A DNA stretch of 64,000 nt from Methanolobus vulcani (GTDB lineage: Archaea > Halobacteriota > Methanosarcinia > Methanosarcinales > Methanosarcinaceae), in NCBI RefSeq assembly GCF_006546655.1, contig NZ_VIAQ01000015.1, positions 186,001 through 250,000 on the forward strand, written 5' to 3'. Positions 1 to 64,000 of this stretch are shown in pieces. Position numbers and translations under genes: made by a program. The notes below the pieces were generated by a model that saw only the letters and a list, made by a program, of their open reading frames with translations, did not search any database and was not told the DNA's origin. Within the stretch, counting starts at the first letter, position 1. The number at the start of each line of letters is the position of its first letter.

Positions 1-1257
1 ATTGATGAAGCCCTGCGTCGTGGAGGAAGATTTGACCGTGAGATAGAGGTCGGAATCCCGGATTCAGACGGAAGGCTGCAAATCCTCTATGTTCATACAA
101 GGGGGATGCCTCTTGAAAAAGACTTGGAGCTAAAGGAAATAGCCGCAGTAACCCACGGTTTTGTAGGTGCTGACCTATCATCCCTGTGTAAAGAGGCTGC
201 AATGCACGCCCTCAGGAGATTGCTCCCTGAACTTAAGATTGATGACGTTGAAGACGAAATTCCGCCGGAGTTCATGGAAAAGCTGGAAGTCACCAGAAAG
301 GACTTCGATGAAGCTCTGAAAAATATCGAGCCATCGGCCATGCGTGAGGTTTTCGTGGAAGTCCCTCATGTGAAATGGGATGACATCGGCGGCCTTGATG
401 GAGCAAAACAGGAACTTGCAGAAGCAGTAGAATGGCCTCTGAAATATCCTGCCCTCTTTGAAACCGTGAACACAAAACCACCAAGGGGAATCATGCTCTT
501 TGGTCCTCCGGGAACCGGAAAGACCATGCTCGCAAAAGCTGTTGCAACAGAAAGTGAGGCAAACTTCATCAGTATCAAAGGACCGGAACTCCTCAGCCGC
601 TACGTTGGAGAATCCGAACGTGCAGTGCGTGAAACTTTCCGCAAGGCAAGGCAGGCTGCACCAACAATAGTATTCTTCGATGAGATTGATTCAATGGCAT
701 CAGAACGTGGTTCAAGTACCGATGCACATGCAACCGAACGTGTTGTAAGCCAGATTCTCACAGAGATAGATGGTGTTGAGGAACTCAAGGACGTAGTGAT
801 AATCGCAGCCACTAACCGTCCTGATATTGTAGATCCTGCGCTTCTGCGCCCAGGAAGATTCGACCGCCTGATATACGTCCGTCCTCCTGACAAACAGAGC
901 CGCGAAAAGATATTCAATATCCACCTTGCCGATAAGCCGCTTGCAAAAGACGTGGACGTGGAAGAGCTTGCAGAAATTACAGAAGGTTACGTTGGTGCTG
1001 ACCTCGAGTCCATCTGTCGTGAAGCTTCAATGCTGGCTCTGCGTGAAGTAATCACTCCGGGTCTCAGTCAGGAAGAAGCTCTGAAAAAAGCAGAAGGTAT
1101 CAAGATTACATATGATCATTTTCTCAAAGCCAAAAGTCGTGTGAAGCCAACAACATCTCGCAGCGCCATGACATTCTACGAGCAGGCTGCTGAATCATTT
1201 GCCAGGTATGCTGCAAACGAGGAAGAAAAGGATATTGATGAAAGGGCGTATCAGTAA
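1..1257 (+). CDS. Cdc48/VAT-type AAA ATPase, C-terminal part (5' partial)
   Basis: The reading frame is open from base 1, so the gene begins upstream of the window. Members of this family are hexameric unfoldases with two AAA domains that feed proteins to the proteasome. The window starts in the second region of homology of domain D1 (RRGGRFDR). D2 is complete: Walker A GPPGTGKT at 502-525, Walker B VFFDEID near 670-690, and arginine-finger segment LLRPGRFDR near 840-865. The C-terminus is acidic and polar, as is usual for archaeal Cdc48. A T-rich minus-strand gene end follows 70 bases downstream, so this gene converges with the chemoreceptor gene. The family assignment is firm; the N-terminal substrate domain cannot be seen. 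Confidence 0.95.
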
Positions 1258-1326
1258 GGAATCAACAAGAAAAGAAGTCAAATATATTAATTAAATTAAA
1301 AAAAATCAAAAAACAAAAAGGGACAA

Positions 1327-3471
1327 TCAGAGTCCCTTCTTATTTTCTTCTAGTTTTGGTGCATCTTCATGCATCACATTTTCCTCGCTGGCAAGAACAA
1401 ACTTGCTGACCATTTCCTGCATTGAAACAGCCATGCCTGCAAGTTCCTGGGAACTCTGTGCCAGTTCGTGCATGGAAGCGTTCTGCTGTTCCACGGATGC
1501 GGAAGTCTGCTCGGTTCCGGCTGCTGTCTCTTGGGATATAGATGTAACATCCTCGATAGAAGCAGTGATCTCCTCAATGCTGGCAGACTGCTCCTGTGCA
1601 GCAGCAGCAATGTTCTGGACCATTTCAGAAACCTTGATGGAACCATCAACGATTTCCCTCATGGCAGTGACAGTTTCATTAAGTGCAGCCACGCCTTCAT
1701 GTACAGTAGTGTTTCCTCTCTCAACTGAATCAACCACTACGTTAGTCTCAACCTGAATCTCATTGATCAGATCGGATATCTGGCTTGCCGCTTTTCCTGA
1801 TTCCTCTGCAAGCTTACGAACTTCGTCAGCCACAACAGCAAAGCCTCTTCCGTGCTCTCCTGCACGTGCGGCTTCAATTGCAGCATTAAGAGCAAGCAGG
1901 TTTGTCTGGTCTGCAATATTGGTTATGAGAATGACAATCTCACCTATCATCTTGGATTTTGATTCAAGTTCCTTGATAGCATCAAAAGATTCTATGGAAC
2001 TTTTCTGGATATCTTCCATCTGTTTTACCAGTTCCTCAGATCTGTCACCAACACCCTTTGTCTTTTCACTTGATTCCATAGCGATCTCGGCAGATACCTG
2101 TGCATTTGTAGCAATGTCCTGAACACTAAGTGACATATCACTCATTGCACGGGCAATATCATCAGCCTTTGCAGACTGTTCATTTGCTCCAAAAGCAATT
2201 TCCCCTACAGTTTTTGAAACATCCTCCGATGTTGCAGTAACTTCTTCAATTGCAGCAGACATCTGTTCGGATGTACTTGCAATAACATTCGAGTTCCTGC
2301 TGATGTCAGTGATAATGCCAGTCATCGTTTGCATGATCTCATTGAGTCCACGTGGGATTGCCTCAAAGTCAATACCAACATCAGTCTCTGCCTTTCTGTT
2401 AAGCTTTCCTTCAAGTGCATCGGTTGATATCTTTTCGAAATCATCAACTATGTTCTCTATAGGTTTTGTGATAGAACGTGCTATAAGATATGCAATTCCT
2501 GCCATTGCAATAATTGCAATAATAGAGACAATAATCAGTTGATTCCTGAGTTCCATTGCACCTGCAAACATTTCTTCTTCAGGTACTGTGAGAACAAATG
2601 CAAAATCAGCAGTTTCAACCGGGCTGTATATCATTACAACATCTTTTCCTGTTGTAGGGTCAGTAACCTCAATATGGCCGCCAATTCCGTTTTCAATGTC
2701 CTCTGCCATTTTATCGATTTCAGGATTATTGAGGTCTGCAAGAGTTGTGGTGCCTATCCAGTCTTTCTCAGTTGGATGTGACATAAACAAGCCTGTGTTA
2801 CTGACCATGAATGCATAGCCTGTATCAAAGATGCTGACCTTTGAAACTTCATCATCTATATAATTAAGAGAAACGTCAACACCGGCAATTCCTGCGAAAT
2901 CTCCATCTTTAATTATCGGAGAAAGGTAGCTTATCATCATAACCCCGTCATACATGAAAGGTTCAAGTATAACATCCTGTTTCAGGGTTTTAGGAAGCTG
3001 GTAGTATTCATCTGTATCATAACCGGCAAGCGGATCAAGAGCAACAGAACCACCGATTCTGCTCCAGTAAGGAACAAATCTTCCTGTAGAGTCATGTCCC
3101 TGATCATTTACATAGTCTGAATCTTTTCCGTCAAATGCATTGGGTTCATATGCAACATACGTACCCAGAAGTCCCGGATTTTCTTCGAGCAGCTTCTCAA
3201 GGATGGAGTTTACTTCATCCCTGTTGCCCGTATCATAGTTTTCCATGGTTGTAGCCATGGTTTGAGCCAGCATATGATTTGATTTCATATCACTATCATA
3301 GTAATATGCATAACTTCCGGCAACGCTTTCAGCTTCAGAGAAAGCCATGGTTATTTCCTGTTCTGTGACCTTTTCAACAGTCACATAGGTGCTAATAGTC
3401 ATCAATATGATGACACTGGTAACGATGTATAAGAGAAGTTTATTTCTTATATTCATTTTTTGAAAATTCAT
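1327..3471 (-). CDS. Methyl-accepting chemotaxis protein with dCache sensor
   Basis: This is a transmembrane chemoreceptor that signals to CheA/CheW. From the start chosen here (714 aa) it has a first membrane segment at about residues 10-30, an extracellular double-Cache domain to about 310, a second membrane segment at about 316-336, HAMP, and a long MCP coiled-coil domain. The conserved hairpin tip includes [23 protein letters not shown]. An upstream ATG at 3516 is possible, but the ATG at 3471 follows AAAGGAATAAGT, a good ribosome-binding site, and gives [11 protein letters not shown], which resembles the start of the kinase at 9086. The ligand is unknown; Cache receptors in methanogens usually bind small organic solutes. 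It is divergent from a second receptor at 3971. Confidence 0.93.
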
Positions 3472-3970
3472 ACTTATTCCTTTATTTTCTTTTTTTGAAC
3501 AGTGCAACACCGTCACACAATATATAATTAGTAAATTTAATATATATAATTTTTACGATATTTCTAATGTACATTATGTCGCCGCTGGGTTGTTTCCTAA
3601 ATGAATTATAAATGTTATTAAAAACAAAATATATATACACCTCCAATTTATTTCCTGATTTGAGTTTGAATTTGTTTTCATTTTTTGTAGTTTCAGGCAT
3701 TTAATATCCGCATAACTGCTCCTTTTTTGCACAGTTGTGCCACCCTCTCACCCCTTTCTATCATCATAAATCATTATTATTTGCATTGCGATTCAGTTAA
3801 TATGACAATGTATATATAATTTAAAATATATGTATTACTTATATACAATTAATTGCTGTTTGCTCATTATTTGAACATGAAATTTGGCTAATTAACAAGT
3901 GAAAGAGTTCCTTCATACACGAGCGAACGCACAATTGAAAATATTAATAAATTTTAGGGAGTTTTAATAT
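3472..3970. other. Intergenic region between divergent chemoreceptor genes
   Basis: About 500 bases, very AT-rich, with several TATA-like stretches (for example near 3535-3555 and 3805-3845) that could serve the two divergent chemoreceptor genes. Two loosely similar segments, around 3498-3520 and 3730-3755, share CAGT...CACC...TCAC but no clear palindrome. The only long open frames here are AT-rich and lack a ribosome-binding site. I see no RNA gene. Confidence 0.5.
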
Positions 3971-6022
3971 ATGCTGGATGATTTTAAAACAAAGTTGGAA
4001 GAAATGAAACTAAAACATATCCTTGCAGGTTCATTTGCAATCTTGCTATTGCTCACTGTTTTTGTTGGTTACATTGGCTATAGTGGAATGCAGGGTGTTG
4101 ATGACAGGGTTGTCAAAGCAGATGACATGAACCGTCTGGTCAAATACATGAAAGACGCTCGTTTTTCAGAAGCAACATATCAGTTGACTTTTGATTCAGA
4201 GTATGCCGATGAAGTAGATCAACACGTTGCTGAGATAGTGGCGCAGACTGAATCATCTAAAGAATTATTTACTGATCCTGTAAACGATCAGCAAATGGAT
4301 GATGTAAAAGTGGCTGCTTTGAACTATCAGGCAGCTTTTAACAACTATGTAGAACTCGAAGAACAGAAGGAAGACGCAGAACAGGCTCTTGTTGCCCAGG
4401 GATTAGTCCTTGGAGGCCTTATGAATGATCTAATGGAAAGTCAGAATGAAGACTATATCCAGGCACTTGAGCAGAATGCAGGAACTGTAGTTCTTGAAGA
4501 GGAATTCGAAAATATAGAACTCATTAATGAAATGAATCAATTGAACCTTGAGTCCCGTGGTGAAAGGTTGCGTTTCATGTTACATGTTGACCAGCAATAT
4601 GCAAACAATGTCAATGACATTATGGACGAGATCATAGCAAACGCAGAAACTCTTGACTCAATATTCCAGACTCAGGAAGATAAGGAAGCTGTAGAGGCAA
4701 TAATTGCAGCAGCAACAACCTACAAAGCTGATTTTAATGCTTATGTATCATATTCAGAACAGCAGGTAGAAGCAAGCGAAGCCATGCATGAAGCAGCGCT
4801 TGAGGTAGAATCCATCACAGGGGGAGCCCGTGCAGACCAGAAGGCCAAGATGGAAGATGAAATAACAAGTTCAACCGTGATTATGGTAGTATCTATCCTT
4901 GTTGCTTTGATTCTTGGAATTATCATGGCTGCTTTCCTTATTAAGATGATAACAAGGTCAGTTAATGTTGTGGTAGATGCAGCTAACAGGGTTGCAGACG
5001 GTGATCTTACCCTTGAGCTTCAGGACGCTGCTGACAACGAGCTGGGACAGCTTTCCAATGCTATTAAGAAAATGGTTGGAAACCTGACAAGTCTCCTGGG
5101 TGATGTACAGATGGGTGCTTCAAAAGTAGCTTCCACAGCAGAAGAGATATCCGCATCTTCTGAAGAAGTCACTGCAACTTCATCCCAGATATCTGAAACC
5201 GTAAACGAGATATCAAACGGTGCACAGATCCAGTCTGCAAAGGCAATGGATGTTTCCACTGCAATGAATGATATGTCAATAAGCGTTCAGGACATTGCTG
5301 CCAATGCCCAGAATGCAGCTCAGAATGCAGGCATGGCAAGTGAAACAATCCGCGAAATAGGTAACGAATCCGAAAAACTTCTGGTACAGATGGATGAGAT
5401 CCAGAATGCTGTATCAGCTTCTGCAAATGTAATCCGCAATCTTGACGGCAAGTCAAAACAGATTGGAGAAATCGTTAACCTGATTACTTCCATTGCTGAC
5501 CAGACAAACCTTCTTGCACTCAATGCAGCAATTGAGGCAGCACGTGCAGGTGAGCATGGAAAGGGATTTGCAGTTGTCGCAGATGAGGTTAGAAAACTTG
5601 CAGAAGATTCTAGCAGTGCAGCTCAGGAAATTGCACTGCTTATTCAGGAGATCCAGAATGGAAGTCATGAAGCTGCAGATGCAATGGACAAGGGTACTGA
5701 CAAGGTATCTGTTGGTGCACAGGCTCTGAAAGATACTGTGGAAGCTGTAAGGTCAATTGTTGCAGGAAGTGAGGAAATTGCCAGGATGGCACAGGAAATC
5801 GCAGCCGCTGCTGAAGAACAGGCAGCCAGCATTGAGGAAGTAACAGCATCTGTGGAAGAAGTGTCTTCAGTTTCCGAGCAGTCTGCAGCCGGTACCGAAC
5901 AGGCATCAGCATCCGTGCAGGAACAAACAGCCTCCATGCAGGAACTATCAGCATCTGCACAGCAGCTTGCAGAACTGGCACAGATTCTGACCCAGGGAGC
6001 AGCAAAATTCAGGCTTAATTAA
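3971..6022 (+). CDS. Methyl-accepting chemotaxis protein with helical (HBM-like) sensor
   Basis: This is a membrane chemoreceptor of 683 aa. It has a membrane segment at about 17-37, an all-helical extracellular region at about 40-290 rich in Glu, Gln and Ala with two similar halves (resembling the helical bimodular HBM sensor), a second membrane segment at about 299-321, HAMP, and the MCP signalling domain. The hairpin tip includes [25 protein letters not shown], nearly identical to the tip of the receptor at 1327-3471, so both probably couple to the same CheA/CheW. The ATG is preceded by TTAGGGAG. Unlike its neighbour the sensor is not Cache, so the two probably detect different signals. 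No other che genes lie in the window. Confidence 0.92.
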
Positions 6023-6041
6023 GCCTTAAAATAGTATAATC

Positions 6042-6082
6042 AAATGCAGCATTATTTGTCATGCTGCATTTTATTTTTTAAT
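6042..6082. terminator. Hairpin plus T-rich tract between convergent genes
   Basis: A perfect 10-bp stem, AAATGCAGCA (6042-6051) and TGCTGCATTT (6062-6071), with a 10-base loop is followed by TATTTTTTAATTTT. It sits between the convergent receptor (ends 6022) and kinase (ends 6120) genes and could end transcription from either side. Confidence 0.7.
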
Positions 6083-6119
6083 TTTCAGAGTGATTAACGA
6101 TTTTTAAAATTAGAATCTT

Positions 6120-9086
6120 TTATTTCTTGAGACTCTTTATTTGGAAGATTAATTTTTCCCTGTTGAAATCACCTTTCTGGATAACTCCTGCTATGTTCTT
6201 GTTCAGTATTTCCAGATCCTCTTTCTCAAGGTATTTTGCCGTACAGACTATAATGGGTATATCATGGCTTTCTTCATTACTCTTCAACGTCTTGATTACA
6301 TCAAAACCAGTGACATTTGGCATCATCAGGTCTAGTAGTATGGCATCAGGATGCTCTCTCTGTGTAATATCAATAGCTTCCTGTCCTCCAAAAGCCGGAG
6401 TAACTTCAAAGTTAGTACCTTCAAGCATCTCTTCTATCATTTCAACGGCAATTTTCTCATCGTCCACAACAAGCAGATGGAATGGAGAGTCTTTTCTGTC
6501 TTTTCGTATCCTTTCCAGTGTAGCGATAAGTGTTTTCTTATCAATAGGCTTAATGAAATGTTCCTCTGCCCCCAGTGCAGTTCCAATTTCTCTTTCATCA
6601 AGCATAGTGGTGATAATAACAGGAATATCCTTTGTTTTCCCATTGTTCTTCAGTTTGTTCAGTACTTCCCACCCATCCATTCCAGGCATCATTATGTCAA
6701 GAGTGATGGCAATAGGCTGCATCTTCTCTGCAAGCTCAAGTGCTTCCTGCCCACGGGATGTGGACACTACCCGGTAGCCTGAGGATTTCAGAGTCTCTTC
6801 CAGAAGTTCTCTGGAAGAATCCTCATCTTCAACAACCAGTATGAGTTCCTCATCTCCTTCACTGTTTTCAGGGTTCACGTATGCGGTATCTGCTGAAGTT
6901 TCGTCATTATCGATTTCCACAGTATTTTTTACTGTATCATTATCTTTATTTTCTTTTTCTCTTGGATCTTCTTTAATAGCAAGATCAAATATGAATTTAG
7001 TACCTTTTCCAGGTTCACTTTCAACTTCCAGAGTACCATTATGAAGCTCAACGAATTTCTTTACAAGGGTAAGGCCAAGGCCGCTTCCCTCGTACTGCCT
7101 GTTTTCAGCTGAATCCAGTTGAGTAAAAGGAGTGAATAGTTTCTTCATGTCCTCGCTGGAAATTCCAATGCCGGAGTCCTGCACAGAGAACCTTACCATG
7201 TTCCCTGCATTTTCTACCTTCACGTCTATTGTTCCGCCTTTCGGTGTGAATTTGACTGCATTGCTCAGGAGGTTATAAAGTATCTGTTTCAGTTTTGTCT
7301 TGTCAGCATAGACCTTTCCGATAGTCTCTTCTTTTGTATAGGTAATCTCAATATTCTTTTTGCCTGCAAGACTTGACATAAGTTGCCTGACTTCCATAAG
7401 CACATCTTCCACAGGGAAACCTTCAGGATGTAATTCCATCTTTCCGGCTTCTATCTTTGAAAGGTCAAGCACGTTGTTGATCAGAGATAGCAGGTGTTTT
7501 CCGCTCGTGGATATATTTGAAAGATACTTTTCTTGCCTGGGTGATGTTTCTCCCACATTTCCTTCTAACATGAGATCTGAGAATCCAATTATGGAATTAA
7601 GTGGGGTGCGCAGTTCATGGCTCATTGTTGCAAGGAAATCGCTTTTTGCGCGATTTGCTGATTCCGCCATAATTTTTGCATGCATTAAATCTTTCTCAGT
7701 TTCCTTGATCTTACTCAGATCTACGAAACTTTCTATTAAATATGAATTATCACCGATGGATATCGATACAACGGATTTGAGGATTGGTATTCTTTCTCCC
7801 TCTGAATTGATAAGCACACGTTCTGAGCAGTGAACTGTTTCTCCACGGTCATTGATGGGGCATTTTCCATTTTCTGCAGGACAAACAAATTCATGACACA
7901 ACTTGCCTATGATCTCTTCCTTAGGAAGCCCAATTGTTTCTGCGGCAACCGGATTTACGTCAGTGATGTTATGTGTCTTTTCATCAATGATAAGAACACC
8001 ACTAATAATATTGTTAATTATGGATTCCAGTCTTTTCCTGCTTAAAGCTTCAGCCTGCTGGATATTGTTTTCTTTGTTTTCCAGACTCTGAAGCATAAAA
8101 TTGATATTTCCTGCAAGGTCTGCCAGTTCATCATCTCCACTCATCGTAACACGTGAAGACAGTGTTCCTTCCGTGGTAATATCTTTCAGGTTGCTGTTTA
8201 GCGTAGCCAGACGTGACAATACATATTTTTCAAGTGAGAATATCATTACGCTGCTGTAAACAATACCCAGTATCAGAATTGAATATAAAAGGTACTTTTC
8301 AGCAGTCTTTCCTTGCTGGTATATTGTTCTTGTCATTTCAACTTCAAGTTCATAAACTGGATTTCCATTGATGTCATTTAGCAAGTTTGTTCCTATGACA
8401 GAATCCTGATTTAGGTATTCTATATTTGTCGTTTTGTTTTCAAGGGAACTAATATCCCCTGATGAAGCAGGAAGTATGTTGATATGTAATTTTGTAGTTT
8501 CTTCTATCTCGGTTATCAAAGCATCATCAAGGTATCTTGCAATTATGAGGGTACCACCAATATTTTCCCCCCCGTCCGTAATAGGATAGCTTGCTATCAG
8601 CAGTGGACCTTCTGATGTACTGATGATTCCACTTTCATAAGCTGGATTTGAAAGACTGGAGAACAGGTTGTCATTGGATTCAATGGTTTCAATGATATCA
8701 TCAGCAACTTCTGTTTTTTCTTCGGCGAGTATATCTGCGCTTTCAATGTAGTAAAGTTGCTTATCATTGTCGTAGAAAAGCATCATGTTAATTTCAAGGT
8801 TTACAAGGGCACCTGTGACTATATTAAGATCTATGTATTCCTCATTTTCTCCTTTTATAAAGTAATACGTATCTTCCCAATATCCCCAATCAGCCGCTAT
8901 GTTTTCCATTTGATTGATATGAACATCAATAGCTTCTGTTGCTCTGTCCACATTTTTGGCAACTTCTTCTTCTTCAAGTTGCTGAAAGCTATTTCCTATT
9001 ATCTGTCCGGCACTAAGTGTCAAAAGGATCATCAGCAATACGAACGTGAATCCAAAAATAGCAAGAGTTTTATTCCTTATGTTCAT
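6120..9086 (-). CDS. Membrane hybrid sensor histidine kinase (CHASE4-HAMP-PAS-HisKA-HATPase-REC-REC)
   Basis: About 988 aa. Order: membrane segment (about 7-27), extracellular CHASE4-like domain with its typical early 'DWGYWEDTYYF' segment, second membrane segment, HAMP, PAS, HisKA with the phospho-acceptor motif SHELRTP, HATPase with GSGLGLTLVKKF, then two receiver domains with phospho-acceptor segments LDIMMPGMDG and LDLMMPNVTG. The PAS domain carries four cysteines within about 25 residues (CHEFVC, GKCP, HCSE). An earlier TTG start at 9119 is possible, but the ATG at 9086 gives MNIRNK, matching the neighbouring receptor. There is no DNA-binding output, so the receivers probably pass the signal to another protein. 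Confidence 0.92.
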   Translation of the reverse strand: MNIRNKTLAIFGFTFVLLMILLTLSAGQIIGNSFQQLEEEEVAKNVDRATEAIDVHINQMENIAADWGYWEDTYYFIKGENEEYIDLNIVTGALVNLEINMMLFYDNDKQLYYIESADILAEEKTEVADDIIETIESNDNLFSSLSNPAYESGIISTSEGPLLIASYPITDGGENIGGTLIIARYLDDALITEIEETTKLHINILPASSGDISSLENKTTNIEYLNQDSVIGTNLLNDINGNPVYELEVEMTRTIYQQGKTAEKYLLYSILILGIVYSSVMIFSLEKYVLSRLATLNSNLKDITTEGTLSSRVTMSGDDELADLAGNINFMLQSLENKENNIQQAEALSRKRLESIINNIISGVLIIDEKTHNITDVNPVAAETIGLPKEEIIGKLCHEFVCPAENGKCPINDRGETVHCSERVLINSEGERIPILKSVVSISIGDNSYLIESFVDLSKIKETEKDLMHAKIMAESANRAKSDFLATMSHELRTPLNSIIGFSDLMLEGNVGETSPRQEKYLSNISTSGKHLLSLINNVLDLSKIEAGKMELHPEGFPVEDVLMEVRQLMSSLAGKKNIEITYTKEETIGKVYADKTKLKQILYNLLSNAVKFTPKGGTIDVKVENAGNMVRFSVQDSGIGISSEDMKKLFTPFTQLDSAENRQYEGSGLGLTLVKKFVELHNGTLEVESEPGKGTKFIFDLAIKEDPREKENKDNDTVKNTVEIDNDETSADTAYVNPENSEGDEELILVVEDEDSSRELLEETLKSSGYRVVSTSRGQEALELAEKMQPIAITLDIMMPGMDGWEVLNKLKNNGKTKDIPVIITTMLDEREIGTALGAEEHFIKPIDKKTLIATLERIRKDRKDSPFHLLVVDDEKIAVEMIEEMLEGTNFEVTPAFGGQEAIDITQREHPDAILLDLMMPNVTGFDVIKTLKSNEESHDIPIIVCTAKYLEKEDLEILNKNIAGVIQKGDFNREKLIFQIKSLKK

Positions 9087-9242
9087 CCTTTTTCCCAATT
9101 CAAATGATATTGTTCTCAATCATAGTATATTTCTATTTTTATTTATTCTTGTTATGATTAATATAATTAATGAGAACAGGCTCAGTTATTTTGTATCTGT
9201 ACTAAAAACTACCAAAAATACTTTAACCACATCACACCCATT

Positions 9243-9250
9243 TATATATA
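9243..9250 (+). promoter_or_regulatory. TATA box for the HARP gene
   Basis: TTTATATA lies about 47 bases before the ATG at 9290. Transcription would begin near 9270, downstream of an in-frame TTG at 9266, which supports the ATG at 9290 as the start. Confidence 0.55.
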
Positions 9251-9289
9251 GCGTAATCCGGTTGATTGGATACATATGAAGGTAATTCT

Positions 9290-9991
9290 ATGCTAAGACA
9301 GCGTTTTGTTCTTGATACAACTGCATTGACCGATCTCCAGGTAAGAGAAAAGCTGGAACAGGATGGTATGTGTGATGGTATACGGGAGGTTCTGGATCTG
9401 ATAGCCAGTTCCAGATTAAATCTTGATATAAGTTGCTACGTGCCTTTTCCATCTGTTTACAAGGAGCTTCAGGAGTTTGCTCACAATAACGGCTGTGACA
9501 ATGATGTCATAGCAAAGATCGACACGTGGCTTGTAAAAAAGGCACCGGATAGGTATAATGTGCAAATTCCCTCTAAGGTTTTCCATGAATATGTATCCCA
9601 CATGCGGGAACGCATCAATAAAGGAATGGTGATTGCCGAGGAAACAATATGGGATTCTTCTACCGAATGCCTTCTTACGGAGTCAAAAGCAGATAATAAG
9701 AATGACATCGGTCATGATATCGAAAGAAGGGTTATAGGTGGACATATCGGAAAATTCAGGAAAAAATACCGTGCAGCTCTTCGCTATGGTATTCTTGACA
9801 GTGCTCCCGATATTGATGTGCTTATCCTTGCAAAAGAACTGGATGCTGCTGTAGTTGCAAGTGATTTTGGAATCCAGAAATGGGCAGAGGAACTGGGAGT
9901 GAGATTTGTGCCTGCAAGCACTTTCCCTATGATATTGCAGGAATACTTGAAGCATTCAGATGTAGTAAAATCACCTGTACAAAATAAATAA
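9290..9991 (+). CDS. RNA-free RNase P (HARP / UPF0278, formerly 'RNA ligase partner')
   Basis: A 233-aa PIN-domain protein of the family called UPF0278 or RNA ligase partner, now known as HARP (homologues of Aquifex RNase P), which removes tRNA 5' leaders without an RNA subunit. Visible family features are the N-terminal LDTTALTD with the first metal-binding Asp, a helical insertion in the middle, [20 protein letters not shown], and the C-terminal [14 protein letters not shown]. The ATG at 9290 is preceded by GAAGG, and the TATA box at 9243 supports it over a TTG at 9266. It is a single-gene unit; the next gene is convergent. Archaea with HARP normally also have RNA-based RNase P, so the physiological role is uncertain. 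Confidence 0.88.
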
Positions 9992-10009
9992 ATAAATAAA
10001 TAAATAAAT
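9982..10009. repeat. (AAAT)7 microsatellite overlapping the HARP stop codon
   Basis: Seven perfect AAAT units run through the TAA stop of the HARP gene and into the short gap before the convergent prenyltransferase gene. Repeat-length change would alter at most the last residues of the HARP protein. Confidence 0.9.
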
Positions 10010-10026
10010 CCCGAATCCTTTTATTT

Positions 10027-10887
10027 TTATGCACCTGCAATGAATGAAATAAGTGCAAAGGCCATTGCCATCTTAAACATTTTTGAGGATTTTGCAGGAT
10101 TGTTTTTTCCAAGTATTTCATACACTGCCACTGCAAAGAGTATGTCTGCAACAGCCACCAGTATCAGGTAACGCATAGTCATGAGTGACTGAATATATGG
10201 CAGAGGACTTGCCAGAACAGCAATAAGTCCGATGAGTGATGCCAGATAGGCTGCTTTTTTTGGACCGATGATTATTGGCAGTGTTTGCGCACCATCTTCC
10301 CTGTCACCTTCTATGTCTTCTATATCCTTAACAATCTCACGGGCAATTGTCGCCATGGTTGCAAGCACAAAGAGAACAAAAACACCTTTTATTCCTCCCT
10401 GTTCAAAGAAAACAGCTCCGCCAAAAAGGAATGTTGAACCTGTAAGATAACCTACTGCTATATTTCCAAGAAGCGCTGTGCGCTTGAGAGTGCTGGCATA
10501 ATAAATAAGCAATAAAGAGTTAACAAGTGCAATAGCTCCGCATATCATATTTATTGATGCTGCAATTATGGTTCCTGCTGCAAAGAGTGCAAGTGAGAAA
10601 TACAATGCAGCTTTCAGACTTATTTTACCGGAAGGAATCGGTCTTTCAGGCTTGTTAATCCTGTCTATATCGATGTCAAAATAATCATTAATTGCGTTTC
10701 CTGCACCTGTTACAAGGAACACTACAAGAAACACCTTTAATGAACTTAAAAAAGGAAACGCAATGTTATAAGAATCCGGTGAGATATTGGCTGAAACTAT
10801 ATTATACGCTATGAAAACTCCTACTAGGGCGGCAATAGCTGCCATAAGACAGTTGCCTGAACGCATAAGTTTCAGATATGTCTGCAT
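10027..10887 (-). CDS. Geranylgeranylglycerol-phosphate geranylgeranyltransferase (UbiA family)
   Basis: This is an integral membrane prenyltransferase that adds the second geranylgeranyl chain to make digeranylgeranylglyceryl phosphate, a step in archaeal ether lipid synthesis. It shows the two UbiA aspartate motifs, [21 protein letters not shown] and later [17 protein letters not shown], among about eight hydrophobic segments. The start [12 protein letters not shown] at 10887 matches the family N-terminus better than an ATG at 10950 that would run inside nadA. It begins 7 bases after the nadA stop, so it is probably the last gene of the nadX-nadA transcription unit. Other UbiA enzymes are possible, but length and motifs fit DGGGP synthase. 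Confidence 0.85.
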
Positions 10888-10894
10888 TTGGAGT

Positions 10895-11812
10895 TTACCT
10901 TTTTCTTTTAATTTCCAGCATTCTGTCAAGTGCAATTCTTGCTTTAGCACTCACATCTTCAGGAACAGTGATCACATACTGCATTTTCTCAAGCGAAAGC
11001 AATAGTGAGTTAAGATCAATGGCTTTCATTTCAGGGCACACTGTGAATTCAGACACACTGTAGAATTTCTTGTCCGGATTGTCCTTCTGCAGTTTGTGAA
11101 TAATTCCCCTTTCTGTTGCAATGATGAATTCATCACCGGCATTCCTTGCATATTCCACCATTCCTGTAGTGCTGAATACTTTATCTGCAAGGTCAATAAC
11201 CTCTCGTCTGCATTCAGGGTGTGCAAGAACTTCTGCATCAGGATGTTCACTTTTTGCTTTTATCAGATCTGTGGTCAGTATCTGGTTATGAGTTGGACAG
11301 TACCCGTTCCATGGGATTATTTTCTTGTCGGTGAATCTTGATACATAGTCTGCAAGGTTCTTATCAGGAACGAAAAGCACTTCATCTTCATCAAGGGAGT
11401 TTACGACTTCAACAGCGTTTGCAGATGTACAGCATATATCACTTTCAGCCTTCACATCTGCTGTGGAGTTCACATAACAGACCACTGCAGCACCTGGATA
11501 TTTTTTCTTCTCTTCACGAAGGGCTTCAGCAGTCACCATTGAAGCCATAGGGCATCCTGCATGGATTTCCGGTAACAGCACAGTTTTTTCCGGGCTGAGG
11601 ATGGCAGCACTTTCTGCCATAAAATGAACTCCACAAAAAACAATAACGTCGGCTTCCTGTTCAGTTGCCTGTATGCTTAGTCCAAGTGAATCTCCAGTAA
11701 AGTCTGCAATGTCCTGTATTTCTCCTCTTTCGTAATTGTGAGCAAGGATTACAGCATTGTGTTCTTTTTTTAGTTTCAGTATTCTTTCAATGGTTTTTTG
11801 GTTATCCTGCAT
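10895..11812 (-). CDS. nadA: Quinolinate synthase
   Basis: NadA condenses iminoaspartate with dihydroxyacetone phosphate to quinolinate in de novo NAD synthesis, using a 4Fe-4S cluster. At 305 aa it is the usual archaeal length. The three expected cluster cysteines are visible in [22 protein letters not shown] and AHPECRREV, together with [20 protein letters not shown] near the N-terminus. It lies downstream of nadX (80-base gap) and upstream of the prenyltransferase, all on the minus strand, with nadC divergent nearby. Confidence 0.96.
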
Positions 11813-11891
11813 GGGATCATTACCTTGGATTTGAATTTCCGTGCATGGATGGAACTCTCATGCCGGATTATTTAGTTGATTATATTCCAGT

Positions 11892-12707
11892 TTATGTGCC
11901 GGTCTGGATCGGATCTGATAGTTTCTTCAGGGTGGCTATAGCTGAAAGGGATGCAAGATAGCTGCTTTTTGGATTGGTAGGGGATGGGACGTTCTCAACT
12001 TTCGTTGTGAATTCACCAAAGGCTCCTTCCACGGATATTTCATGAATGTTACGTGTAAGTGCCGGATTAGCCACTATCTTCACCTTGGTTTTCTCAAAAC
12101 CAATGCCTGTAAGGCTGATGGTGGCTGCAACATTTACATTTGCAGGGAATGCCTTAACTGCTTCACTGGCAGTTCCTTCAAAGATCACGGTCTTTCCATT
12201 GATTTTATCAAGATCTATTTTATTCCTGATTATATATGGAGCACCTGCAAGTCCTCTTGGGGGTTTCTGGGTTGTGAGTGTTACTGAGTATATCTCATCT
12301 GAGGACGCTGACTTCAGTCCGTCAAGACCTACAATTGCACCTGATGGGAGGTAAACCTTACATTTGTTCTCCTTTGCAAGTTCCTTTATAGTCTTAAACA
12401 GTTTCTCATCAGAAAAAGCACCAACACTCATAATCATGACATCACAATGTGCATGTAATGCAGTAGGTATGAGTTCATAGACTGCTTCCTGTGAAGCACA
12501 CTCCACAAGAAGGTCAATTTTTTTTAACATTTCAGCTACTTCTATAACCTGAGGTTTTGATCTTTTTAAAGTAGACAAAAGCTTATCAGCATCGTTAAGA
12601 TTTCTGTCATAAATGGCTACAAGTTCTGCTTCAATGGTTCCGTCATCAATGGCTTTACATATGCTGGCCCCTATTGTTCCGCAGCCGATAAGTCCTATAT
12701 TGAGCAT
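11892..12707 (-). CDS. nadX: L-aspartate dehydrogenase (NAD biosynthesis)
   Basis: NadX oxidises L-aspartate to iminoaspartate with NAD(P), supplying NadA and replacing the oxygen-linked oxidase NadB, as expected in an anaerobe. The Rossmann motif is GLIGCGTIGASIC at residues 5-17; LVECASQEAV and the later VNVAATISLTGIGFEKTKVKIVANP segment are typical of the family. Length is 271 aa. It is followed by nadA on the same strand, and the inverted repeat at 12732-12752 sits just upstream. Confidence 0.93.
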   Translation of the reverse strand: MLNIGLIGCGTIGASICKAIDDGTIEAELVAIYDRNLNDADKLLSTLKRSKPQVIEVAEMLKKIDLLVECASQEAVYELIPTALHAHCDVMIMSVGAFSDEKLFKTIKELAKENKCKVYLPSGAIVGLDGLKSASSDEIYSVTLTTQKPPRGLAGAPYIIRNKIDLDKINGKTVIFEGTASEAVKAFPANVNVAATISLTGIGFEKTKVKIVANPALTRNIHEISVEGAFGEFTTKVENVPSPTNPKSSYLASLSAIATLKKLSDPIQTGT

Positions 12708-12731
12708 TTTAGATCCCTGAAAATTAAAGTC

Positions 12732-12752
12732 TAATACTTAAATTAGGTATTA
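12732..12752. promoter_or_regulatory. Inverted repeat upstream of nadX (candidate NAD operator)
   Basis: TAATAC (12732-12737) and GTATTA (12747-12752) form a perfect 6-bp inverted repeat with a 9-base spacer, 25-45 bases upstream of the nadX start. This is the promoter zone between the divergent nadX and nadC genes. The regulator is unknown. Confidence 0.4.
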
Positions 12753-12856
12753 AGAGTTTTGAGTTTGTTGATTACTGCTTATATTGATTGGTTAAGTAGG
12801 TTTTGCTTATGTGCTGAAAGAATATAAATCACTTTACCATACATACTGTAGATAAT

Positions 12857-13699
12857 ATGATGTATACACATGAAATCGAAAGTTTCCTGGAAGAAGACCT
12901 TGGATATAATGATATTTCATGCAAGCTTGTTCCTGATCATTATGTAGAAGCTATTATTTTCACTAAAGGGGATTGCACTCTGGCAGGCCTTGATGTTGCA
13001 ATTTCATTCTTTGATTATTTCGGGATGGATTATTTCACAAATCATTCGAATGGCGACAGAATATCAAAGAACGATGTAATATTTACTCTGAAAGGAAGTT
13101 CCCTGTCAATTCTCAGGGTAGAAAGGCTGGTCCTTAACTTCCTGGGGCATCTTTGTGGAATAGCCACCAATACAAGCAGATGTGTGGATGTAGTACGCAG
13201 TCACTCATCAGATACAAGGGTTGCATGTACAAGAAAAACAACTCCCGGAATTCGCAAGTATGAAAAGATGGCTGTTATTGCAGGCGGTGGTGATCCGCAC
13301 AGGTTCAACCTCACAGATTCTGTTATGATTAAGGATAATCATGTCAGGATGATGGGAGTGGAAGCCGCCATAAAATCTGCAAAGGAAAAGGCAGGTTTCA
13401 CACAGAAAATAGAGGTTGAAGTGGAATCATCTGCAGATGCTCTGGTGGCTGCAAAAGCAGGTGCAGATATTATTATGCTCGATAACATGGAGCCGGATGA
13501 TATAATAAAAACAGTTGATTTGCTGAAAAGATCATCTATCCCTGAACACATCATGATTGAGATTTCAGGGGGTATTAACATGGATAATCTTGAAGAGTAT
13601 GCAAAGACAGGGGTTGATGTTATCTCCATGGGATCTTTGATTCATAAGTCGCAGTGGATAGATGTTAGTCTTGAAATTGTTGAAAATCAGGAAATTTAA
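12857..13699 (+). CDS. nadC: Nicotinate-nucleotide pyrophosphorylase (quinolinate phosphoribosyltransferase)
   Basis: NadC converts quinolinate and PRPP to nicotinate mononucleotide, the step after NadA. At 280 aa it shows the family segments EDLGYNDISC, LNFLGHLCGIATNTSRCV, ACTRKTTPGIRKYEKMAV with the basic substrate-binding residues, GGGDPHRFNLTDSVMIKDNH, and EVEVESSADA followed by IMLDNM. Two ATGs overlap at 12857 and 12860. A TATA-like AATATAAATC near 12823 fits. It is divergent from nadX-nadA, so all de novo NAD genes are grouped here. Confidence 0.96.
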   Translation: MMYTHEIESFLEEDLGYNDISCKLVPDHYVEAIIFTKGDCTLAGLDVAISFFDYFGMDYFTNHSNGDRISKNDVIFTLKGSSLSILRVERLVLNFLGHLCGIATNTSRCVDVVRSHSSDTRVACTRKTTPGIRKYEKMAVIAGGGDPHRFNLTDSVMIKDNHVRMMGVEAAIKSAKEKAGFTQKIEVEVESSADALVAAKAGADIIMLDNMEPDDIIKTVDLLKRSSIPEHIMIEISGGINMDNLEEYAKTGVDVISMGSLIHKSQWIDVSLEIVENQEI

Positions 13700-13829
13700 T
13701 GGTCTTGAATGAATTTATTGTATCTGTTTTTGCATAAATGTTAAAAACAACCATAATCATAAAGTTTATATTAATAACTGCGTATTTTAGCTGAAAAACA
13801 AAATCAAATTCTGTTAATTTGAGGAAAAC

Positions 13830-15092
13830 ATGGTCCGAGTTGCTCGTTTATTGGTTATTTCATTTTGCATGGTTTTCTTCTGTCTGGCACTGGCAGGAAA
13901 TGCTGCGGCAGTAGAGATTTATAATGGTTCCATTACAACAGGCGATGGATATCAGTTAAACAATTTTGTAATTGACGTGACGGATGCTTTTCCAAGTGCG
14001 GAAACTGCCTCATTCTATGTCTATGAAAATGGGGAAGAGGTTGACAGTTTCCTTCTCAGCGAAGGAGATACATATGAATTTGATTTTGAAGATGATGCTG
14101 AAATAACAGTTGGTCTCGTATCTGTAAGCAGTGGAACACTTCCTGTAGTAAGAGTATCTATTTCTATTACCAACTATCGTGTTAGTGATCTTTTTGAGAG
14201 CGATGTGATTGATGGTGGAAGTGAATATGCTGTATATTCCGGAACACCTGAACTCGAAATTGTAAAATCGATAGATAAATCCGAAATAGATGTAGGTGAC
14301 GTTGTTCGTGTGACTGTCACCGTTGAAAATACTGGTGATGATGATGCTGTAGATGTTGTTTTTTCAGATCCCCAGCAAGCTAAATTCATTTTAGTTGACA
14401 ATATCCTGGGGGACCCCGGTAAGATCGATGTAGGGGATGGCGATTCCCCTAAAAAGATATATGTATATGATCTGAAAGCCACCGAAGCCGGTACGTTTTC
14501 ATTGAATCCGGTAACAGCAAGTTTTACAAATGAAGCAGGTCTGGATTTTGATGATGCTTCTTCTAACTCTCCAACAGTGATCGTAAACGCAGCTGAGAAC
14601 CTGGTTACTGCAGATCTTGAATTTACAACAACTCTTGATAAGTACACTGTCAATCGTAATGATGAGATACATGGGACTATTACGATAAAGAATAATGGTG
14701 ATGCTCCTGCAACGGCTGTAACAGTTGACTTTATGCTGCCGGATGGCCTGGAGTTCCAGAGTGGATCTGATATTGAAGTAATATCCGGTGTTCCTACTAT
14801 ATACCTTGAATCATTTGGTGTACAGCAGGAGAAAGAATTTACCTTTACAGTGAAAGCTACTGAAGTTGGAACATATACTCTTTCCATGGAAAATAGTTAT
14901 CTTTTTGACAATGGAGTAGATACACAACTGGAAGAAGTCACATCAGAGTCTGTAACAAATAAAATATACGTCGTCAAGGGAGAATATGATTACCTTTTCG
15001 AGCAACCTATCTATGTTTATGTAATACCTCTGGTAATTATCGGAGCTATTGCAGGATGGATTTATTACAGGCACAAACAATATAAGTTCTGA
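13830..15092 (+). CDS. Secreted, membrane-anchored COG1361/DUF11-type surface protein
   Basis: This 420-aa protein has a signal peptide (hydrophobic LLVISFCMVFFCLALAGNAAA), two or three Ig-like beta domains, and a C-terminal membrane anchor (VYVIPLVIIGAIAGWIYY) with a short basic tail. Repeated segments such as EIVKSIDKSEIDVGDVVRVTVTVENTGDDDA and TTLDKYTVNRNDEIHGTITIKNNGDAPATAV are typical of the CARDB/DUF11 (COG1361) group of archaeal surface proteins. It lies 78 bases upstream of the tubulin-like gene on the same strand. Binding partner unknown. Confidence 0.8.
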   Translation: MVRVARLLVISFCMVFFCLALAGNAAAVEIYNGSITTGDGYQLNNFVIDVTDAFPSAETASFYVYENGEEVDSFLLSEGDTYEFDFEDDAEITVGLVSVSSGTLPVVRVSISITNYRVSDLFESDVIDGGSEYAVYSGTPELEIVKSIDKSEIDVGDVVRVTVTVENTGDDDAVDVVFSDPQQAKFILVDNILGDPGKIDVGDGDSPKKIYVYDLKATEAGTFSLNPVTASFTNEAGLDFDDASSNSPTVIVNAAENLVTADLEFTTTLDKYTVNRNDEIHGTITIKNNGDAPATAVTVDFMLPDGLEFQSGSDIEVISGVPTIYLESFGVQQEKEFTFTVKATEVGTYTLSMENSYLFDNGVDTQLEEVTSESVTNKIYVVKGEYDYLFEQPIYVYVIPLVIIGAIAGWIYYRHKQYKF

Positions 15093-15170
15093 TGTGGGAG
15101 TTTATATTATCGTAGAAAGCTATCACAAGATTTATCAGATTATAATTATATTACCATTCGGAGGAATTAT

Positions 15171-16277
15171 TTGCTCAACATACTCATCGTTGGTAACGGT
15201 CAATGTGGAAATCGCATACTGGATGCTATAAACAGGGAAGCCTTCGGTAAAAAAAGCCGTCTTGCCAAATTTTATTCTCAACAAAAATACAAAAGCAATG
15301 TACAGACCATTGCTATCAATACTGCCGTAAATGATCTTAAAGAGATGAAATTTACAAAGGCAAAGGACAGGATACACATCCCTCATTTACATGGTGTCGG
15401 AGCTAACAGAAATGTTGGTAAACACGTTTTTGAAGATAACAAGACCCATATTATGCGGCAGATAGAGGAACGAGGCAATTTTGATGTTTGCTTTGTTATA
15501 ACTTCTGCATCAGGTGGTACTGGTTCTTCGTTCACCCCGATGCTTGTAAAAGAACTGAAGGAAAAGTATGATTTTCCCGTTTATGCAGTTGTCGTTCTAC
15601 CATTCAGGGAAGAAGGTACACTTTATCTTCAGAATGCCGCTTTTTGTTTGAGGGATATTCGCGAGAGTGGTGCTGACGGTATCATACTGGCTGATAATCA
15701 GTTCCTGAAACAGATGGGTGGCAATGTGGAATCTGCCTATAATGGCATCAATGATATGGTAGCTAGACGTCTTCTTTTCCTTCTTGATGCTCTTGATAGC
15801 GAAATGATGATGGTCACTGACCTTGGTGACTTCAAGACTGTTATGAGTGGTGGTGCAGGACTTGCAACAATCGGTTTCTATGAAGCTGACACTGATATGC
15901 CTGTCAGAAGTGCAATACAGAAAGCGCTTTCTCCATCAGGGCTTCTATTCTCCAGTGATGTATATAAAGAGGCTAGTAGAGCCATGGTTATCATCAGAGG
16001 TGACAAGGAGCGTCTCAGTATCGATGAAATCTCAACTGAAGTCGAGAAATTGTCTAGTTCTGTAGGTCATGTCTTTAAAGGTATCATTGTGAGGGATGGA
16101 GAGCTTCCTCAGGTGCTTGCTGTACTGACTCTTGAATCTGCATCCGAGCTTGAGAACCTTTATTCCATAGCAGTTGATGCAATTAAATATGAACGGGATA
16201 AGAAAGAACGTGTAGCTACAGTTAAAGATGTAGACCGCGCATTTTCACAGATAGACGGAATGGATCCGTCTTACTAA
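15171..16277 (+). CDS. Tubulin/FtsZ-superfamily GTPase (CetZ-like or non-canonical)
   Basis: A 368-aa cytoskeletal-type GTPase. The N-terminal nucleotide loop is VGNGQCGNRILDAI, close to the GQCGN of eukaryotic tubulin, and the phosphate-binding T4 loop is TSASGGTGSSF, close to the family GGTGS. The TTG start at 15171 is supported by GGAGG at 15160-15164 with a 6-base spacer, and the next residues begin the Rossmann strand directly. The family polymerises with GTP and acts in division or cell shape; CetZ controls shape in haloarchaea. It lacks the usual FtsZ N-terminal extension and C-terminal linker peptide, so it is unlikely to be the division FtsZ. Co-directional with the surface protein upstream and a LolD-like ATPase downstream. 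Confidence 0.85.
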   Translation: MLNILIVGNGQCGNRILDAINREAFGKKSRLAKFYSQQKYKSNVQTIAINTAVNDLKEMKFTKAKDRIHIPHLHGVGANRNVGKHVFEDNKTHIMRQIEERGNFDVCFVITSASGGTGSSFTPMLVKELKEKYDFPVYAVVVLPFREEGTLYLQNAAFCLRDIRESGADGIILADNQFLKQMGGNVESAYNGINDMVARRLLFLLDALDSEMMMVTDLGDFKTVMSGGAGLATIGFYEADTDMPVRSAIQKALSPSGLLFSSDVYKEASRAMVIIRGDKERLSIDEISTEVEKLSSSVGHVFKGIIVRDGELPQVLAVLTLESASELENLYSIAVDAIKYERDKKERVATVKDVDRAFSQIDGMDPSY

Positions 16278-16367
16278 TCTGTTTTCCATTTTTATCTCTT
16301 GTTTTTTATCTCAACTCAAATACATTGAAATAGTCTAAGTCTAAATAAAGTAACCAGAGGTTTTTAT

Positions 16368-17063
16368 TTGGCTGATGATAACGATTCTCTCATTATACAG
16401 ACAAGAGGACTCTCCAAGATATACATGGACGGAGTTGAAGTACGTGCTCTTGATAATGTAGATCTTGATATTAAAAGAGGTGAGTTTCTTTCAATAATAG
16501 GTCCTTCAGGTTCCGGAAAAAGTACTCTTCTTCATATGATAGGCATTCTGGACACTCCAAGTTCCGGATCAATTGCAATTGATGGGAAAGTAGTTACGGA
16601 TATGTCAGAAAAAGACCGTTCCAGAATTCGTAATGAAGTTTTAGGATTCATATTTCAGTATCACCATCTGATGCCTGATTTTAATGCTCTTGAAAATGTG
16701 ATGATGCCTCTTTTGATTGGCGGGATGAAACGCGGTGAAGCTAAAAAAGTTGCAGCCAGACTCCTTGAGGAAGTCGGCCTGGGTGACCGCATGGATCATC
16801 GACCAAATCAGCTTTCAGGAGGTCAGGCTCAGAGAGTTGCTATTGCAAGGGCCCTTGCCAACAATCCCGGAATAGTCATAGGTGACGAATCTACCGGAAA
16901 TCTGGATACAAAATCCAGTGACAGGATATACGAACTTCTAAGGCAGCTCAACCGTGACAGGGGACAAACCTTTATTCTTGTTACTCATGATGAGGAAATG
17001 GCCAGGAAGACTGATCGTATCATCAGAATTGTCGATGGGCGTATAGCATCTGATTCCATTTGA
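16368..17063 (+). CDS. LolD-like ABC transporter ATP-binding protein
   Basis: A 231-aa ATPase with Walker [10 protein letters not shown], signature LSGGQAQRVAIARAL, Walker B IVIGDE and the switch His in LVTHDEE. The segment FIFQYHHLMPDFNALENVMMPLLI closely resembles the corresponding segment of bacterial LolD, the ATPase of the lipoprotein-releasing LolCDE complex. The TTG start has AGAGG 7 bases upstream. No permease is adjacent; the nearest Lol-type permeases are at 22893 and 24753. Alternatively it belongs to the general MacB/FtsE-like export group. Confidence 0.85.
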   Translation: MADDNDSLIIQTRGLSKIYMDGVEVRALDNVDLDIKRGEFLSIIGPSGSGKSTLLHMIGILDTPSSGSIAIDGKVVTDMSEKDRSRIRNEVLGFIFQYHHLMPDFNALENVMMPLLIGGMKRGEAKKVAARLLEEVGLGDRMDHRPNQLSGGQAQRVAIARALANNPGIVIGDESTGNLDTKSSDRIYELLRQLNRDRGQTFILVTHDEEMARKTDRIIRIVDGRIASDSI

Positions 17064-17091
17064 TCAGATATCTGGCAACCAAGGTGATCTT

Positions 17092-17544
17092 ATGGAATAT
17101 TCACAGGGAAACATAGGAAGAGTATTTACTGTTCGTCTGGATCAGGGAGATGATATTCTCCAGGAACTTGAAGGTCTTGCTGTTTCGGAAAATATCAAAT
17201 CCGCAATGTTCATGATGCTAGGTGCTGTGAAAGAGGCAAATCTTGTGGTTGGACCTAAAGAAAATATAGTTCCTCCCGATCCGCAATGGGCTCGCATTCA
17301 TGATGCTCATGAGCTGATAGGAATAGGAAATATCTTCTGGGAAAGTGAAACCGGTAAACCAAAGATACATCTTCATTCGGCAGCAGGCCGTGGTGAATCT
17401 GTAAAAGCAGGATGTTTGCGTGAAAACAGTGAAGTCTTCATGGTTGTAGAAGTCTTCATTATGGAGATATCCGGTATCTCTGCAAGCAGAATCTTCGATC
17501 AGGAAAGAGGCTTTGCTCCTGTATGCTTTTCGGATAAAAGCTGA
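17092..17544 (+). CDS. PPC (DUF296) domain protein
   Basis: A 150-aa single-domain protein with the PPC/DUF296 fold, found in plant AT-hook proteins and as a stand-alone trimer in bacteria and archaea. Family features are FTVRLDQGDDILQELEGLA near the start, the MLGAVKEANL strand, and HLHSAAGRGE with the conserved histidines that bind metal in homologues. It starts 28 bases after the LolD-like gene, so the two are probably co-transcribed. Function is not established. Confidence 0.85.
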   Translation: MEYSQGNIGRVFTVRLDQGDDILQELEGLAVSENIKSAMFMMLGAVKEANLVVGPKENIVPPDPQWARIHDAHELIGIGNIFWESETGKPKIHLHSAAGRGESVKAGCLRENSEVFMVVEVFIMEISGISASRIFDQERGFAPVCFSDKS

Positions 17545-17575
17545 AAAATAATTCTTTTGATTAATTCAGGCTTTA

Positions 17576-17959
17576 CTAGTCGTTGCCACTGAGTTCCTTG
17601 AGCTGCTCAAGGGCTTCAACCATTTCCATGTTCTTTTTGATGGCCTTTGATTCAAAGGTTTTGACAATTTCCTCAAAAGGTACAATGAGTTTGTAATATT
17701 TGACAGGCCTTCCTTTGTCAGTATTCTTTTTTTCACTTCTTTCTTCTATCCATCCTCTTTCTCTCAAAGGACGCATAGCTATACTGACTTCCGGTTGCCT
17801 GAGACCTGATGCCTGCTCAATGTTCTGTGATGTCATTTCATTTCCGCATACAAGACATGCAATAGAGATGGCTTCGGTTCTGGGTACGTCCAGTCCCTGT
17901 AAAAGTTCGATGATTTCATAGCCTTTTCCGTTTAAAAGGTCAATATCTCCGCTTTTCAT
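17576..17959 (-). CDS. Winged-helix transcriptional regulator
   Basis: A 127-aa protein with a helix-turn-helix at about residues 30-80 (SIACLVCGNEMTSQNIEQASGLRQPEVSIAMRPLRERGWI) followed by a charged wing (EERSEKKNTDKGRPVKYYKL) and a C-terminal helical dimerisation segment. It resembles the archaeal ArsR/TrmB-like group. It is convergent with the PPC gene and divergent from enolase; targets unknown. Confidence 0.8.
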   Translation of the reverse strand: MKSGDIDLLNGKGYEIIELLQGLDVPRTEAISIACLVCGNEMTSQNIEQASGLRQPEVSIAMRPLRERGWIEERSEKKNTDKGRPVKYYKLIVPFEEIVKTFESKAIKKNMEMVEALEQLKELSGND

Positions 17960-18127
17960 TTAGTTACTATAATACTTTTAGGTTTATATAATTTATGTAA
18001 ATATAATTTGTTTTTAGCAGATATTCCTGTAATCATCGGTCAAGCGTAGAATTGAAAAGAAGTGAACGGTAACAATATATACAGTAATTGCAAAGTAGGT
18101 ATAAAACCAAGTCAAAGGTGGAATAGG

Positions 18128-19402
18128 ATGCCGTATATTGATGATGACAATAGTTATAAGATAAAAAAGATTCACGCACGTGAGATTCTTGACTCCAGAG
18201 GAAACCCTACCGTTGAAGTAGATGTCTATACTTCTAATGGATTTGGCAGGGCAAGTGTTCCTTCCGGTGCTTCTACAGGAAGTAATGAGGCACTTGAGTT
18301 GCGCGACAAGGAAGAACGCTACCTTGGAAAGGGTGTACTTGATGCAGTTGACAATGTCAACACTGCTATAGAAGCAGAGATTCTGGGCATGGATGTCAGG
18401 AAGCAGCGCGAGATCGATGGTCTTATGCTGGCTCTGGACGGCACTGAGAACAAGATGGAACTTGGTGCAAATGCAATCCTTGGTGTTTCAATGGCAGTTG
18501 CAAGAGCAGCAGCAGATTCACTTAACATGCCACTTTACCGTTATCTTGGCGGCATAAATGCATATACTCTTCCTGTTCCTACAATGAATGTCCTCAACGG
18601 TGGAAAACATGCAGGAAATGCACTTTCCATTCAGGAGTTCATGATCCAGCCAAAGGGTGCGGAAACCTATTCCGAAGCACTGCGCATGGGTACCGAAACA
18701 TACCATGCACTTGGTAAGATCCTTGAAGGAAAATATGGCGGTGCAGCAACAAATGTTGGTTACGAAGGTGGATACGCACCATCACTTGAGATGACCAATG
18801 ATGCACTCGATGCTCTTGTAAGTGCTATCGAGGAAGCAGGATACACAGAGTCCGAAATCAGCATTGGTCTTGATGCGGCAGCTTCAGAGTTCTTTGACGG
18901 GGAAACCTATTCAATTGACGGTAAGCTCTTAAAACCTGCTGAACTTGTTGATTACTATCTTGAGCTTATTGAAACCTATCCTATCATCCTTATTGAAGAC
19001 CCATTCCACGAGGAATCCTTCGAGGACTTTGCAACACTGACCAACGATGCATGGGACACATTCATTGTCGGTGACGATCTTTTCGTTACAAACGTAGACC
19101 GTCTCGCAAAGGGTGTTGAAATGGGTGCTGCAAACGCACTTCTGCTGAAGGTCAACCAGATCGGTTCACTCTCAGAGGCATTTGATGCAGCTAACATGGC
19201 AAACCGCAATGGTTACAGTGTTGTTGTAAGCCACCGTTCCGCAGAGACCGAAGACACAACAATCGCTGACATTTCAGTTGCAATTGGTGCTGACCTTATC
19301 AAGACAGGAGCACCAGCAAGAAGTGAGCGTACTGCAAAATACAACCAGCTCCTCAGAATTGAAGAGGACCTTGGTGAAGCAGCACGTTACATGCAGATTT
19401 GA
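18128..19402 (+). CDS. eno: Enolase (phosphopyruvate hydratase)
   Basis: Enolase interconverts 2-phosphoglycerate and phosphoenolpyruvate in glycolysis and gluconeogenesis. The 424-aa product has the N-terminal HAREILDSRGNPTVEVDV, the catalytic loop PSGASTGSNEALELRD, the Mg-binding Asp/Glu segments (SIGLDAAASEF, ILIEDPFHEE, FIVGDDLFVT), catalytic Lys in ALLLKVNQIGS, and SHRSAETEDT. The ATG at 18128 follows AGGTGG at 18116-18121; an in-frame GTG at 18062 would add 22 residues absent from the family. Single-gene unit. Confidence 0.97.
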   Translation: MPYIDDDNSYKIKKIHAREILDSRGNPTVEVDVYTSNGFGRASVPSGASTGSNEALELRDKEERYLGKGVLDAVDNVNTAIEAEILGMDVRKQREIDGLMLALDGTENKMELGANAILGVSMAVARAAADSLNMPLYRYLGGINAYTLPVPTMNVLNGGKHAGNALSIQEFMIQPKGAETYSEALRMGTETYHALGKILEGKYGGAATNVGYEGGYAPSLEMTNDALDALVSAIEEAGYTESEISIGLDAAASEFFDGETYSIDGKLLKPAELVDYYLELIETYPIILIEDPFHEESFEDFATLTNDAWDTFIVGDDLFVTNVDRLAKGVEMGAANALLLKVNQIGSLSEAFDAANMANRNGYSVVVSHRSAETEDTTIADISVAIGADLIKTGAPARSERTAKYNQLLRIEEDLGEAARYMQI

Positions 19403-19489
19403 ACTGAATAACAGTTCAAACCTGATTTTTTTCTTTTCTATTTTTAATTCGTTTATTTTCTTAAATCAAAAAAGGTTAAAGGGTTTTAG

Positions 19490-20740
19490 TTATTCAAGCA
19501 GTGGTACGGTGAGACTGCCCTGTGGCAAAATTACAGCATATGGCTCCTTACCCTGTTCTTTAATCTTTTCAATCGCTTTGTTGAATGTTTCCTGAATATC
19601 TACATGTGGCTGAAGTTTTGCCATTTTGATAGTATCATCGTTCAGGTCTGAGATTGCCCACATTTCAGCATAAACACCAATCTGTGCCATCTTGGCTGCT
19701 TTGTGGTATCCAAGCTTGTATCCTTCATCTATCTTACACATGACATCTTCGCATGTGTTTGCAGAACAGAGTAGGTTGAGGAATGTATCATCTCCCACAC
19801 CGTCCCTGCATTTTGATACAAGAATGATGACTCCGCCATCTTCCAGTGCAAGCTTGCCATTCTCAAGTGCTTTCTGGGACTGGTAGAGGTCGATATCCAT
19901 AGGATATGGTGCTGCGGTGAGTACAATATTTCCCTTGCGGCTGCAATTTGAGCAGAAAACCTCTTTTGCTCTCTCAACTGCAATATCAAATGATTTGAAA
20001 AGGTCACCGGCAATGGTTGCGTAAAGTCCGTGGTCTGCTGTCAGAACTGTCTGAATTGAGAATACGTTCAGGTCTTTCAGCACTTTCATTGCATCTTCCA
20101 TGTCCTCTGCAACGGGATTCCCTTTGATTGCAAGTGGTTGTGCAGCTTCAGAGAGTGCGTGTTTGTGGTTCATCTCGATTGTCTTGTAGGAAGCAACTCC
20201 TGGCAGGAATGCTTTTCTTCCACCTGTATATCCTGCGAAATAGTGAGGTTCAACACTTCCGATGACGATGATGTTCTTGCTTTCATTCACCATCTTGTTA
20301 AGATACATCTCGGTACCGTTGCTGGATACGCCAAGATATTCCATATCCTCGTCCTTGCGGGCATCGTGAACGAATATGTTATCCTTGATTTCATCATACA
20401 TTTCACCGAAGATGTATCTGTATTCATCCTCAGTTGGTCCTCTGTGAGCACCTGTAGCAACCATGAATCTTACGTTTCCATGCTCTCTTAGCATGTCACG
20501 CATTTTCAGGAGGATCTTTGCAGTAGGAGTTGGCCTTGTAGCATCATTTACAAGAATTAATATCCTCTCACTGTTCTTCATAAACTCCTCAAGGGATTCC
20601 ATTCCCACAGGATTGTTCAGTGCCTCATCTATCACTTCTGATTCATCACCGACTTCAACTAAATTAGGTGAAACGACCTCATGGGGTATTTCCACTTCAA
20701 GGTCTACGAATTCTTTTCCATAAGGTATCGGTATTTTGAT
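19490..20740 (-). CDS. LarA-family protein (nickel-pincer lactate racemase-like)
   Basis: LarA uses a nickel-pincer nucleotide to racemise lactate; relatives act on other 2-hydroxyacids. Family segments are LVNDATRPTPTAKILL, VATGAHRGPTEDEY, and SVEPHYFAGYTGGRKAFLPG, which carry the conserved His and Lys residues. The first usual start codon is GTG at 20695, but the frame continues upstream with KIPIPYGKEFVDLEVE, a typical LarA N-terminus. A strong GGAGG (20748-20752) lies 7 bases before an ATC codon at 20740. Translation therefore probably starts at a non-standard ATC, or an ATG has been mutated or misread. Substrate unknown; no larB/larC/larE genes are in the window. Confidence 0.85.
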   Translation of the reverse strand: MKIPIPYGKEFVDLEVEIPHEVVSPNLVEVGDESEVIDEALNNPVGMESLEEFMKNSERILILVNDATRPTPTAKILLKMRDMLREHGNVRFMVATGAHRGPTEDEYRYIFGEMYDEIKDNIFVHDARKDEDMEYLGVSSNGTEMYLNKMVNESKNIIVIGSVEPHYFAGYTGGRKAFLPGVASYKTIEMNHKHALSEAAQPLAIKGNPVAEDMEDAMKVLKDLNVFSIQTVLTADHGLYATIAGDLFKSFDIAVERAKEVFCSNCSRKGNIVLTAAPYPMDIDLYQSQKALENGKLALEDGGVIILVSKCRDGVGDDTFLNLLCSANTCEDVMCKIDEGYKLGYHKAAKMAQIGVYAEMWAISDLNDDTIKMAKLQPHVDIQETFNKAIEKIKEQGKEPYAVILPQGSLTVPLLE

Positions 20741-21049
20741 AAAAATTCCTCCAAATAAGGTCTATAACCGGATAGTTCATAATAGGAGGCTTTATTTATA
20801 GTTTAGTTGTCCGGATTCGGTCAACATTTTGCATTCAAGATGATTCTCATCAAATGCATTTACTGGAAATTAGTGTAAAACGCAACTGGATGCGAGCAAA
20901 CTTTGTAATATCACTATATGTAAAACAGTAGACTTCGAATAAATACGGCAGGAGACCTGAACTTGCCCTTAAAAATCAGTTATACACTGTCCTGTGAAAT
21001 TTCATAACTTTACAGTATATAAGTTCATAAAAGGTGTGAGTATCTGAGC
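20741..21049. other. Intergenic region, no gene seen
   Basis: About 310 bases between the divergent LarA-like promoter and a small minus-strand ORF. Beyond the GGAGG of the LarA-like gene I find no conserved hairpin, tRNA-like fold or supported small ORF here. Confidence 0.5.
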
Positions 21050-21274
21050 TTACTCATTTTTTTGCATTCTGCAGAGTTCCTTTTTGTACATCAGTTGTGT
21101 CTGAAAACGTTTTACGTCAGGGGTTGGTTCTCTGCCGGACTGCCTGTTGATGATAGCATTTACATATTCAAGGTCATTCTTTATGTTGTCACAGGGTACG
21201 GTTTCTGTCAAATTAACATCTCCACCAAATTGAATTAATAAATTATTATCTGAAGAGATTATAAATCTTTTCAT
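21050..21274 (-). CDS. Small hypothetical protein (74 aa)
   Basis: A 74-aa frame from ATG to TAA, hydrophilic, with no recognised domain and no signal peptide. The upstream sequence AAAAGATA is only a weak ribosome-binding site. Amino acid composition is plausible for a real small protein, but with no homologue known to me it may be spurious. Confidence 0.35.
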   Translation of the reverse strand: MKRFIISSDNNLLIQFGGDVNLTETVPCDNIKNDLEYVNAIINRQSGREPTPDVKRFQTQLMYKKELCRMQKNE

Positions 21275-21363
21275 TATCTTTTAATCTATTACTTTGCTAC
21301 CAAGAATCTAAGTTCATCGGCAATTTTATGTCAGATGACATGTTTTCTGGAAAAGGTGACAAA

Positions 21364-21990
21364 TTGATAGAAACCACTCAATTATTCTACTTCATCGCAG
21401 CCTCGGTAGCTCTTACTCTCTTGCCAGGTCCTGATATTCTCTTCGTGCTCACCCAGAGCATATCACAGGGAAAGACCGCTGGCATGGCAATTGCCACTGG
21501 CCTATGTACCGGTCTGCTGTTTCATACAACTGCGGCAGCACTTGGTGTATCTGCGATATTGTACAGTTCTGCTGTGGCATTCTCTCTCCTGAAATATGCA
21601 GGAGCAATATATCTTCTATACCTCGCATACAAGGCAATTTGTGAAGAAGGCAGCCTCACATCACTTGAATCTGTGAAAGAAAAGAACCTGCCACTACTTT
21701 ACAGGAGAGGCATTTTCATGAATATCTTAAATCCCAAAGTCTCCCTGTTCTTCCTTGCATTCCTTCCTCAGTTCATAAATGCAGATTCAGGCAGCATCCC
21801 TCTTCAAATGATATTCCTGGGTGCAGTGTTCTTTGCACAGGCGATTGTGGTATTCTTCATAGTATCGTTCTTTTCCGGAATGATAGGAACTAAGATCATG
21901 GAAAAGCCGGGTCTGGGTAAGAAGATTAACTGGGCAAAGGCTGGCATTTATTCTGTAATTGGGATCGAGCTTGCATTTGCACATCAATAA
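21364..21990 (+). CDS. LysE/RhtB-family amino acid exporter
   Basis: A 208-aa inner-membrane exporter with six hydrophobic segments. The N-terminal LYFxxA...LTLLPGPDILFVLTQSISQG and the middle ILNPKVSLFFLAFLPQFI are diagnostic for the LysE/RhtB family, which exports amino acids or related compounds. The TTG at 21364 follows AAGGTGA and gives the usual family N-terminus (IETTQLFYF); an ATG at 21328 would add 12 polar residues with no ribosome-binding site. Substrate unknown. Confidence 0.88.
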   Translation: MIETTQLFYFIAASVALTLLPGPDILFVLTQSISQGKTAGMAIATGLCTGLLFHTTAAALGVSAILYSSAVAFSLLKYAGAIYLLYLAYKAICEEGSLTSLESVKEKNLPLLYRRGIFMNILNPKVSLFFLAFLPQFINADSGSIPLQMIFLGAVFFAQAIVVFFIVSFFSGMIGTKIMEKPGLGKKINWAKAGIYSVIGIELAFAHQ

Positions 21991-22164
21991 TAGTTGTCTT
22001 GTAATCTCTTTTTTGGGTTAAAAGTTAAAGCTAATCTTTTCTAACACCTTTTTTAGATAGCCATTCCATCTATTTATATTTATTGATATGACTAAAAAAC
22101 TTATATCATATGTTTGTTTAATTTAGTACGCTACATTATTTTTGAACATATGGGATGGGATCTT

Positions 22165-22815
22165 ATGATAATAAAATTTAAGCAAATAGTGGGTGTATTC
22201 ATAATTGGTCTATTTTTTGTCAGTTTGACAGTTACCGCGTCTGCAGACTCGAATATGAGTATCAATTCAACTAGCTACGCTGGTGCCGAACAGGTCGATC
22301 TTCCTGATTTTGATCCACAGATATTTGACCAGCTTGAAGAACGGGATGATAACTACATATTAGGAAAAGGGAAAGTTCCTTTAATAGCAAGTGAATCTGG
22401 AAAAAGAGCTTGGCTTAACGATTTAAACAACGTTAAAACAGGTGTAAAAGAGGAGATGACGGCAGAATATATGAGACCGAATGGTTCGGTAATGTCATAT
22501 GGATATAATTATCAAGGCTATTTATCAGTTCAGTTTCCAGTAGGTACGGAATTAAATGAATCCATGATGGATGGAATTTATTCAATTTTTAATGAAGAAG
22601 CTATGGAAGATAATATTAGTGATGTTCCTGTGTTATTTGAATATAGCCCGGAAATAACAGTTGGAGAATCATTTGACACAGTAGATTATGAGATTATTGA
22701 TGAACCGGAAATTATCAACGAAACTGCCAATAATACAGAACCATCTCATAATATTCCAGGTTTTACGTTTTTAATTACAATATTGGCTTTCCTGATAGCC
22801 TCAGGAAAACGCTGA
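22165..22815 (+). CDS. Secreted protein with PGF-CTERM anchor
   Basis: About 216 aa from the ATG at 22165, with a signal peptide (IVGVFIIGLFFVSLTVTASA), an acidic extracellular domain and a C-terminal IPGFTFLITILAFLIASGKR. The Pro-Gly-Phe followed by a membrane helix and basic end is the PGF-CTERM signal processed by archaeosortase A in methanogens and haloarchaea. The central domain is not recognised. An upstream start at 22114 would only extend the cytoplasmic side. It precedes a LolC/E-like permease on the same strand. Confidence 0.75.
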   Translation: MIIKFKQIVGVFIIGLFFVSLTVTASADSNMSINSTSYAGAEQVDLPDFDPQIFDQLEERDDNYILGKGKVPLIASESGKRAWLNDLNNVKTGVKEEMTAEYMRPNGSVMSYGYNYQGYLSVQFPVGTELNESMMDGIYSIFNEEAMEDNISDVPVLFEYSPEITVGESFDTVDYEIIDEPEIINETANNTEPSHNIPGFTFLITILAFLIASGKR

Positions 22816-22892
22816 TTTTCTTCTTTATTTCCCACAGCCTCATAAATAGTTATATAATAACGTCAGCTCATTTCTATATTGGAAGCTGGTCA

Positions 22893-24065
22893 ATGTTTGA
22901 ACTTAGAATAGCCCTGAGGCACATAGGTGCACGAAAGCGACTCACGTTCTTTGCAGTATTTGCGGTAGCTCTTGCTATAGCTGTTATCGTAGTTCTCATG
23001 TCAATGATGACCGGGTTTACCGAGGAACTGATTGATTCCACAGTGGAGAACTCACCGCATATTGTGATCACTTCTTTGGATGATCAGGAAGATTATGTCC
23101 ACTTTTACAGTTATCATTCACAGCAGATAGCTGTAATGGATGGTGTGGAAGCCGTTTCTCCTGTATTTGTGGGGCAAGCTGCCATTAGTCACAAGGACAA
23201 TGCCGAAGGCATCAATCTCAATGGAATTGATCCTGTTGCAGAAGATGAAGTAATGCATATTTCGGATGATATTGTGTCAGGCGACCTTTTTTCCCTCAGC
23301 AGAAGCAACAATGGAATTGTCATCGGTGACAAGCTTGCAGAAGACCTGGAAGTTGTCATGGGTGATAAAGTCGATATAGTCATGCCAGGTTTTGGAACAA
23401 GGTCATTCAAGATTATGGGTATATTTGATACCGGAACATCCAGTGATGAGAGTATCGCATACGTCCGTTTTGATTCTGCCCTTGATTTCTTCCAGGAGAA
23501 CGGCGTTGCAAGTAAGATCAACGTAAGAGTAATCGATCCATTCCAGGCAGATGTTATCGCAGCTTCCATTGAAGGTCAGAACACAGGACTTGATGCTGTA
23601 AGCTGGATTGAGGCCAACAGTGAGATACTCGGTCTGCTCAACACTCAGGCTGTTATCGTCTGGCTCTACTATGGACTTATCTACATGATAGCAGGTTTTG
23701 GAATCGCAAACACACTTTTCACTGTTGTAATGGACAAAAAAAGGGAGATTGGGATGCTCATGGCAATGGGCGCATCAAAGCGGCATATTACAGTGATATT
23801 CCTGCTTGAATCACTTATACTTGGCACAATGGGTGTGCTATTGGGTTGTCTGCTTGGTTATGCTGGTTCTATGGCACTGGCATCATATCCGATAGACCTG
23901 CCGCAGGAAATGTACTTTGGCCTGACGACCATGCCAATTAAGACCGATCCCATGAACTATGCCTATGCAATAGTTTTCTCATTTTTCATCAACATAGTTG
24001 CAGGTGTCTATCCTGCAAGAAAGGCGGCTGCACTTGATCCGGTTGAAGCTATTGAAAGTGAATGA
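22893..24065 (+). CDS. LolC/E-like ABC transporter permease (FtsX/MacB superfamily)
   Basis: A 390-aa membrane protein with one N-terminal membrane segment, a large extracellular domain (about 45-260), and three C-terminal membrane segments with the FtsX core (DKKREIGMLMAMGASKRHITVIFLLESLILG) and the closing GVYPARKAAALDPVEAIESE. The start MFELRIALRHIGARKR and MTGFTEELIDSTVENSPHIVI resemble LolC/LolE more than MacB. It is about 48% alike by eye to the permease at 24753-25913. No ATPase is adjacent; the LolD-like protein at 16368 is a candidate partner. Confidence 0.88.
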   Translation: MFELRIALRHIGARKRLTFFAVFAVALAIAVIVVLMSMMTGFTEELIDSTVENSPHIVITSLDDQEDYVHFYSYHSQQIAVMDGVEAVSPVFVGQAAISHKDNAEGINLNGIDPVAEDEVMHISDDIVSGDLFSLSRSNNGIVIGDKLAEDLEVVMGDKVDIVMPGFGTRSFKIMGIFDTGTSSDESIAYVRFDSALDFFQENGVASKINVRVIDPFQADVIAASIEGQNTGLDAVSWIEANSEILGLLNTQAVIVWLYYGLIYMIAGFGIANTLFTVVMDKKREIGMLMAMGASKRHITVIFLLESLILGTMGVLLGCLLGYAGSMALASYPIDLPQEMYFGLTTMPIKTDPMNYAYAIVFSFFINIVAGVYPARKAAALDPVEAIESE

Positions 24066-24134
24066 TGTTGTTTTGAACAAATTATTATTTAACTGGGAAT
24101 ATATTCCTTCTTTCTAATTTAAGCCAGAGAGTTT

Positions 24135-24190
24135 GTTCGCAACCATACGAAAGATTTATATCGCAAGATGTTGTTAGTATGTTTGCGAAC
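24135..24190. promoter_or_regulatory. Inverted repeat flanking a TATA box (candidate operator pair)
   Basis: GTTCGCAACCATAC at 24135-24148 and GTATGTTTGCGAAC at 24177-24190 are inverted copies matching at 13 of 14 positions. They flank the TATA-like AAGATTTATATC (24151-24162), with the second arm at the predicted transcription start. The layout suits a repressor that covers promoter and start of the RNA described at 24181-24286. Confidence 0.5.
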
Positions 24191-24286
24191 GGGTGCCTAT
24201 TACTTAGTACCTCTCCAACCACTCCAATGTCACCATACCTGTGCATTAACCACCTTTGCCCGTTCGCACCCCCTATGTTTTTTATT
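24181..24286 (+). ncRNA. Candidate structured small RNA or attenuator
   Basis: A TATA-like box at about 24155-24162 predicts a start near 24181. The transcript would be closed by a perfect 10-bp stem, TGCGAACGGG (24184-24193) with CCCGTTCGCA (24259-24268), and ends in CCCCCTATG and a T6 run (24278-24283). The 65-base interior is strikingly C-rich and G-poor (for example CCTCTCCAACCACTCC and AACCACCTTT), so it could pair with ribosome-binding sites of the AAGGTGG or GGAGG type. No ORF is apparent. It ends 25 bases before the gene at 24311, so it may instead be that gene's leader. No known RNA family was recognised. Confidence 0.5.
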
Positions 24287-24310
24287 TATTAAGCGTGTCA
24301 ATTAGCTTAC

Positions 24311-24739
24311 ATGAATGTTGTTATCGAGACATCAAAATATAGTTTTATCAAATACAACAAAAAAGGTTCTCGGTTTGTAAAAGAGTTTCTGTCTCCGATA
24401 CCAACAATATTCAATTATGGTTTTATCGAAGGGAGCCTTGCTGAAGACGGCATGGAAAAAGATGTTGTCGTTATAGGTCCCCGTATGCCACAGGGCACAG
24501 TTCTGGACGTTAACAGGTTCCATGGTGTTGTAAAGTTTGTAGACGACTCTCTGGAAGACAACAAAGAAATTGTTTGCGAAGGTGGGTTTTACTCAAAACC
24601 GATCTTCTATTTTTATTTCCATCTTTACGCAACATTCAAGATTGTATATTACCTGATTCTCAAAAGAAAGCTTGCAAATTGTAGATTTGAAGGTATAGTG
24701 TGGTACAAGCAAAATAACGATGTTTCAGTTGGGATCTAA
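24311..24739 (+). CDS. Divergent soluble inorganic pyrophosphatase-like protein
   Basis: A 142-aa protein resembling the OB-fold of family I inorganic pyrophosphatase: VIETSKYSFIKYNKKG near the start, SPIPTIFNYGFIEGSLAEDG, then KDVVVIGPRMPQG. In true enzymes the segment after the tyrosine-glycine-phenylalanine motif carries three catalytic Asp residues (the pattern DGDPLD); here it reads EDGMEKD, so at least one metal ligand is absent. It is probably catalytically altered or inactive. It follows the candidate RNA and converges with the permease gene at 24753. Confidence 0.65.
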   Translation: MNVVIETSKYSFIKYNKKGSRFVKEFLSPIPTIFNYGFIEGSLAEDGMEKDVVVIGPRMPQGTVLDVNRFHGVVKFVDDSLEDNKEIVCEGGFYSKPIFYFYFHLYATFKIVYYLILKRKLANCRFEGIVWYKQNNDVSVGI

Positions 24740-24752
24740 ACCAGTGGTAAAT

Positions 24753-25913
24753 TCAATGAGTTGATATCGCTTCAACCGGATCAAGACTTGCCGCTTTCTG
24801 TGCAGGGTAAAGTCCTGCAAACAGGTTAAGCAAGAACACGATAGTTATTATTGTCAATACATCTCCCGCCCTGACAACAACAGGAATTGAATCCAGTCCA
24901 TATACACCTTCCGGAAGCGGATAGGTTCCTATAGAAAGTGCCAGAGTCACACCGGCGGCAGTCCCAAGAACAGCTCCTGCAAGTCCAAGCAATCCACTTT
25001 CTATCAGAAAAATAAATCTTATACTTGACTTGCTGGCACCCATTGCCAGTAAAATGCCAATCTCTTTTACTTTACTCATGACGACCATGTTCAAAGTACT
25101 GACAACCCCAAAGGATGCAATAAGAAGAATGAACCCAAGTGTTACATTGTTGGAAACCGTTTCAATGGCGATGGTCCTGAGAATCTCAGGGTTATTGTCA
25201 GTCCATCCGGCAGCATTGTAACCGTAGTCTTCGATCATCTGCGCAATCTCTCTATCCCGGTTAAAATCTGCCAGTCTCAGGGAAATTCCGTTAATTACAT
25301 CCGTCGTATCATAGAAGTCCTGTGCTTTATGGAGTGATATATAAGTGAGGCTTTCGTCAAGTGCCGTTCCGGTATCATAGATCGCAACAACCTTCAGGGA
25401 AACAGGATTTGCATTTGGAAATGAAACCTCTACATTGTCCCCGATATCAAGTTCCATATCCTCTGCAAATTTATCTCCAACAATAATGCTCTTATCAGAA
25501 TAGGTCAGCTCATCATAGTTCCCTTTAATGATGTCATCCTTTGTGTGCGCCACGGCATTTTCTCTGGAAGGCATTACCCCTTTGAGTGCAGCATTTTTGG
25601 TATTGTCCTTGAATTTGAACGAGGCTTCTCCCACAAGATATGGTGAAGAAGCAATAACGCCGTCAATATTGTTGATCTTATCAACTATGTTCTTGTAGAG
25701 ATGGATATAATCATCGCCGTCCTGAGGAGAAACAATAACATGAGGCAGGTTGTACACTGTCTTACTGTAAAGTTCCTGTGTAAACCCCGCCATGAATGCC
25801 TGTGATACCATCAGGATCATAACCGCAATTCCGATTGCAGCAACAGAGAGAATTGTCTGCCTTTTTCTTGCTCTTATATGACGAAGTGCAATGAACAATT
25901 CATAACGCATCAT
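24753..25913 (-). CDS. LolC/E-like ABC transporter permease
   Basis: A 386-aa paralogue of the permease at 22893. It has an N-terminal membrane segment (RYELFIALRHIRARKRQTILSVAAIGIAV), an extracellular core with VSPQDGDDYIHLYK and ASSPYLVGEASF, and three C-terminal membrane segments with KVKEIGILLAMGASKSSIRFIFLIESG and the end GLYPAQKAASLDPVEAIS. It starts 9 bases after the PGF-CTERM gene at 25923, so the two are co-transcribed. No ATPase is adjacent. Confidence 0.88.
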   Translation of the reverse strand: MMRYELFIALRHIRARKRQTILSVAAIGIAVMILMVSQAFMAGFTQELYSKTVYNLPHVIVSPQDGDDYIHLYKNIVDKINNIDGVIASSPYLVGEASFKFKDNTKNAALKGVMPSRENAVAHTKDDIIKGNYDELTYSDKSIIVGDKFAEDMELDIGDNVEVSFPNANPVSLKVVAIYDTGTALDESLTYISLHKAQDFYDTTDVINGISLRLADFNRDREIAQMIEDYGYNAAGWTDNNPEILRTIAIETVSNNVTLGFILLIASFGVVSTLNMVVMSKVKEIGILLAMGASKSSIRFIFLIESGLLGLAGAVLGTAAGVTLALSIGTYPLPEGVYGLDSIPVVVRAGDVLTIITIVFLLNLFAGLYPAQKAASLDPVEAISTH

Positions 25914-25922
25914 TTACACCTT

Positions 25923-27035
25923 TCAGTGTTGCTTCTGTCTGGATACGATTGCTGCAATAGCGGTGAACATTATAGCAAGAACAAGTGTAAATCCTGGAGA
26001 CTCCTCAGCTTCCTGGGTATCACTTATACTTGTTGTGTTTTCAGATGGTTCATAATCAGATTCGATTATCTTTTCCTCTACATCCAGAATGTCACCGTCA
26101 TTACCAATGACTTCAATGAGAAGCTCATACTCCCCGGTTGTCAGGCGTTCATTCCATATGGTTTCCACAGTTTCATCATCACCATTAAGAATCACAGGTG
26201 ATTTTTCAACAACAGATGTGAGTTCGGTTTTATCATTCCCGTCAACCTGAGAAACGGTAAACCTGACTGAACCTTTAAACGGAACCTGTGAGGTACCATC
26301 AATGGTAGCACTTGCTCCGATGTCATCTTCGTAAGTGTCGCTGATGAATACATCGTCATGTGAAGTGAAATCCTCTGTCAGTGCAATATAGCTGACTGAT
26401 GGTGAATATAGTTTAACTTTCACTCTTGCGCTGTATTCCTTGTTATTTTCAAGTAAAACATTCCAGTCTTCAGTTACTTCCAGAGGGACTGTACTTACAG
26501 ATACTTTCTTCTCGGAGCCGGAATATATCATATCGGAGCCATCCATAAGCATGTACTCAACATCCACAAGCACTGCTTCCATTGGAGTAATCATTACGCT
26601 GAACCCCTGTGAGTTTGGTACAAGGTCATCAACTGTGATTCTTGGGATGGTTTGCCTTCCGTTCACAAAACTGTATGTATCCTCATAGATTGTGCAGCCA
26701 TCTTTTGATATGGTGCTTGTAACTGTGTATTTTCCATCACTCTTATCATCGGTATCCCATCTGAATGCTTTTGTAACATCAGAGTCCGGTGTGATATTGT
26801 CTATCGTAAAACTCCTGCTATCCAGCACATTACCGGAATGTTCCAGAACCATATCAATTTCCAGTCCACTAACAGTTTCCGAGCTTTGAAGTGTGATGTC
26901 ACAGGTTTCCAGATCAGAGTAGATGTTTGCGACAGTTACATCATATTCATTTGATGAACAGTCAAGTGCTGAACCGGGAATTACTAAAAAAAGTAACATA
27001 ACTATGGTTGTAACTGACAAAAAAGCAGATCTCAT
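25923..27035 (-). CDS. Secreted Ig-like protein with PGF-CTERM anchor
   Basis: A 370-aa secreted protein with a signal peptide (VTTIVMLLFLVIPGSALD), three or four beta-rich Ig-like repeats and a C-terminal ESPGFTLVLAIMFTAIAAIVSRQKQH, a PGF-CTERM archaeosortase signal. It is probably lipid-anchored at the cell surface. It sits immediately upstream of a LolC/E-like permease, as the PGF-CTERM protein at 22165 does, suggesting that the permease and the surface protein work together. The domains are not otherwise recognised. Confidence 0.75.
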   Translation of the reverse strand: MRSAFLSVTTIVMLLFLVIPGSALDCSSNEYDVTVANIYSDLETCDITLQSSETVSGLEIDMVLEHSGNVLDSRSFTIDNITPDSDVTKAFRWDTDDKSDGKYTVTSTISKDGCTIYEDTYSFVNGRQTIPRITVDDLVPNSQGFSVMITPMEAVLVDVEYMLMDGSDMIYSGSEKKVSVSTVPLEVTEDWNVLLENNKEYSARVKVKLYSPSVSYIALTEDFTSHDDVFISDTYEDDIGASATIDGTSQVPFKGSVRFTVSQVDGNDKTELTSVVEKSPVILNGDDETVETIWNERLTTGEYELLIEVIGNDGDILDVEEKIIESDYEPSENTTSISDTQEAEESPGFTLVLAIMFTAIAAIVSRQKQH

Positions 27036-27058
27036 ATCAGGGCTCCTGTATGTAATTA

Positions 27059-27201
27059 TGTTCTTTTTGATACTATTTATAGCAATCTGTGAGGGATTGC
27101 TGGATTGTGGTTCTAAAAGTGCTAAATGGATTGCCGCCGATGCTCTAAGGGAACTTAGAAGTAAAAAAGTAATTGAAAAACTGGGAAAAGCATGTAACTA
27201 A
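27059..27201 (+). CDS. Possible small membrane protein or gene remnant (47 aa)
   Basis: In the gap between two minus-strand genes the plus strand encodes an N-terminal hydrophobic helix (MFFLILFIAICEGLL) followed by an amphipathic segment IAADALRELRSKKVIEKLGKA that looks like half of a HEAT repeat. No ribosome-binding site is visible. It could be a real small protein, the end of a decayed HEAT-repeat gene, or chance. Confidence 0.3.
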
Positions 27202-27207
27202 GAGTTT

Positions 27208-28395
27208 TCACTCATATCTCAGTGCATCCAGTGGTTTCATTCTTGAAGCCTTCCACGCAGGATACATGCCTCCGACAAGGCTTGTGGCAATTCCGAAGAA
27301 AAATCCTTCGGCCACATAAAGCATACTTGAAATGGTGAACAGGTATGATGTGTTCTTCACCAGCAGTTCCATGACCAGATAGCTGCCACCAATCGTGAGT
27401 ATCGCACCTGCGGTACTGGCAAGAACTCCGAGGAACAGTGCCTCAAGCAGGAACATTTTGAGAATATCTTTTCTTGAAGCTCCTACAGCTTTCATGATGC
27501 CAATCTCTTTTGTACGTTCCATGGTGGACATAAGCATCACATTCAGTATGCTCACACCTGCAACAAGTAGTGAGATGGAACCGATTCCCATAAGGAAAAG
27601 CGATATTGACCTGAAAACATCATCAAGGCTGTCAGTAATCATGTTAGTGGCAAAGACTGTGACAAGTTCGTCCTTCTTGTTGATGCGTTCTTCTATCTCA
27701 TCGGAAACAGCATCTATCTCATCAAGGTCTTTGACGATGACTATCACCTCATCGTAGCCTTCATCTTCATCCGGGTAGAGTTTATTGTACATTTCCGAGG
27801 ATGTAAAAACACCGCTGTCAGTGCTGATATCAAATCCCATTCCTCTTTCCTTTAAGATTCCAACTACCCTGAGTTTAGTATCATCGATCTCTATTTTCTG
27901 TCCGAGGGTGAGTTCCATATTATCAGCAACACTATATCCAACAACACAATCTGTTGATCCGGGTTTGAAAAAGCGCCCATCCTCCAGTTCCACAAGCTTT
28001 TCCAGGTCTTCCTTTTCGATATCATAAACCGAAACGTAGGACTGATATGTAGTCCCGCCTTCTCTATACTCGATCACTTCTCCACTGGTAGAAACAGGTA
28101 TTATGCTCTCAATATTGCTGACTTTTCTGATCTGGTCAACCTGCTTGTCGGTGATATAATCCTCGCCAAGTGCAGGTGAAACTATGAGTTTGTCTCCAAT
28201 GTCCGCAAAAGATTCAGTTACAGAGAGCTTCAGGCTGTTACCCAGTATTCCCATAGAGGATATTGCAATAACCCCTATGATTATTCCAATAGCTGCGAGC
28301 ACAGTACGCACTGATTGACGTTTCAGGTTCCTTTTTGCAAGCTCAGCATACATATTGTTACTCAGTATTGCGGAGAGTTTCTTTGTGAGTTTCAT
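27208..28395 (-). CDS. MacB-type ABC transporter permease
   Basis: A 395-aa FtsX/MacB permease: N-terminal membrane segment (SVRTVLAAIGIIIGVIAISSMGILG), extracellular MacB core domain, three C-terminal membrane segments with MSTMERTKEIGIMKAVGASRKDILKMFLLEALFLG and the end GMYPAWKASRMKPLDALRYE. Its start overlaps the stop of the ATPase gene at 28392 by 4 bases (ATGA), so the two are translationally coupled. Such pairs export peptides, lipids or antibiotics, or act as mechanotransmitters. Confidence 0.93.
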   Translation of the reverse strand: MKLTKKLSAILSNNMYAELAKRNLKRQSVRTVLAAIGIIIGVIAISSMGILGNSLKLSVTESFADIGDKLIVSPALGEDYITDKQVDQIRKVSNIESIIPVSTSGEVIEYREGGTTYQSYVSVYDIEKEDLEKLVELEDGRFFKPGSTDCVVGYSVADNMELTLGQKIEIDDTKLRVVGILKERGMGFDISTDSGVFTSSEMYNKLYPDEDEGYDEVIVIVKDLDEIDAVSDEIEERINKKDELVTVFATNMITDSLDDVFRSISLFLMGIGSISLLVAGVSILNVMLMSTMERTKEIGIMKAVGASRKDILKMFLLEALFLGVLASTAGAILTIGGSYLVMELLVKNTSYLFTISSMLYVAEGFFFGIATSLVGGMYPAWKASRMKPLDALRYE

Positions 28396-29162
28396 TCTAT
28401 GATCTCTCCGTCCTGTATCCTGATGGTTGTATGAGCATACTCTTCCAGTTTCGGGTCGTGTGTAACAACAATGACAGTAGTTCCTGCAGCATTCAGTTCC
28501 TTAAGCAGTTCCATTATATTGTGACCGGTTTTAGTATCAAGGTTACCCGTAGGCTCATCTGCAAGTAGTATTGGTGGATTGTTTGCAAGTGCTCGTGCAA
28601 TTGCAACTCTCTGCTGCTGTCCGCCTGACATTTCATTGGGCTTATGGTTTGCGTATTCAAGCGGGAGGTCAGCATTTTTAAGCATAGCAAGAGCTTTTTT
28701 CCTTCTTCTGGCAGGAGATTCGCCGTTGAATATCATTGGAATCTCTACATTCTCCAGTGCCGTAAGTGTGGGTATAAGGTTGAATTGCTGGAAAATAAAT
28801 CCTATATTGTTCCTGCGTATCGCAGTGAGGCCGTCATCATCAAGTTTCGAGAGGTCTACATTGTTGACCTTTACCTTACCTGATGAGGGCAGGTCAAGGC
28901 AGCCTATCATGTTAAGAAGTGTACTCTTTCCGGAGCCGGATGAACCCATAATAGTTACGAAATCACCTTTTTTGATAGCGAAGCTAACACCATTCAGTGC
29001 ATAAATCTTGTTTTCTCCAAGGGTGTAAATGCGTTTCACATTTTGCAATTGAACTATGGGATGTGTTGAATGATTGGCTTTCTGTGCCTTCTTTCCAGAG
29101 TTTGCAGATAATGCAATTCTTTTCTTCCTGGCAGTGTCAGGTGAAGATTTCTCTTGCTGCAT
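28392..29162 (-). CDS. MacB-type ABC transporter ATP-binding protein
   Basis: A 256-aa ATPase with Walker A GSSGSGKST, signature MSGGQQQRVAIARAL, Walker [13 protein letters not shown] and H-loop VVTHDPK. An unusual basic, polar N-terminal extension of about 35 residues precedes the ATPase fold (IVQLQNVKRIYTLGE). It lies between a COG1361 surface-protein gene upstream and its permease downstream, in the leftward operon that begins at 31788. Confidence 0.93.
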   Translation of the reverse strand: MQQEKSSPDTARKKRIALSANSGKKAQKANHSTHPIVQLQNVKRIYTLGENKIYALNGVSFAIKKGDFVTIMGSSGSGKSTLLNMIGCLDLPSSGKVKVNNVDLSKLDDDGLTAIRRNNIGFIFQQFNLIPTLTALENVEIPMIFNGESPARRRKKALAMLKNADLPLEYANHKPNEMSGGQQQRVAIARALANNPPILLADEPTGNLDTKTGHNIMELLKELNAAGTTVIVVTHDPKLEEYAHTTIRIQDGEIIE

Positions 29163-29173
29163 GTGAGCACCGT

Positions 29174-30469
29174 TTAGTCTACAAGTTTATCCTCGTCTTC
29201 ATCCTCATCAATGTCATCCTGGTACTCGTCCATATCTTCATTTTCCTGCTCATCCTCGCTCTCATCATCCTTTCTCTTTTTCCAGGAATAACCGATGACA
29301 GCTACGATTGCAATAATGATAATGCCGGCACCCAGCCAGAGGCCGAGTGAACTGCCTTCGTCATCGCTGCCTGAGTATGAAACTCCTGATGATGTGTCGA
29401 GGGAGATCTCCTGGGTGATCGCAGTGTATGCGTTGTCCGGGTCTCTGAATTCAATGAGAATTGGAATCGTGGTCATGTTCTGTGATGTTACACGTGCGCT
29501 TAGCTCGAAGCTGCTGAAATCATCAGCTTCCAGTGTTCCGATGAAATAATTTGCATAAGGTTGCAGGGGTTCGATACCTTCAGTCTCATCAATAGACACC
29601 ATCACATTCTTCGCATCGGTTATACCGAAATTATTCAGGTCGCCTGAAAGCGTGTATTTGTTGCCGGAATTTTCTATTTCGATTCCGGTGAAAACAAGCG
29701 GAGATTGTTTGATTATCCTGACTTCCTTGGATGCGGTTTCCGAGTTGTGCAGGTTGTCTCCGTTGAAGTATGATGCAGTAAATGAAACATCAGTGTAACC
29801 TTCTTCGCTGGACATCGTATTGAACGTGAAGGTTGCTGTGGATTTGTTTCCTTCAGGGATTCCTCCGATGAAATAATCGGAAGGGCTGAAAGTCATACCC
29901 TTTGCGTGTGGGGTCACAATAACACTGGTTACATCGTTTGGTCTTCTGTTTACTACATCCACGCTGATAGTTGAAACCTCGTTCATTAGTGTTGACGGAA
30001 AATTTGACATTATTACCTTTACATTCCTGACATCCACTTTTACAGGGATGCGGTAGTTGAGGTCGTACATGTTGCTGCCGCCAACGATTATCAAATCAAC
30101 GAAGTGCACTCCTGTTGTGGCATTTTCCTTTACCTTTACGTTGAATGTGAGTTTCAGAGTGTCTCCGGGACCAAGAAGTCCGATATCCGTATAGCTCTTG
30201 TCAAGTATTTGCAAGTCACTGTTCCCATCAAGACTTGCACTGGCAATGTACGCATTCATGTCCAGTGTCTCATCGTCCTCTTCAACATATATCTCGCCGG
30301 TTGCCATGTTGGATAGGGTAACAGTTACTGTTCCCATGTCACCGGGCATGAACACTTCAGGTTCAATAGTGTAATCCAGTGTAAGTGTAGGTCTTACCTC
30401 GGTGGTTGCTGAACCTGTAAAAGAGAAAGTGGCCAGAATTATCATGGCCAAGGCAATTAATTTGATCAT
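29174..30469 (-). CDS. COG1361 surface protein of ABC exporter module 1
   Basis: A 431-aa secreted protein: signal peptide (LIALAMIILATFSFTGSA), three Ig-like domains, a C-terminal membrane helix (LGLWLGAGIIIIAIVAVIGYSW) and a very acidic tail rich in Glu and Asp, which is odd because such anchors usually end with basic residues. Segments like TYDLNYRIPVKVDVRNVKVIMSNFP align by eye with the COG1361 proteins at 32810 and 37423. It lies 11 bases upstream of the ATPase gene. I infer a role like that of the MacA adaptor, but the fold is not MacA. Confidence 0.82.
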   Translation of the reverse strand: MIKLIALAMIILATFSFTGSATTEVRPTLTLDYTIEPEVFMPGDMGTVTVTLSNMATGEIYVEEDDETLDMNAYIASASLDGNSDLQILDKSYTDIGLLGPGDTLKLTFNVKVKENATTGVHFVDLIIVGGSNMYDLNYRIPVKVDVRNVKVIMSNFPSTLMNEVSTISVDVVNRRPNDVTSVIVTPHAKGMTFSPSDYFIGGIPEGNKSTATFTFNTMSSEEGYTDVSFTASYFNGDNLHNSETASKEVRIIKQSPLVFTGIEIENSGNKYTLSGDLNNFGITDAKNVMVSIDETEGIEPLQPYANYFIGTLEADDFSSFELSARVTSQNMTTIPILIEFRDPDNAYTAITQEISLDTSSGVSYSGSDDEGSSLGLWLGAGIIIIAIVAVIGYSWKKRKDDESEDEQENEDMDEYQDDIDEDEDEDKLVD

Positions 30470-30473
30470 GGTT

Positions 30474-31127
30474 TTACCACATTATTAAATCTTTGTATTG
30501 AAACACTGTGTATATTATGGATAATAGCACAGGAATTGCAATTGCGATTGCTGCATTTTTTATATTTATGTTCCTTGAATAGCTCAGTCCGTACACCCAT
30601 ATGTATCCACTCCAGAGTGTAAAGATTATCATTAATATTGGAATGATTTTCATTACGGGGTCGGACATCATTACTTCAGTTGTAAGTGCGGGATTATCCA
30701 TGCTGTTTTCAAGTGTTGAGAGGAGGTTGTTTCCGTAGAATATTTCTATAACTGATTTGAAGATACCTGGCAGGAATCCGTAGGATACGAATTCCATCAC
30801 TCTTGAGAAATCTCCTACAGCATTGAACATTGAAGATACGATGTAGAACAATGCACTGTAAAAGAGCCACCATAATAATGTGCCAATTATTGTTGTAAAA
30901 ATCTTAATAAAAAACCACATTACCATCATATAGGATCCGATATTCTCCACCCCATCCACAATAGCTACATCATCAAATAATCCAATCGCTCCAATTGTGA
31001 GAATTAACGAACTTATGATCTTTACTAGAATCAGAAATGCAATGATGGCAACCGGTGTTTTCCACTCTATATCTTTATGGATCTTCTTCCCAAAAAAAGA
31101 ATTGGGATTTGTCAGTGCTTCCAGCAT
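30474..31127 (-). CDS. Yip1-domain membrane protein
   Basis: A 217-aa protein with five hydrophobic segments and the Yip1-type N-terminus MLEALTNPNSFFGKKIHKDIEWKTP, followed by conserved DFSRVMEFVSYGFLPGIF and LWSGYIWVYGLSYSRNI. It is a paralogue of the protein at 31156 and ends 4 bases before the COG1361 gene. Yip1-domain proteins in prokaryotes have no settled function; membership of this operon suggests a membrane role alongside the exporter. Confidence 0.82.
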   Translation of the reverse strand: MLEALTNPNSFFGKKIHKDIEWKTPVAIIAFLILVKIISSLILTIGAIGLFDDVAIVDGVENIGSYMMVMWFFIKIFTTIIGTLLWWLFYSALFYIVSSMFNAVGDFSRVMEFVSYGFLPGIFKSVIEIFYGNNLLSTLENSMDNPALTTEVMMSDPVMKIIPILMIIFTLWSGYIWVYGLSYSRNINIKNAAIAIAIPVLLSIIYTVFQYKDLIMW

Positions 31128-31155
31128 TATTCCACCCCTCTAACTTGTTTTTACT

Positions 31156-31788
31156 TTATCTGAGGACGAATACTGTCAGTATAGTATAAATCAAGGACAA
31201 TCCGATTGGAATGCCAACAGTTATTACGGCATTTTTAAGACTTAGGTTGCGTGCATACTGAAGTCCGAATATCCATATGTTTGCACTCCATAGTGTGAAG
31301 ATGATCCCCAATGCAGCTGCAATTTTCATAGAAGGGTCTGCATAGATCATGTCCTGTATCGCCTGCGGGTCTGTAACAGATGCAAAGTCTATATTTGAAA
31401 ATACTCTGCTTGTATAATATGCGGATATTAATGAACCTGCAATATTTGGTATAAAACCATAAGATACGAATTCCATCAGTCTTTTGAAATCTCCTTCACC
31501 ATTGAATATCACAGAAATGACGTAAAATATACCTGTGTAAAGTATCCATAAAAAAACGACTCCTATTATAGAACCAATAATCAGGAAGATTGCTAATATT
31601 ATTTGTCCCGCACCTTCAAGAAAATCCATACTCATAAAAGATTGAAGGGTACTCATCATTGTTGTATAGATCGTGATGGTTCCTACTACGGCCATAAATG
31701 CCATAATTATAAGTGGATTTTTCCACTCAATTCTTTCAGTTATCTTTTTTTTGAAAAACCCGTTAGGGTTGGTTAATACTTGCAACAT
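31156..31788 (-). CDS. Yip1-domain membrane protein (first gene of the leftward operon)
   Basis: A paralogue of the protein at 30474. The ATG at 31788 gives MLQVLTNPNGFFKKK, matching the paralogue's N-terminus, and is preceded by GTGGAAAG; an ATG at 31836 would add 16 polar residues. Five hydrophobic segments; conserved DFKRLMEFVSYGFIPNI and LWSANIWIFGLQYARNL. The palindrome at 31840-31854 lies about 50 bases upstream, suitable for a promoter. Confidence 0.82.
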   Translation of the reverse strand: MLQVLTNPNGFFKKKITERIEWKNPLIIMAFMAVVGTITIYTTMMSTLQSFMSMDFLEGAGQIILAIFLIIGSIIGVVFLWILYTGIFYVISVIFNGEGDFKRLMEFVSYGFIPNIAGSLISAYYTSRVFSNIDFASVTDPQAIQDMIYADPSMKIAAALGIIFTLWSANIWIFGLQYARNLSLKNAVITVGIPIGLSLIYTILTVFVLR

Positions 31789-31839
31789 TCTTTCCACATC
31801 CAGTCTTATATCTCCTGTCCAATTGTTTATATTCAAATC

Positions 31840-31854
31840 TGACGATATTTAGTC
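31840..31854 (-). promoter_or_regulatory. Palindromic TATA-like promoter element of the leftward exporter operon
   Basis: TGACGATATTTAGTC on the plus strand, read GACTAAATATCGTCA on the minus strand. It is nearly palindromic (GAC-N8-GTC), contains a TATA-like core, and differs at one base from TGACGATATATAGTC at 36664-36678 in front of another exporter module. It is placed about 50 bases before the ATG at 31788. It could be the TATA box embedded in a shared operator. Confidence 0.55.
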
Positions 31855-32081
31855 ATATCTCTCATAGAATTAAGCCTATTTATACTTTTTTACTTTGATG
31901 AAAAATTCATCAATGTTGTTTTTATATATAGTAACCTGATTGAATTACAATTCCTCGTGTCTCTATATTTGCCTACAAAGAAGCTTTTTATAAGTTAAAC
32001 CCCGAGTTATTTAAGGTACTGGATACACTCTTTCATGAAGGAAGAATATGACTTTTCAAATGCGCTTTTATGGGGGCAAAT

Positions 32082-32795
32082 ATGGATGCAAAAGCTGCTT
32101 CAGATGAGAGTTACAGGGACAATACACCTGTAATTGAGCTTGTAAACCTTTGTAAGAGCTATCATGTAGGGGACATGGATGTTCCTATTCTCAAAAGTAT
32201 TAATCTCAGGGTTATGCCGGGAGAATTCGTCGCTATCATGGGTCCGTCAGGTTCCGGAAAAAGCACATTGATGAACATGATTGGCTGTCTTGACAGGCCA
32301 AACTGCGGACAGGTTCTTTTGATGGGAAAAGATGTTGATACACTTTCTGATCCTGAACTTGCAAAGTTAAGGGGGATGGAGATTGGATTTGTTTTTCAGA
32401 ATTTCAACCTTGTTCCAAGGCTCACGACACTCCAGAATGTGGAGCTTCCTACATATGCTAACAAAAAACCCGGAGTGGATGCCAGGGAAAAAGCAAAGCA
32501 ACTTGTGGAGATGGTTGGCCTGAAAGAACGTATGAATTACAAACCCTCGGAAATGTCGGGTGGGCAGCAACAGAGGATTGCAATTGCAAGGGCTTTGATT
32601 AATGATCCTTCTCTCATACTTGCCGATGAACCTACGGGTAATCTGGATTCGGTTACCGGTGATGAGATAATGGCCATATTTTCAGACCTGCATAAAAAAG
32701 GAAGAACAATAGTTATGATCACTCACGATTCTGATCTCGCAGAATATGCAGATCGTGTAATCTATCTTAAGGATGGAATTATTGACAATAATTAA
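32082..32795 (+). CDS. MacB-type ABC transporter ATP-binding protein (module 2)
   Basis: About 237 aa with Walker [10 protein letters not shown], signature MSGGQQQRIAIARAL, Walker [13 protein letters not shown] and H-loop MITHDSD. The ATG at 32082 has GGGGG six bases upstream; an ATG at 32070 has no ribosome-binding site. It is first in a plus-strand operon with a COG1361 protein and two permeases, with gaps of 2-25 bases. It is very similar to the ATPase at 36706 ([16 protein letters not shown] and NMIGCLDRP segments), which points to recent module duplication. Confidence 0.94.
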   Translation: MDAKAASDESYRDNTPVIELVNLCKSYHVGDMDVPILKSINLRVMPGEFVAIMGPSGSGKSTLMNMIGCLDRPNCGQVLLMGKDVDTLSDPELAKLRGMEIGFVFQNFNLVPRLTTLQNVELPTYANKKPGVDAREKAKQLVEMVGLKERMNYKPSEMSGGQQQRIAIARALINDPSLILADEPTGNLDSVTGDEIMAIFSDLHKKGRTIVMITHDSDLAEYADRVIYLKDGIIDNN

Positions 32796-32809
32796 ATGAG
32801 GAAACTACT

Positions 32810-34081
32810 ATGTTGGCGTTGGGGAATAACAAAAAAGGACAAACATTTGCTGCATCACTTGTGTTGCGAATATCGCTGATTTTGATATTGTTTTTATCGA
32901 TGTCACATGTTGCATCTGCCGCAGAAGGTGCCAATCTTGAAGTAAGTATACTCAGGTATGAACCTGCACCGGCAGAAATTGGTGAATATGTGAGTGTCTG
33001 GGTCAAAGTGGAGAATCTGGGTTATGCAAAAGCTGAGGACCTTTCCATAAAAATAGTTCCGGATTACCCCTTCTCAGTTGACAGTAGTGCCAATGCTCTT
33101 GTAAACGTCGGAATACTTAGTCCTGATAATGCGGCAGTTCATGAATACCGGCTTTACACGGATTCTGCTGCAAAGCAGGGCACAGGTACATTTGAAGTAT
33201 GGTATCAGGAAGAATCCGGTGGCACCTGGTTTAAGAAAGAATTTGAGTTAAGGGTTGGTTCAGATTCCTTTGACAGCAAAGGAACAATACAGCTTGTGGG
33301 TGAGCCGGTGAAAGAGCCTGAGGTATTCATGCCAGGTGATGAGGGTACAATCTCATTCACACTCAAGAACAGTGCTACTGATTACACCATAACAATTGAT
33401 GGCGAGCAGTACGATACAAATGCCAGAATACAGTCTGCTTCTCTTGAAGGAGCCGATGGCATAAAAGTTACAACCGGTACTTACTATGGAAATGGTGTGA
33501 TAGGTCCGGGAGAATCCGTAGACCTGACATACAATGTAGAGGTTGCAAATGACACTGCGGATGGGACTTATTATCTTGACTTCTCAATAGTTGGAAGCTC
33601 TCATTCCTATAACAGCAACTGGAGAATACCTGTAAAGGTGGATTGCTCCTCGGTGAGAGTAATTCCTTCAAAACCACTAGCTCTTGAAAATGGTGAGGGT
33701 ACGCTGGAATTCGATGTTGCTAACATTCACCCCAACGAGCTTTCATCTGTCAGTGTAAAACTTAAAGCAGAAGGTATTGAGTTCTCTCCTTCTGAATATT
33801 TCATTGGTTCAATGGATTCTGATGAGTTGTTCACCATCGAGATAGAGGCAAAAGCAGTTTCTGAAGACATTACTTTCCCTCAGGATCTTGTGATTACTGC
33901 AGATTACAGGAACGGTCTTAACGAACATACAGAAGAGATTACCACTCGCCAGCTCCAGCACAATGTTGTGGAAACCGGTGGCAGTTCCGGAATATATCTT
34001 GTAGTTATCTTACTGGTGGTTGTCGGAGCCGGTGCTTATTATCTTTACAGGAAGAAAAAGGGGAAAGAGGTAAAAGAATAG
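32810..34081 (+). CDS. COG1361 surface protein of ABC exporter module 2
   Basis: 423 aa: signal peptide (LILILFLSMSHVASAAEG), Ig-like domains, C-terminal membrane helix (GIYLVVILLVVVGAGAYYLY) and a Lys-rich cytoplasmic end. Close paralogue of the protein at 37423: both contain EIGEYVxVxVKxENxGY, FDSKGTI, YDTNARxQSAxLxGxDGI and NWRIPVKVD. The ATG is preceded by GAGG. Located between its ATPase and permease genes, so it is probably the extracellular partner of that transporter. Confidence 0.85.
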   Translation: MLALGNNKKGQTFAASLVLRISLILILFLSMSHVASAAEGANLEVSILRYEPAPAEIGEYVSVWVKVENLGYAKAEDLSIKIVPDYPFSVDSSANALVNVGILSPDNAAVHEYRLYTDSAAKQGTGTFEVWYQEESGGTWFKKEFELRVGSDSFDSKGTIQLVGEPVKEPEVFMPGDEGTISFTLKNSATDYTITIDGEQYDTNARIQSASLEGADGIKVTTGTYYGNGVIGPGESVDLTYNVEVANDTADGTYYLDFSIVGSSHSYNSNWRIPVKVDCSSVRVIPSKPLALENGEGTLEFDVANIHPNELSSVSVKLKAEGIEFSPSEYFIGSMDSDELFTIEIEAKAVSEDITFPQDLVITADYRNGLNEHTEEITTRQLQHNVVETGGSSGIYLVVILLVVVGAGAYYLYRKKKGKEVKE

Positions 34082-34106
34082 GTAAGCAGTCCAGGATGAA
34101 CATTTT

Positions 34107-35321
34107 ATGTTAAGTCCGGCTCAGGCTATAAATATCGCATTGGGAAGTATTGGCAGTTCAAAGCTCAGGTCTGCCCTTACAACCCTTGGAATCATCATTG
34201 GTGTAGCGGCAGTTATAGCTAATGTATCTCTTGGTGCAAGTTTTAACCAGTATTTCAATGATGAGATAGGAGCCGTCGGGTCGAATTTCATAGTAGTCTA
34301 CAGCCAGAATATAGACGTTTTCTTTGACAAGGAGCTTGAAGTTATCAGAAACACTCCTGGAGTGGAAGGTGTTTCTCCGATAAACCAACAGATGGCGAAG
34401 GTCACCTATATGTCAACTTCACGTCAGATAGACATCCAGGGAGTAACAGAGGACTATGATGAGGTTGCAAATTTTGAGTTGGATTCAGGTACTTTTCTTA
34501 CAGACAAAGATCGCTACGTTGCTGTAATAGGTGCTGATGTTGCCTATGAGAAATTCGATAAGAAAATATCAATTAAAAATCCCATTGACATCACATTCAG
34601 ACGAGAGGATGGTGGCGTTGTCACCAGGACTTTCATCGTGAAAGGTGTGATCACTGACCCTGAAACTACTTTTGCCCAAACCGGAGTTGAACCTGAGGTA
34701 CGTGTATTCATCCCGATTGACACAATGAATGAGATCCTCGGAAAAGATGATTATGGCGGCTTTTTCATAAAGGCAGAGAGCCTTGAAGTTGTTCGTGAAA
34801 CCTCGGATGAGATAGATAAAAGACTTGCACGCAGCCTTGGAGTTCCAAGCAGGGATCTTGAAAATGATGATGCAAAGCCCTATGTTATGTTTGACCAGAT
34901 TGAGATACTCGAAGAGACAAATCAGCTTTCTGCAGCTTTGACATCGTTGCTGACATCGGTAGCTCTCATTTCCCTTTTAGTGGGTTCTATCGGAATCATG
35001 AATATCATGCTAGTGACTGTTGCCGAGAGAACCCCTGAGATCGGTCTTCTCAAATCCATTGGGTATGGCGAGCGTGATATACTGTTGCTTTTCATTATCG
35101 AGTCTATGATCGTTGGTCTGATAGGCGGGATAATCGGGACGGCTATGGGAATCGGTGCTGCTTCAATTGTCAATAATCTCCTTGATGTTCCGGATGTTTA
35201 TCCTGCAAGTCTTATTTTCCTGGGATTTTTCGTATCTGTGCTCGTGGGACTTGTTGCAGGAGTCTATCCCGCAAGAAAAGCTGCACGTATGAACCCTGTT
35301 GAAGCTTTGAGGAAGGAGTGA
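34107..35321 (+). CDS. MacB-type ABC transporter permease (module 2, first)
   Basis: A 404-aa permease: N-terminal membrane segment (SALTTLGIIIGVAAVIANVSLGASFNQYF), extracellular MacB core domain (about 45-275), three C-terminal membrane segments with AERTPEIGLLKSIGYGERDILLLFIIES and end GVYPARKAARMNPVEALRKE. It is followed after 2 bases by a second permease, so the transporter may be a heterodimer. Confidence 0.94.
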   Translation: MLSPAQAINIALGSIGSSKLRSALTTLGIIIGVAAVIANVSLGASFNQYFNDEIGAVGSNFIVVYSQNIDVFFDKELEVIRNTPGVEGVSPINQQMAKVTYMSTSRQIDIQGVTEDYDEVANFELDSGTFLTDKDRYVAVIGADVAYEKFDKKISIKNPIDITFRREDGGVVTRTFIVKGVITDPETTFAQTGVEPEVRVFIPIDTMNEILGKDDYGGFFIKAESLEVVRETSDEIDKRLARSLGVPSRDLENDDAKPYVMFDQIEILEETNQLSAALTSLLTSVALISLLVGSIGIMNIMLVTVAERTPEIGLLKSIGYGERDILLLFIIESMIVGLIGGIIGTAMGIGAASIVNNLLDVPDVYPASLIFLGFFVSVLVGLVAGVYPARKAARMNPVEALRKE

Positions 35322-35323
35322 AC

Positions 35324-36538
35324 ATGATAGACCTGAGATATGCTTTTGTTCTGGCACTGGGAAGCATACGCAGTGCAAAGTTGCGCTCGACCTTAACAGC
35401 TCTGGGTATCATCATAGGTGTTGCTGCCGTTGTTGCAAATGTGTCTGTAGGTGCGAGTTTCAACCAGTATTTCACCGATGAACTCGGCTCTCTCGGTTCA
35501 AATTTCATAATTATATACAGTCAGGATGTCAACATATTCTATGATACCGAACTTGAACTTATTAGGAATACTCCGGGAATAGAAGGAGCTTCAGCATTCA
35601 ATCAACAGACTGCGGCGGTAACGTATCTTTCAGCCACCAGGCAGATAGATGTCCAGGGTGTTTCGGAAGATGCCCGGTATATTTCAAATCTGGGAGTTGA
35701 AAAGGGAAGTTTCCTCACAGACAAGGACAAGTATGTGGCTGTTATCGGTAAGGAGGTTGCAACGGAGAAGTTTGACAAGAATATCTCCGTGAAGAATTAC
35801 ATAGACATTACCATCAAGCGCGATGATGGTACAAGTGTGACCCGCAAATTCCGTGTAAAAGGTATTCTTGCAAGTGAGGATAACACATTTGTCACAGGTG
35901 GGCCGGACCGTGATGTAACTATCTATATTCCGATAGCGACCATGAATGAATTGTTGAATGTTACAGATTATGTCGGTTTTTCAGCGAAGACTGGTTCTGC
36001 AGAGTCAGTTCAGGACGTTTCAGATGAGGTTGATAAAAGACTTGCAAGGGCACTTGGAGTTCCGACAAGGGATCTGGATAATGATGATGCTAAGCCTTAC
36101 CGGATATTCAACCAGGCAGAAATAATTGAACAGCTTGATTCCCTGACAAATGCATTTACCATACTTATCACGATGATCGCTGTTGTGGCACTGATTGTAG
36201 GTTCCATAGGAATCATGAATATCATGCTTGTCACAGTGACTGAAAGAACCAGCGAGATAGGCCTTTTGAAATCGTTAGGCTATACCAAACCGGACATTAT
36301 TGTACTTTTCATTATGGAATCCATTATTGTGGGTGTGCTTGGTGGTATACTGGGAACGGTTCTTGGTATGGTTGGTTCCTATCTTGTAGAGATGTATATG
36401 GGTGTAACTCCTGTCTTCCCGTTCTATCTGATATTCCTGGGTTTCTTCATATCAGTGTTTGTTGGACTTGTAGCCGGTGTTTATCCTGCTAACAAGGCGG
36501 CAAATCTGAATCCTGTAGAAGCTCTTCGCCATGAATGA
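35324..36538 (+). CDS. MacB-type ABC transporter permease (module 2, second)
   Basis: A 404-aa paralogue of the preceding permease, matching through the whole length (ANVSxGASFNQYF, RQIDVQGVSED, SFLTDKDKYVAVIG, KRLARALGVPTRDLDNDDAKPY). The ATG at 35324 has AAGGAG 6 bases upstream; a GTG at 35318 overlaps the previous stop and is less likely. End sequence GVYPANKAANLNPVEALRHE. Confidence 0.94.
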   Translation: MIDLRYAFVLALGSIRSAKLRSTLTALGIIIGVAAVVANVSVGASFNQYFTDELGSLGSNFIIIYSQDVNIFYDTELELIRNTPGIEGASAFNQQTAAVTYLSATRQIDVQGVSEDARYISNLGVEKGSFLTDKDKYVAVIGKEVATEKFDKNISVKNYIDITIKRDDGTSVTRKFRVKGILASEDNTFVTGGPDRDVTIYIPIATMNELLNVTDYVGFSAKTGSAESVQDVSDEVDKRLARALGVPTRDLDNDDAKPYRIFNQAEIIEQLDSLTNAFTILITMIAVVALIVGSIGIMNIMLVTVTERTSEIGLLKSLGYTKPDIIVLFIMESIIVGVLGGILGTVLGMVGSYLVEMYMGVTPVFPFYLIFLGFFISVFVGLVAGVYPANKAANLNPVEALRHE

Positions 36539-36616
36539 ACTGTTACTGGTTGTTGGGTTTCTATTATCGTTTTTCATATTGTCTATGTATATCTATATAC
36601 TCCTAATAAGCAAACC

Positions 36617-36678
36617 TGACGATTTATAGGAACGTTTAAGTATTTTCTCCACGTTGTCTAACTTGACGATATATAGTC
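36617..36678 (+). promoter_or_regulatory. Two palindrome-like promoter elements before exporter module 3
   Basis: TGACGATTTATAGG at 36617-36630 and TGACGATATATAGTC at 36664-36678. The second is a near-perfect palindrome (GACGATATATAGTC) and matches 14 of 15 positions of the element at 31840. It contains a TATA core but lies only about 30 bases before the ATG at 36706, so it may be an operator with the upstream copy as TATA box, or the promoter of a nearly leaderless transcript. Confidence 0.5.
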
Positions 36679-36705
36679 GAGTTGGGATTTACAAGGTGAA
36701 TTAAT

Positions 36706-37410
36706 ATGGCTGGTTGTAATGCGCAAAACCCTGAAACTAACAATGTGATAGATATTCAGGGATTGAAGAAGAGTTATTTTCTGGGAAATATGGAAGTGCC
36801 TATACTTCATGGGATAGACCTGTGTATCAAACAAGGTGAATTTGTGGCTATAATGGGTCCGTCCGGCTCCGGGAAAAGCACACTGATGAATATGATAGGC
36901 TGTCTTGACAGACCCACAAGCGGAAAAGTAATGCTTATGGGTAAAGACACAAACGTCATCACAGACAACGAGCTTGCAGAGCTCAGGGGTTTTGAGATTG
37001 GTTTTGTTTTCCAGAATTTCAACCTTATTCCACGACTTAGTGCTTATGAGAATGTATTGCTTCCAACTTATTCCAACACAAAGAAAGGAATGGACACATC
37101 AGGACGGGCACGGGATCTGCTGAATCTGGTAGGTCTCGATGACCGTATAAGTCACAAGCCTGCGGAATTATCAGGTGGGCAAAGGCAGAGAGTTGCAATT
37201 GCCAGGTCTTTGATAAACGATCCTTCATTGATTCTCGCAGACGAACCTACAGGCAATCTTGATTCCAAAACAAGTGTTGAGATCATGGATATTTTCTCTG
37301 ATCTGCATCAGAAAGGACGTACCATTGTGATGATCACACACGATCCGGAAATGGAGCAGTATGTTGACAGAGTTGTCCACATAAGGGACGGAAATATCGG
37401 TAACAATTGA
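36706..37410 (+). CDS. MacB-type ABC transporter ATP-binding protein (module 3)
   Basis: 234 aa: Walker [10 protein letters not shown], signature [15 protein letters not shown], Walker [14 protein letters not shown]-loop MITHDPE. The ATG follows AAGGTGA with a 6-base spacer. It is first in an operon with a COG1361 protein (12-base gap) and one permease. Strongly similar to the ATPase at 32082. Confidence 0.94.
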
Positions 37411-37422
37411 GGGTGGTTTGAC

Positions 37423-38679
37423 ATGAATTTCATAACTCTTTCAGATATTGATGAAATAATCAAAAGATCATTTTACATTTTATTCTGTATAGCTTTATTA
37501 AGTACTTCTTCCATTATGCCGGTCTCAGCAGATTCGGCGCCTAACATGAAGGTCAATATAATCGATTATGAGCCATTCCCGGCTCAGATCGGTGAATATG
37601 TGGACGTTAGAGTAAAGATAGAGAATATAGGGTATGGGCGTGCAGATGCAGTTTCCATTAAGATGGACCCTGAGTACCCATTCTCACTGGATTCCCAGGA
37701 CAATGCTGTGGAATTCATAGGAATATTATCTCCTGATGATGCAGCGGTACACGAATACCGCTTATATGTGGACGAGAGCGCAAAGGTAGGCACAGGCACA
37801 GTTGATGTCTATTACCAGGTCTATGAGGGTGGATCATGGTATAAGTCCTCCTTTGACTTAAACGTCGGTTCCAGCACTTTTGACAGCAAAGGAACCATTG
37901 AACTAACCGATATCTCCTGTGATCCTGTAGTATTTATGCCAGGAGATATCGGAACAGTCAGTTTCACTCTTACAAATACAGCAACCGCTGGCTCTGTAAC
38001 CATTGATGGCACAGACTATGATACAAATGCACGTGTCCAGTCTGCAGTGCTTCAGGGTGACGATGGCATTGATGTTACAAGTGACAGCTATACGGGATCA
38101 GGTGTAATTGGTTCCGGTAACTCTATTACATTGAGCTACAATGTTGAAGTTGCAGACGATGTCACAGATGGCACTTATTATCTGGACCTTTCCATGGTGG
38201 GTAATTCTCACTCCTATAACAACAACTGGAGAATTCCTGTAAAAGTTGATTCAGCTTCGGTAAAGGTAATTCCTTCAAAGCCAATGGAACTTACAAATGG
38301 AGAAGGGACTCTTGAGTTCGATGTAGCCAATATGCATCCAAATTCACTCAGCTCTGTAAGTGTAAAGCTGAGTGCTGATGGTGTTGATTTCTCTCCAGAA
38401 GAATACTTTGTCGGATCAATGGATTCTGACGAGCTTTTCACCATAGAGGTGGACGCAAAAACAGACCTTAAAGATGAAGTTATTCCTGTAACCATCACTG
38501 TGGAATACAGAAACGGTATCAACGAACACAACACTGAGGTCGCTGTTCGTGAAGTGAAACTTAACACTGAAGAGGAAGGCAGTGGTGCAAGTATCGCTGT
38601 TGGAGCAATTGCAGTTATCTTAATGCTGGGCGTCCCTGCGGTAGTGTTCATGAAGCGCAGAAAGCAGAACGATAACTAA
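37423..38679 (+). CDS. COG1361 surface protein of ABC exporter module 3
   Basis: 418 aa with signal peptide (YILFCIALLSTSSIMPVSA), Ig-like domains and a C-terminal membrane helix (IAVGAIAVILMLGVPAVVFM) with basic end. It parallels the protein at 32810 throughout, for example EYPFSLDSQDNAVEFIGILS against DYPFSVDSSANALVNVGILS. It is placed between ATPase and permease genes, as in modules 1 and 2. Confidence 0.85.
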   Translation: MNFITLSDIDEIIKRSFYILFCIALLSTSSIMPVSADSAPNMKVNIIDYEPFPAQIGEYVDVRVKIENIGYGRADAVSIKMDPEYPFSLDSQDNAVEFIGILSPDDAAVHEYRLYVDESAKVGTGTVDVYYQVYEGGSWYKSSFDLNVGSSTFDSKGTIELTDISCDPVVFMPGDIGTVSFTLTNTATAGSVTIDGTDYDTNARVQSAVLQGDDGIDVTSDSYTGSGVIGSGNSITLSYNVEVADDVTDGTYYLDLSMVGNSHSYNNNWRIPVKVDSASVKVIPSKPMELTNGEGTLEFDVANMHPNSLSSVSVKLSADGVDFSPEEYFVGSMDSDELFTIEVDAKTDLKDEVIPVTITVEYRNGINEHNTEVAVREVKLNTEEEGSGASIAVGAIAVILMLGVPAVVFMKRRKQNDN

Positions 38680-38703
38680 GCTTACAGGTGAACAGGTGAG
38701 ATT

Positions 38704-39918
38704 ATGCTGAGTCTGAAACATTCATTCAAAATGGCTGTAGGAAGCATCAGCAGCTCTAAACTGAGGTCTGCGCTGACAACTCTTGGAATTGTCATAGGTG
38801 TAGCTGCGGTTATTGCAAACGTATCACTGGGAGCCAGTTTCAACCAGTATTTCACAGAAGAGATCGGTTCTGTAGGTAACAATTTCATAATTGTTGAGGG
38901 TAAGGTCTCAAATCTTTTTCATGATCATGAAATGGAGATTATAAAAAATACTCCTGGTATTGTTGGAGTTTCCCCCCTGAGCCAGGAAGTTGCTGAGGTT
39001 ACATATCTCTCAACTGCCCGGCAGATTACTGTGCAGGGGGTTTCCGAGGACTATGAGCAGGTTGGCAATATACAGATGGAAAGTGGTACTTTCATTGATG
39101 ACAAAGACAAGTATATGGCTGTCATAGGCCATGATGTTGCATACGATAAGTTTGATCGCAAGATTTCTAATAAGAACACCATCGAGCTTAGTTTCACAAG
39201 ACCTGATGGTGAAGTTGTAACCCGGAAGTTCAAGGTAAAGGGCATTGTTGGCAGCCCTGAAACAACATTTGTGCAAAGTGGTATAGAACCTGATGACAGG
39301 ATCTTCATCCCTATCGAAACAATGAACGAGATAATGGGTCAGGATTATTACTGGGGTTACTTTGCAGCCGCCACAAGTCTTGAATCCATTGATGATATAA
39401 CCGATGAGCTTGATAAAAGACTTGCAAGGGATCTTGGAGTTCCTTTCAGGGACCTTGATAATGAGGATGCTAAACCTTATGCACTTACGAATCAGGGAGA
39501 AATACTGGAGCAGGTTAACCAGTTGTCTGCTGCACTGGGTTCACTACTGACATCAGTTGCTCTGATATCGCTTATAGTCGGTTCCATAGGTATCATGAAT
39601 ATCATGCTTGTAACAGTGACTGAAAGAACAGGTGAGATTGGTATCATGAAGTCCCTTGGCTTCAAGAATCATGAGGTTCTGTCGCTGTTCATGGTAGAAT
39701 CTATAGTTGTGGGACTTTTTGGTGGTGTGCTGGGTATTGTGCTTGGTGTGGTAGGTGCATATGCAGCGGATACTGCAATGGGATTGCCATATGTGTTCCC
39801 TCTTGACATGATTCTCATCGGAATGCTGGTTTCAGTGGTAGTTGGCTTGCTTGCAGGGATATATCCTGCCAATAAGGCAGCAAGGATGAACCCGGTAGAT
39901 GCACTACGTCACGAATAG
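38704..39918 (+). CDS. MacB-type ABC transporter permease (module 3)
   Basis: 404 aa with the same architecture and motifs as the permeases at 34107 and 35324 (SALTTLGIVIGVAAVIANVSLGASFNQYF, TERTGEIGIMKSLGFKNHEVLSLFMVES, GIYPANKAARMNPVDALRHE). It is followed at 42 bases by a small PLDc_N-type membrane protein, which may be co-transcribed. Confidence 0.94.
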   Translation: MLSLKHSFKMAVGSISSSKLRSALTTLGIVIGVAAVIANVSLGASFNQYFTEEIGSVGNNFIIVEGKVSNLFHDHEMEIIKNTPGIVGVSPLSQEVAEVTYLSTARQITVQGVSEDYEQVGNIQMESGTFIDDKDKYMAVIGHDVAYDKFDRKISNKNTIELSFTRPDGEVVTRKFKVKGIVGSPETTFVQSGIEPDDRIFIPIETMNEIMGQDYYWGYFAAATSLESIDDITDELDKRLARDLGVPFRDLDNEDAKPYALTNQGEILEQVNQLSAALGSLLTSVALISLIVGSIGIMNIMLVTVTERTGEIGIMKSLGFKNHEVLSLFMVESIVVGLFGGVLGIVLGVVGAYAADTAMGLPYVFPLDMILIGMLVSVVVGLLAGIYPANKAARMNPVDALRHE

Positions 39919-39959
39919 AGAATACAGAAATCAAAAAGAGGATCAAAGGAGATATTAAG

Positions 39960-40196
39960 ATGTTCGATATGTTTGGAATAGCAATTTCATTCTTTCTGTT
40001 TATATTTGTCTTCGGATTTGGGGTAATCGGGACTTTGTTCTGGTTGTGGATGATTATTGACTGTGCCACAAAAGAACCGTCTGAAGGTAACGATAAACTT
40101 ATCTGGATCATAATTATAGTTTTCACACATTTGCTTGGTGCTCTTGTATACTTTGTTATCAGGAGACCAAAGCGCATTCATGAATATGGAAAATAA
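39960..40196 (+). CDS. Small PLDc_N-type membrane protein (78 aa)
   Basis: Two hydrophobic helices with the pattern FWLWMIIDCATKEPSEGNDKLIWIIIIVFTHLLGALVYFVIRRPKR, which fits the short phospholipase D-nuclease N-terminal (PLDc_N) domain found alone in many small membrane proteins. AAAGGAGAT precedes the ATG. Function unknown; probably the last gene of exporter module 3. Confidence 0.75.
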   Translation: MFDMFGIAISFFLFIFVFGFGVIGTLFWLWMIIDCATKEPSEGNDKLIWIIIIVFTHLLGALVYFVIRRPKRIHEYGK

Positions 40197-40305
40197 ATTC
40201 AGTATCAAACAAATCTAAAAGATGGCAGTATACAGGAATTATCAAGTGCTAATAATTTTCAGATGATGTACAATTGGTTTAACAGAAATATATGAGGAAG
40301 AAATA

Positions 40306-40941
40306 ATGGGAGAGGTAGATGGAGCCATTCGCAAATTCTTAATGGTTGCTTTTAAGAAGCAAACCTATCTGAATATCCTGTATCTATTATTTTCCTTCCC
40401 TCTGGGTACTGCCTATTTTATATTCCTTGTCACAGGTCTCTCATTTGGTTTTGGCCTACTGCTTTTTTGGATTGGAATTCCTGTTCTGATATTGATTTTC
40501 CTGGCATGGTGGGAGATTGCATCATTTGAACGACAGATGGCTATCTGGTTTTTAGGAGTTGAGATTCCTTCCATGTATACGCAATCAGTATATGATAACA
40601 GTATACTCCGAAGTGATAACAGTATACTCCGAAGGCTTATTTTAAGGGTGAAAACTCCGGTTACCTGGAAAGCTCTTCTGTTTTTGCTGATAAAATTCCC
40701 GCTGGGTATTTTATCACTGATCTTCATGACGGTATTATTATGCCTGACTCTGGCAATGCTGTTCACCCCATTGCTCTATATATTGGGTGTAAGTGAAGTA
40801 TGTTCATTCCTTGAAGCAGTTATTGTTTCCATAGCAGGCATATTTATGGGTTTTTTATCATTACATGTGTTGAATGCACTGGCAGGTCTGTCTGGTAATT
40901 TTGCAAAAATAATGCTAAGTAATTCAAAAAAAGGCATGTAA
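40306..40941 (+). CDS. Putative sensor-type membrane protein (PF13796-like)
   Basis: A 211-aa protein built of two similar halves, each starting with a lysine/threonine turn and a hydrophobic pair: FKKQTYLNILYLLFSFPLGTAYF and VKTPVTWKALLFLLIKFPLGILSL. This matches the 'putative sensor' membrane domain that precedes kinases in actinobacteria, but no kinase is attached. A 21-bp tandem duplication (40593-40634) adds seven residues between the halves. GAGGAAG precedes the ATG. Confidence 0.65.
   Translation: MGEVDGAIRKFLMVAFKKQTYLNILYLLFSFPLGTAYFIFLVTGLSFGFGLLLFWIGIPVLILIFLAWWEIASFERQMAIWFLGVEIPSMYTQSVYDNSILRSDNSILRRLILRVKTPVTWKALLFLLIKFPLGILSLIFMTVLLCLTLAMLFTPLLYILGVSEVCSFLEAVIVSIAGIFMGFLSLHVLNALAGLSGNFAKIMLSNSKKGM
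40593..40634 (+). repeat. In-frame 21-bp tandem duplication
   Basis: TGATAACAGTATACTCCGAA plus G occurs twice head to tail (40593-40613 and 40614-40634) inside the sensor-like gene. It duplicates seven residues (DNSILRS/DNSILRR) without breaking the frame. The perfect identity indicates a recent event. Confidence 0.95.
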
Positions 40942-40984
40942 AACAGGAACCAATCTTAAATTTAATTGTAAGATTACCTGATAT

Positions 40985-41263
40985 TTAATCAATCATATTC
41001 AGACGGTTATAGAATTCAAGGATAAGCTTTGTTTTTTCATTCTCCAGATTGAGTCTGAATGTCCTTATTTGTTTGCCAAGAGGTTTTTCAATAACAATAT
41101 CACTTTTGATAAGTGGTGTAATAACCCTTGCAACACTTGAATGTGATAGACCAGTTTCATCTGCAATGCCGGAAAGATAGGTTGATTCATCCTTATGTGC
41201 GATGAGGTTCTTTAAAACCGTCATCTGGGCAGTTTTTCCAAATATCTCTTCCAGCGCGTCCAT
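40985..41263 (-). CDS. Small winged-helix transcriptional regulator (92 aa)
   Basis: A helix-turn-helix at about residues 14-65 (MTVLKNLIAHKDESTYLSGIADETGLSHSSVARVITPLIKSDIV) followed by a short wing (EKPLGKQIRTFRLN). It resembles small archaeal MarR/ArsR-like regulators. It is divergent from the response regulator at 41414; targets unknown. Confidence 0.8.
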   Translation of the reverse strand: MDALEEIFGKTAQMTVLKNLIAHKDESTYLSGIADETGLSHSSVARVITPLIKSDIVIEKPLGKQIRTFRLNLENEKTKLILEFYNRLNMID

Positions 41264-41413
41264 TAGTATCTTAATTAAATATTCCGTTATGGCTTATAAG
41301 ATTTTCTTTTATCGGATAAGCTGTTTACAAAAAAAGAAACTCTTTGATATTTAGAAAGGTTTTAATAACATCATTCGTCTATATTTTATAAGCTTATTTC
41401 AGGTAGAATTATC

Positions 41414-41926
41414 ATGCAAGCAGAAAATATTGGCGGAAAGATTCTCTCACTCATGGAGGAGAATCCCGGAATAACTGTAAAGATGATTTCAGAAAAGCTA
41501 TCAATAACAGTGAACCAGGTTGAAAAAGTGCTGGATAGTATGTCTGATACAAGGCAGAAAATTCTTATTGTTGATGATGAGATGGATGCTTTAGTATCTC
41601 TGAAAGTTGCCCTGGAAGCTGAAGGTTACAATGTCGTTGAAGCAAAAGATGGTCATGAAGTGGTAGACAAAGTATACTCCGAATTACCGGATGTAATTCT
41701 CCTTGACCTGATGATCCCTGGAATAGATGGTTTTGAGGTTTGCAGGCTGTTAAAATCTGATGAAATGTATCGTCATATTCCTATCATCATGCTAACTGCT
41801 CGCAATGAGGTCGACGATAAGGTAGAAGGCATTGAACTTGGTGCTGATGACTACGTAACCAAACCATTTAATCTGAAAGAACTGAAGGCACGCATAAAGA
41901 TGATTCTGCGAAGACAGGATATCTGA
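41414..41926 (+). CDS. Response regulator with N-terminal HTH and C-terminal receiver
   Basis: 170 aa. Residues about 7-45 form a helix-turn-helix-like segment (ILSLMEENPGITVKMISEKLSITVNQVEKVLD); about 50-168 is a canonical receiver with KILIVDDE, phospho-acceptor in VILLDLMIPGIDGFEV, Thr in MLTARNE and Lys in DDYVTKPF. The order is opposite to bacterial OmpR-type regulators. It ends 17 bases before the membrane kinase at 41944, its likely partner. Confidence 0.88.
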   Translation: MQAENIGGKILSLMEENPGITVKMISEKLSITVNQVEKVLDSMSDTRQKILIVDDEMDALVSLKVALEAEGYNVVEAKDGHEVVDKVYSELPDVILLDLMIPGIDGFEVCRLLKSDEMYRHIPIIMLTARNEVDDKVEGIELGADDYVTKPFNLKELKARIKMILRRQDI

Positions 41927-41943
41927 ATATTTTTAAGTGATCT

Positions 41944-43704
41944 ATGTGGAACCGCAAAAGCAAATGGAACCTTTTACTCTTTGCTGCAATAGTTTTGCTT
42001 TTGATAAGTTCTATCTTTTTTCTCTGGATGAAGACCAACATTGAGGTTCGGTCGGTTGTTGAAGAACAATATCAGAATCAGCAGTTATTGCTTACAAGGC
42101 ACATTGCAGGTACTATAGAACAGACTCTTAATGAAAGAGTCTCTCTTCTTGAAGTAATCGCCAAAACAGATTCGGGTGTACCCGAGGATAATTTTAAGTC
42201 GGATATAAAAAGTGTTTATGATATAGCTGGCTTATTCTATGTGGTAGAATATGTTGCAGAAAATGGGACTATAGTTTCAGGTTATCCGGAGGAATATGTT
42301 CCTCTGGGTCTAAATCTACATGAGAATGATGTATCCTACGCTTTTGAACATGTGAATGATACCGGAGATGTTTATATCACAGACCCCCTGAAACTTATGG
42401 AGGGTAATTATGGTTCCTTTATCTGGGTTCCTGTTTACGAGGGAGATATCTTCAGGGGAGCATTTATTGCTATTATCAAAGAATCTGATCTGAAAGACAG
42501 GTATGTGGTTGAATCCAACTCTTCAAGTTATGCATATCTTATTGATGAACGTGGCAGGATTCTTTATGAAGGTAACCAGAACTATGAGCGAGGTGCTCTC
42601 TATGTTGATATTTTCGGTTCCAACGTATCCGGTTTACAGGAAATTATAGCAGAGCAGATCAATGGCTCTGAAGGTAATGGAAAGTATTTCCTGCTTGAAA
42701 ACGAAACCATCTATGAAGAGAAACTTGTATCTTATTCTCCTATCAACTGGTACAATCAAAAGTGGTCACTGGCTCTGACAAGCCCTTCTTCAGAAGTTGA
42801 CCGGTTAATTGTTTCGGTTTACCTGAAGCTTTTCATTGTGGCGGCAGTTTCAGCTTTGTTTATTGTGTTTGTAAGTTCGTTTGTTGTTATTATTCTCTTT
42901 AACTGGAGTAAGAGCCTTGAAAAGGAAGTAGGAGAAAAGACTCAGGAGCTGAAAGAATCCAATGAATCCCTGAGGGCTGCAAATACTAAACTTAAGGAAC
43001 TGGACCGTCTGAAAACAGAATTCCTTTCCATTGTATCCCATGAGCTTAAAACTCCTCTTACGGCTATGAGGACATCCAGTGAATTCCTGCGGGAAAGTGA
43101 TGAATGCAGCATTCCTGTAAGACGTCAGATGCTTGATATTATCATCAGGAATATAGACCGGCAATCACGAATGGTGGATGATCTTCTGGATGTATCAAGA
43201 ATCGAGTCCAATCGCATGAAATATCATAAAGAGCATGTGAATGTCGTGGAAGCAGTTCATACATCCCTTGAGATGCTCTCAACCGTTCTCAAAGAGAAAA
43301 ACATGAATGTTCTTGTGGAAATTCCAGATAGTCTTCCTTCGGTTTATACTGACAGGGATAAACTGGTTCAGGTTTTCATCAATCTCCTGAACAATGCTGT
43401 AAAATTCAGTAAAAAGAATGGTACCGTCAGGGTATCTGCGCAGGAAGATGATGATTTTATTGAAATTAGTGTAAGTGACAATGGTATTGGTATGAGTGGG
43501 GAAGAGTTTGAAAAGGTCTTCGATAAATTCTACCAGATAGACAGCACTTCCACCCGCAAGGTCGGAGGGAGCGGTCTTGGCCTATCCATTGTGAAAGGTA
43601 TAATAGAAGGCCAGGGAGGAACTATATCTGTCACAAGTGAACAGGATAAAGGCAGTACTTTTGTTTTCACATTAAAGAAATCCATGGATGAAATTGATGG
43701 ATGA
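41944..43704 (+). CDS. Membrane sensor histidine kinase
   Basis: 586 aa: membrane segment at about 9-29, extracellular Cache-like sensor at about 30-285, membrane segment at about 295-322, a coiled-coil linker, HisKA with SHELKTPLTAMR, and HATPase with NLLNNAVKFSK, DNGIGM and GGSGLGLSIVKGIIEGQGG. It forms a two-gene unit with the HTH-REC regulator upstream and is convergent with the PAS kinase at 43725. Ligand unknown. Confidence 0.93.
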   Translation: MWNRKSKWNLLLFAAIVLLLISSIFFLWMKTNIEVRSVVEEQYQNQQLLLTRHIAGTIEQTLNERVSLLEVIAKTDSGVPEDNFKSDIKSVYDIAGLFYVVEYVAENGTIVSGYPEEYVPLGLNLHENDVSYAFEHVNDTGDVYITDPLKLMEGNYGSFIWVPVYEGDIFRGAFIAIIKESDLKDRYVVESNSSSYAYLIDERGRILYEGNQNYERGALYVDIFGSNVSGLQEIIAEQINGSEGNGKYFLLENETIYEEKLVSYSPINWYNQKWSLALTSPSSEVDRLIVSVYLKLFIVAAVSALFIVFVSSFVVIILFNWSKSLEKEVGEKTQELKESNESLRAANTKLKELDRLKTEFLSIVSHELKTPLTAMRTSSEFLRESDECSIPVRRQMLDIIIRNIDRQSRMVDDLLDVSRIESNRMKYHKEHVNVVEAVHTSLEMLSTVLKEKNMNVLVEIPDSLPSVYTDRDKLVQVFINLLNNAVKFSKKNGTVRVSAQEDDDFIEISVSDNGIGMSGEEFEKVFDKFYQIDSTSTRKVGGSGLGLSIVKGIIEGQGGTISVTSEQDKGSTFVFTLKKSMDEIDG

Positions 43705-43724
43705 CAGGTAAAAAGCTGTGAAAT

Positions 43725-45338
43725 TCAGGTGAACTTTTCGTCGCTGTTCATTGGTATTGTAAAGCTGAAATTACTTCCTTTATTGATCTTCGTTTCAACC
43801 TGTATGTTACCGCCATGCATTTCAACGAATTCCTTTACAATGCTAAGGCCAAGCCCGGCTCCTTCAAATTTACGGTTAAGTGAGGAATCGATCTGCGAAA
43901 AAGGCTGAAATAATTTATCAATGTTCTCTTTTTCAATTCCAATGCCGTCATCTTTCACTGAAACACTGAGCATCTGTCCGTTTTTTGTAACATCCACTTT
44001 AATGTTTCCACATTGGTCCGTAAACTTGATAGCATTACTAATAAGGTTGTAGAGTACAGTTTTGATCTTGTTTTTATCAGCTGTAATTGTCTTTATTTCC
44101 TCATCGACACAGAATTGCAGATCGATCTGCTTTTTCTTTGCCATTGGAAGTGTAGAGTTCTTTATATCTTTGATTATAGTGGGTACTGAAAACTCTTTTA
44201 ATTTCAGCTCAATGTTCCCTTCTTCAACAGCTGACATTTCTATCATTGAATTAAGTAGAAGGAGCAATCGGTTGCCACTTTTATTGATAATTTCCAAATA
44301 ACTTTTTTGTTCTTTTGTAGTAGTGCCCACATAGTCTTCATATAATAGGTCTGAATAGCCTATTATAAGATTCAGGGGCGTTCTCAGTTCATGGCTTATA
44401 TTTGAAAGGAATTGTCTTTTCGTACGATTTGCATTTTCATAAATAAGTTTGGCAAAAACAAGCGCCTGTTCTGCTTTTTTCCTTTCTGTAATGTCATTGC
44501 CTGATGACAATACTCCTGTTATAGTTCCCTCTTCATCTTTGATGAGTATATTATGCCAGGCAAATATGCGCTCTCCATCTTTTGTCATCAGGGGTAATTC
44601 AAAATAAGTCTTGAATGGAAGCTTTCCCTGAAGAAACTCCTGATATTTCTTTTTAGTTTTTTCTTTTAGTTCATCGGGCAGGGCAATGTCAAACCAGTTA
44701 CTTGCTACAAGCTTACATTCTTCTTGTCCGAATACTTCGCAGCCTTTCTTATTTATAAGTTTGATATTACCTTCTGTATTAATTGCAATTATGATTACCC
44801 CGACAATGTCAAGATAATTCTGAGCCCTGTCCCTTTCTTCTTTGAGTCTTACTTCAACCTGCTTGAGTCTTGCAATATCAACCATCAGGCCATTTATTCC
44901 TTTGAATTCTCCATCTTTAATTACTGGTCTGGATGTGGTATGAACAAAGCTGATTTTCCCATCTTTTTTCACAATTCTGAACATATATGGTTTATGTTCT
45001 CCGGATACAGTTTTTCCTATATCCTCAAGTAGGCCATGTATGTCCTCAGGATGCACGTGTTTTGTAAAATGTGTTCCAAGAACTTCGTCTATTGTATAAC
45101 CGGTTATATTTTCGATGGCCGGATTTATATAGGTAAAAAAACCGTCTTTGTCTACAGAAAAAAGAACGTCATTGAGGTTATTGAGTCTTTCACTATAGAA
45201 CTCTTCTGTGCATTTGAGTTTTGATTCAGTGAATTCCAATCTTTCGGTAAGATCGGCAATTTTTTCGTTGAGCTCTTTTACCAAGATATGATTATCTTGC
45301 TCACCGTTTTGAGCTTCTTTTTTGTTTTTCTTAATCAT
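43725..45338 (-). CDS. Soluble PAS-PAS sensor histidine kinase
   Basis: 537 aa with no membrane segment: an N-terminal coiled coil (about 10-45), two PAS/PAC domains (about 48-290, for example VDKDGFFTYINPAIENITGYT and INTEGNIKLINKKGCEVFGQ), HisKA with SHELRTPLNLIIGYSDLLYED, and HATPase with NLISNAIKFTD, DDGIGI and GAGLGLSIVKEFVE. It is probably an intracellular redox or small-molecule sensor. No response regulator is adjacent on its strand. Confidence 0.93.
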   Translation of the reverse strand: MIKKNKKEAQNGEQDNHILVKELNEKIADLTERLEFTESKLKCTEEFYSERLNNLNDVLFSVDKDGFFTYINPAIENITGYTIDEVLGTHFTKHVHPEDIHGLLEDIGKTVSGEHKPYMFRIVKKDGKISFVHTTSRPVIKDGEFKGINGLMVDIARLKQVEVRLKEERDRAQNYLDIVGVIIIAINTEGNIKLINKKGCEVFGQEECKLVASNWFDIALPDELKEKTKKKYQEFLQGKLPFKTYFELPLMTKDGERIFAWHNILIKDEEGTITGVLSSGNDITERKKAEQALVFAKLIYENANRTKRQFLSNISHELRTPLNLIIGYSDLLYEDYVGTTTKEQKSYLEIINKSGNRLLLLLNSMIEMSAVEEGNIELKLKEFSVPTIIKDIKNSTLPMAKKKQIDLQFCVDEEIKTITADKNKIKTVLYNLISNAIKFTDQCGNIKVDVTKNGQMLSVSVKDDGIGIEKENIDKLFQPFSQIDSSLNRKFEGAGLGLSIVKEFVEMHGGNIQVETKINKGSNFSFTIPMNSDEKFT

Positions 45339-45842
45339 TGCCTGGAAACCACCATATAATCAGTATATTTGCCAGGGATGCTTTTAGTTTCATCATTAAA
45401 GATGTTGCAATCGAAGTTTTATAATTTTGTAGCCATTGAACTAACTATAAGCACATCTGACTTCCGACCATAATGCTCCGCATAGAAAATAGTAAATGAA
45501 TTATTAATTGCAACCCAATAATCATCACTATTTTTAATGCCTACAAAGTTATATGATTTCGAAAATCCTTCAAATAAGCAATTATTTTGATATTTATCAA
45601 TCAATATTATATATAAATATCTACACACAATTGAGCACGATTTCGAATATGGAATCAATAGAAATACGGATATCTATATTTAAAATAAATCCTCGTTGGA
45701 ATTGACGCCGAGGTTTTGGGGGGGCAGGAACACAGTAAAAAGCCCACACAGTAATATAGGATTTCTACAGAGCCCTTTTTTGTTGATATTAATACGTGCG
45801 CAAAAAGTATATATAGAACAAACCATTTTTATTAATATAAAA
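45339..45842. other. Intergenic region upstream of the TetR gene
   Basis: About 500 AT-rich bases. A 79-codon minus-strand frame at 45419-45658 lacks a ribosome-binding site and recognisable domain; I treat it as chance or decayed sequence. A G8 stretch lies near 45716-45724. TATA-like TATATATA occurs at 45808-45815, ahead of the tetR gene. Confidence 0.4.
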
Positions 45843-45856
45843 TGACTAACTAGTCA
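45843..45856. promoter_or_regulatory. TetR operator at its own gene
   Basis: TGACTAACTAGTCA, a perfect inverted repeat (TGACTA-AC-TAGTCA), 16 bases before the tetR ATG and downstream of TATATATA at 45808. It matches the operators at 48289 and 51570 in 12 of 14 positions, indicating autoregulation. Confidence 0.75.
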
Positions 45857-45872
45857 ATACCAGAGATAATCC

Positions 45873-46445
45873 ATGAAAAAACAGGTTGAAGACAAAAAAG
45901 CAGCCCTTTTAGAAGCTGCCCTGAAGCTCTTTACTGAAAGAGGCTTCCATGGCACATCCACAGCCCAGATATCAAAAGAGGCAGGTGTAGCTACTGGTAC
46001 TTTATTCAATTATTTTCCTACAAAAGAGGATCTCATAAACGGCTTATATTTCGAGGTAAAAGGAGAATTAAGCCGTAAAATGGGAAAAGATGTCCAGACA
46101 CAGAAAACTTACGAAGAAAAGTTAAAGAAAATGTGGTGCAATCTGGTCGAATGGGGAATAGAAAACCAGGACAAATTCCTTTTTGTCGGACAGTTCTGTT
46201 CTTCTCCTTACATAACAAGCCATACCCGTGAAGTAGTTATGGAAGAGTATGTTTTCTTCCATGACCTTGTGACGGAAGGATTAGCAAATGGTGAGCTCGG
46301 AGACTATCCACCAGAGATGATAACTTCAATCTTCTATCAGTCAAGCAGGACAATAGTTGACTATATTCTTTATTCAGAACCACAGGATCGGAATAAAGCT
46401 ATAGAAGATGGATTTCAGATTGTCTGGAAAGGAGTTGCCAAATAA
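45873..46445 (+). CDS. TetR/AcrR-family transcriptional regulator
   Basis: 190 aa with the TetR DNA-binding domain at about 9-57 (KKAALLEAALKLFTERGFHGTSTAQISKEAGVATGTLFNYFPTKEDLI, including the conserved GTLF-YF turn) and a helical ligand/dimer domain after it. It is probably a repressor released by a small molecule. The palindrome TGACTAACTAGTCA lies in its promoter, and near-identical palindromes precede three downstream units, so it likely controls the whole 45.8-53.3 kb island. Confidence 0.92.
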   Translation: MKKQVEDKKAALLEAALKLFTERGFHGTSTAQISKEAGVATGTLFNYFPTKEDLINGLYFEVKGELSRKMGKDVQTQKTYEEKLKKMWCNLVEWGIENQDKFLFVGQFCSSPYITSHTREVVMEEYVFFHDLVTEGLANGELGDYPPEMITSIFYQSSRTIVDYILYSEPQDRNKAIEDGFQIVWKGVAK

Positions 46446-46468
46446 TAATATTTTTTTCACCAACAGAG

Positions 46469-46482
46469 TGATTGATCGGTCA
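46469..46482. promoter_or_regulatory. Candidate TetR operator before the lipoprotein/DUF362 remnant
   Basis: TGATTGATCGGTCA, 11 of 14 matches to TGACTGATTAGTCA, embedded in a longer inverted repeat GAGTGA (46466-46471) with TCACTC (46480-46485). Confidence 0.55.
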
Positions 46483-46558
46483 CTCATTAAACTTTTAGAT
46501 CATATTCACTTTCACTATAAACGCTTGTAAATTTGCACGTGCATAAAAAGGAGAGGAA

Positions 46559-46917
46559 ATGAAAATGAGGAAGCAAACTACTATGTTGCTGGTTTCCATC
46601 CTGATGTTTTCCTTAATTGCAGGATGCATTACGGATGACAGCACATTAGAAACTAATCCAGAAACACTGGAAGTCGATAGAAACAATCCCAATGAAGATT
46701 CTCAGGCAACAACTTCTATGGACAACATAACATGGTGACTGAAGTTCCTAAAGTCTATATGATCACTGATATCAGTCCTGAAGGCTTCATAGAAGTTTAT
46801 GAAGCAATGGAACGTGATCCTACCGGAAATGTAGCAGTAAAAGTCCATAGCGGAGAGCCGGGGGGAGAAGGCAATTCAGTATCTATCTGGTATGTACGAT
46901 CTTGTTTGCCATCATAA
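46559..46917 (+). pseudogene. Frameshifted, truncated lipoprotein/DUF362 gene
   Basis: The first 59 codons (46559-46738) encode a lipoprotein signal peptide with lipobox LIAGC, very like the hydrolase lipoprotein at 51667 (GCITDDSTLE against GCITDSDSELE). An overlapping frame at 46732-46917 continues with TEVPKVYMITDISPEGFIEVYEAMERDPTGNVAVKVHSGEPGG, the N-terminus of DUF362 iron-sulfur proteins, and then stops where the family normally runs on for about 300 residues. I read this as one secreted DUF362 gene with a frameshift near 46735 and loss of its 3' part. Two overlapping tiny genes are a less likely alternative. Confidence 0.65.
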
Positions 46918-46997
46918 CAGGGCTTTTTATAGATATTTCCCTGTAATATGTTATAGTGAAGTTATGCAAGCAAGGTGTTAGAGAAATTGGTGTTCTT

Positions 46998-48143
46998 GTG
47001 ATTCAAAAACTAAAAAAGTTAAAACTCAGAAAGATTGCTTTACATTCATTCTTATTTTTGCTTCTATTTTGTGCCGGCATAATAGTATTCATGAATGTAG
47101 ACCCGGCTTTCGGAGGGAATCCAACACCAGAACAAAAAGAAGCATATCAACAATTAGGCAACTATGTTGACGGACATTTTGTAAATGAATTGCCTACCAG
47201 TGTTTTTGTTGACTTATCGGATACTCCGTCAGCAAATGATTCTTCTGCTTCCGAGATTACAAATCGTGATCCTTCAAGTCCAATCCCGGTTTCTACGATA
47301 GACTGGGGTCAGGTAAACAGTAAAAACGATAGTTTGACATGGTTGGGACATTCGGCTTATCTGCTTAGTATTGATGATAATAAGCTGTTGCTTGATCCTA
47401 TGCTAAGTCCTGTTGCTTCGCCGGTTTCGTTTGTAGGAATTGAAAGATATGAATATAGTGAAGATATCATGTTGAATATCATCGATGAAATGCCGCCTAT
47501 TGATGCAGTTCTCATTACACATGACCATTATGATCACATGGACTACCAGTCCATTATAAAACTAAACAACAAAGTATCACATTTCTTTGTCCCTCTCGGG
47601 TGCAGTGCTCATCTGATTAGATGGGGAATTCCGGAAGAGAAGATCACGGAACTCAACTGGTGGGAAGAAACGGAGTATCAGGGTTTGACTGTTGCTCTCA
47701 TGCCTTCCAGGCATAACTCAGGAAGAGATCCGTTCAGCATTGACACCACACTTTGGGGTGGATGGGTCATACTGGGAAGCAAAAACCGGGTATATACAAG
47801 TGGTGATGGTGGTTACGGACCACATTTTAAGGAGATAGGAAACCAATACGGTCCTTTTAATCTCACTTTGATAGAGGGTGCCCAATATGACCGGCGTTGG
47901 GCGGACATTCATATGGTGCCGGAACAATCAGTCCAGGCAAATCTGGATGTGGATGGCGAGACCATGATGCTGATGCATTGGGGAGCATTTACACTGGCCA
48001 ATCATGCCTGGAATGAACCAATTGAGAGAGCACTTAAAGAAGCAAATGAAAGAGAAGTCAACATAATTGCTCCAATGATCGGTGAGACGGTACTGTTAGA
48101 TTCTGACTTGCAAACATCTCCTACTTCATGGTGGGATCTTTGA
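46998..48143 (+). CDS. Membrane-anchored metallo-beta-lactamase-fold hydrolase (NAPE-PLD/UlaG-like)
   Basis: About 381 aa with an N-terminal membrane anchor (ALHSFLFLLLFCAGIIVFM) and an MBL fold: TWLGHSAYLLSIDDNKLLLDP, the metal motif THDHYDHMD, MPSRHNSGRD, YTSGDGGYG and LMHWGAFTLANH. The pattern fits the lipid-metal hydrolase group near NAPE-PLD and RomA. The start is uncertain: GTG at 46998 has GGTG upstream; a GTG at 46956 adds 14 residues with no ribosome-binding site. It probably belongs to the transcription unit of the operator at 46469. Confidence 0.85.
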   Translation: MIQKLKKLKLRKIALHSFLFLLLFCAGIIVFMNVDPAFGGNPTPEQKEAYQQLGNYVDGHFVNELPTSVFVDLSDTPSANDSSASEITNRDPSSPIPVSTIDWGQVNSKNDSLTWLGHSAYLLSIDDNKLLLDPMLSPVASPVSFVGIERYEYSEDIMLNIIDEMPPIDAVLITHDHYDHMDYQSIIKLNNKVSHFFVPLGCSAHLIRWGIPEEKITELNWWEETEYQGLTVALMPSRHNSGRDPFSIDTTLWGGWVILGSKNRVYTSGDGGYGPHFKEIGNQYGPFNLTLIEGAQYDRRWADIHMVPEQSVQANLDVDGETMMLMHWGAFTLANHAWNEPIERALKEANEREVNIIAPMIGETVLLDSDLQTSPTSWWDL

Positions 48144-48288
48144 TTCGGGAATACAACTTATCTGCTTGTTAATAAGCGGTAACAAATGTATTGTAGAATT
48201 CGAGAAAAGATGAAGGATTTTGATTTCAATTCATGTTCAATTTTTTCAGAGTGCTTATCTTTATATACCAGTACATATAATATGCAAA

Positions 48289-48302
48289 TGACTGATTAGT
48301 CA
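48289..48302. promoter_or_regulatory. TetR operator upstream of the dehydrogenase unit
   Basis: TGACTGATTAGTCA, palindromic except for the centre, about 28 bases after TATA box TTTATATAC (near 48261), so it overlaps the expected transcription start. Identical to the site at 51570. Confidence 0.8.
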
Positions 48303-48347
48303 CTCGCAACAATGTCGCTGGTATAAAGCAATATTGAAATCGGTAAC

Positions 48348-48361
48348 TGCTTACTCAGTCA
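48348..48361. promoter_or_regulatory. Second, degenerate TetR-like site
   Basis: TGCTTACTCAGTCA; its complement TGACTGAGTAAGCA keeps one half-site of the operator. It lies 59 bases after the perfect site, mirroring the paired sites at 51570 and 51625. Confidence 0.4.
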
Positions 48362-48452
48362 CATAAGTTGTTGAGTATATAACGCTTTCAAATTAAAAGT
48401 GTGAATTTAAAGTGATGTGTTTAATTGTAAAATAAATAAGAGGAGTTAAAAT

Positions 48453-49517
48453 ATGACAGAAAATATTCAATCAAAGGGGTATGCTGGAAAAGACGATTCA
48501 GGAAAGTTATCTCCATGGTCTTTTGAACGAAGACCTGTAGGTGATAATGACGTTTTAATTGACATTAAATACTGTGGAGTTTGTCATTCCGATATTCATC
48601 AGATCAAAGGTCACTGGGGACCGCAACAATATCCACAGGTACCTGGTCATGAAATTGTAGGTATTGTTGCTGCTGTTGGAAAGAACGTAACAAAATTCAA
48701 AGTCGGTGACCGTGCAGGAGTCGGGTGTATGGTTAACAGTTGTATGGAATGTGAAAGCTGCAACAACGGTGAAGAACATCATTGCGATAGAGGTGAAACT
48801 ATAATGACATATGGTTACCTGGAAGAATCATCACCTACAGGAATAAGTCAGGGTGGATATTCCCAGAACATCGTTGTCACCGAGCACTTTGCAATAAAGA
48901 TACCTGATTCCATTAAACTTGAGGAAGCTGCTCCATTACTGTGTGCTGGCATTACTACTTATTCACCTTTAATGAAAGCTAGTATCAAAAAAGGAGATAA
49001 AGTTGGAGTTGTAGGAATTGGCGGACTGGGACACGTAGCTATTAAATTGGCCGTATCAAAAGGTGCTGAGGTTTATGCTTTTACAACCAGTGAAAGCAAA
49101 AAGGAAGATTGCCTTGCATTCGGGGCAAAAGAAGTTATTGTTGTTAATTCACCAGAAGACATGCAGTCATTAAGAGGAAAACTGGATTACATGATATCCA
49201 CAGTTCCATAAGCATACGATATGTCATCATACATTGATTGTGTAAAACCATATGGATACTTCACCCAGGTAGGACAGCCAATTGGAGGAGAGCTCACAAT
49301 TAATAACTTCAATATGATCTTCAACAGAGTAAACTTCAATGGATCACTTATTGGTGGAATCCCGGAAACTCAGGAAGTAGTTGATTATTGTGCGGAAAAC
49401 AAGATCTATCCGCAAATTCAGATGATCGAACCTGAAATGATCAATGAGGTATGGGAGAAGGTCATAAATAAGGAAGCCCGTTATCGATATGTAATTGACA
49501 TGTCAGCTTTAAAGTAA
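48453..49517 (+). pseudogene. Zinc alcohol dehydrogenase with one in-frame TAA
   Basis: Medium-chain Zn dehydrogenase of the cinnamyl-alcohol/YahK group. Catalytic zinc site CGVCHSDIH and GHE, structural zinc cysteines in CMECESCNNGEEHHC, and coenzyme motif GIGGLGHVAIK are all present. Codon 253 (49209-49211) is TAA, after DYMISTVP; the same frame continues with AYDMSSYIDCVKPYGYFTQVG to 49517, exactly the C-terminus expected of this family (total about 354 codons). Homologues have Tyr at this spot, so a TAT or TAC has become TAA. The terminator follows the full-length end. The cause is a nonsense mutation, sequencing error or readthrough. AGAGGAG precedes the ATG. Confidence 0.8.
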
Positions 49518-49542
49518 GACCTGACCAGGTCCTTACTTTTTT
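49511..49542 (+). terminator. Hairpin terminator after the alcohol dehydrogenase
   Basis: AAAGTAAG (49511-49518) pairs with CTTACTTT (49532-49539), extended by ACCT/AGGT with a one-base bulge, followed by a T run. It overlaps the last codon of the dehydrogenase frame. Confidence 0.7.
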
Positions 49543-49596
49543 ATCACAAAGAGCGAGGACAATTCCAGTGAGAAAAAAGAAGGCATGGGATACTAA

Positions 49597-50136
49597 ATGT
49601 CTAATCTAAAAGGCGAAAAATTTCTGATAGCCTATTTTTCACGCTCTGGCAATAACAATGTCAGTGGCAAAATAGTGAATCTGCCAGTGGGTAACACTAA
49701 GTTATTAGCCAGCATGATCCGGGAAATAACAGATGGGGAACTTTTCAGCATTGATACAGTACAGTCCTACCCAAAGGATTACTCTGCAACATTCAACATA
49801 GCAAAAAAGGAATTGGATGGAAATGTAAGACCAGAACTTTCCAATCATGTGGAAAACATGGAATCTTATAATGTGATATTTCTGGGTTATCCCAACTGGC
49901 TGGGAACGATGCCAATGCCGGTGTTCACGTTCCTGGAAGAATATGACTTTTCCGGAAAGACCATTGTTCCATTTTGTACGCATGGTGGAGGCAGAATGGG
50001 GCGCAGTGAGGATGATATTGCTAAACTTTGCCCGGAAGCGACGCTTTTGAAAAGTTTCTCTATCCCGGGCTCACGTGTAAGCGCTGCAAAAAAGGATGTT
50101 GAAAACTGGTTGGAATCAATCAGCAGGATGATTTGA
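49597..50136 (+). CDS. Flavodoxin-like protein
   Basis: 179 aa with an FMN-binding N-terminus AYFSRSGNNNV (phosphate loop), VIFLGYPNWLGTMPMPVFTFLEE and TIVPFCTHGGGRMG, typical of the flavodoxin_4 group linked to stress and quinone reduction. It lies in the TetR island after the dehydrogenase and 39 bases before a carboxymuconolactone-decarboxylase-type gene. No strong operator is seen directly upstream, so it may be transcribed by read-through. Confidence 0.85.
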   Translation: MSNLKGEKFLIAYFSRSGNNNVSGKIVNLPVGNTKLLASMIREITDGELFSIDTVQSYPKDYSATFNIAKKELDGNVRPELSNHVENMESYNVIFLGYPNWLGTMPMPVFTFLEEYDFSGKTIVPFCTHGGGRMGRSEDDIAKLCPEATLLKSFSIPGSRVSAAKKDVENWLESISRMI

Positions 50137-50175
50137 ACATTATCTGCAAAAATAAGAATGAAATGAGGTTTATTA

Positions 50176-50928
50176 ATGCCTATAAGTGAAACAGCAAAAA
50201 AGAATCAGGAAGAGTTATTCCTCGATCATAAATCGACTTTGAATGTAACAGACCCGGAACTTATGGAAGTTATCGGCAATTTTGCATTTGATGAAGTAAT
50301 AAGCTATGGAAATTTAGATACAAAGACCAGAATGATGGTAATTCTGAGCTCTCTGATAGCAAGCCAGACCTTAAGTGAATATAAAGTAATGCTTAACGGT
50401 GCACTTAACGTTGGCGTAACTCCAATAGAGGTCAAGGAGATCGTATATCAATCCGTACCCTATGTAGGATTTGCGAAGGCAGTTGACTTTATTCATGCCA
50501 CCAATGAAATACTGGAAAGTAGAGGAATTGAACTGCCATTGGAAGGTCAGTCTACAACTTCCCCCGAAACACGATTTGAAAAGGGACTGGAAGTGCAGAA
50601 AGGAATATTCGGTGAAATAATCGATAAAATGTATGAAGTAGCACCGGAAAACCAGATACATATCCAGAAATATCTATCTGCAAACTGTTTTGGTGACTAT
50701 TATACCAGAAAAGGTCTGGATGTGAAAACAAGAGAGCTACTTACATTTTCTATTATCCTGTCACTTGGCGGTTGCGAGCCTCAGTTACAGGGGCATATTA
50801 TGGGTAATCTGAATGTAGGAAACGATAAAGAAACGCTTCTCAGTGTAGTTACTCAGCTATTACCATATATCGGATATCCAAGAACATTGAATGCGATTAC
50901 ATCTTTGAACGAATTGATACCTGAATAA
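50176..50928 (+). CDS. Carboxymuconolactone decarboxylase (AhpD-like) family protein
   Basis: 250 aa with two CMD domains. The second has the redox-type Cys and His spacing of the family (LSLGGCEPQLQGHIMGNLNVG); the first (DTKTRMMVILSSLIASQTLSEYKVMLNGALNVG) lacks the Cys/His pair. Such proteins act as peroxidase partners or lactone decarboxylases. AATGAGG precedes the ATG. Followed after 28 bases by an acetyltransferase. Confidence 0.88.
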   Translation: MPISETAKKNQEELFLDHKSTLNVTDPELMEVIGNFAFDEVISYGNLDTKTRMMVILSSLIASQTLSEYKVMLNGALNVGVTPIEVKEIVYQSVPYVGFAKAVDFIHATNEILESRGIELPLEGQSTTSPETRFEKGLEVQKGIFGEIIDKMYEVAPENQIHIQKYLSANCFGDYYTRKGLDVKTRELLTFSIILSLGGCEPQLQGHIMGNLNVGNDKETLLSVVTQLLPYIGYPRTLNAITSLNELIPE

Positions 50929-50956
50929 ATATGATGGTCTATTTGGAGAAAGTTCA

Positions 50957-51532
50957 ATGAGCGAAAAAGTGTTGCATAAAGATATTTTTGAACGCGATAG
51001 GTCCGGAGAAGCAGTTTCAATAGAGGACCCGGAATTTCCGAAATTAAAGGAAGTGATGCTTCGCACTGCAGAACTAACCACCAGACTGAACACTTCATAT
51101 CATGACGAGGATGAAGCTAGAAGTCTGATAAGTGAACTGATTGGTTCTGAAGTGGATGAATCCACCAGAGTAACTCCTCCATTCTATACTGATTTCGGAC
51201 GGAACATCAAGCTTGGTAAAAATGTGTTTATTAATCACGCATGCACCTTTATGGATAGAGGAGGTATAACTATCGAGGATGACACCAAGATAGGACCAAA
51301 AGCCAATCTCATCACATCCAATCATCCGTTAGATCCAGCCCATAGAAAGGAATTAGTGTCGACTCCGATATGGATTAAAAAGAATGTGTGGATCGGTGCT
51401 GCTGCAACTATTTTACCCGGTATCACTGTTGGGGAGAATTCTGTAGTGGCAGCCGCAGCTGTTGTTACTCAGGATGTTCCACCTAATACAGTTGTGGCTG
51501 GCGTACCGGCAAAGGTGATTAGAACATTGTAA
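50957..51532 (+). CDS. Maltose/galactoside O-acetyltransferase-like hexapeptide protein
   Basis: 191 aa with a left-handed beta-helix of hexapeptide repeats (TPPFYTDFGRNIKLGKNVFINHACTFMDRGGITIEDDTKIGPKANLITSNHP), catalytic-loop His in NHA, and the closing VVAGVPAKVIRTL of the LacA/Maa family. It transfers acetyl from acetyl-CoA to a sugar or other acceptor; substrate unknown. Part of the TetR island. Confidence 0.9.
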   Translation: MSEKVLHKDIFERDRSGEAVSIEDPEFPKLKEVMLRTAELTTRLNTSYHDEDEARSLISELIGSEVDESTRVTPPFYTDFGRNIKLGKNVFINHACTFMDRGGITIEDDTKIGPKANLITSNHPLDPAHRKELVSTPIWIKKNVWIGAAATILPGITVGENSVVAAAAVVTQDVPPNTVVAGVPAKVIRTL

Positions 51533-51569
51533 TGCTTAGGTTTATATACCTGTATAGAATATCAGTCGT

Positions 51570-51583
51570 TGACTGATTAGTCA
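51570..51583. promoter_or_regulatory. TetR operator upstream of the hydrolase lipoprotein
   Basis: TGACTGATTAGTCA, identical to 48289-48302 and at the same distance (about 29 bases) after a TATA box TTTATATAC at 51541; both sites are followed by CTC. Confidence 0.8.
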
Positions 51584-51624
51584 CTCTATCTTGTACTATT
51601 TAGTTAGACGTGTGCAAAAAATCA

Positions 51625-51638
51625 TGACTGATTACTCA
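51625..51638. promoter_or_regulatory. Second TetR operator before the hydrolase gene
   Basis: TGACTGATTACTCA, 13 of 14 matches to the consensus, 55 bases after the first site and about 30 bases before the ATG at 51667. Confidence 0.7.
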
Positions 51639-51666
51639 ATCACGCACAAATGTAGGGAGATAAAAA

Positions 51667-52812
51667 ATGTCTAAAAATACTAAAACCAGATTACTTATGC
51701 TGTGTTTATCTTTGATTTTCATTTTTGCAACAGGATGCATAACTGATTCTGATAGTGAACTGGAAAATGACACAATTTTAGTAATAGATACAGAAGAAAA
51801 TTCAGAGGAAGATAGTATGGTAGAAGAAAACAACGAACAGGGAAGATATGATCCGGGAGATCTTACATTCGAACTAAGTGACAACGTAATTTTAGAAGAA
51901 GTCAGATTCAAAAACAAATTCGGAGTCGAGGTTTCAGGTCATTTGTACGTATCTAAAGATATAAACAAGTCCCAGAAATATCCTGCAATTATTGTTGGAA
52001 CACCTTACGGTGGAGTAAAGGAACAGGGAGCAGGACTATATGCTCAGGAACTGGCACAAAGAGGTTTTGTTGCCATGGCATTCGACGAATCCTACAATGG
52101 TAATAGTGGTGGAGAACCAAGGCACATCTCATCTCCTGACCTATTTGTTGAAGACTTTAGTGCAGCAGTTGATTTCATCGGCACAAGAGACTTTGTAGAC
52201 AGGGAAAAGATCGGAGTTATTGGAATTTGTGGCAGTGGGGGATTTGCACTTACTGCAGCCCAGGTTGACCCACGTATAAAGGCAGTTGCTACTGCAAGTA
52301 TGTATGATATTAGTAGCATGTTCAGAGATGGATTTGCATATTCATTGACTGATGAGCAGCGTGCTGCATCTTTAGCCCAGATGGCTGAGCAAAGGTGGGT
52401 AGACTTTGAAAACGGTAGCCCGTTGGTGCCTGAAGGATTCCCTCGTGAACCAGCAACAGAAATTCCAGAAGGAATGGATCCTGTTGCAAGTGAATTCTTT
52501 GAATACTATGCAATGGAAAGAGGATTCCACCCTAATGCAGGAGCATCATTTACTGCTACAAGTGGTATGTCATTTATGAACTTCCCTCTGATGAACTACA
52601 TTGAGACAATTTCACCAAGACCAATTCTTTTCATCATGGGAGAAAATGCTCATTCCAGATATTATACTGAAGAAGCATATGAAAAAGCAGCTGAACCAAA
52701 AGAGCTGGTAATTGTTCCTGGAGCAAGACACATCGACCTGTACGATGGCGGAGACAATAACTATATTCCATTCGATAAGCTGGAATCATTCTTCAAAGAA
52801 AACCTGAACTAA
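51667..52812 (+). CDS. Secreted alpha/beta-hydrolase lipoprotein (dienelactone-hydrolase-like)
   Basis: 381 aa with a lipoprotein signal peptide (lipobox FATGC), an acidic linker (residues about 25-65), and an alpha/beta-hydrolase domain. The nucleophile elbow is GVIGICGSGGFAL, where a Cys sits at the dienelactone-hydrolase nucleophile position; the catalytic His is in VPGARHIDLYD. It is anchored outside the cell. Two TetR sites lie directly upstream. It shares its N-terminal signal region with the DUF362 remnant at 46559. Confidence 0.87.
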   Translation: MSKNTKTRLLMLCLSLIFIFATGCITDSDSELENDTILVIDTEENSEEDSMVEENNEQGRYDPGDLTFELSDNVILEEVRFKNKFGVEVSGHLYVSKDINKSQKYPAIIVGTPYGGVKEQGAGLYAQELAQRGFVAMAFDESYNGNSGGEPRHISSPDLFVEDFSAAVDFIGTRDFVDREKIGVIGICGSGGFALTAAQVDPRIKAVATASMYDISSMFRDGFAYSLTDEQRAASLAQMAEQRWVDFENGSPLVPEGFPREPATEIPEGMDPVASEFFEYYAMERGFHPNAGASFTATSGMSFMNFPLMNYIETISPRPILFIMGENAHSRYYTEEAYEKAAEPKELVIVPGARHIDLYDGGDNNYIPFDKLESFFKENLN

Positions 52813-52820
52813 AAGCACAT

Positions 52821-52860
52821 GGAAAAATAGAAAATCATTTTTCTATTTTCCAATTTTTCT
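52821..52860 (+). terminator. A/T-rich hairpin after the hydrolase gene
   Basis: GGAAAAATAGAAAA pairs imperfectly with TTTTTCTATTTTCC and is followed by AATTTTTC, a plausible terminator. Confidence 0.55.
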
Positions 52861-52905
52861 TATTTTAATAGTTTGGATATTGTACTAGCAAGTGAGGATT
52901 TAGGT

Positions 52906-53283
52906 ATGACAACTCGTGAGATTAAAAACGGAACAAAGATCAACATGCATTTTGGTAGCACGATCATTCCCGGAATACTAAATGATAGTAAACCTGCCAG
53001 GGAACTCATCAGCAGACTACCCTATACAGTCCATGCCAGCAGATATGAGTTTGATGTTTGTGGCGTAATGGATAAACCATTGTCGTATAGTGATGGGGAT
53101 CTGGTTCCTGGGTGGAAAAATGGTGATATTGATTTTACTACTCAAGGAGATTATTTTACCATTCTGTTTGATAATGAAGAAAATTGCTATGGTGAATTTG
53201 TAAATCTTGGTGTTATTGATTGTGACCCTTGGACTATGGATTCATTGAATGGCAGTTTTGATATTTTGATAGAACTAGCCTGA
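52906..53283 (+). CDS. Cyclophilin-like domain protein
   Basis: About 125 aa matching the cyclophilin-like (TM1367/DUF3830-type) fold: TKINMHFGSTIIPGILNDSKPARELISRLPYTVHASRYEFDVCG, LSYSDGDLVPGWKNGDIDF, YFTILFDNE and the C-terminal beta strand DILIELA. The ATG at 52906 has GTGAGG upstream; a TTG at 52873 is less likely. Function unknown. A decayed partial copy occurs at 53836-53955. Confidence 0.8.
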   Translation: MTTREIKNGTKINMHFGSTIIPGILNDSKPARELISRLPYTVHASRYEFDVCGVMDKPLSYSDGDLVPGWKNGDIDFTTQGDYFTILFDNEENCYGEFVNLGVIDCDPWTMDSLNGSFDILIELA

Positions 53284-53380
53284 TAAGATAGATTTTAGGC
53301 TACAGGTGTCCAGGAGAAAAGTCCTGTTTGATATAATTACTTAAACATATTACTGCATAAAACAAAGTGAGGAAAAAGAA

Positions 53381-53815
53381 ATGAAATACATGAACAAAGA
53401 AGAGTTTGAAAAAGCAAATATGTTTGGTACTGGTGTGCCAAATGAGATGTTTGCACAATATTTTATAGGAGATTCTTTCCTGAATCCATTGACAAAACCA
53501 GGGGAAGCTCCTGTGTTTTTAGCAAATGTGACATTTGAACTAGGATGTCGTAATAACTGGCATATACATCATGCCGAGAGTGGTGGTGGACAAATGCTTA
53601 TTTGCACTGCCGGAGAAGGTTGGTATCAGGAAGAAGGAAAAGAGGCAGTTAGTCTGCATGAAGGCTCTTTCATATATATTCCGCCAGAAGTAAAGCACTG
53701 GCATGGTGCAAAGGCTGACAGTTGGTTCTCTCATATTGCTCTTGAAATACCTGGAGAAAATACTCAGAACGAATGGTTAGAACCTGTCAGTGATGAGGAG
53801 TTCAGTAAACTATAG
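53381..53815 (+). CDS. Cupin-domain protein
   Basis: 144 aa with a single cupin barrel: motif 1 WHIHHAESGGGQMLICTAGEGWYQEEG and motif 2 IPPEVKHWHGA supply three His and a Glu/Gln for metal binding. Cupins of this type often accompany carboxymuconolactone-decarboxylase genes, here at 50176. GTGAGGAAAAAG precedes the ATG. Substrate unknown. Confidence 0.87.
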   Translation: MKYMNKEEFEKANMFGTGVPNEMFAQYFIGDSFLNPLTKPGEAPVFLANVTFELGCRNNWHIHHAESGGGQMLICTAGEGWYQEEGKEAVSLHEGSFIYIPPEVKHWHGAKADSWFSHIALEIPGENTQNEWLEPVSDEEFSKL

Positions 53816-53835
53816 AGAAGAAATTCAATATAGTA

Positions 53836-53955
53836 ACTAGTAATATCAAAAACGACACAAAAATTAAAATACATCAGATAGTTAGTGACTGTGCTCCATT
53901 CACAATGGAGCCACTATATACTATCGTTGGTGTTTTTGTTGAACTGGCATGGTAA
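53836..53955 (+). pseudogene. Internally deleted second copy of the cyclophilin-like gene
   Basis: An open frame with no start codon reads TSNIKNDTKIKIHQ, like the N-terminal TREIKNGTKINMH of the gene at 52906. It passes directly into VSDCAPFTMEPLYTIVGVFVELAW, like its C-terminal VIDCDPWTMDSLNGSFDILIELA, then TAA. About 80 internal residues are missing. It is a remnant of an ancient duplicate. Confidence 0.6.
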
Positions 53956-54023
53956 AATAAGAATACTACAAGTGAAAAACGAAATGTCATCATAATTTTT
54001 GATTGACTTATTGAGGAACTCTA

Positions 54024-54632
54024 ATGAAAGAAATCCATTTAACTGAATGTAAATACTTGACTTCTTCTATTTTGTTGATGGCTGAGCATCTTGAAAATGT
54101 AGCAAATAAACTTGACAAGGATGCTGTCAGGCAGATGCTTGAAGATATAACAAATGCCAGGCGTATTTTTGTTATGGGTGCAGGACGTTCCGGTCTTATA
54201 GGAAGGGCGTTTGCCATGAGACTTATGCATCTTGGTCTTACATCACATGTTGTAGGAGAAGCCACAACTCCTGCTGTCAGCAAAGAAGATGTTGTTATAG
54301 CAATATCAGGTTCAGGCCAGACTCGTTCCATTGCTAATCTGGGAAGAGTTACCAAAGAGATCGGTGCGAGACTTGTTACCATCACATTTAATAAAGAATC
54401 AACTCTTGGTGAAATGTCTGACACAGTAATTGTTCTTCCGGGAAGAACAAAGAATGATGTAGGTGGCTATGATGAACGTCATATGCGTGGTGAATTTACT
54501 TATCTGACTCCACTTGGCACTTCTTTTGAAACTTCTTCTAACGTGTTCCTTGATGCTGTCGTTGCTGAGCTTATTTTCATAACCGGTGCTTCAGAAGAAG
54601 ACCTCAAATCAAGACACACAAATATTGAATAA
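54024..54632 (+). CDS. hxlB: 6-phospho-3-hexuloisomerase
   Basis: 202-aa SIS-domain isomerase that converts hexulose-6-phosphate to fructose-6-phosphate in the ribulose monophosphate pathway; archaea use it in reverse for pentose supply or to handle formaldehyde. Family segments are FVMGAGRSGLIGRAFAMRLMHLG, ISGSGQTRSI, TFNKESTLG and GTSFETSSNVFLDAVV. Its partner hexulose-phosphate synthase is not in the window. Separate unit from the TetR island. Confidence 0.92.
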   Translation: MKEIHLTECKYLTSSILLMAEHLENVANKLDKDAVRQMLEDITNARRIFVMGAGRSGLIGRAFAMRLMHLGLTSHVVGEATTPAVSKEDVVIAISGSGQTRSIANLGRVTKEIGARLVTITFNKESTLGEMSDTVIVLPGRTKNDVGGYDERHMRGEFTYLTPLGTSFETSSNVFLDAVVAELIFITGASEEDLKSRHTNIE

Positions 54633-55102
54633 AGTTCAATGTAATAAAATATCTGATTAGAAGTTCATACAGAGGGTTTTGGGTATTGAGAAGGTTTTAC
54701 TTTTCGATTTACCCACATTCTCAATGTATCAGATAAATTAAATCATCTTTTTTCTGATTTTTAATTGTGAAGGTAAAGGTACTGCTTTTTACTTCTTCAC
54801 TTTCAAGCCAGACAATTCTCGATACGGGAGAGATTATTTAATATTGAGTCTTAATGCAGCCTGTAATTCTGAACCAATGATAATGCCGACGAAAAATACT
54901 TCATCCATGTTAATCTGTATTTTATATTCAACTTTTTTACGGGTAGTATTTCTACAGAACCAAATGAAAAACGATATAAATGATAACTTTAGTAAATTAC
55001 TAATCCCGCATAAAAAAGATAAGATTGATTGAATTTAGTCTAATAAGGTTGAAACAAATCAAATTAGATTGATTAACTAGTTATCCCTAGGGAATGTAAT
55101 AT
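54633..55102. other. Intergenic region with hairpin after hxlB
   Basis: An 8-bp stem ATTGAGAA (54685-54692) with TTCTCAAT (54718-54725), then a T6 run near 54750, may terminate hxlB. The rest is AT-rich. A 62-codon TTG-started frame at 54844-55032 has no ribosome-binding site or recognisable domain and I do not call it. Confidence 0.45.
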
Positions 55103-56630
55103 ATGCCTAAAAAAAATAAAAAAAAAAGTCCTGTTCGTCTATATAAAGAAGCTTTTAATTTTAACCCAACAGTTTTTTTATTCATCCTTGGTACTGGCTA
55201 TCCTGTTTGTGATATGGGGGGCAGTATTTCCTAAATCCATGTTATTTATCTCTAATCTGGCACTGGACTTCATAACTGATAAGTTCGGTTGGTTATATCT
55301 GTTTTCAGTATTTGGTTTTTTGATTTTTGTAGTAGCTATTTCTTTGAGCAAATACGGAAACATTAAACTGGGAAAAGATGACGATATTCCGGAATATAGT
55401 ACATTTTCCTGGATTGCCATGCTGTTTACTTCAGGTATGGCTATTGGCCTTGTGTTCTGGAGTGTGGCAGAACCCATTACACATTTTGCTTCTCCTCCAT
55501 TCGGACTGGCCCACACTCCTGAAAGTGCTACATTAGCTCTACGTTATGCTTTCTTTCACTGGGGATTACATCCATGGGGTATATACAGTCTTGTCGGGCT
55601 TTCTCTTGGGTACTTTCAGTATCGTAAAGGACTACCGATTCTGATCAGTTCTGTATTCTACCCCATATTGGGGGAACGTATACATGGTCCAATAGGTCAG
55701 ATTATTGATATATTGGCAGTATTTGCAACTGTTTTTGGGTTAAGCACTTCCTTAGGACTTGGAACTCTGCAGATTAACAGTGGTCTTAATTTCCTCTATG
55801 GTGTGCCGGAATCAAATATTATACACCTGTTAATCATTGGTATAATGACTGTAGTCTTTACAGGAGCAGCAGTTCTAGGTATCGAAAAAGGGATCCAGTT
55901 CATCGCGAATAGAATTTTTTATCTGGCTTTGATACTAATGGTCTTTATTCTTTTGTTCGGCCCTACTACATTCATATTAAAGATGCTGACAAATACAACT
56001 GGTTCTTACTTGCACAACATTCTATCTATGAGCTTATGGATTAATCCTTTCACAGAAAATGATTGGATGGGTAGCTGGACCTTATTCTATTGGGCATGGT
56101 GGATCTCATGGGGACCTTTCGTAGGCCAGTTCATTGCCAGAATATCCAGAGGCAGGACAATTCGTGAATTTGTCATAGGAGTTCTTATAGTCCCTACAAT
56201 TTTCAGTTTTTTGTGGCTGGGAATCTTTGGATCAGCCGCTCTTGAAATAGAGGTATTTGGTAACGGCGGTATTGTTGATGCAGTTACACAAAACGTTGCA
56301 TCTGCGTTATTTGTTACATTGGCTAACTATCCGCTCAGTATGATTACTTCAATTATTGCCATTTTGTTGGTTGCTGGTTTTTTCGTAACTTCTGCAGATG
56401 CAGGTACATATGTTATAGCGATGTTAACTTCCAATGGTAGCTTAAAACCAAACGACAGTATAAAAGCTATCTGGGGAGCAATCCTGGGTTCGGTTGCATC
56501 TGTTCTTCTACTGGCAGGTGGTCTGGTAGCATTGCAGACTGCTGCAATTGTAGCAGCCCTTCCGTTCATGTTTGTGATGATGGCAATGGTTTATTCTTTT
56601 ATCAAAGCCATTAGTTCAGAGGATACATAG
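55103..56630 (+). pseudogene. BCCT-family betaine transporter with a one-base frameshift in a T7 run
   Basis: From ATG 55103 the frame reads MPKKNKKKSPVRLYKEAFNF then PTV, but fails after T7 at 55173-55179. Removing one T joins it to the main frame as TVFYSSLVLAILFVIWGAVFP, matching VVFYVSFAIAGLFVLWGAISP of the intact BCCT at 61082 and giving 508 residues against 511. The rest is an intact 12-helix BCCT with the signature WAWWISWGPFVGQFIARISRGRT. BCCT proteins import betaine, carnitine or choline. The cause may be a real mutation, slippage-based phase variation or sequencing error. A start at TTG 55188 would lose the first helix. Confidence 0.75.
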
Positions 56631-56656
56631 ATATTCTTTCTGAATTCTCTTTAATT

Positions 56657-56706
56657 AGCCCTTGTACATTACAGCAGATATTGAATGAGGGCTGTTTCTT
56701 TTTTTA
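56657..56706 (+). terminator. Hairpin terminator after the first BCCT gene
   Basis: AGCCCT (56657-56662) and AGGGCT (56688-56693) form a stem with a 25-base loop, followed by GTTTCTTTTTTT. Confidence 0.55.
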
Positions 56707-57042
56707 AATAGAAAAGTTTGCAGACATCAAGGGCAATAAATGCGTTATGAATATCTTTTTAAATATGGGAATTTAGGAATAGTGCATTATACATAGTAAT
56801 AAACTCTTTCTCAAGAGGGAGAAAATCTCTCAAAGAATTTCTATGAACATTTTGGAGAAAACTACATAAGGTGTGTTGTCATGGTCAAAATGTATTATTA
56901 TGAATTTCCAATTAACAAAGAAAATACAAGATATAGAACAACAATAAGATTAGATATATAATCAGAGTACTTATATTTATTGAGTATCAACTTAATGTTT
57001 TATATTATGTCTATCCTAAAAACATCATACAATCAAAGATAA
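56707..57042. other. Intergenic region before the PAS/GAF sensor
   Basis: AT-rich. It holds a 26-codon ORF at 56881-56961 (described separately) and a TATA-like run near 56970-56980. Nothing else recognised. Confidence 0.4.
56881..56961 (+). CDS. Possible 26-aa small protein
   Basis: ATG with AAGGTG 7-12 bases upstream opens a 26-codon frame, tyrosine- and arginine-rich, beginning MVKMYYYEFPINKENTRYR. The ribosome-binding site is better than expected by chance, but length and lack of a known family leave it doubtful. Confidence 0.25.
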   Translation: MVKMYYYEFPINKENTRYRTTIRLDI

Positions 57043-59469
57043 ATGGGCGTCACCCATATGAGATCCAATCTAAAAAATAATAAGCATAAGTGGATTAACA
57101 AACTTAGTCATGTGTTTGCAATATCCTGGAAACCCACAGCTAACTGGCCAGTGGAATCAGTTTCAGGGAATATTGAGCAATATGGTTATTCAATGGAGGA
57201 TTTTTTATCGGGGAAGATGACGTACCGTGACATAATATTCCATGAAGATATCGATAAGATAAATTCAGCCTTATTGGATATTATAAAAGATGAGGATGAA
57301 GAATCCTTTAATCTTGAATACAGAATAACGAGCAGTTCCGGAGAATTGCATTGGGTTGCAGAGAGATCATTTCTGACACGTGATAAAAAAGGCAATATAG
57401 TTGATATTCAGGGCTTAATCTTTGATATCACGGAATATAAAAAAATTGATTTCAGAATGACAGAGGGAGAATATAGTACTCTCGTAGAAAAGGGAAATGA
57501 GGGTATAGTCATCGTTCAGGATGAGGAACTGAAGTTTGTAAATAACAAGTTCTGTGAACTTCTGGATTATGAAAAAAATGAACTGATTGGCGGGCAAATT
57601 CTGGACCATGTGCCTGTTGAGTATAAGCGGGTTATCTCAAAAAGATACATGAAGACTCTGACTGACAAAATGAATGTTCAACGTAATAGTGAAGTGGAAT
57701 TTCTAACTAAAAACGAAAACACATTTTCTGCAGAGGTTAGTTTTTCATACATCCATTATGAGTTAAAACCTGCAGTTGTTATGACTATCCGGGATATTTC
57801 AGAAAGAAAACATGCTGAAATTGAGTTGAGGGATTCGGAAAAGAAATACTCTACTCTTGTGGAAAAAGGAAATTATATGATAGTCATCGTTCAGGATGGT
57901 AATCTCGCATTTTCAAATCAAAAATTCAATAGTGTTACAGGCTATGAAAAAGAAGAATCAATTGGTAAACCTTTCTCCAAATTTTTCTCAAGAGGGTATC
58001 GTATGTTAATTGGTGAAAGGTTCAAGGGCGATATGGCGAAAAATTGGACCGCTCCCCGTAAATATACAGTAGAATTATTTACAAAAAAAAGTACAAAAGT
58101 AGATTGTGAATTAAATCTATCTATCATAGAACATGAAGGCAAACCTGCATACATGGTAATTATCAGGGATTTGCGTGAACAAAAAGAAAAGGAAAGGCAA
58201 CTTAATGAAATTTTGGGGATGCAGGCGCTTCTAATTGATGTTGTCAATGATAGCCCCTCTATTATATTCATATGGAGACCTGAAGAAAACTGGCCTGTGG
58301 AATTTGTCTCTGATAATATATCCCAACTCGGTTATTCAGCAGAAGATTTTGTATCAGGAAGGATGTCCTATGGGGATTTGGTGCATCCTTCTGATATTGA
58401 AAATTTAAAAGGAGAAGTGCGGCGAAGTATACAGGAATCAAAGAATGTCTCATACGAGTACAGAATATTTACAAAATCCGGTGAAGTCAGATGGGTTGAT
58501 GAAAAGGCTAATTACAAGTATGATGAAAAAGGAAATATAGAATATATACAGGGCATTATTGTAGATATAACCGACCGCAAAAAAGTAAATGATTTTATCC
58601 GCATTGAAGCCGAAATTGGTGATTTCTTTGTTCCTGCAGGGGATATGAAGAGCTTTTTTGAACAATTCCTGGACTTTACATTACAAATAAATACAATTGA
58701 TTGCGGCGCATTATATATTATAGATGAGCAGAGTGAGGATCTAATATTAGTTGCTCACAAAGGTCTATCAAATAATTTTGTGAAAAGTACGAGGCACTAT
58801 GGATCAAACTCAATAATTGGTAAGTTGCTAACAACAGGCTATCCGATATATAAGTTATATTCCGAAATAAATGCATTAAATAAAGATAAGGATTTGAGTT
58901 ATGAAGGCTTAAAAGCTACAGCAATAGTTCCTATTAAGAACGATAATAGGATTGTAGCTGTACTATTGCTTGCATCCCACGATGTATTTGAGATGCCTTC
59001 TGATGTACGTAGTTCTGTAGAAACTGTTTCAATGCAGGCAGAAGAATTTTTTGCCAGTTTTCAGGGTAGGCCTAAAATAGAGAAAACTACAGATAATTCA
59101 CAATATCTTATCGAGTCACTGAATGATTTGTTTTATGTTGTTGATCTGGAAGGGTGCATAGTTTATACTAATCAATATTTCAGCTATGTAATGGGTTATG
59201 CGAAAGATGAACTTAATGGCATGAGCATTCTTGGGCTCTATCAACAAAACAGAGCACTAGAAGCAGCTTCTATCTTCTCAGATATTATAAACGGGAAAAG
59301 AACAATCTCAGACATGCCTATGGAATCATCAAATGGGAAGATGGTAATGCTTGAGACAAAATTCTCAAAAACAAAGTGGAATGGTAAAGATGTTGTGGTT
59401 TGTCTTGGTCGTGAGTCCGGTTCAAAAGTAAGCAATCAAAATCTCAATACTGCATTTTCCGTTCGATAA
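57043..59469 (+). CDS. Multi-PAS/GAF sensor protein without kinase domain
   Basis: 808 aa, cytoplasmic. Domains in order: PAS_3 at about 20-135 (WPVESVSGNIEQYGYSMEDFLSG), PAS at about 140-255, PAS at about 265-385, PAS_3 at about 400-515 (WPVEFVSDNISQLGYSAEDF), GAF at about 525-680, PAS at about 690-795. There is no HisKA, HATPase or receiver, so it ends on a sensor domain. The first and fourth, and second and third, PAS domains are near repeats. It lies among betaine-metabolism genes and could regulate them by protein contact, as the methanogen Msm/Msr sensor systems do for methyl-sulfide genes. The start may instead be ATG 57058. Confidence 0.85.
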   Translation: MGVTHMRSNLKNNKHKWINKLSHVFAISWKPTANWPVESVSGNIEQYGYSMEDFLSGKMTYRDIIFHEDIDKINSALLDIIKDEDEESFNLEYRITSSSGELHWVAERSFLTRDKKGNIVDIQGLIFDITEYKKIDFRMTEGEYSTLVEKGNEGIVIVQDEELKFVNNKFCELLDYEKNELIGGQILDHVPVEYKRVISKRYMKTLTDKMNVQRNSEVEFLTKNENTFSAEVSFSYIHYELKPAVVMTIRDISERKHAEIELRDSEKKYSTLVEKGNYMIVIVQDGNLAFSNQKFNSVTGYEKEESIGKPFSKFFSRGYRMLIGERFKGDMAKNWTAPRKYTVELFTKKSTKVDCELNLSIIEHEGKPAYMVIIRDLREQKEKERQLNEILGMQALLIDVVNDSPSIIFIWRPEENWPVEFVSDNISQLGYSAEDFVSGRMSYGDLVHPSDIENLKGEVRRSIQESKNVSYEYRIFTKSGEVRWVDEKANYKYDEKGNIEYIQGIIVDITDRKKVNDFIRIEAEIGDFFVPAGDMKSFFEQFLDFTLQINTIDCGALYIIDEQSEDLILVAHKGLSNNFVKSTRHYGSNSIIGKLLTTGYPIYKLYSEINALNKDKDLSYEGLKATAIVPIKNDNRIVAVLLLASHDVFEMPSDVRSSVETVSMQAEEFFASFQGRPKIEKTTDNSQYLIESLNDLFYVVDLEGCIVYTNQYFSYVMGYAKDELNGMSILGLYQQNRALEAASIFSDIINGKRTISDMPMESSNGKMVMLETKFSKTKWNGKDVVVCLGRESGSKVSNQNLNTAFSVR

Positions 59470-59709
59470 ATATCCTTTATAAAAATAATCCAGATTTACT
59501 ATGTCTAAATAAAAGGTATCTGATACTAATATATGTATAAATACAAAGGGATACTTCAAAGACATTGTATATTATCATCTAATACATTTAAAGAATTCAG
59601 CACCTGTGTGGATGCATGTTGTTTCAAAGTATCATATATTAGCAGAATGGATATAAAATCTCCAACGAACATATATATAACAGTTATTGCCTAATTATCC
59701 GGGTATTTT
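59470..59709. promoter_or_regulatory. Promoter region of the corrinoid-protein gene
   Basis: A small palindrome GTATC-T-GATAC lies at 59516-59526, and a TATA-like CATATATATAAC near 59669-59680 is about 40 bases before the ATG at 59710. No ORF seen. Confidence 0.4.
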
Positions 59710-60438
59710 ATGAAAATAAAAAAACAGAAATCTCCTGAAGAACTAGCATCAGAACGCTATCCGTCTGATCCATATGAACGAAAGATTGCTGAAGCAGTTT
59801 TTAATGGTGATGAGGATGCGGTAATTAGGGCCCTTAAAGAAGCTATAGATTTTGGATTCAATCCTCTGTCCTTAATTAATCAAGGGCTTTTATGTGGAAT
59901 GGACATAGTTTCAACGCTCTATGAGGAGGGTATTCTCTACTTACCGGATATTATAATGGCTTCAAATGCAATGAAGGATGGAATTGAATTCTGCAAAAAA
60001 CTTGCTTCAAAAGCACCCGATTTTAAAGGGAAAGTTGTATCTTATGTCGTAGAGGGGGATATACATGACATTGGCAAAACGATTGTGTGTGCACTTCTTG
60101 TTGCAAAAGGATTTGAAGTGATTGATCTTGGTAAAGATGTTCCTGTAAATGAAGTGATTGATTCTGTAAAAAAAGAGCAACCTATTATGTTGTCAGGAAC
60201 GGCATTGCTCACAATGGGAAAGCATTCTTTAAAAGAAGTAAATGAACGTTTACTGGAAGAAGGAATAAGGATACCATTCTTGTGCGGAGGAAGAGGGGTT
60301 AATAAGGATTTTGTTTCCAATCTGGAGTTGGGTCTTTATTGTGAGGATGGGGCAAGTGTACCAAAGATAGCAGAAGAAATCTTAAAAGGTACAACTATTG
60401 AAGAATTAAGAGATAAATATGTATTTTCCAGCAAATAA
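59710..60438 (+). CDS. MtaC-like corrinoid protein
   Basis: 242-aa cobalamin-binding methyl carrier. N-terminal helical cap (about 10-105, IAEAVFNGDEDAVIRALKEAIDFGFNPLSLINQGLLCGMDIVSTLYEEGILYLPDIIMASNAM), then the B12 Rossmann domain with EGDIHDIGKT containing DxHxxG (His ligand to cobalt), SGTALLTM and FLCGGRGVN. By memory it is closer to methanol protein MtaC than to MttC/MtgC-type carriers, for example in YEEGILYLPDIIMASNAM and KEVNERLLEEGIRIPFLCGG. No mtaB lies in the window; the nearby MttB-superfamily gene is the likely methyl donor partner, which would be an unusual pairing. Confidence 0.87.
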   Translation: MKIKKQKSPEELASERYPSDPYERKIAEAVFNGDEDAVIRALKEAIDFGFNPLSLINQGLLCGMDIVSTLYEEGILYLPDIIMASNAMKDGIEFCKKLASKAPDFKGKVVSYVVEGDIHDIGKTIVCALLVAKGFEVIDLGKDVPVNEVIDSVKKEQPIMLSGTALLTMGKHSLKEVNERLLEEGIRIPFLCGGRGVNKDFVSNLELGLYCEDGASVPKIAEEILKGTTIEELRDKYVFSSK

Positions 60439-61081
60439 TCGTTTTAATAAAATACTTAATGCAATTCAATCTATTTTTAATATATATTAATTAACATTTA
60501 TTCATAATATCTTATTTTAAAGTCTTTTCAAATAAAAAAGCTGCTCTTCATTTGTATTCATTATACAATATGAGATTTTTAGCAATGTATAGTTGATACT
60601 ATTTTTGTTTACTTTACAATCACTCTTGTTCATTTGTAAATTTAATTTTAAAAGTCAGGCATGTATATAAACCTATCCCACACATTCCCTGTTTTATTTT
60701 TGTAAAAAATCATATATGCTTAATAAATAAGGAACAAGCGATTATATTGTTAATCGTTTCACTCAAAATCTATCTACTACAATTCATATATGTTTTTATA
60801 CTTAACTTTACGATGTAATTTCTTTATGGTATATAAATATTATTGCTATGGTGAGTGTATCATATTTGCATAATAACGATTTGTTGAATAGAAAACGCAA
60901 TCTATATGCGCTATTTTTTTCTGAAAAATAAATGCAGTTCAAAATTAGGCTACCGTGTTGTTTATATAACAGTTTACTTGAAAAAATACATTTATATATT
61001 GGTGTGCCAGCCTGTTAATTAGTTCGAACTGCAAAAGGTGTAATTTCAAAATATTAATATTGTGTAATTCGAGGTGAAAAG
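60439..61081. other. 640-base AT-rich regulatory region before the second BCCT gene
   Basis: No supported gene. TATA-like boxes occur at 60960-60969 and 60990-61000. TGCAGTTC (60933-60940) and GAACTGCA (61026-61033) are perfect inverted repeats flanking both boxes, and AGTTCGAACT (61021-61030) is itself a palindrome near the expected start. CGATTA and TAATCG (near 60738-60756) form another small inverted repeat. The length suggests complex control of the betaine genes. Confidence 0.45.
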
Positions 61082-62617
61082 ATGACTGATGATAAATTAG
61101 TGATTGAGGAAGGGTCTGTCTGCAATCCTCATAAAGAAACATGTGGAATTAGTAAAGTTGTATTCTACGTGTCCTTTGCAATAGCAGGCTTATTTGTATT
61201 GTGGGGTGCAATTAGCCCCGGTTCACTTAACACTGTCTTTAATGCTATACTGGGATTTACTATTGACAGTTTTGGCTGGCTATACTTGCTTGCGGTTTTG
61301 TTCTTCCTGCTATTCGCAGCAGGAATTGCTCTGAGCAAATACGGCGATATCAAATTGGGTAAGGACGATGATGAACCTGAATATAGTGATTTTGCATGGC
61401 TGGCCATGCTCTTTACATCAGGTATGGGAATTGGTCTTACTTTCTGGAGTATTGCCGAACCAATAACTCACTACATAAATCCTCCATTTGGAGAAGGCGG
61501 CACTACTGAAGCTGCCGAACTTGGAATGCGCTATGTCTTCTTCCATTGGGGTCTACATGCATGGGGTATTTTTACACTTGTAGGTCTTGCACTAGCTTAC
61601 TTCCAATTCCGCAGAGGAATGCCAGGACTGATAAGTTCAGTATTCTACCCGATACTTGGAGATCGTATACATGGTCCTATTGGAAATGCCATAGATGTCC
61701 TTGCAGTACTAGCAACAGTTTTCGGTCTTGGTACTTCCCTTGGACTGGGTGCTCTGCAGATAAACAGTGGTCTTAGCTTCCTGTTTAATATCCCTAACAC
61801 TGGGTTTATACAGGTACTCATCATCGCATTTGTAGCACTTCTTTTTACCGGTGCAGCAGTAACAGGTATTGAAAAAGGTATTGAGTTCATTGCAAAATGG
61901 ACAGTTTATTTTGCACTTGGACTTATGGCCTTCATGTTCATATTCGGTCCAACTACAACCATTTTCGACATACTGGTAAGTACTACCGGATCATATCTCA
62001 ACAATTTCTTTGCTATGAGTCTGTGGACTGATGCAATTGAACAAAAAGGATGGGGAGGTAGCTGGACTATATTCTACTGGGCCTGGTGGATCGCATGGGG
62101 ACCTTTCGTAGGGCAGTTTGTTGCAAGAATCTCAAAAGGAAGAACTGTTCGCCAATTTGTTGCAGGAGCACTTATTGCACCAACAGTATTCAGTTTTGTC
62201 TGGCTTGCAGCATTTGGTGCTACCGCACTTAATCTAGAAATATTCCATGGGGCAGGAATTGCCGATGCAGTAAACGCAGATCTTGCATCAGCAGTTTTCG
62301 TAACATTGTCCAATTATCCAATAGCAATGGTAACATCCATCGTAGCCATCATCCTTGTCATTGGATTCTTTGTCACATCTGCAGATGCAGGAACATTTGT
62401 TCTGGGTATGCTTACCTCTAACGGTAGTATGGAACCTTCAGGCAAGGTAAAAGGTGTATGGGGAGCTACAATCGCAGGTGTAGCAGCAATTCTGCTTATC
62501 ACAGGAGGATTGACAGCTTTGCAGACAGCATCTATTGCAGCAGCATTTCCATTCATGTTTGTGATATTGGCAATGTGTTACTCTTTGCTAAAAGCACTGA
62601 AAGAAGACCATGGATAA
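61082..62617 (+). CDS. BCCT-family betaine/carnitine/choline transporter
   Basis: 511-aa, 12-helix secondary transporter. Signature aromatic segment GGSWTIFYWAWWIAWGPFVGQFVARISKGRT, the FTSGMGIGLTFWSIAEPI motif with its glycine-rich stretch in helix 3, and FFVTSADAGTF near the end. GAGGTGA lies 4 bases before the ATG. It is 39 bases upstream of the methyltransferase gene, so it probably supplies that enzyme's substrate for methanogenesis rather than only for osmoprotection. Paralogous throughout to the frameshifted gene at 55103. Confidence 0.94.
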   Translation: MTDDKLVIEEGSVCNPHKETCGISKVVFYVSFAIAGLFVLWGAISPGSLNTVFNAILGFTIDSFGWLYLLAVLFFLLFAAGIALSKYGDIKLGKDDDEPEYSDFAWLAMLFTSGMGIGLTFWSIAEPITHYINPPFGEGGTTEAAELGMRYVFFHWGLHAWGIFTLVGLALAYFQFRRGMPGLISSVFYPILGDRIHGPIGNAIDVLAVLATVFGLGTSLGLGALQINSGLSFLFNIPNTGFIQVLIIAFVALLFTGAAVTGIEKGIEFIAKWTVYFALGLMAFMFIFGPTTTIFDILVSTTGSYLNNFFAMSLWTDAIEQKGWGGSWTIFYWAWWIAWGPFVGQFVARISKGRTVRQFVAGALIAPTVFSFVWLAAFGATALNLEIFHGAGIADAVNADLASAVFVTLSNYPIAMVTSIVAIILVIGFFVTSADAGTFVLGMLTSNGSMEPSGKVKGVWGATIAGVAAILLITGGLTALQTASIAAAFPFMFVILAMCYSLLKALKEDHG

Positions 62618-62656
62618 AAATTAATGATGGATGTATAAAAAATAAGAGATGATAAT

Positions 62657-64000
62657 ATGATACCAAAATTCGATGCTTTCACAAATGAACAAGTAGAATC
62701 TATTCATGAACACAGTATGAAAATACTTGAGGAAATCGGTATCGATTTCCTCTACGAACCCGCACTTGAAATCTTTAAGGCAAATGGCCAGAGAGTTGAA
62801 GGAAACAGGGTTTATCTTGACAGGAAATTTGTAGAGGAGCAAATAAAGAAAGCTCCATCAGAGTTTACACTACATGCCAGAAACCCTGAGAACAACCTTG
62901 TTTGCGGCGGAGAGAACATAATATTCATGCCTGGATATGGTGTTTCATTCATTTATGAAGCAGATGGCTCACGCCGTGATTCATTCATGGAAGATTATGA
63001 TAACTTTGTAAAGCTTGCAGGAGCCAGTGAGAACCTTCACATGACAGGAGGTATTATTGCTGACCCTAGTGATGTTCCTGAAGAGATGAAGCACTTAAAG
63101 ATGTTGTACAGTTCCATTAAGAATTCTGATAAATGTTTCATGGGCAGTGCTTCAAACAGAGAAAGGGCAGAAGATGTTATTGAGATGGCATCTATTCTTT
63201 TTGGTGGAAGAGATGTAATCAAGGAAAAACCTGCTATCATCTGTTTGATCAACTCTATAAGTCCACTTAAATTTGATGACTATATGGCAGGTTCACTTAT
63301 GGCTTACGCTGAAGCCGGCCAGCCTGTTGTTGTTGCTGCTCTTGTAATGGCAGGGTCCACTGGTCCAGCCACAATTGCAGGTTCTCTTTCAGTTCAGAAT
63401 GCTGAAGTTCTGGCAGGTATTACTCTTGCACAATGTGTGAATCCGGGAACACCTGTAGTCTATGCTTCATCATCGGCAATAACCGATATGAATTCCGGTG
63501 CATTATCAATTGGAAATCCTGAATGCGCATTATTTACTGCAGCATGTGCTCAGATGGGAAGGTACTATGGAATACCTACCCGTAGTGGTGGTGGCCTTAC
63601 AGACTCAAAATTGGTAGACGCACAAGCCGGTTATGAGTCAATGATGACACTAATGACTGCAGGAGTTACAGGTATCAATTATGTACTTCACACTGCAGGC
63701 ATCCTTGAAGGATACATGGCCATGTCATACGAAAAGTTCGTTGTTGATGACGAAATCGCAGGAATGGTGCTTCGCTACCTTAAAGGACTGGACTTTTCAG
63801 AAGATGCTTTTGGGTTCGATGTCATCAAAAAGATTGGACCAGGAAAACATTTCCTTGCACATAAGCATACAAGAAAGTATTATCCAATTGAGCTTCGTGA
63901 TTCTGAATTGAGTGACAGACGTCCATATAACGATTGGGAAAAGGAAGGTCTTGACACTCTTCAGCGTGCAAAGAAACAGTGGCAAGGCGTGCTGGAAAAC
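62657..64000 (+). CDS. mtgB: MttB-superfamily methyltransferase, non-pyrrolysine (probable glycine betaine methyltransferase), 3' partial
   Basis: The frame runs 448 codons from the ATG, preceded by GAGATGAT, to the end of the window with no stop and no in-frame TAG. It matches the MttB superfamily (MSYEKF-type C-terminal half, GIPTRSGGGLTDSKLVDAQAGYESMMTLMTAGVTG). The trimethylamine enzyme MttB needs pyrrolysine encoded by TAG; this frame has none, as in MtgB, the glycine betaine:corrinoid methyltransferase known from Desulfitobacterium and Methanolobus. Coupling to a BCCT transporter supports a quaternary amine substrate. Proline betaine or carnitine are alternatives. About 20-40 residues are probably missing. 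Confidence 0.85.
   Translation, partial: MIPKFDAFTNEQVESIHEHSMKILEEIGIDFLYEPALEIFKANGQRVEGNRVYLDRKFVEEQIKKAPSEFTLHARNPENNLVCGGENIIFMPGYGVSFIYEADGSRRDSFMEDYDNFVKLAGASENLHMTGGIIADPSDVPEEMKHLKMLYSSIKNSDKCFMGSASNRERAEDVIEMASILFGGRDVIKEKPAIICLINSISPLKFDDYMAGSLMAYAEAGQPVVVAALVMAGSTGPATIAGSLSVQNAEVLAGITLAQCVNPGTPVVYASSSAITDMNSGALSIGNPECALFTAACAQMGRYYGIPTRSGGGLTDSKLVDAQAGYESMMTLMTAGVTGINYVLHTAGILEGYMAMSYEKFVVDDEIAGMVLRYLKGLDFSEDAFGFDVIKKIGPGKHFLAHKHTRKYYPIELRDSELSDRRPYNDWEKEGLDTLQRAKKQWQGVLEN

Follow-up and report, generated by a model that had tools for sequence, protein, structure and literature searches.

Methanogens are strict anaerobes that nevertheless survive oxygen, and in Escherichia coli a thiol redox regulator, OxyR, controls a small RNA gene, that of OxyS. 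In methanogens, the redox-sensitive repressor MsvR recognizes the inverted repeat TTCGTAN4TACGAA, or the tolerated form TTCGN7-9CGAA, placed over the BRE, and binds this box only when reduced; at rpoK of M. acetivorans, the motif alone is insufficient for MsvR binding (PMC3729527). Apart from msvR itself and the fpaA operon of Methanothermobacter, little is known of what MsvR controls. Among methanogen sRNAs, sRNA41 and sRNA154 of M. mazei act in trans by masking ribosome-binding sites (RBSs; PMC5867862), and M. psychrophilus has nine conserved cold-induced sRNAs that share an upstream 'cold box' (PMC5378194). Here we describe a locus which resembles each of these systems in part.

The region at 24135-24286 of the window, by which we mean the whole 64,000-nucleotide stretch of Methanolobus vulcani DNA analysed, very probably holds a real conserved sRNA gene, and the decisive evidence that it is real and not a product of chance is its conservation across genomes of the same genus, in most of which it aligns at 72-91%. 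A TATA box, TTTATAT (24155-24161, +), to which a TATA-like element corresponds in position in the orthologs, is closely preceded by a purine-rich BRE, CGAAAGA (+). The predicted RNA of about 100 nt (24182-24284, +), delimited by conservation and a covariance model, would start 20-25 nt past the TATA box and end inside a T-run. Its closing-stem arms, TGCGAACGGG (24184-24193, +) and CCCGTTCGCA (24259-24268, +), which emerge from sequence, fold and covariation alike, are perfect reverse complements over 10 bp, and a U24194-G24258 pair lengthens the stem to 11. The T-run TATGTTTTTTA (24274-24284, +; T6 at 24278-24283) is a probable terminator, with a CCTATGTTTTTT-like end kept in most orthologs. 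Folding of 24175-24290 yields -21.8 kcal/mol, which only 1 in 200 shuffles preserving dinucleotides equals (z = -2.97), and the closing stem belongs to the minimum-energy fold in all 24 orthologs tested. The initial annotation, made from this DNA alone, had placed TATA box, perfect 10-bp stem and T-run at these same coordinates, and its proposal, a small RNA gene that has a closing stem and is driven by an archaeal promoter of its own, draws strong support from conservation, from paralogy and from compensatory changes.

When a 191-base query was compared with 60 relatives, long matches were confined to Methanolobus, and 26 orthologs, which we call type A, are alignable from the promoter through stem and loop to the T-run. 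Their flanks are the same two genes in nearly all genomes of Methanolobus, encoding upstream an FtsX/MacB-type permease (22893-24065, +; PF02687, PF12704) and downstream a 142-aa protein with an inorganic-pyrophosphatase domain (24311-24739, +; PF00719, 8.2e-09), which serve as markers of the type-A context; signatures of both are present at 22 of 24 ortholog loci. The match of the 142-aa protein covers only positions 1-90 of the 153 in that domain and lies well under full-enzyme cut-offs, and the protein may be a non-enzymatic relative. A paralogous copy, type B, has hflX on one side in Methanolobus and a PHP phosphoesterase gene on the other (for example at G000:C18:54364-54439, minus strand), the interval which is also the RNA's place in most other genera. 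A covariance search in Methanosarcinaceae, one of the checks that the annotation had named, used a model built from 30 members and found members in 93 of 111 genomes; the 27 Methanolobus genomes each have two or more. Because the hflX-locus copy occurs in other genera and Methanolobus genomes carry at least two copies, the most plausible view of the window copy is that it arose by duplication specific to Methanolobus, the RNA beside hflX being the older one.

An exact-stem pattern matched in 64 of 186 genomes of the order, exclusively in this family, and its reversed control gave no matches. Across about 85,000 species, a scan with named hits recovered 45 stretches, from Methanolobus, Methanococcoides, Methanosarcina, Methanomethylovorans and Methanosarcinaceae bins, one of them labelled ANME-3, together with one bin labelled only Euryarchaeota; all 45 are Methanosarcinaceae or loosely named archaeal bins which fit that family. 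Neither the window nor nine loci of the RNA family scored above the gathering threshold in Rfam 15, where permissive thresholds gave no matches or chance-level ones, and the family is absent from Rfam.

The gene thus defined is free-standing, with its own promoter and 3' end, and stands in at least two unrelated genomic contexts. Since the same architecture is kept before the pyrophosphatase-domain gene and between hflX and the PHP gene, the sRNA is likely to act in trans, as the annotation had supposed, and to be no simple leader of one gene; with good confidence, we expect it to regulate mRNAs. A cis attenuator or riboswitch-like element in the 5' leader of the gene at 24311 would agree with the shared strand and with a T-run just 27 nt from that gene's ATG, but in other genera it is the PHP gene next to hflX that the same RNA precedes, every Methanolobus has a second copy, no Rfam riboswitch matches, and a TATA-like TTTTATTTATTAA (24280-24292), 20-25 nt before the ATG, would allow the gene its own leaderless start, which together make a leader improbable.

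The strongest clue, absent from the initial annotation, lies in two palindromes around the sRNA promoter. O1, GTTCGCAACCATACGAAA (24135-24152), is an MsvR-type box of the form TTCGYA-N4-TRCGAA directly 5' of BRE/TATA, and O2, GTTAGTATGTTTGCGAAC (24173-24190), is a second, MsvR-like palindrome over the predicted start and the 5' stem arm, which we take as a putative operator. O1 agrees with the published MsvR box in sequence and in overlapping BRE/TATA, as the repeats of the msvR and Methanothermobacter fpaA operon promoters do; unlike at those promoters, the putative controlled unit would be a non-coding RNA, and a second palindrome covers the start site. O1 (GTTCGYA-N4-TRCGAAA) is present in every one of the 26 orthologs of type A and, among the members tabulated from other genera, in 19 of 21, agreeing at 12-14 of 14 defined positions and standing at -50 from the stem G (two at -49). 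O2 occurs in every tabulated member (11-14 of 14 positions), at -12 and 38 bp from O1. As type-B copies of Methanolobus and Methanomethylovorans-like copies keep O2 without O1, the RNA family itself does not depend on O1.

MsvR itself is encoded in 26 of 27 Methanolobus genomes (2.5e-76 in G000), the exception being a genome 70% complete. A search of five genomes with the O1-plus-TATA pattern, run before MsvR was thought of, also found a site just 5' of a Methanosarcina gene with a V4R domain, identified as msvR by NCBIfam (NF053755, 4.7e-84), and the promoter of an IscA/ErpA-like iron-sulfur (Fe-S) gene. In Methanolobus, the msvR promoters examined (10 of 10) carry TTCG-N8-CGAA ahead of TATA, a box which retains that core alone. 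The box before the TATA of the IscA/ErpA-like accessory gene (G000:C2:42391-42717, minus strand, box near 42800; loci L087 and L201-L227) recurs in all 27 Methanolobus genomes with scores of 13-14 of 14, against a maximum of 12 among 540 shuffles, and the gene is a second predicted MsvR target. Two Methanolobus genomes have a further box of this type beside an MFS-like gene, on the same flank in both and within a long tract with few genes (L111, G000:C19:43846-43863; L104, G005:C1:2780196-2780213), which is possibly the site of another non-coding RNA.

We consider direct control of the sRNA promoter by MsvR rather more probable than the alternatives. The main competitor retains a free-standing trans-acting sRNA and assigns the palindromes to another regulator or to the core promoter, with a different signal such as cold, nitrogen or growth phase. 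Motif presence is no proof of MsvR binding, as rpoK illustrates (PMC3729527), type-B copies retain the RNA after losing O1, and the cold-box sRNAs of M. psychrophilus offer a precedent within the same genus, being likewise conserved, intergenic and equipped with a common element 5' of the promoter. Compared by description, those sRNAs number nine per genome against two here, and O1-plus-TATA has a few occurrences only in the genomes searched. Sequence, spacing and position, moreover, agree exactly with published MsvR boxes, msvR and the Fe-S gene share the box, and MsvR co-occurs with the RNA, such that control by something other than MsvR seems unlikely, if a serious contender.

Compensatory stem changes in homologs, on whose presence the annotation had let its reading depend, are found in the wider family, in which two-sided changes affect 5 of 9 pairs of the closing helix (8 cells; equalled in 0 of 500 shuffles) and 99.3% of stem cells are paired, in an alignment that was fitted to the structure and whose weakest members (L314-L317), lying in other contexts, count less. 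L304 (GAG/CTC), L311 (with A-U at either end) and L037 illustrate this best. Among type-A copies of Methanolobus taken by themselves the stem hardly varies, and covariation is weak (2 pairs; 12 of 500 shuffles). The changes are unevenly placed, as the GCGAAC part, which overlaps O2, is nearly frozen, whereas covariation is seen in GGG/CCC; a G->A change in the 5' arm of L305-L307 and L312-L313 preserves the palindrome and breaks the RNA pair, while L314, which has no palindromes, shows two covarying pairs inside GCGAAC. This pattern suggests that RNA pairing and recognition of the DNA impose overlapping constraints on the closing stem.

One could go further and regard the inverted repeat as protein-binding DNA alone, a cluster of MsvR sites with no functional RNA. 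The arms contain the half-sites of the box (TGCGAAC and GTTCGCA, the latter within CCCGTTCGCA), GCGAAC barely varies, and the 5'-arm substitutions just described favour the box over the pair. Such a reading is very hard to reconcile with the highly conserved loop, which no palindrome explains, with compensatory changes in GGG/CCC, outside the box, in boxed members (L304, L311), with the two compensatory changes inside GCGAAC of the box-less candidate L314, and with a promoter and T-run spaced as in a transcript; we give it very little credence. Away from hflX and without O1, weak model matches in genus g6 (L314) and genus g8 (L315-L316) have stems that covary (GTGAGCGGG/CCCGCTCAC and GCGAACGGC/GCCGTTTGC), and it is possible that these are relocated relatives freed from operator constraint, or chance.

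A functional RNA, on our preferred reading, would act through its loop. The loops of the family are G-poor, with conserved single-stranded blocks of a kind typical, we infer, of target-binding regions. In orthologs, the conserved motifs are AGTACCTCTCCA (24206-24217, +), near-invariant across 26 orthologs, and CACCATACCTGTGCATT (24231-24247, +). The annotation had singled out CCTCTCC (24210-24216) and ACCACCTT (24249-24256) as complementary to RBSs; both are present, and the latter fails to be conserved, most orthologs having CCCCCTT. The proposed complementarity itself found no backing, in that pairing with 52 gene starts of the window gave -11.51 kcal/mol against -11.40 +/- 0.52 for shuffled sequence, and pairing with RBSs was no better than with control regions. 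In this test on 52 window genes, with composition-matched shuffles, type-A, type-B and Methanosarcina loops alike showed no RBS pairing beyond shuffles. Because gene starts were set by rule and a recognisable SD-like site occurs in only 14 of the 52, the loop may still have a selective target among genes. In five Methanolobus genomes, 1 of 11 inspected places with the complement of the CCTCTCC core before an ATG opens a long frame, a sodium:solute-symporter-like candidate (G000:C4), and pairing of the loop with the IscA-like 5' region is at chance (mean z +0.38).

Translated small ORFs are contained in certain Methanosarcina sRNAs, sRNA154 among them (PMC11456600), and a 45-codon frame crosses the present stretch, which could make it a short protein-coding gene or a dual-function RNA. 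That frame begins 5' of the predicted transcript start, however, an ATG within the loop is missing from some orthologs, and the distance between the stem arms falls about equally often into each of the three phases in 24 orthologs (9, 8, 7). As loop indels thus lack 3-nt phasing, we rejected a conserved peptide in the loop, and we hold a coding function to be the least probable of the explanations weighed here.

As an intergenic methanogen sRNA with its own promoter, the RNA is comparable to sRNA41 and sRNA154, and its Methanosarcina members carry CCCTCCTAATATCC in their loop, comparable to the anti-RBS stretches of those two. The nitrogen-controlled sRNA154 has two functional loops, in contrast to the one closing stem, open loop and different putative operator found here, and where sRNA41 and sRNA154 mask RBSs, the present RNA shows no RBS preference in the window test; these comparisons are by description. 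Representatives of the family in Methanosarcina may be among the sRNAs already numbered in M. mazei, or distinct from them. Of these, sRNA162 was rejected as the same RNA, as it lies at a different locus (MM2441-MM2442).

Together these observations lead us to favour, with somewhat better than even confidence, a free-standing trans-acting sRNA of ~100 nt that MsvR represses while reduced and releases once oxidised. Its transcription, MsvR binding, induction on oxidation and mRNA pairing are steps which we infer as follows. A strong archaeal promoter would start transcription at the base of the 10-bp closing stem, which would present a single-stranded loop of some 60 nt, poor in G and rich in C, A and U, and the T-run would terminate the RNA. 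During normal anaerobic growth, a reduced MsvR dimer would bind O1 over the BRE and O2 over the start, closing the promoter; oxidation of MsvR would free it, and the sRNA would be made alongside the Fe-S assembly protein, its exposed loop pairing with mRNAs to alter their translation or stability. The likeness to OxyS is one of logic, a thiol redox regulator of an sRNA gene, without homology, and MsvR would be a repressor freed on oxidation, not an activator. More tentatively, and with slightly less than even confidence, the RNA might be an MsvR-repressed, oxygen-released sRNA across the Methanosarcinaceae, with OxyS-like logic, an operator within the DNA of its own stem, co-regulation with Fe-S assembly, and a duplication in Methanolobus after which one copy retained the upstream operator and the other lost it.

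In kind this is an ordinary archaeal sRNA, yet it is well supported, new to Rfam, and linked by a specific operator to a redox regulator. If our reading is true, it is a candidate redox-controlled small RNA of methanogens, tied to the oxygen-stress repressor MsvR, for which the conserved sRNA and the IscA/ErpA-like gene provide a first and a second candidate target. The family is represented in the genetically tractable Methanosarcina as well as in an ANME-3-type genome. In two Methanococcoides-type genomes (L045 in G125, L047 in G127), the RNA gene occurs as tandem pairs ~230 bp apart, each copy with its own O1 and TATA.
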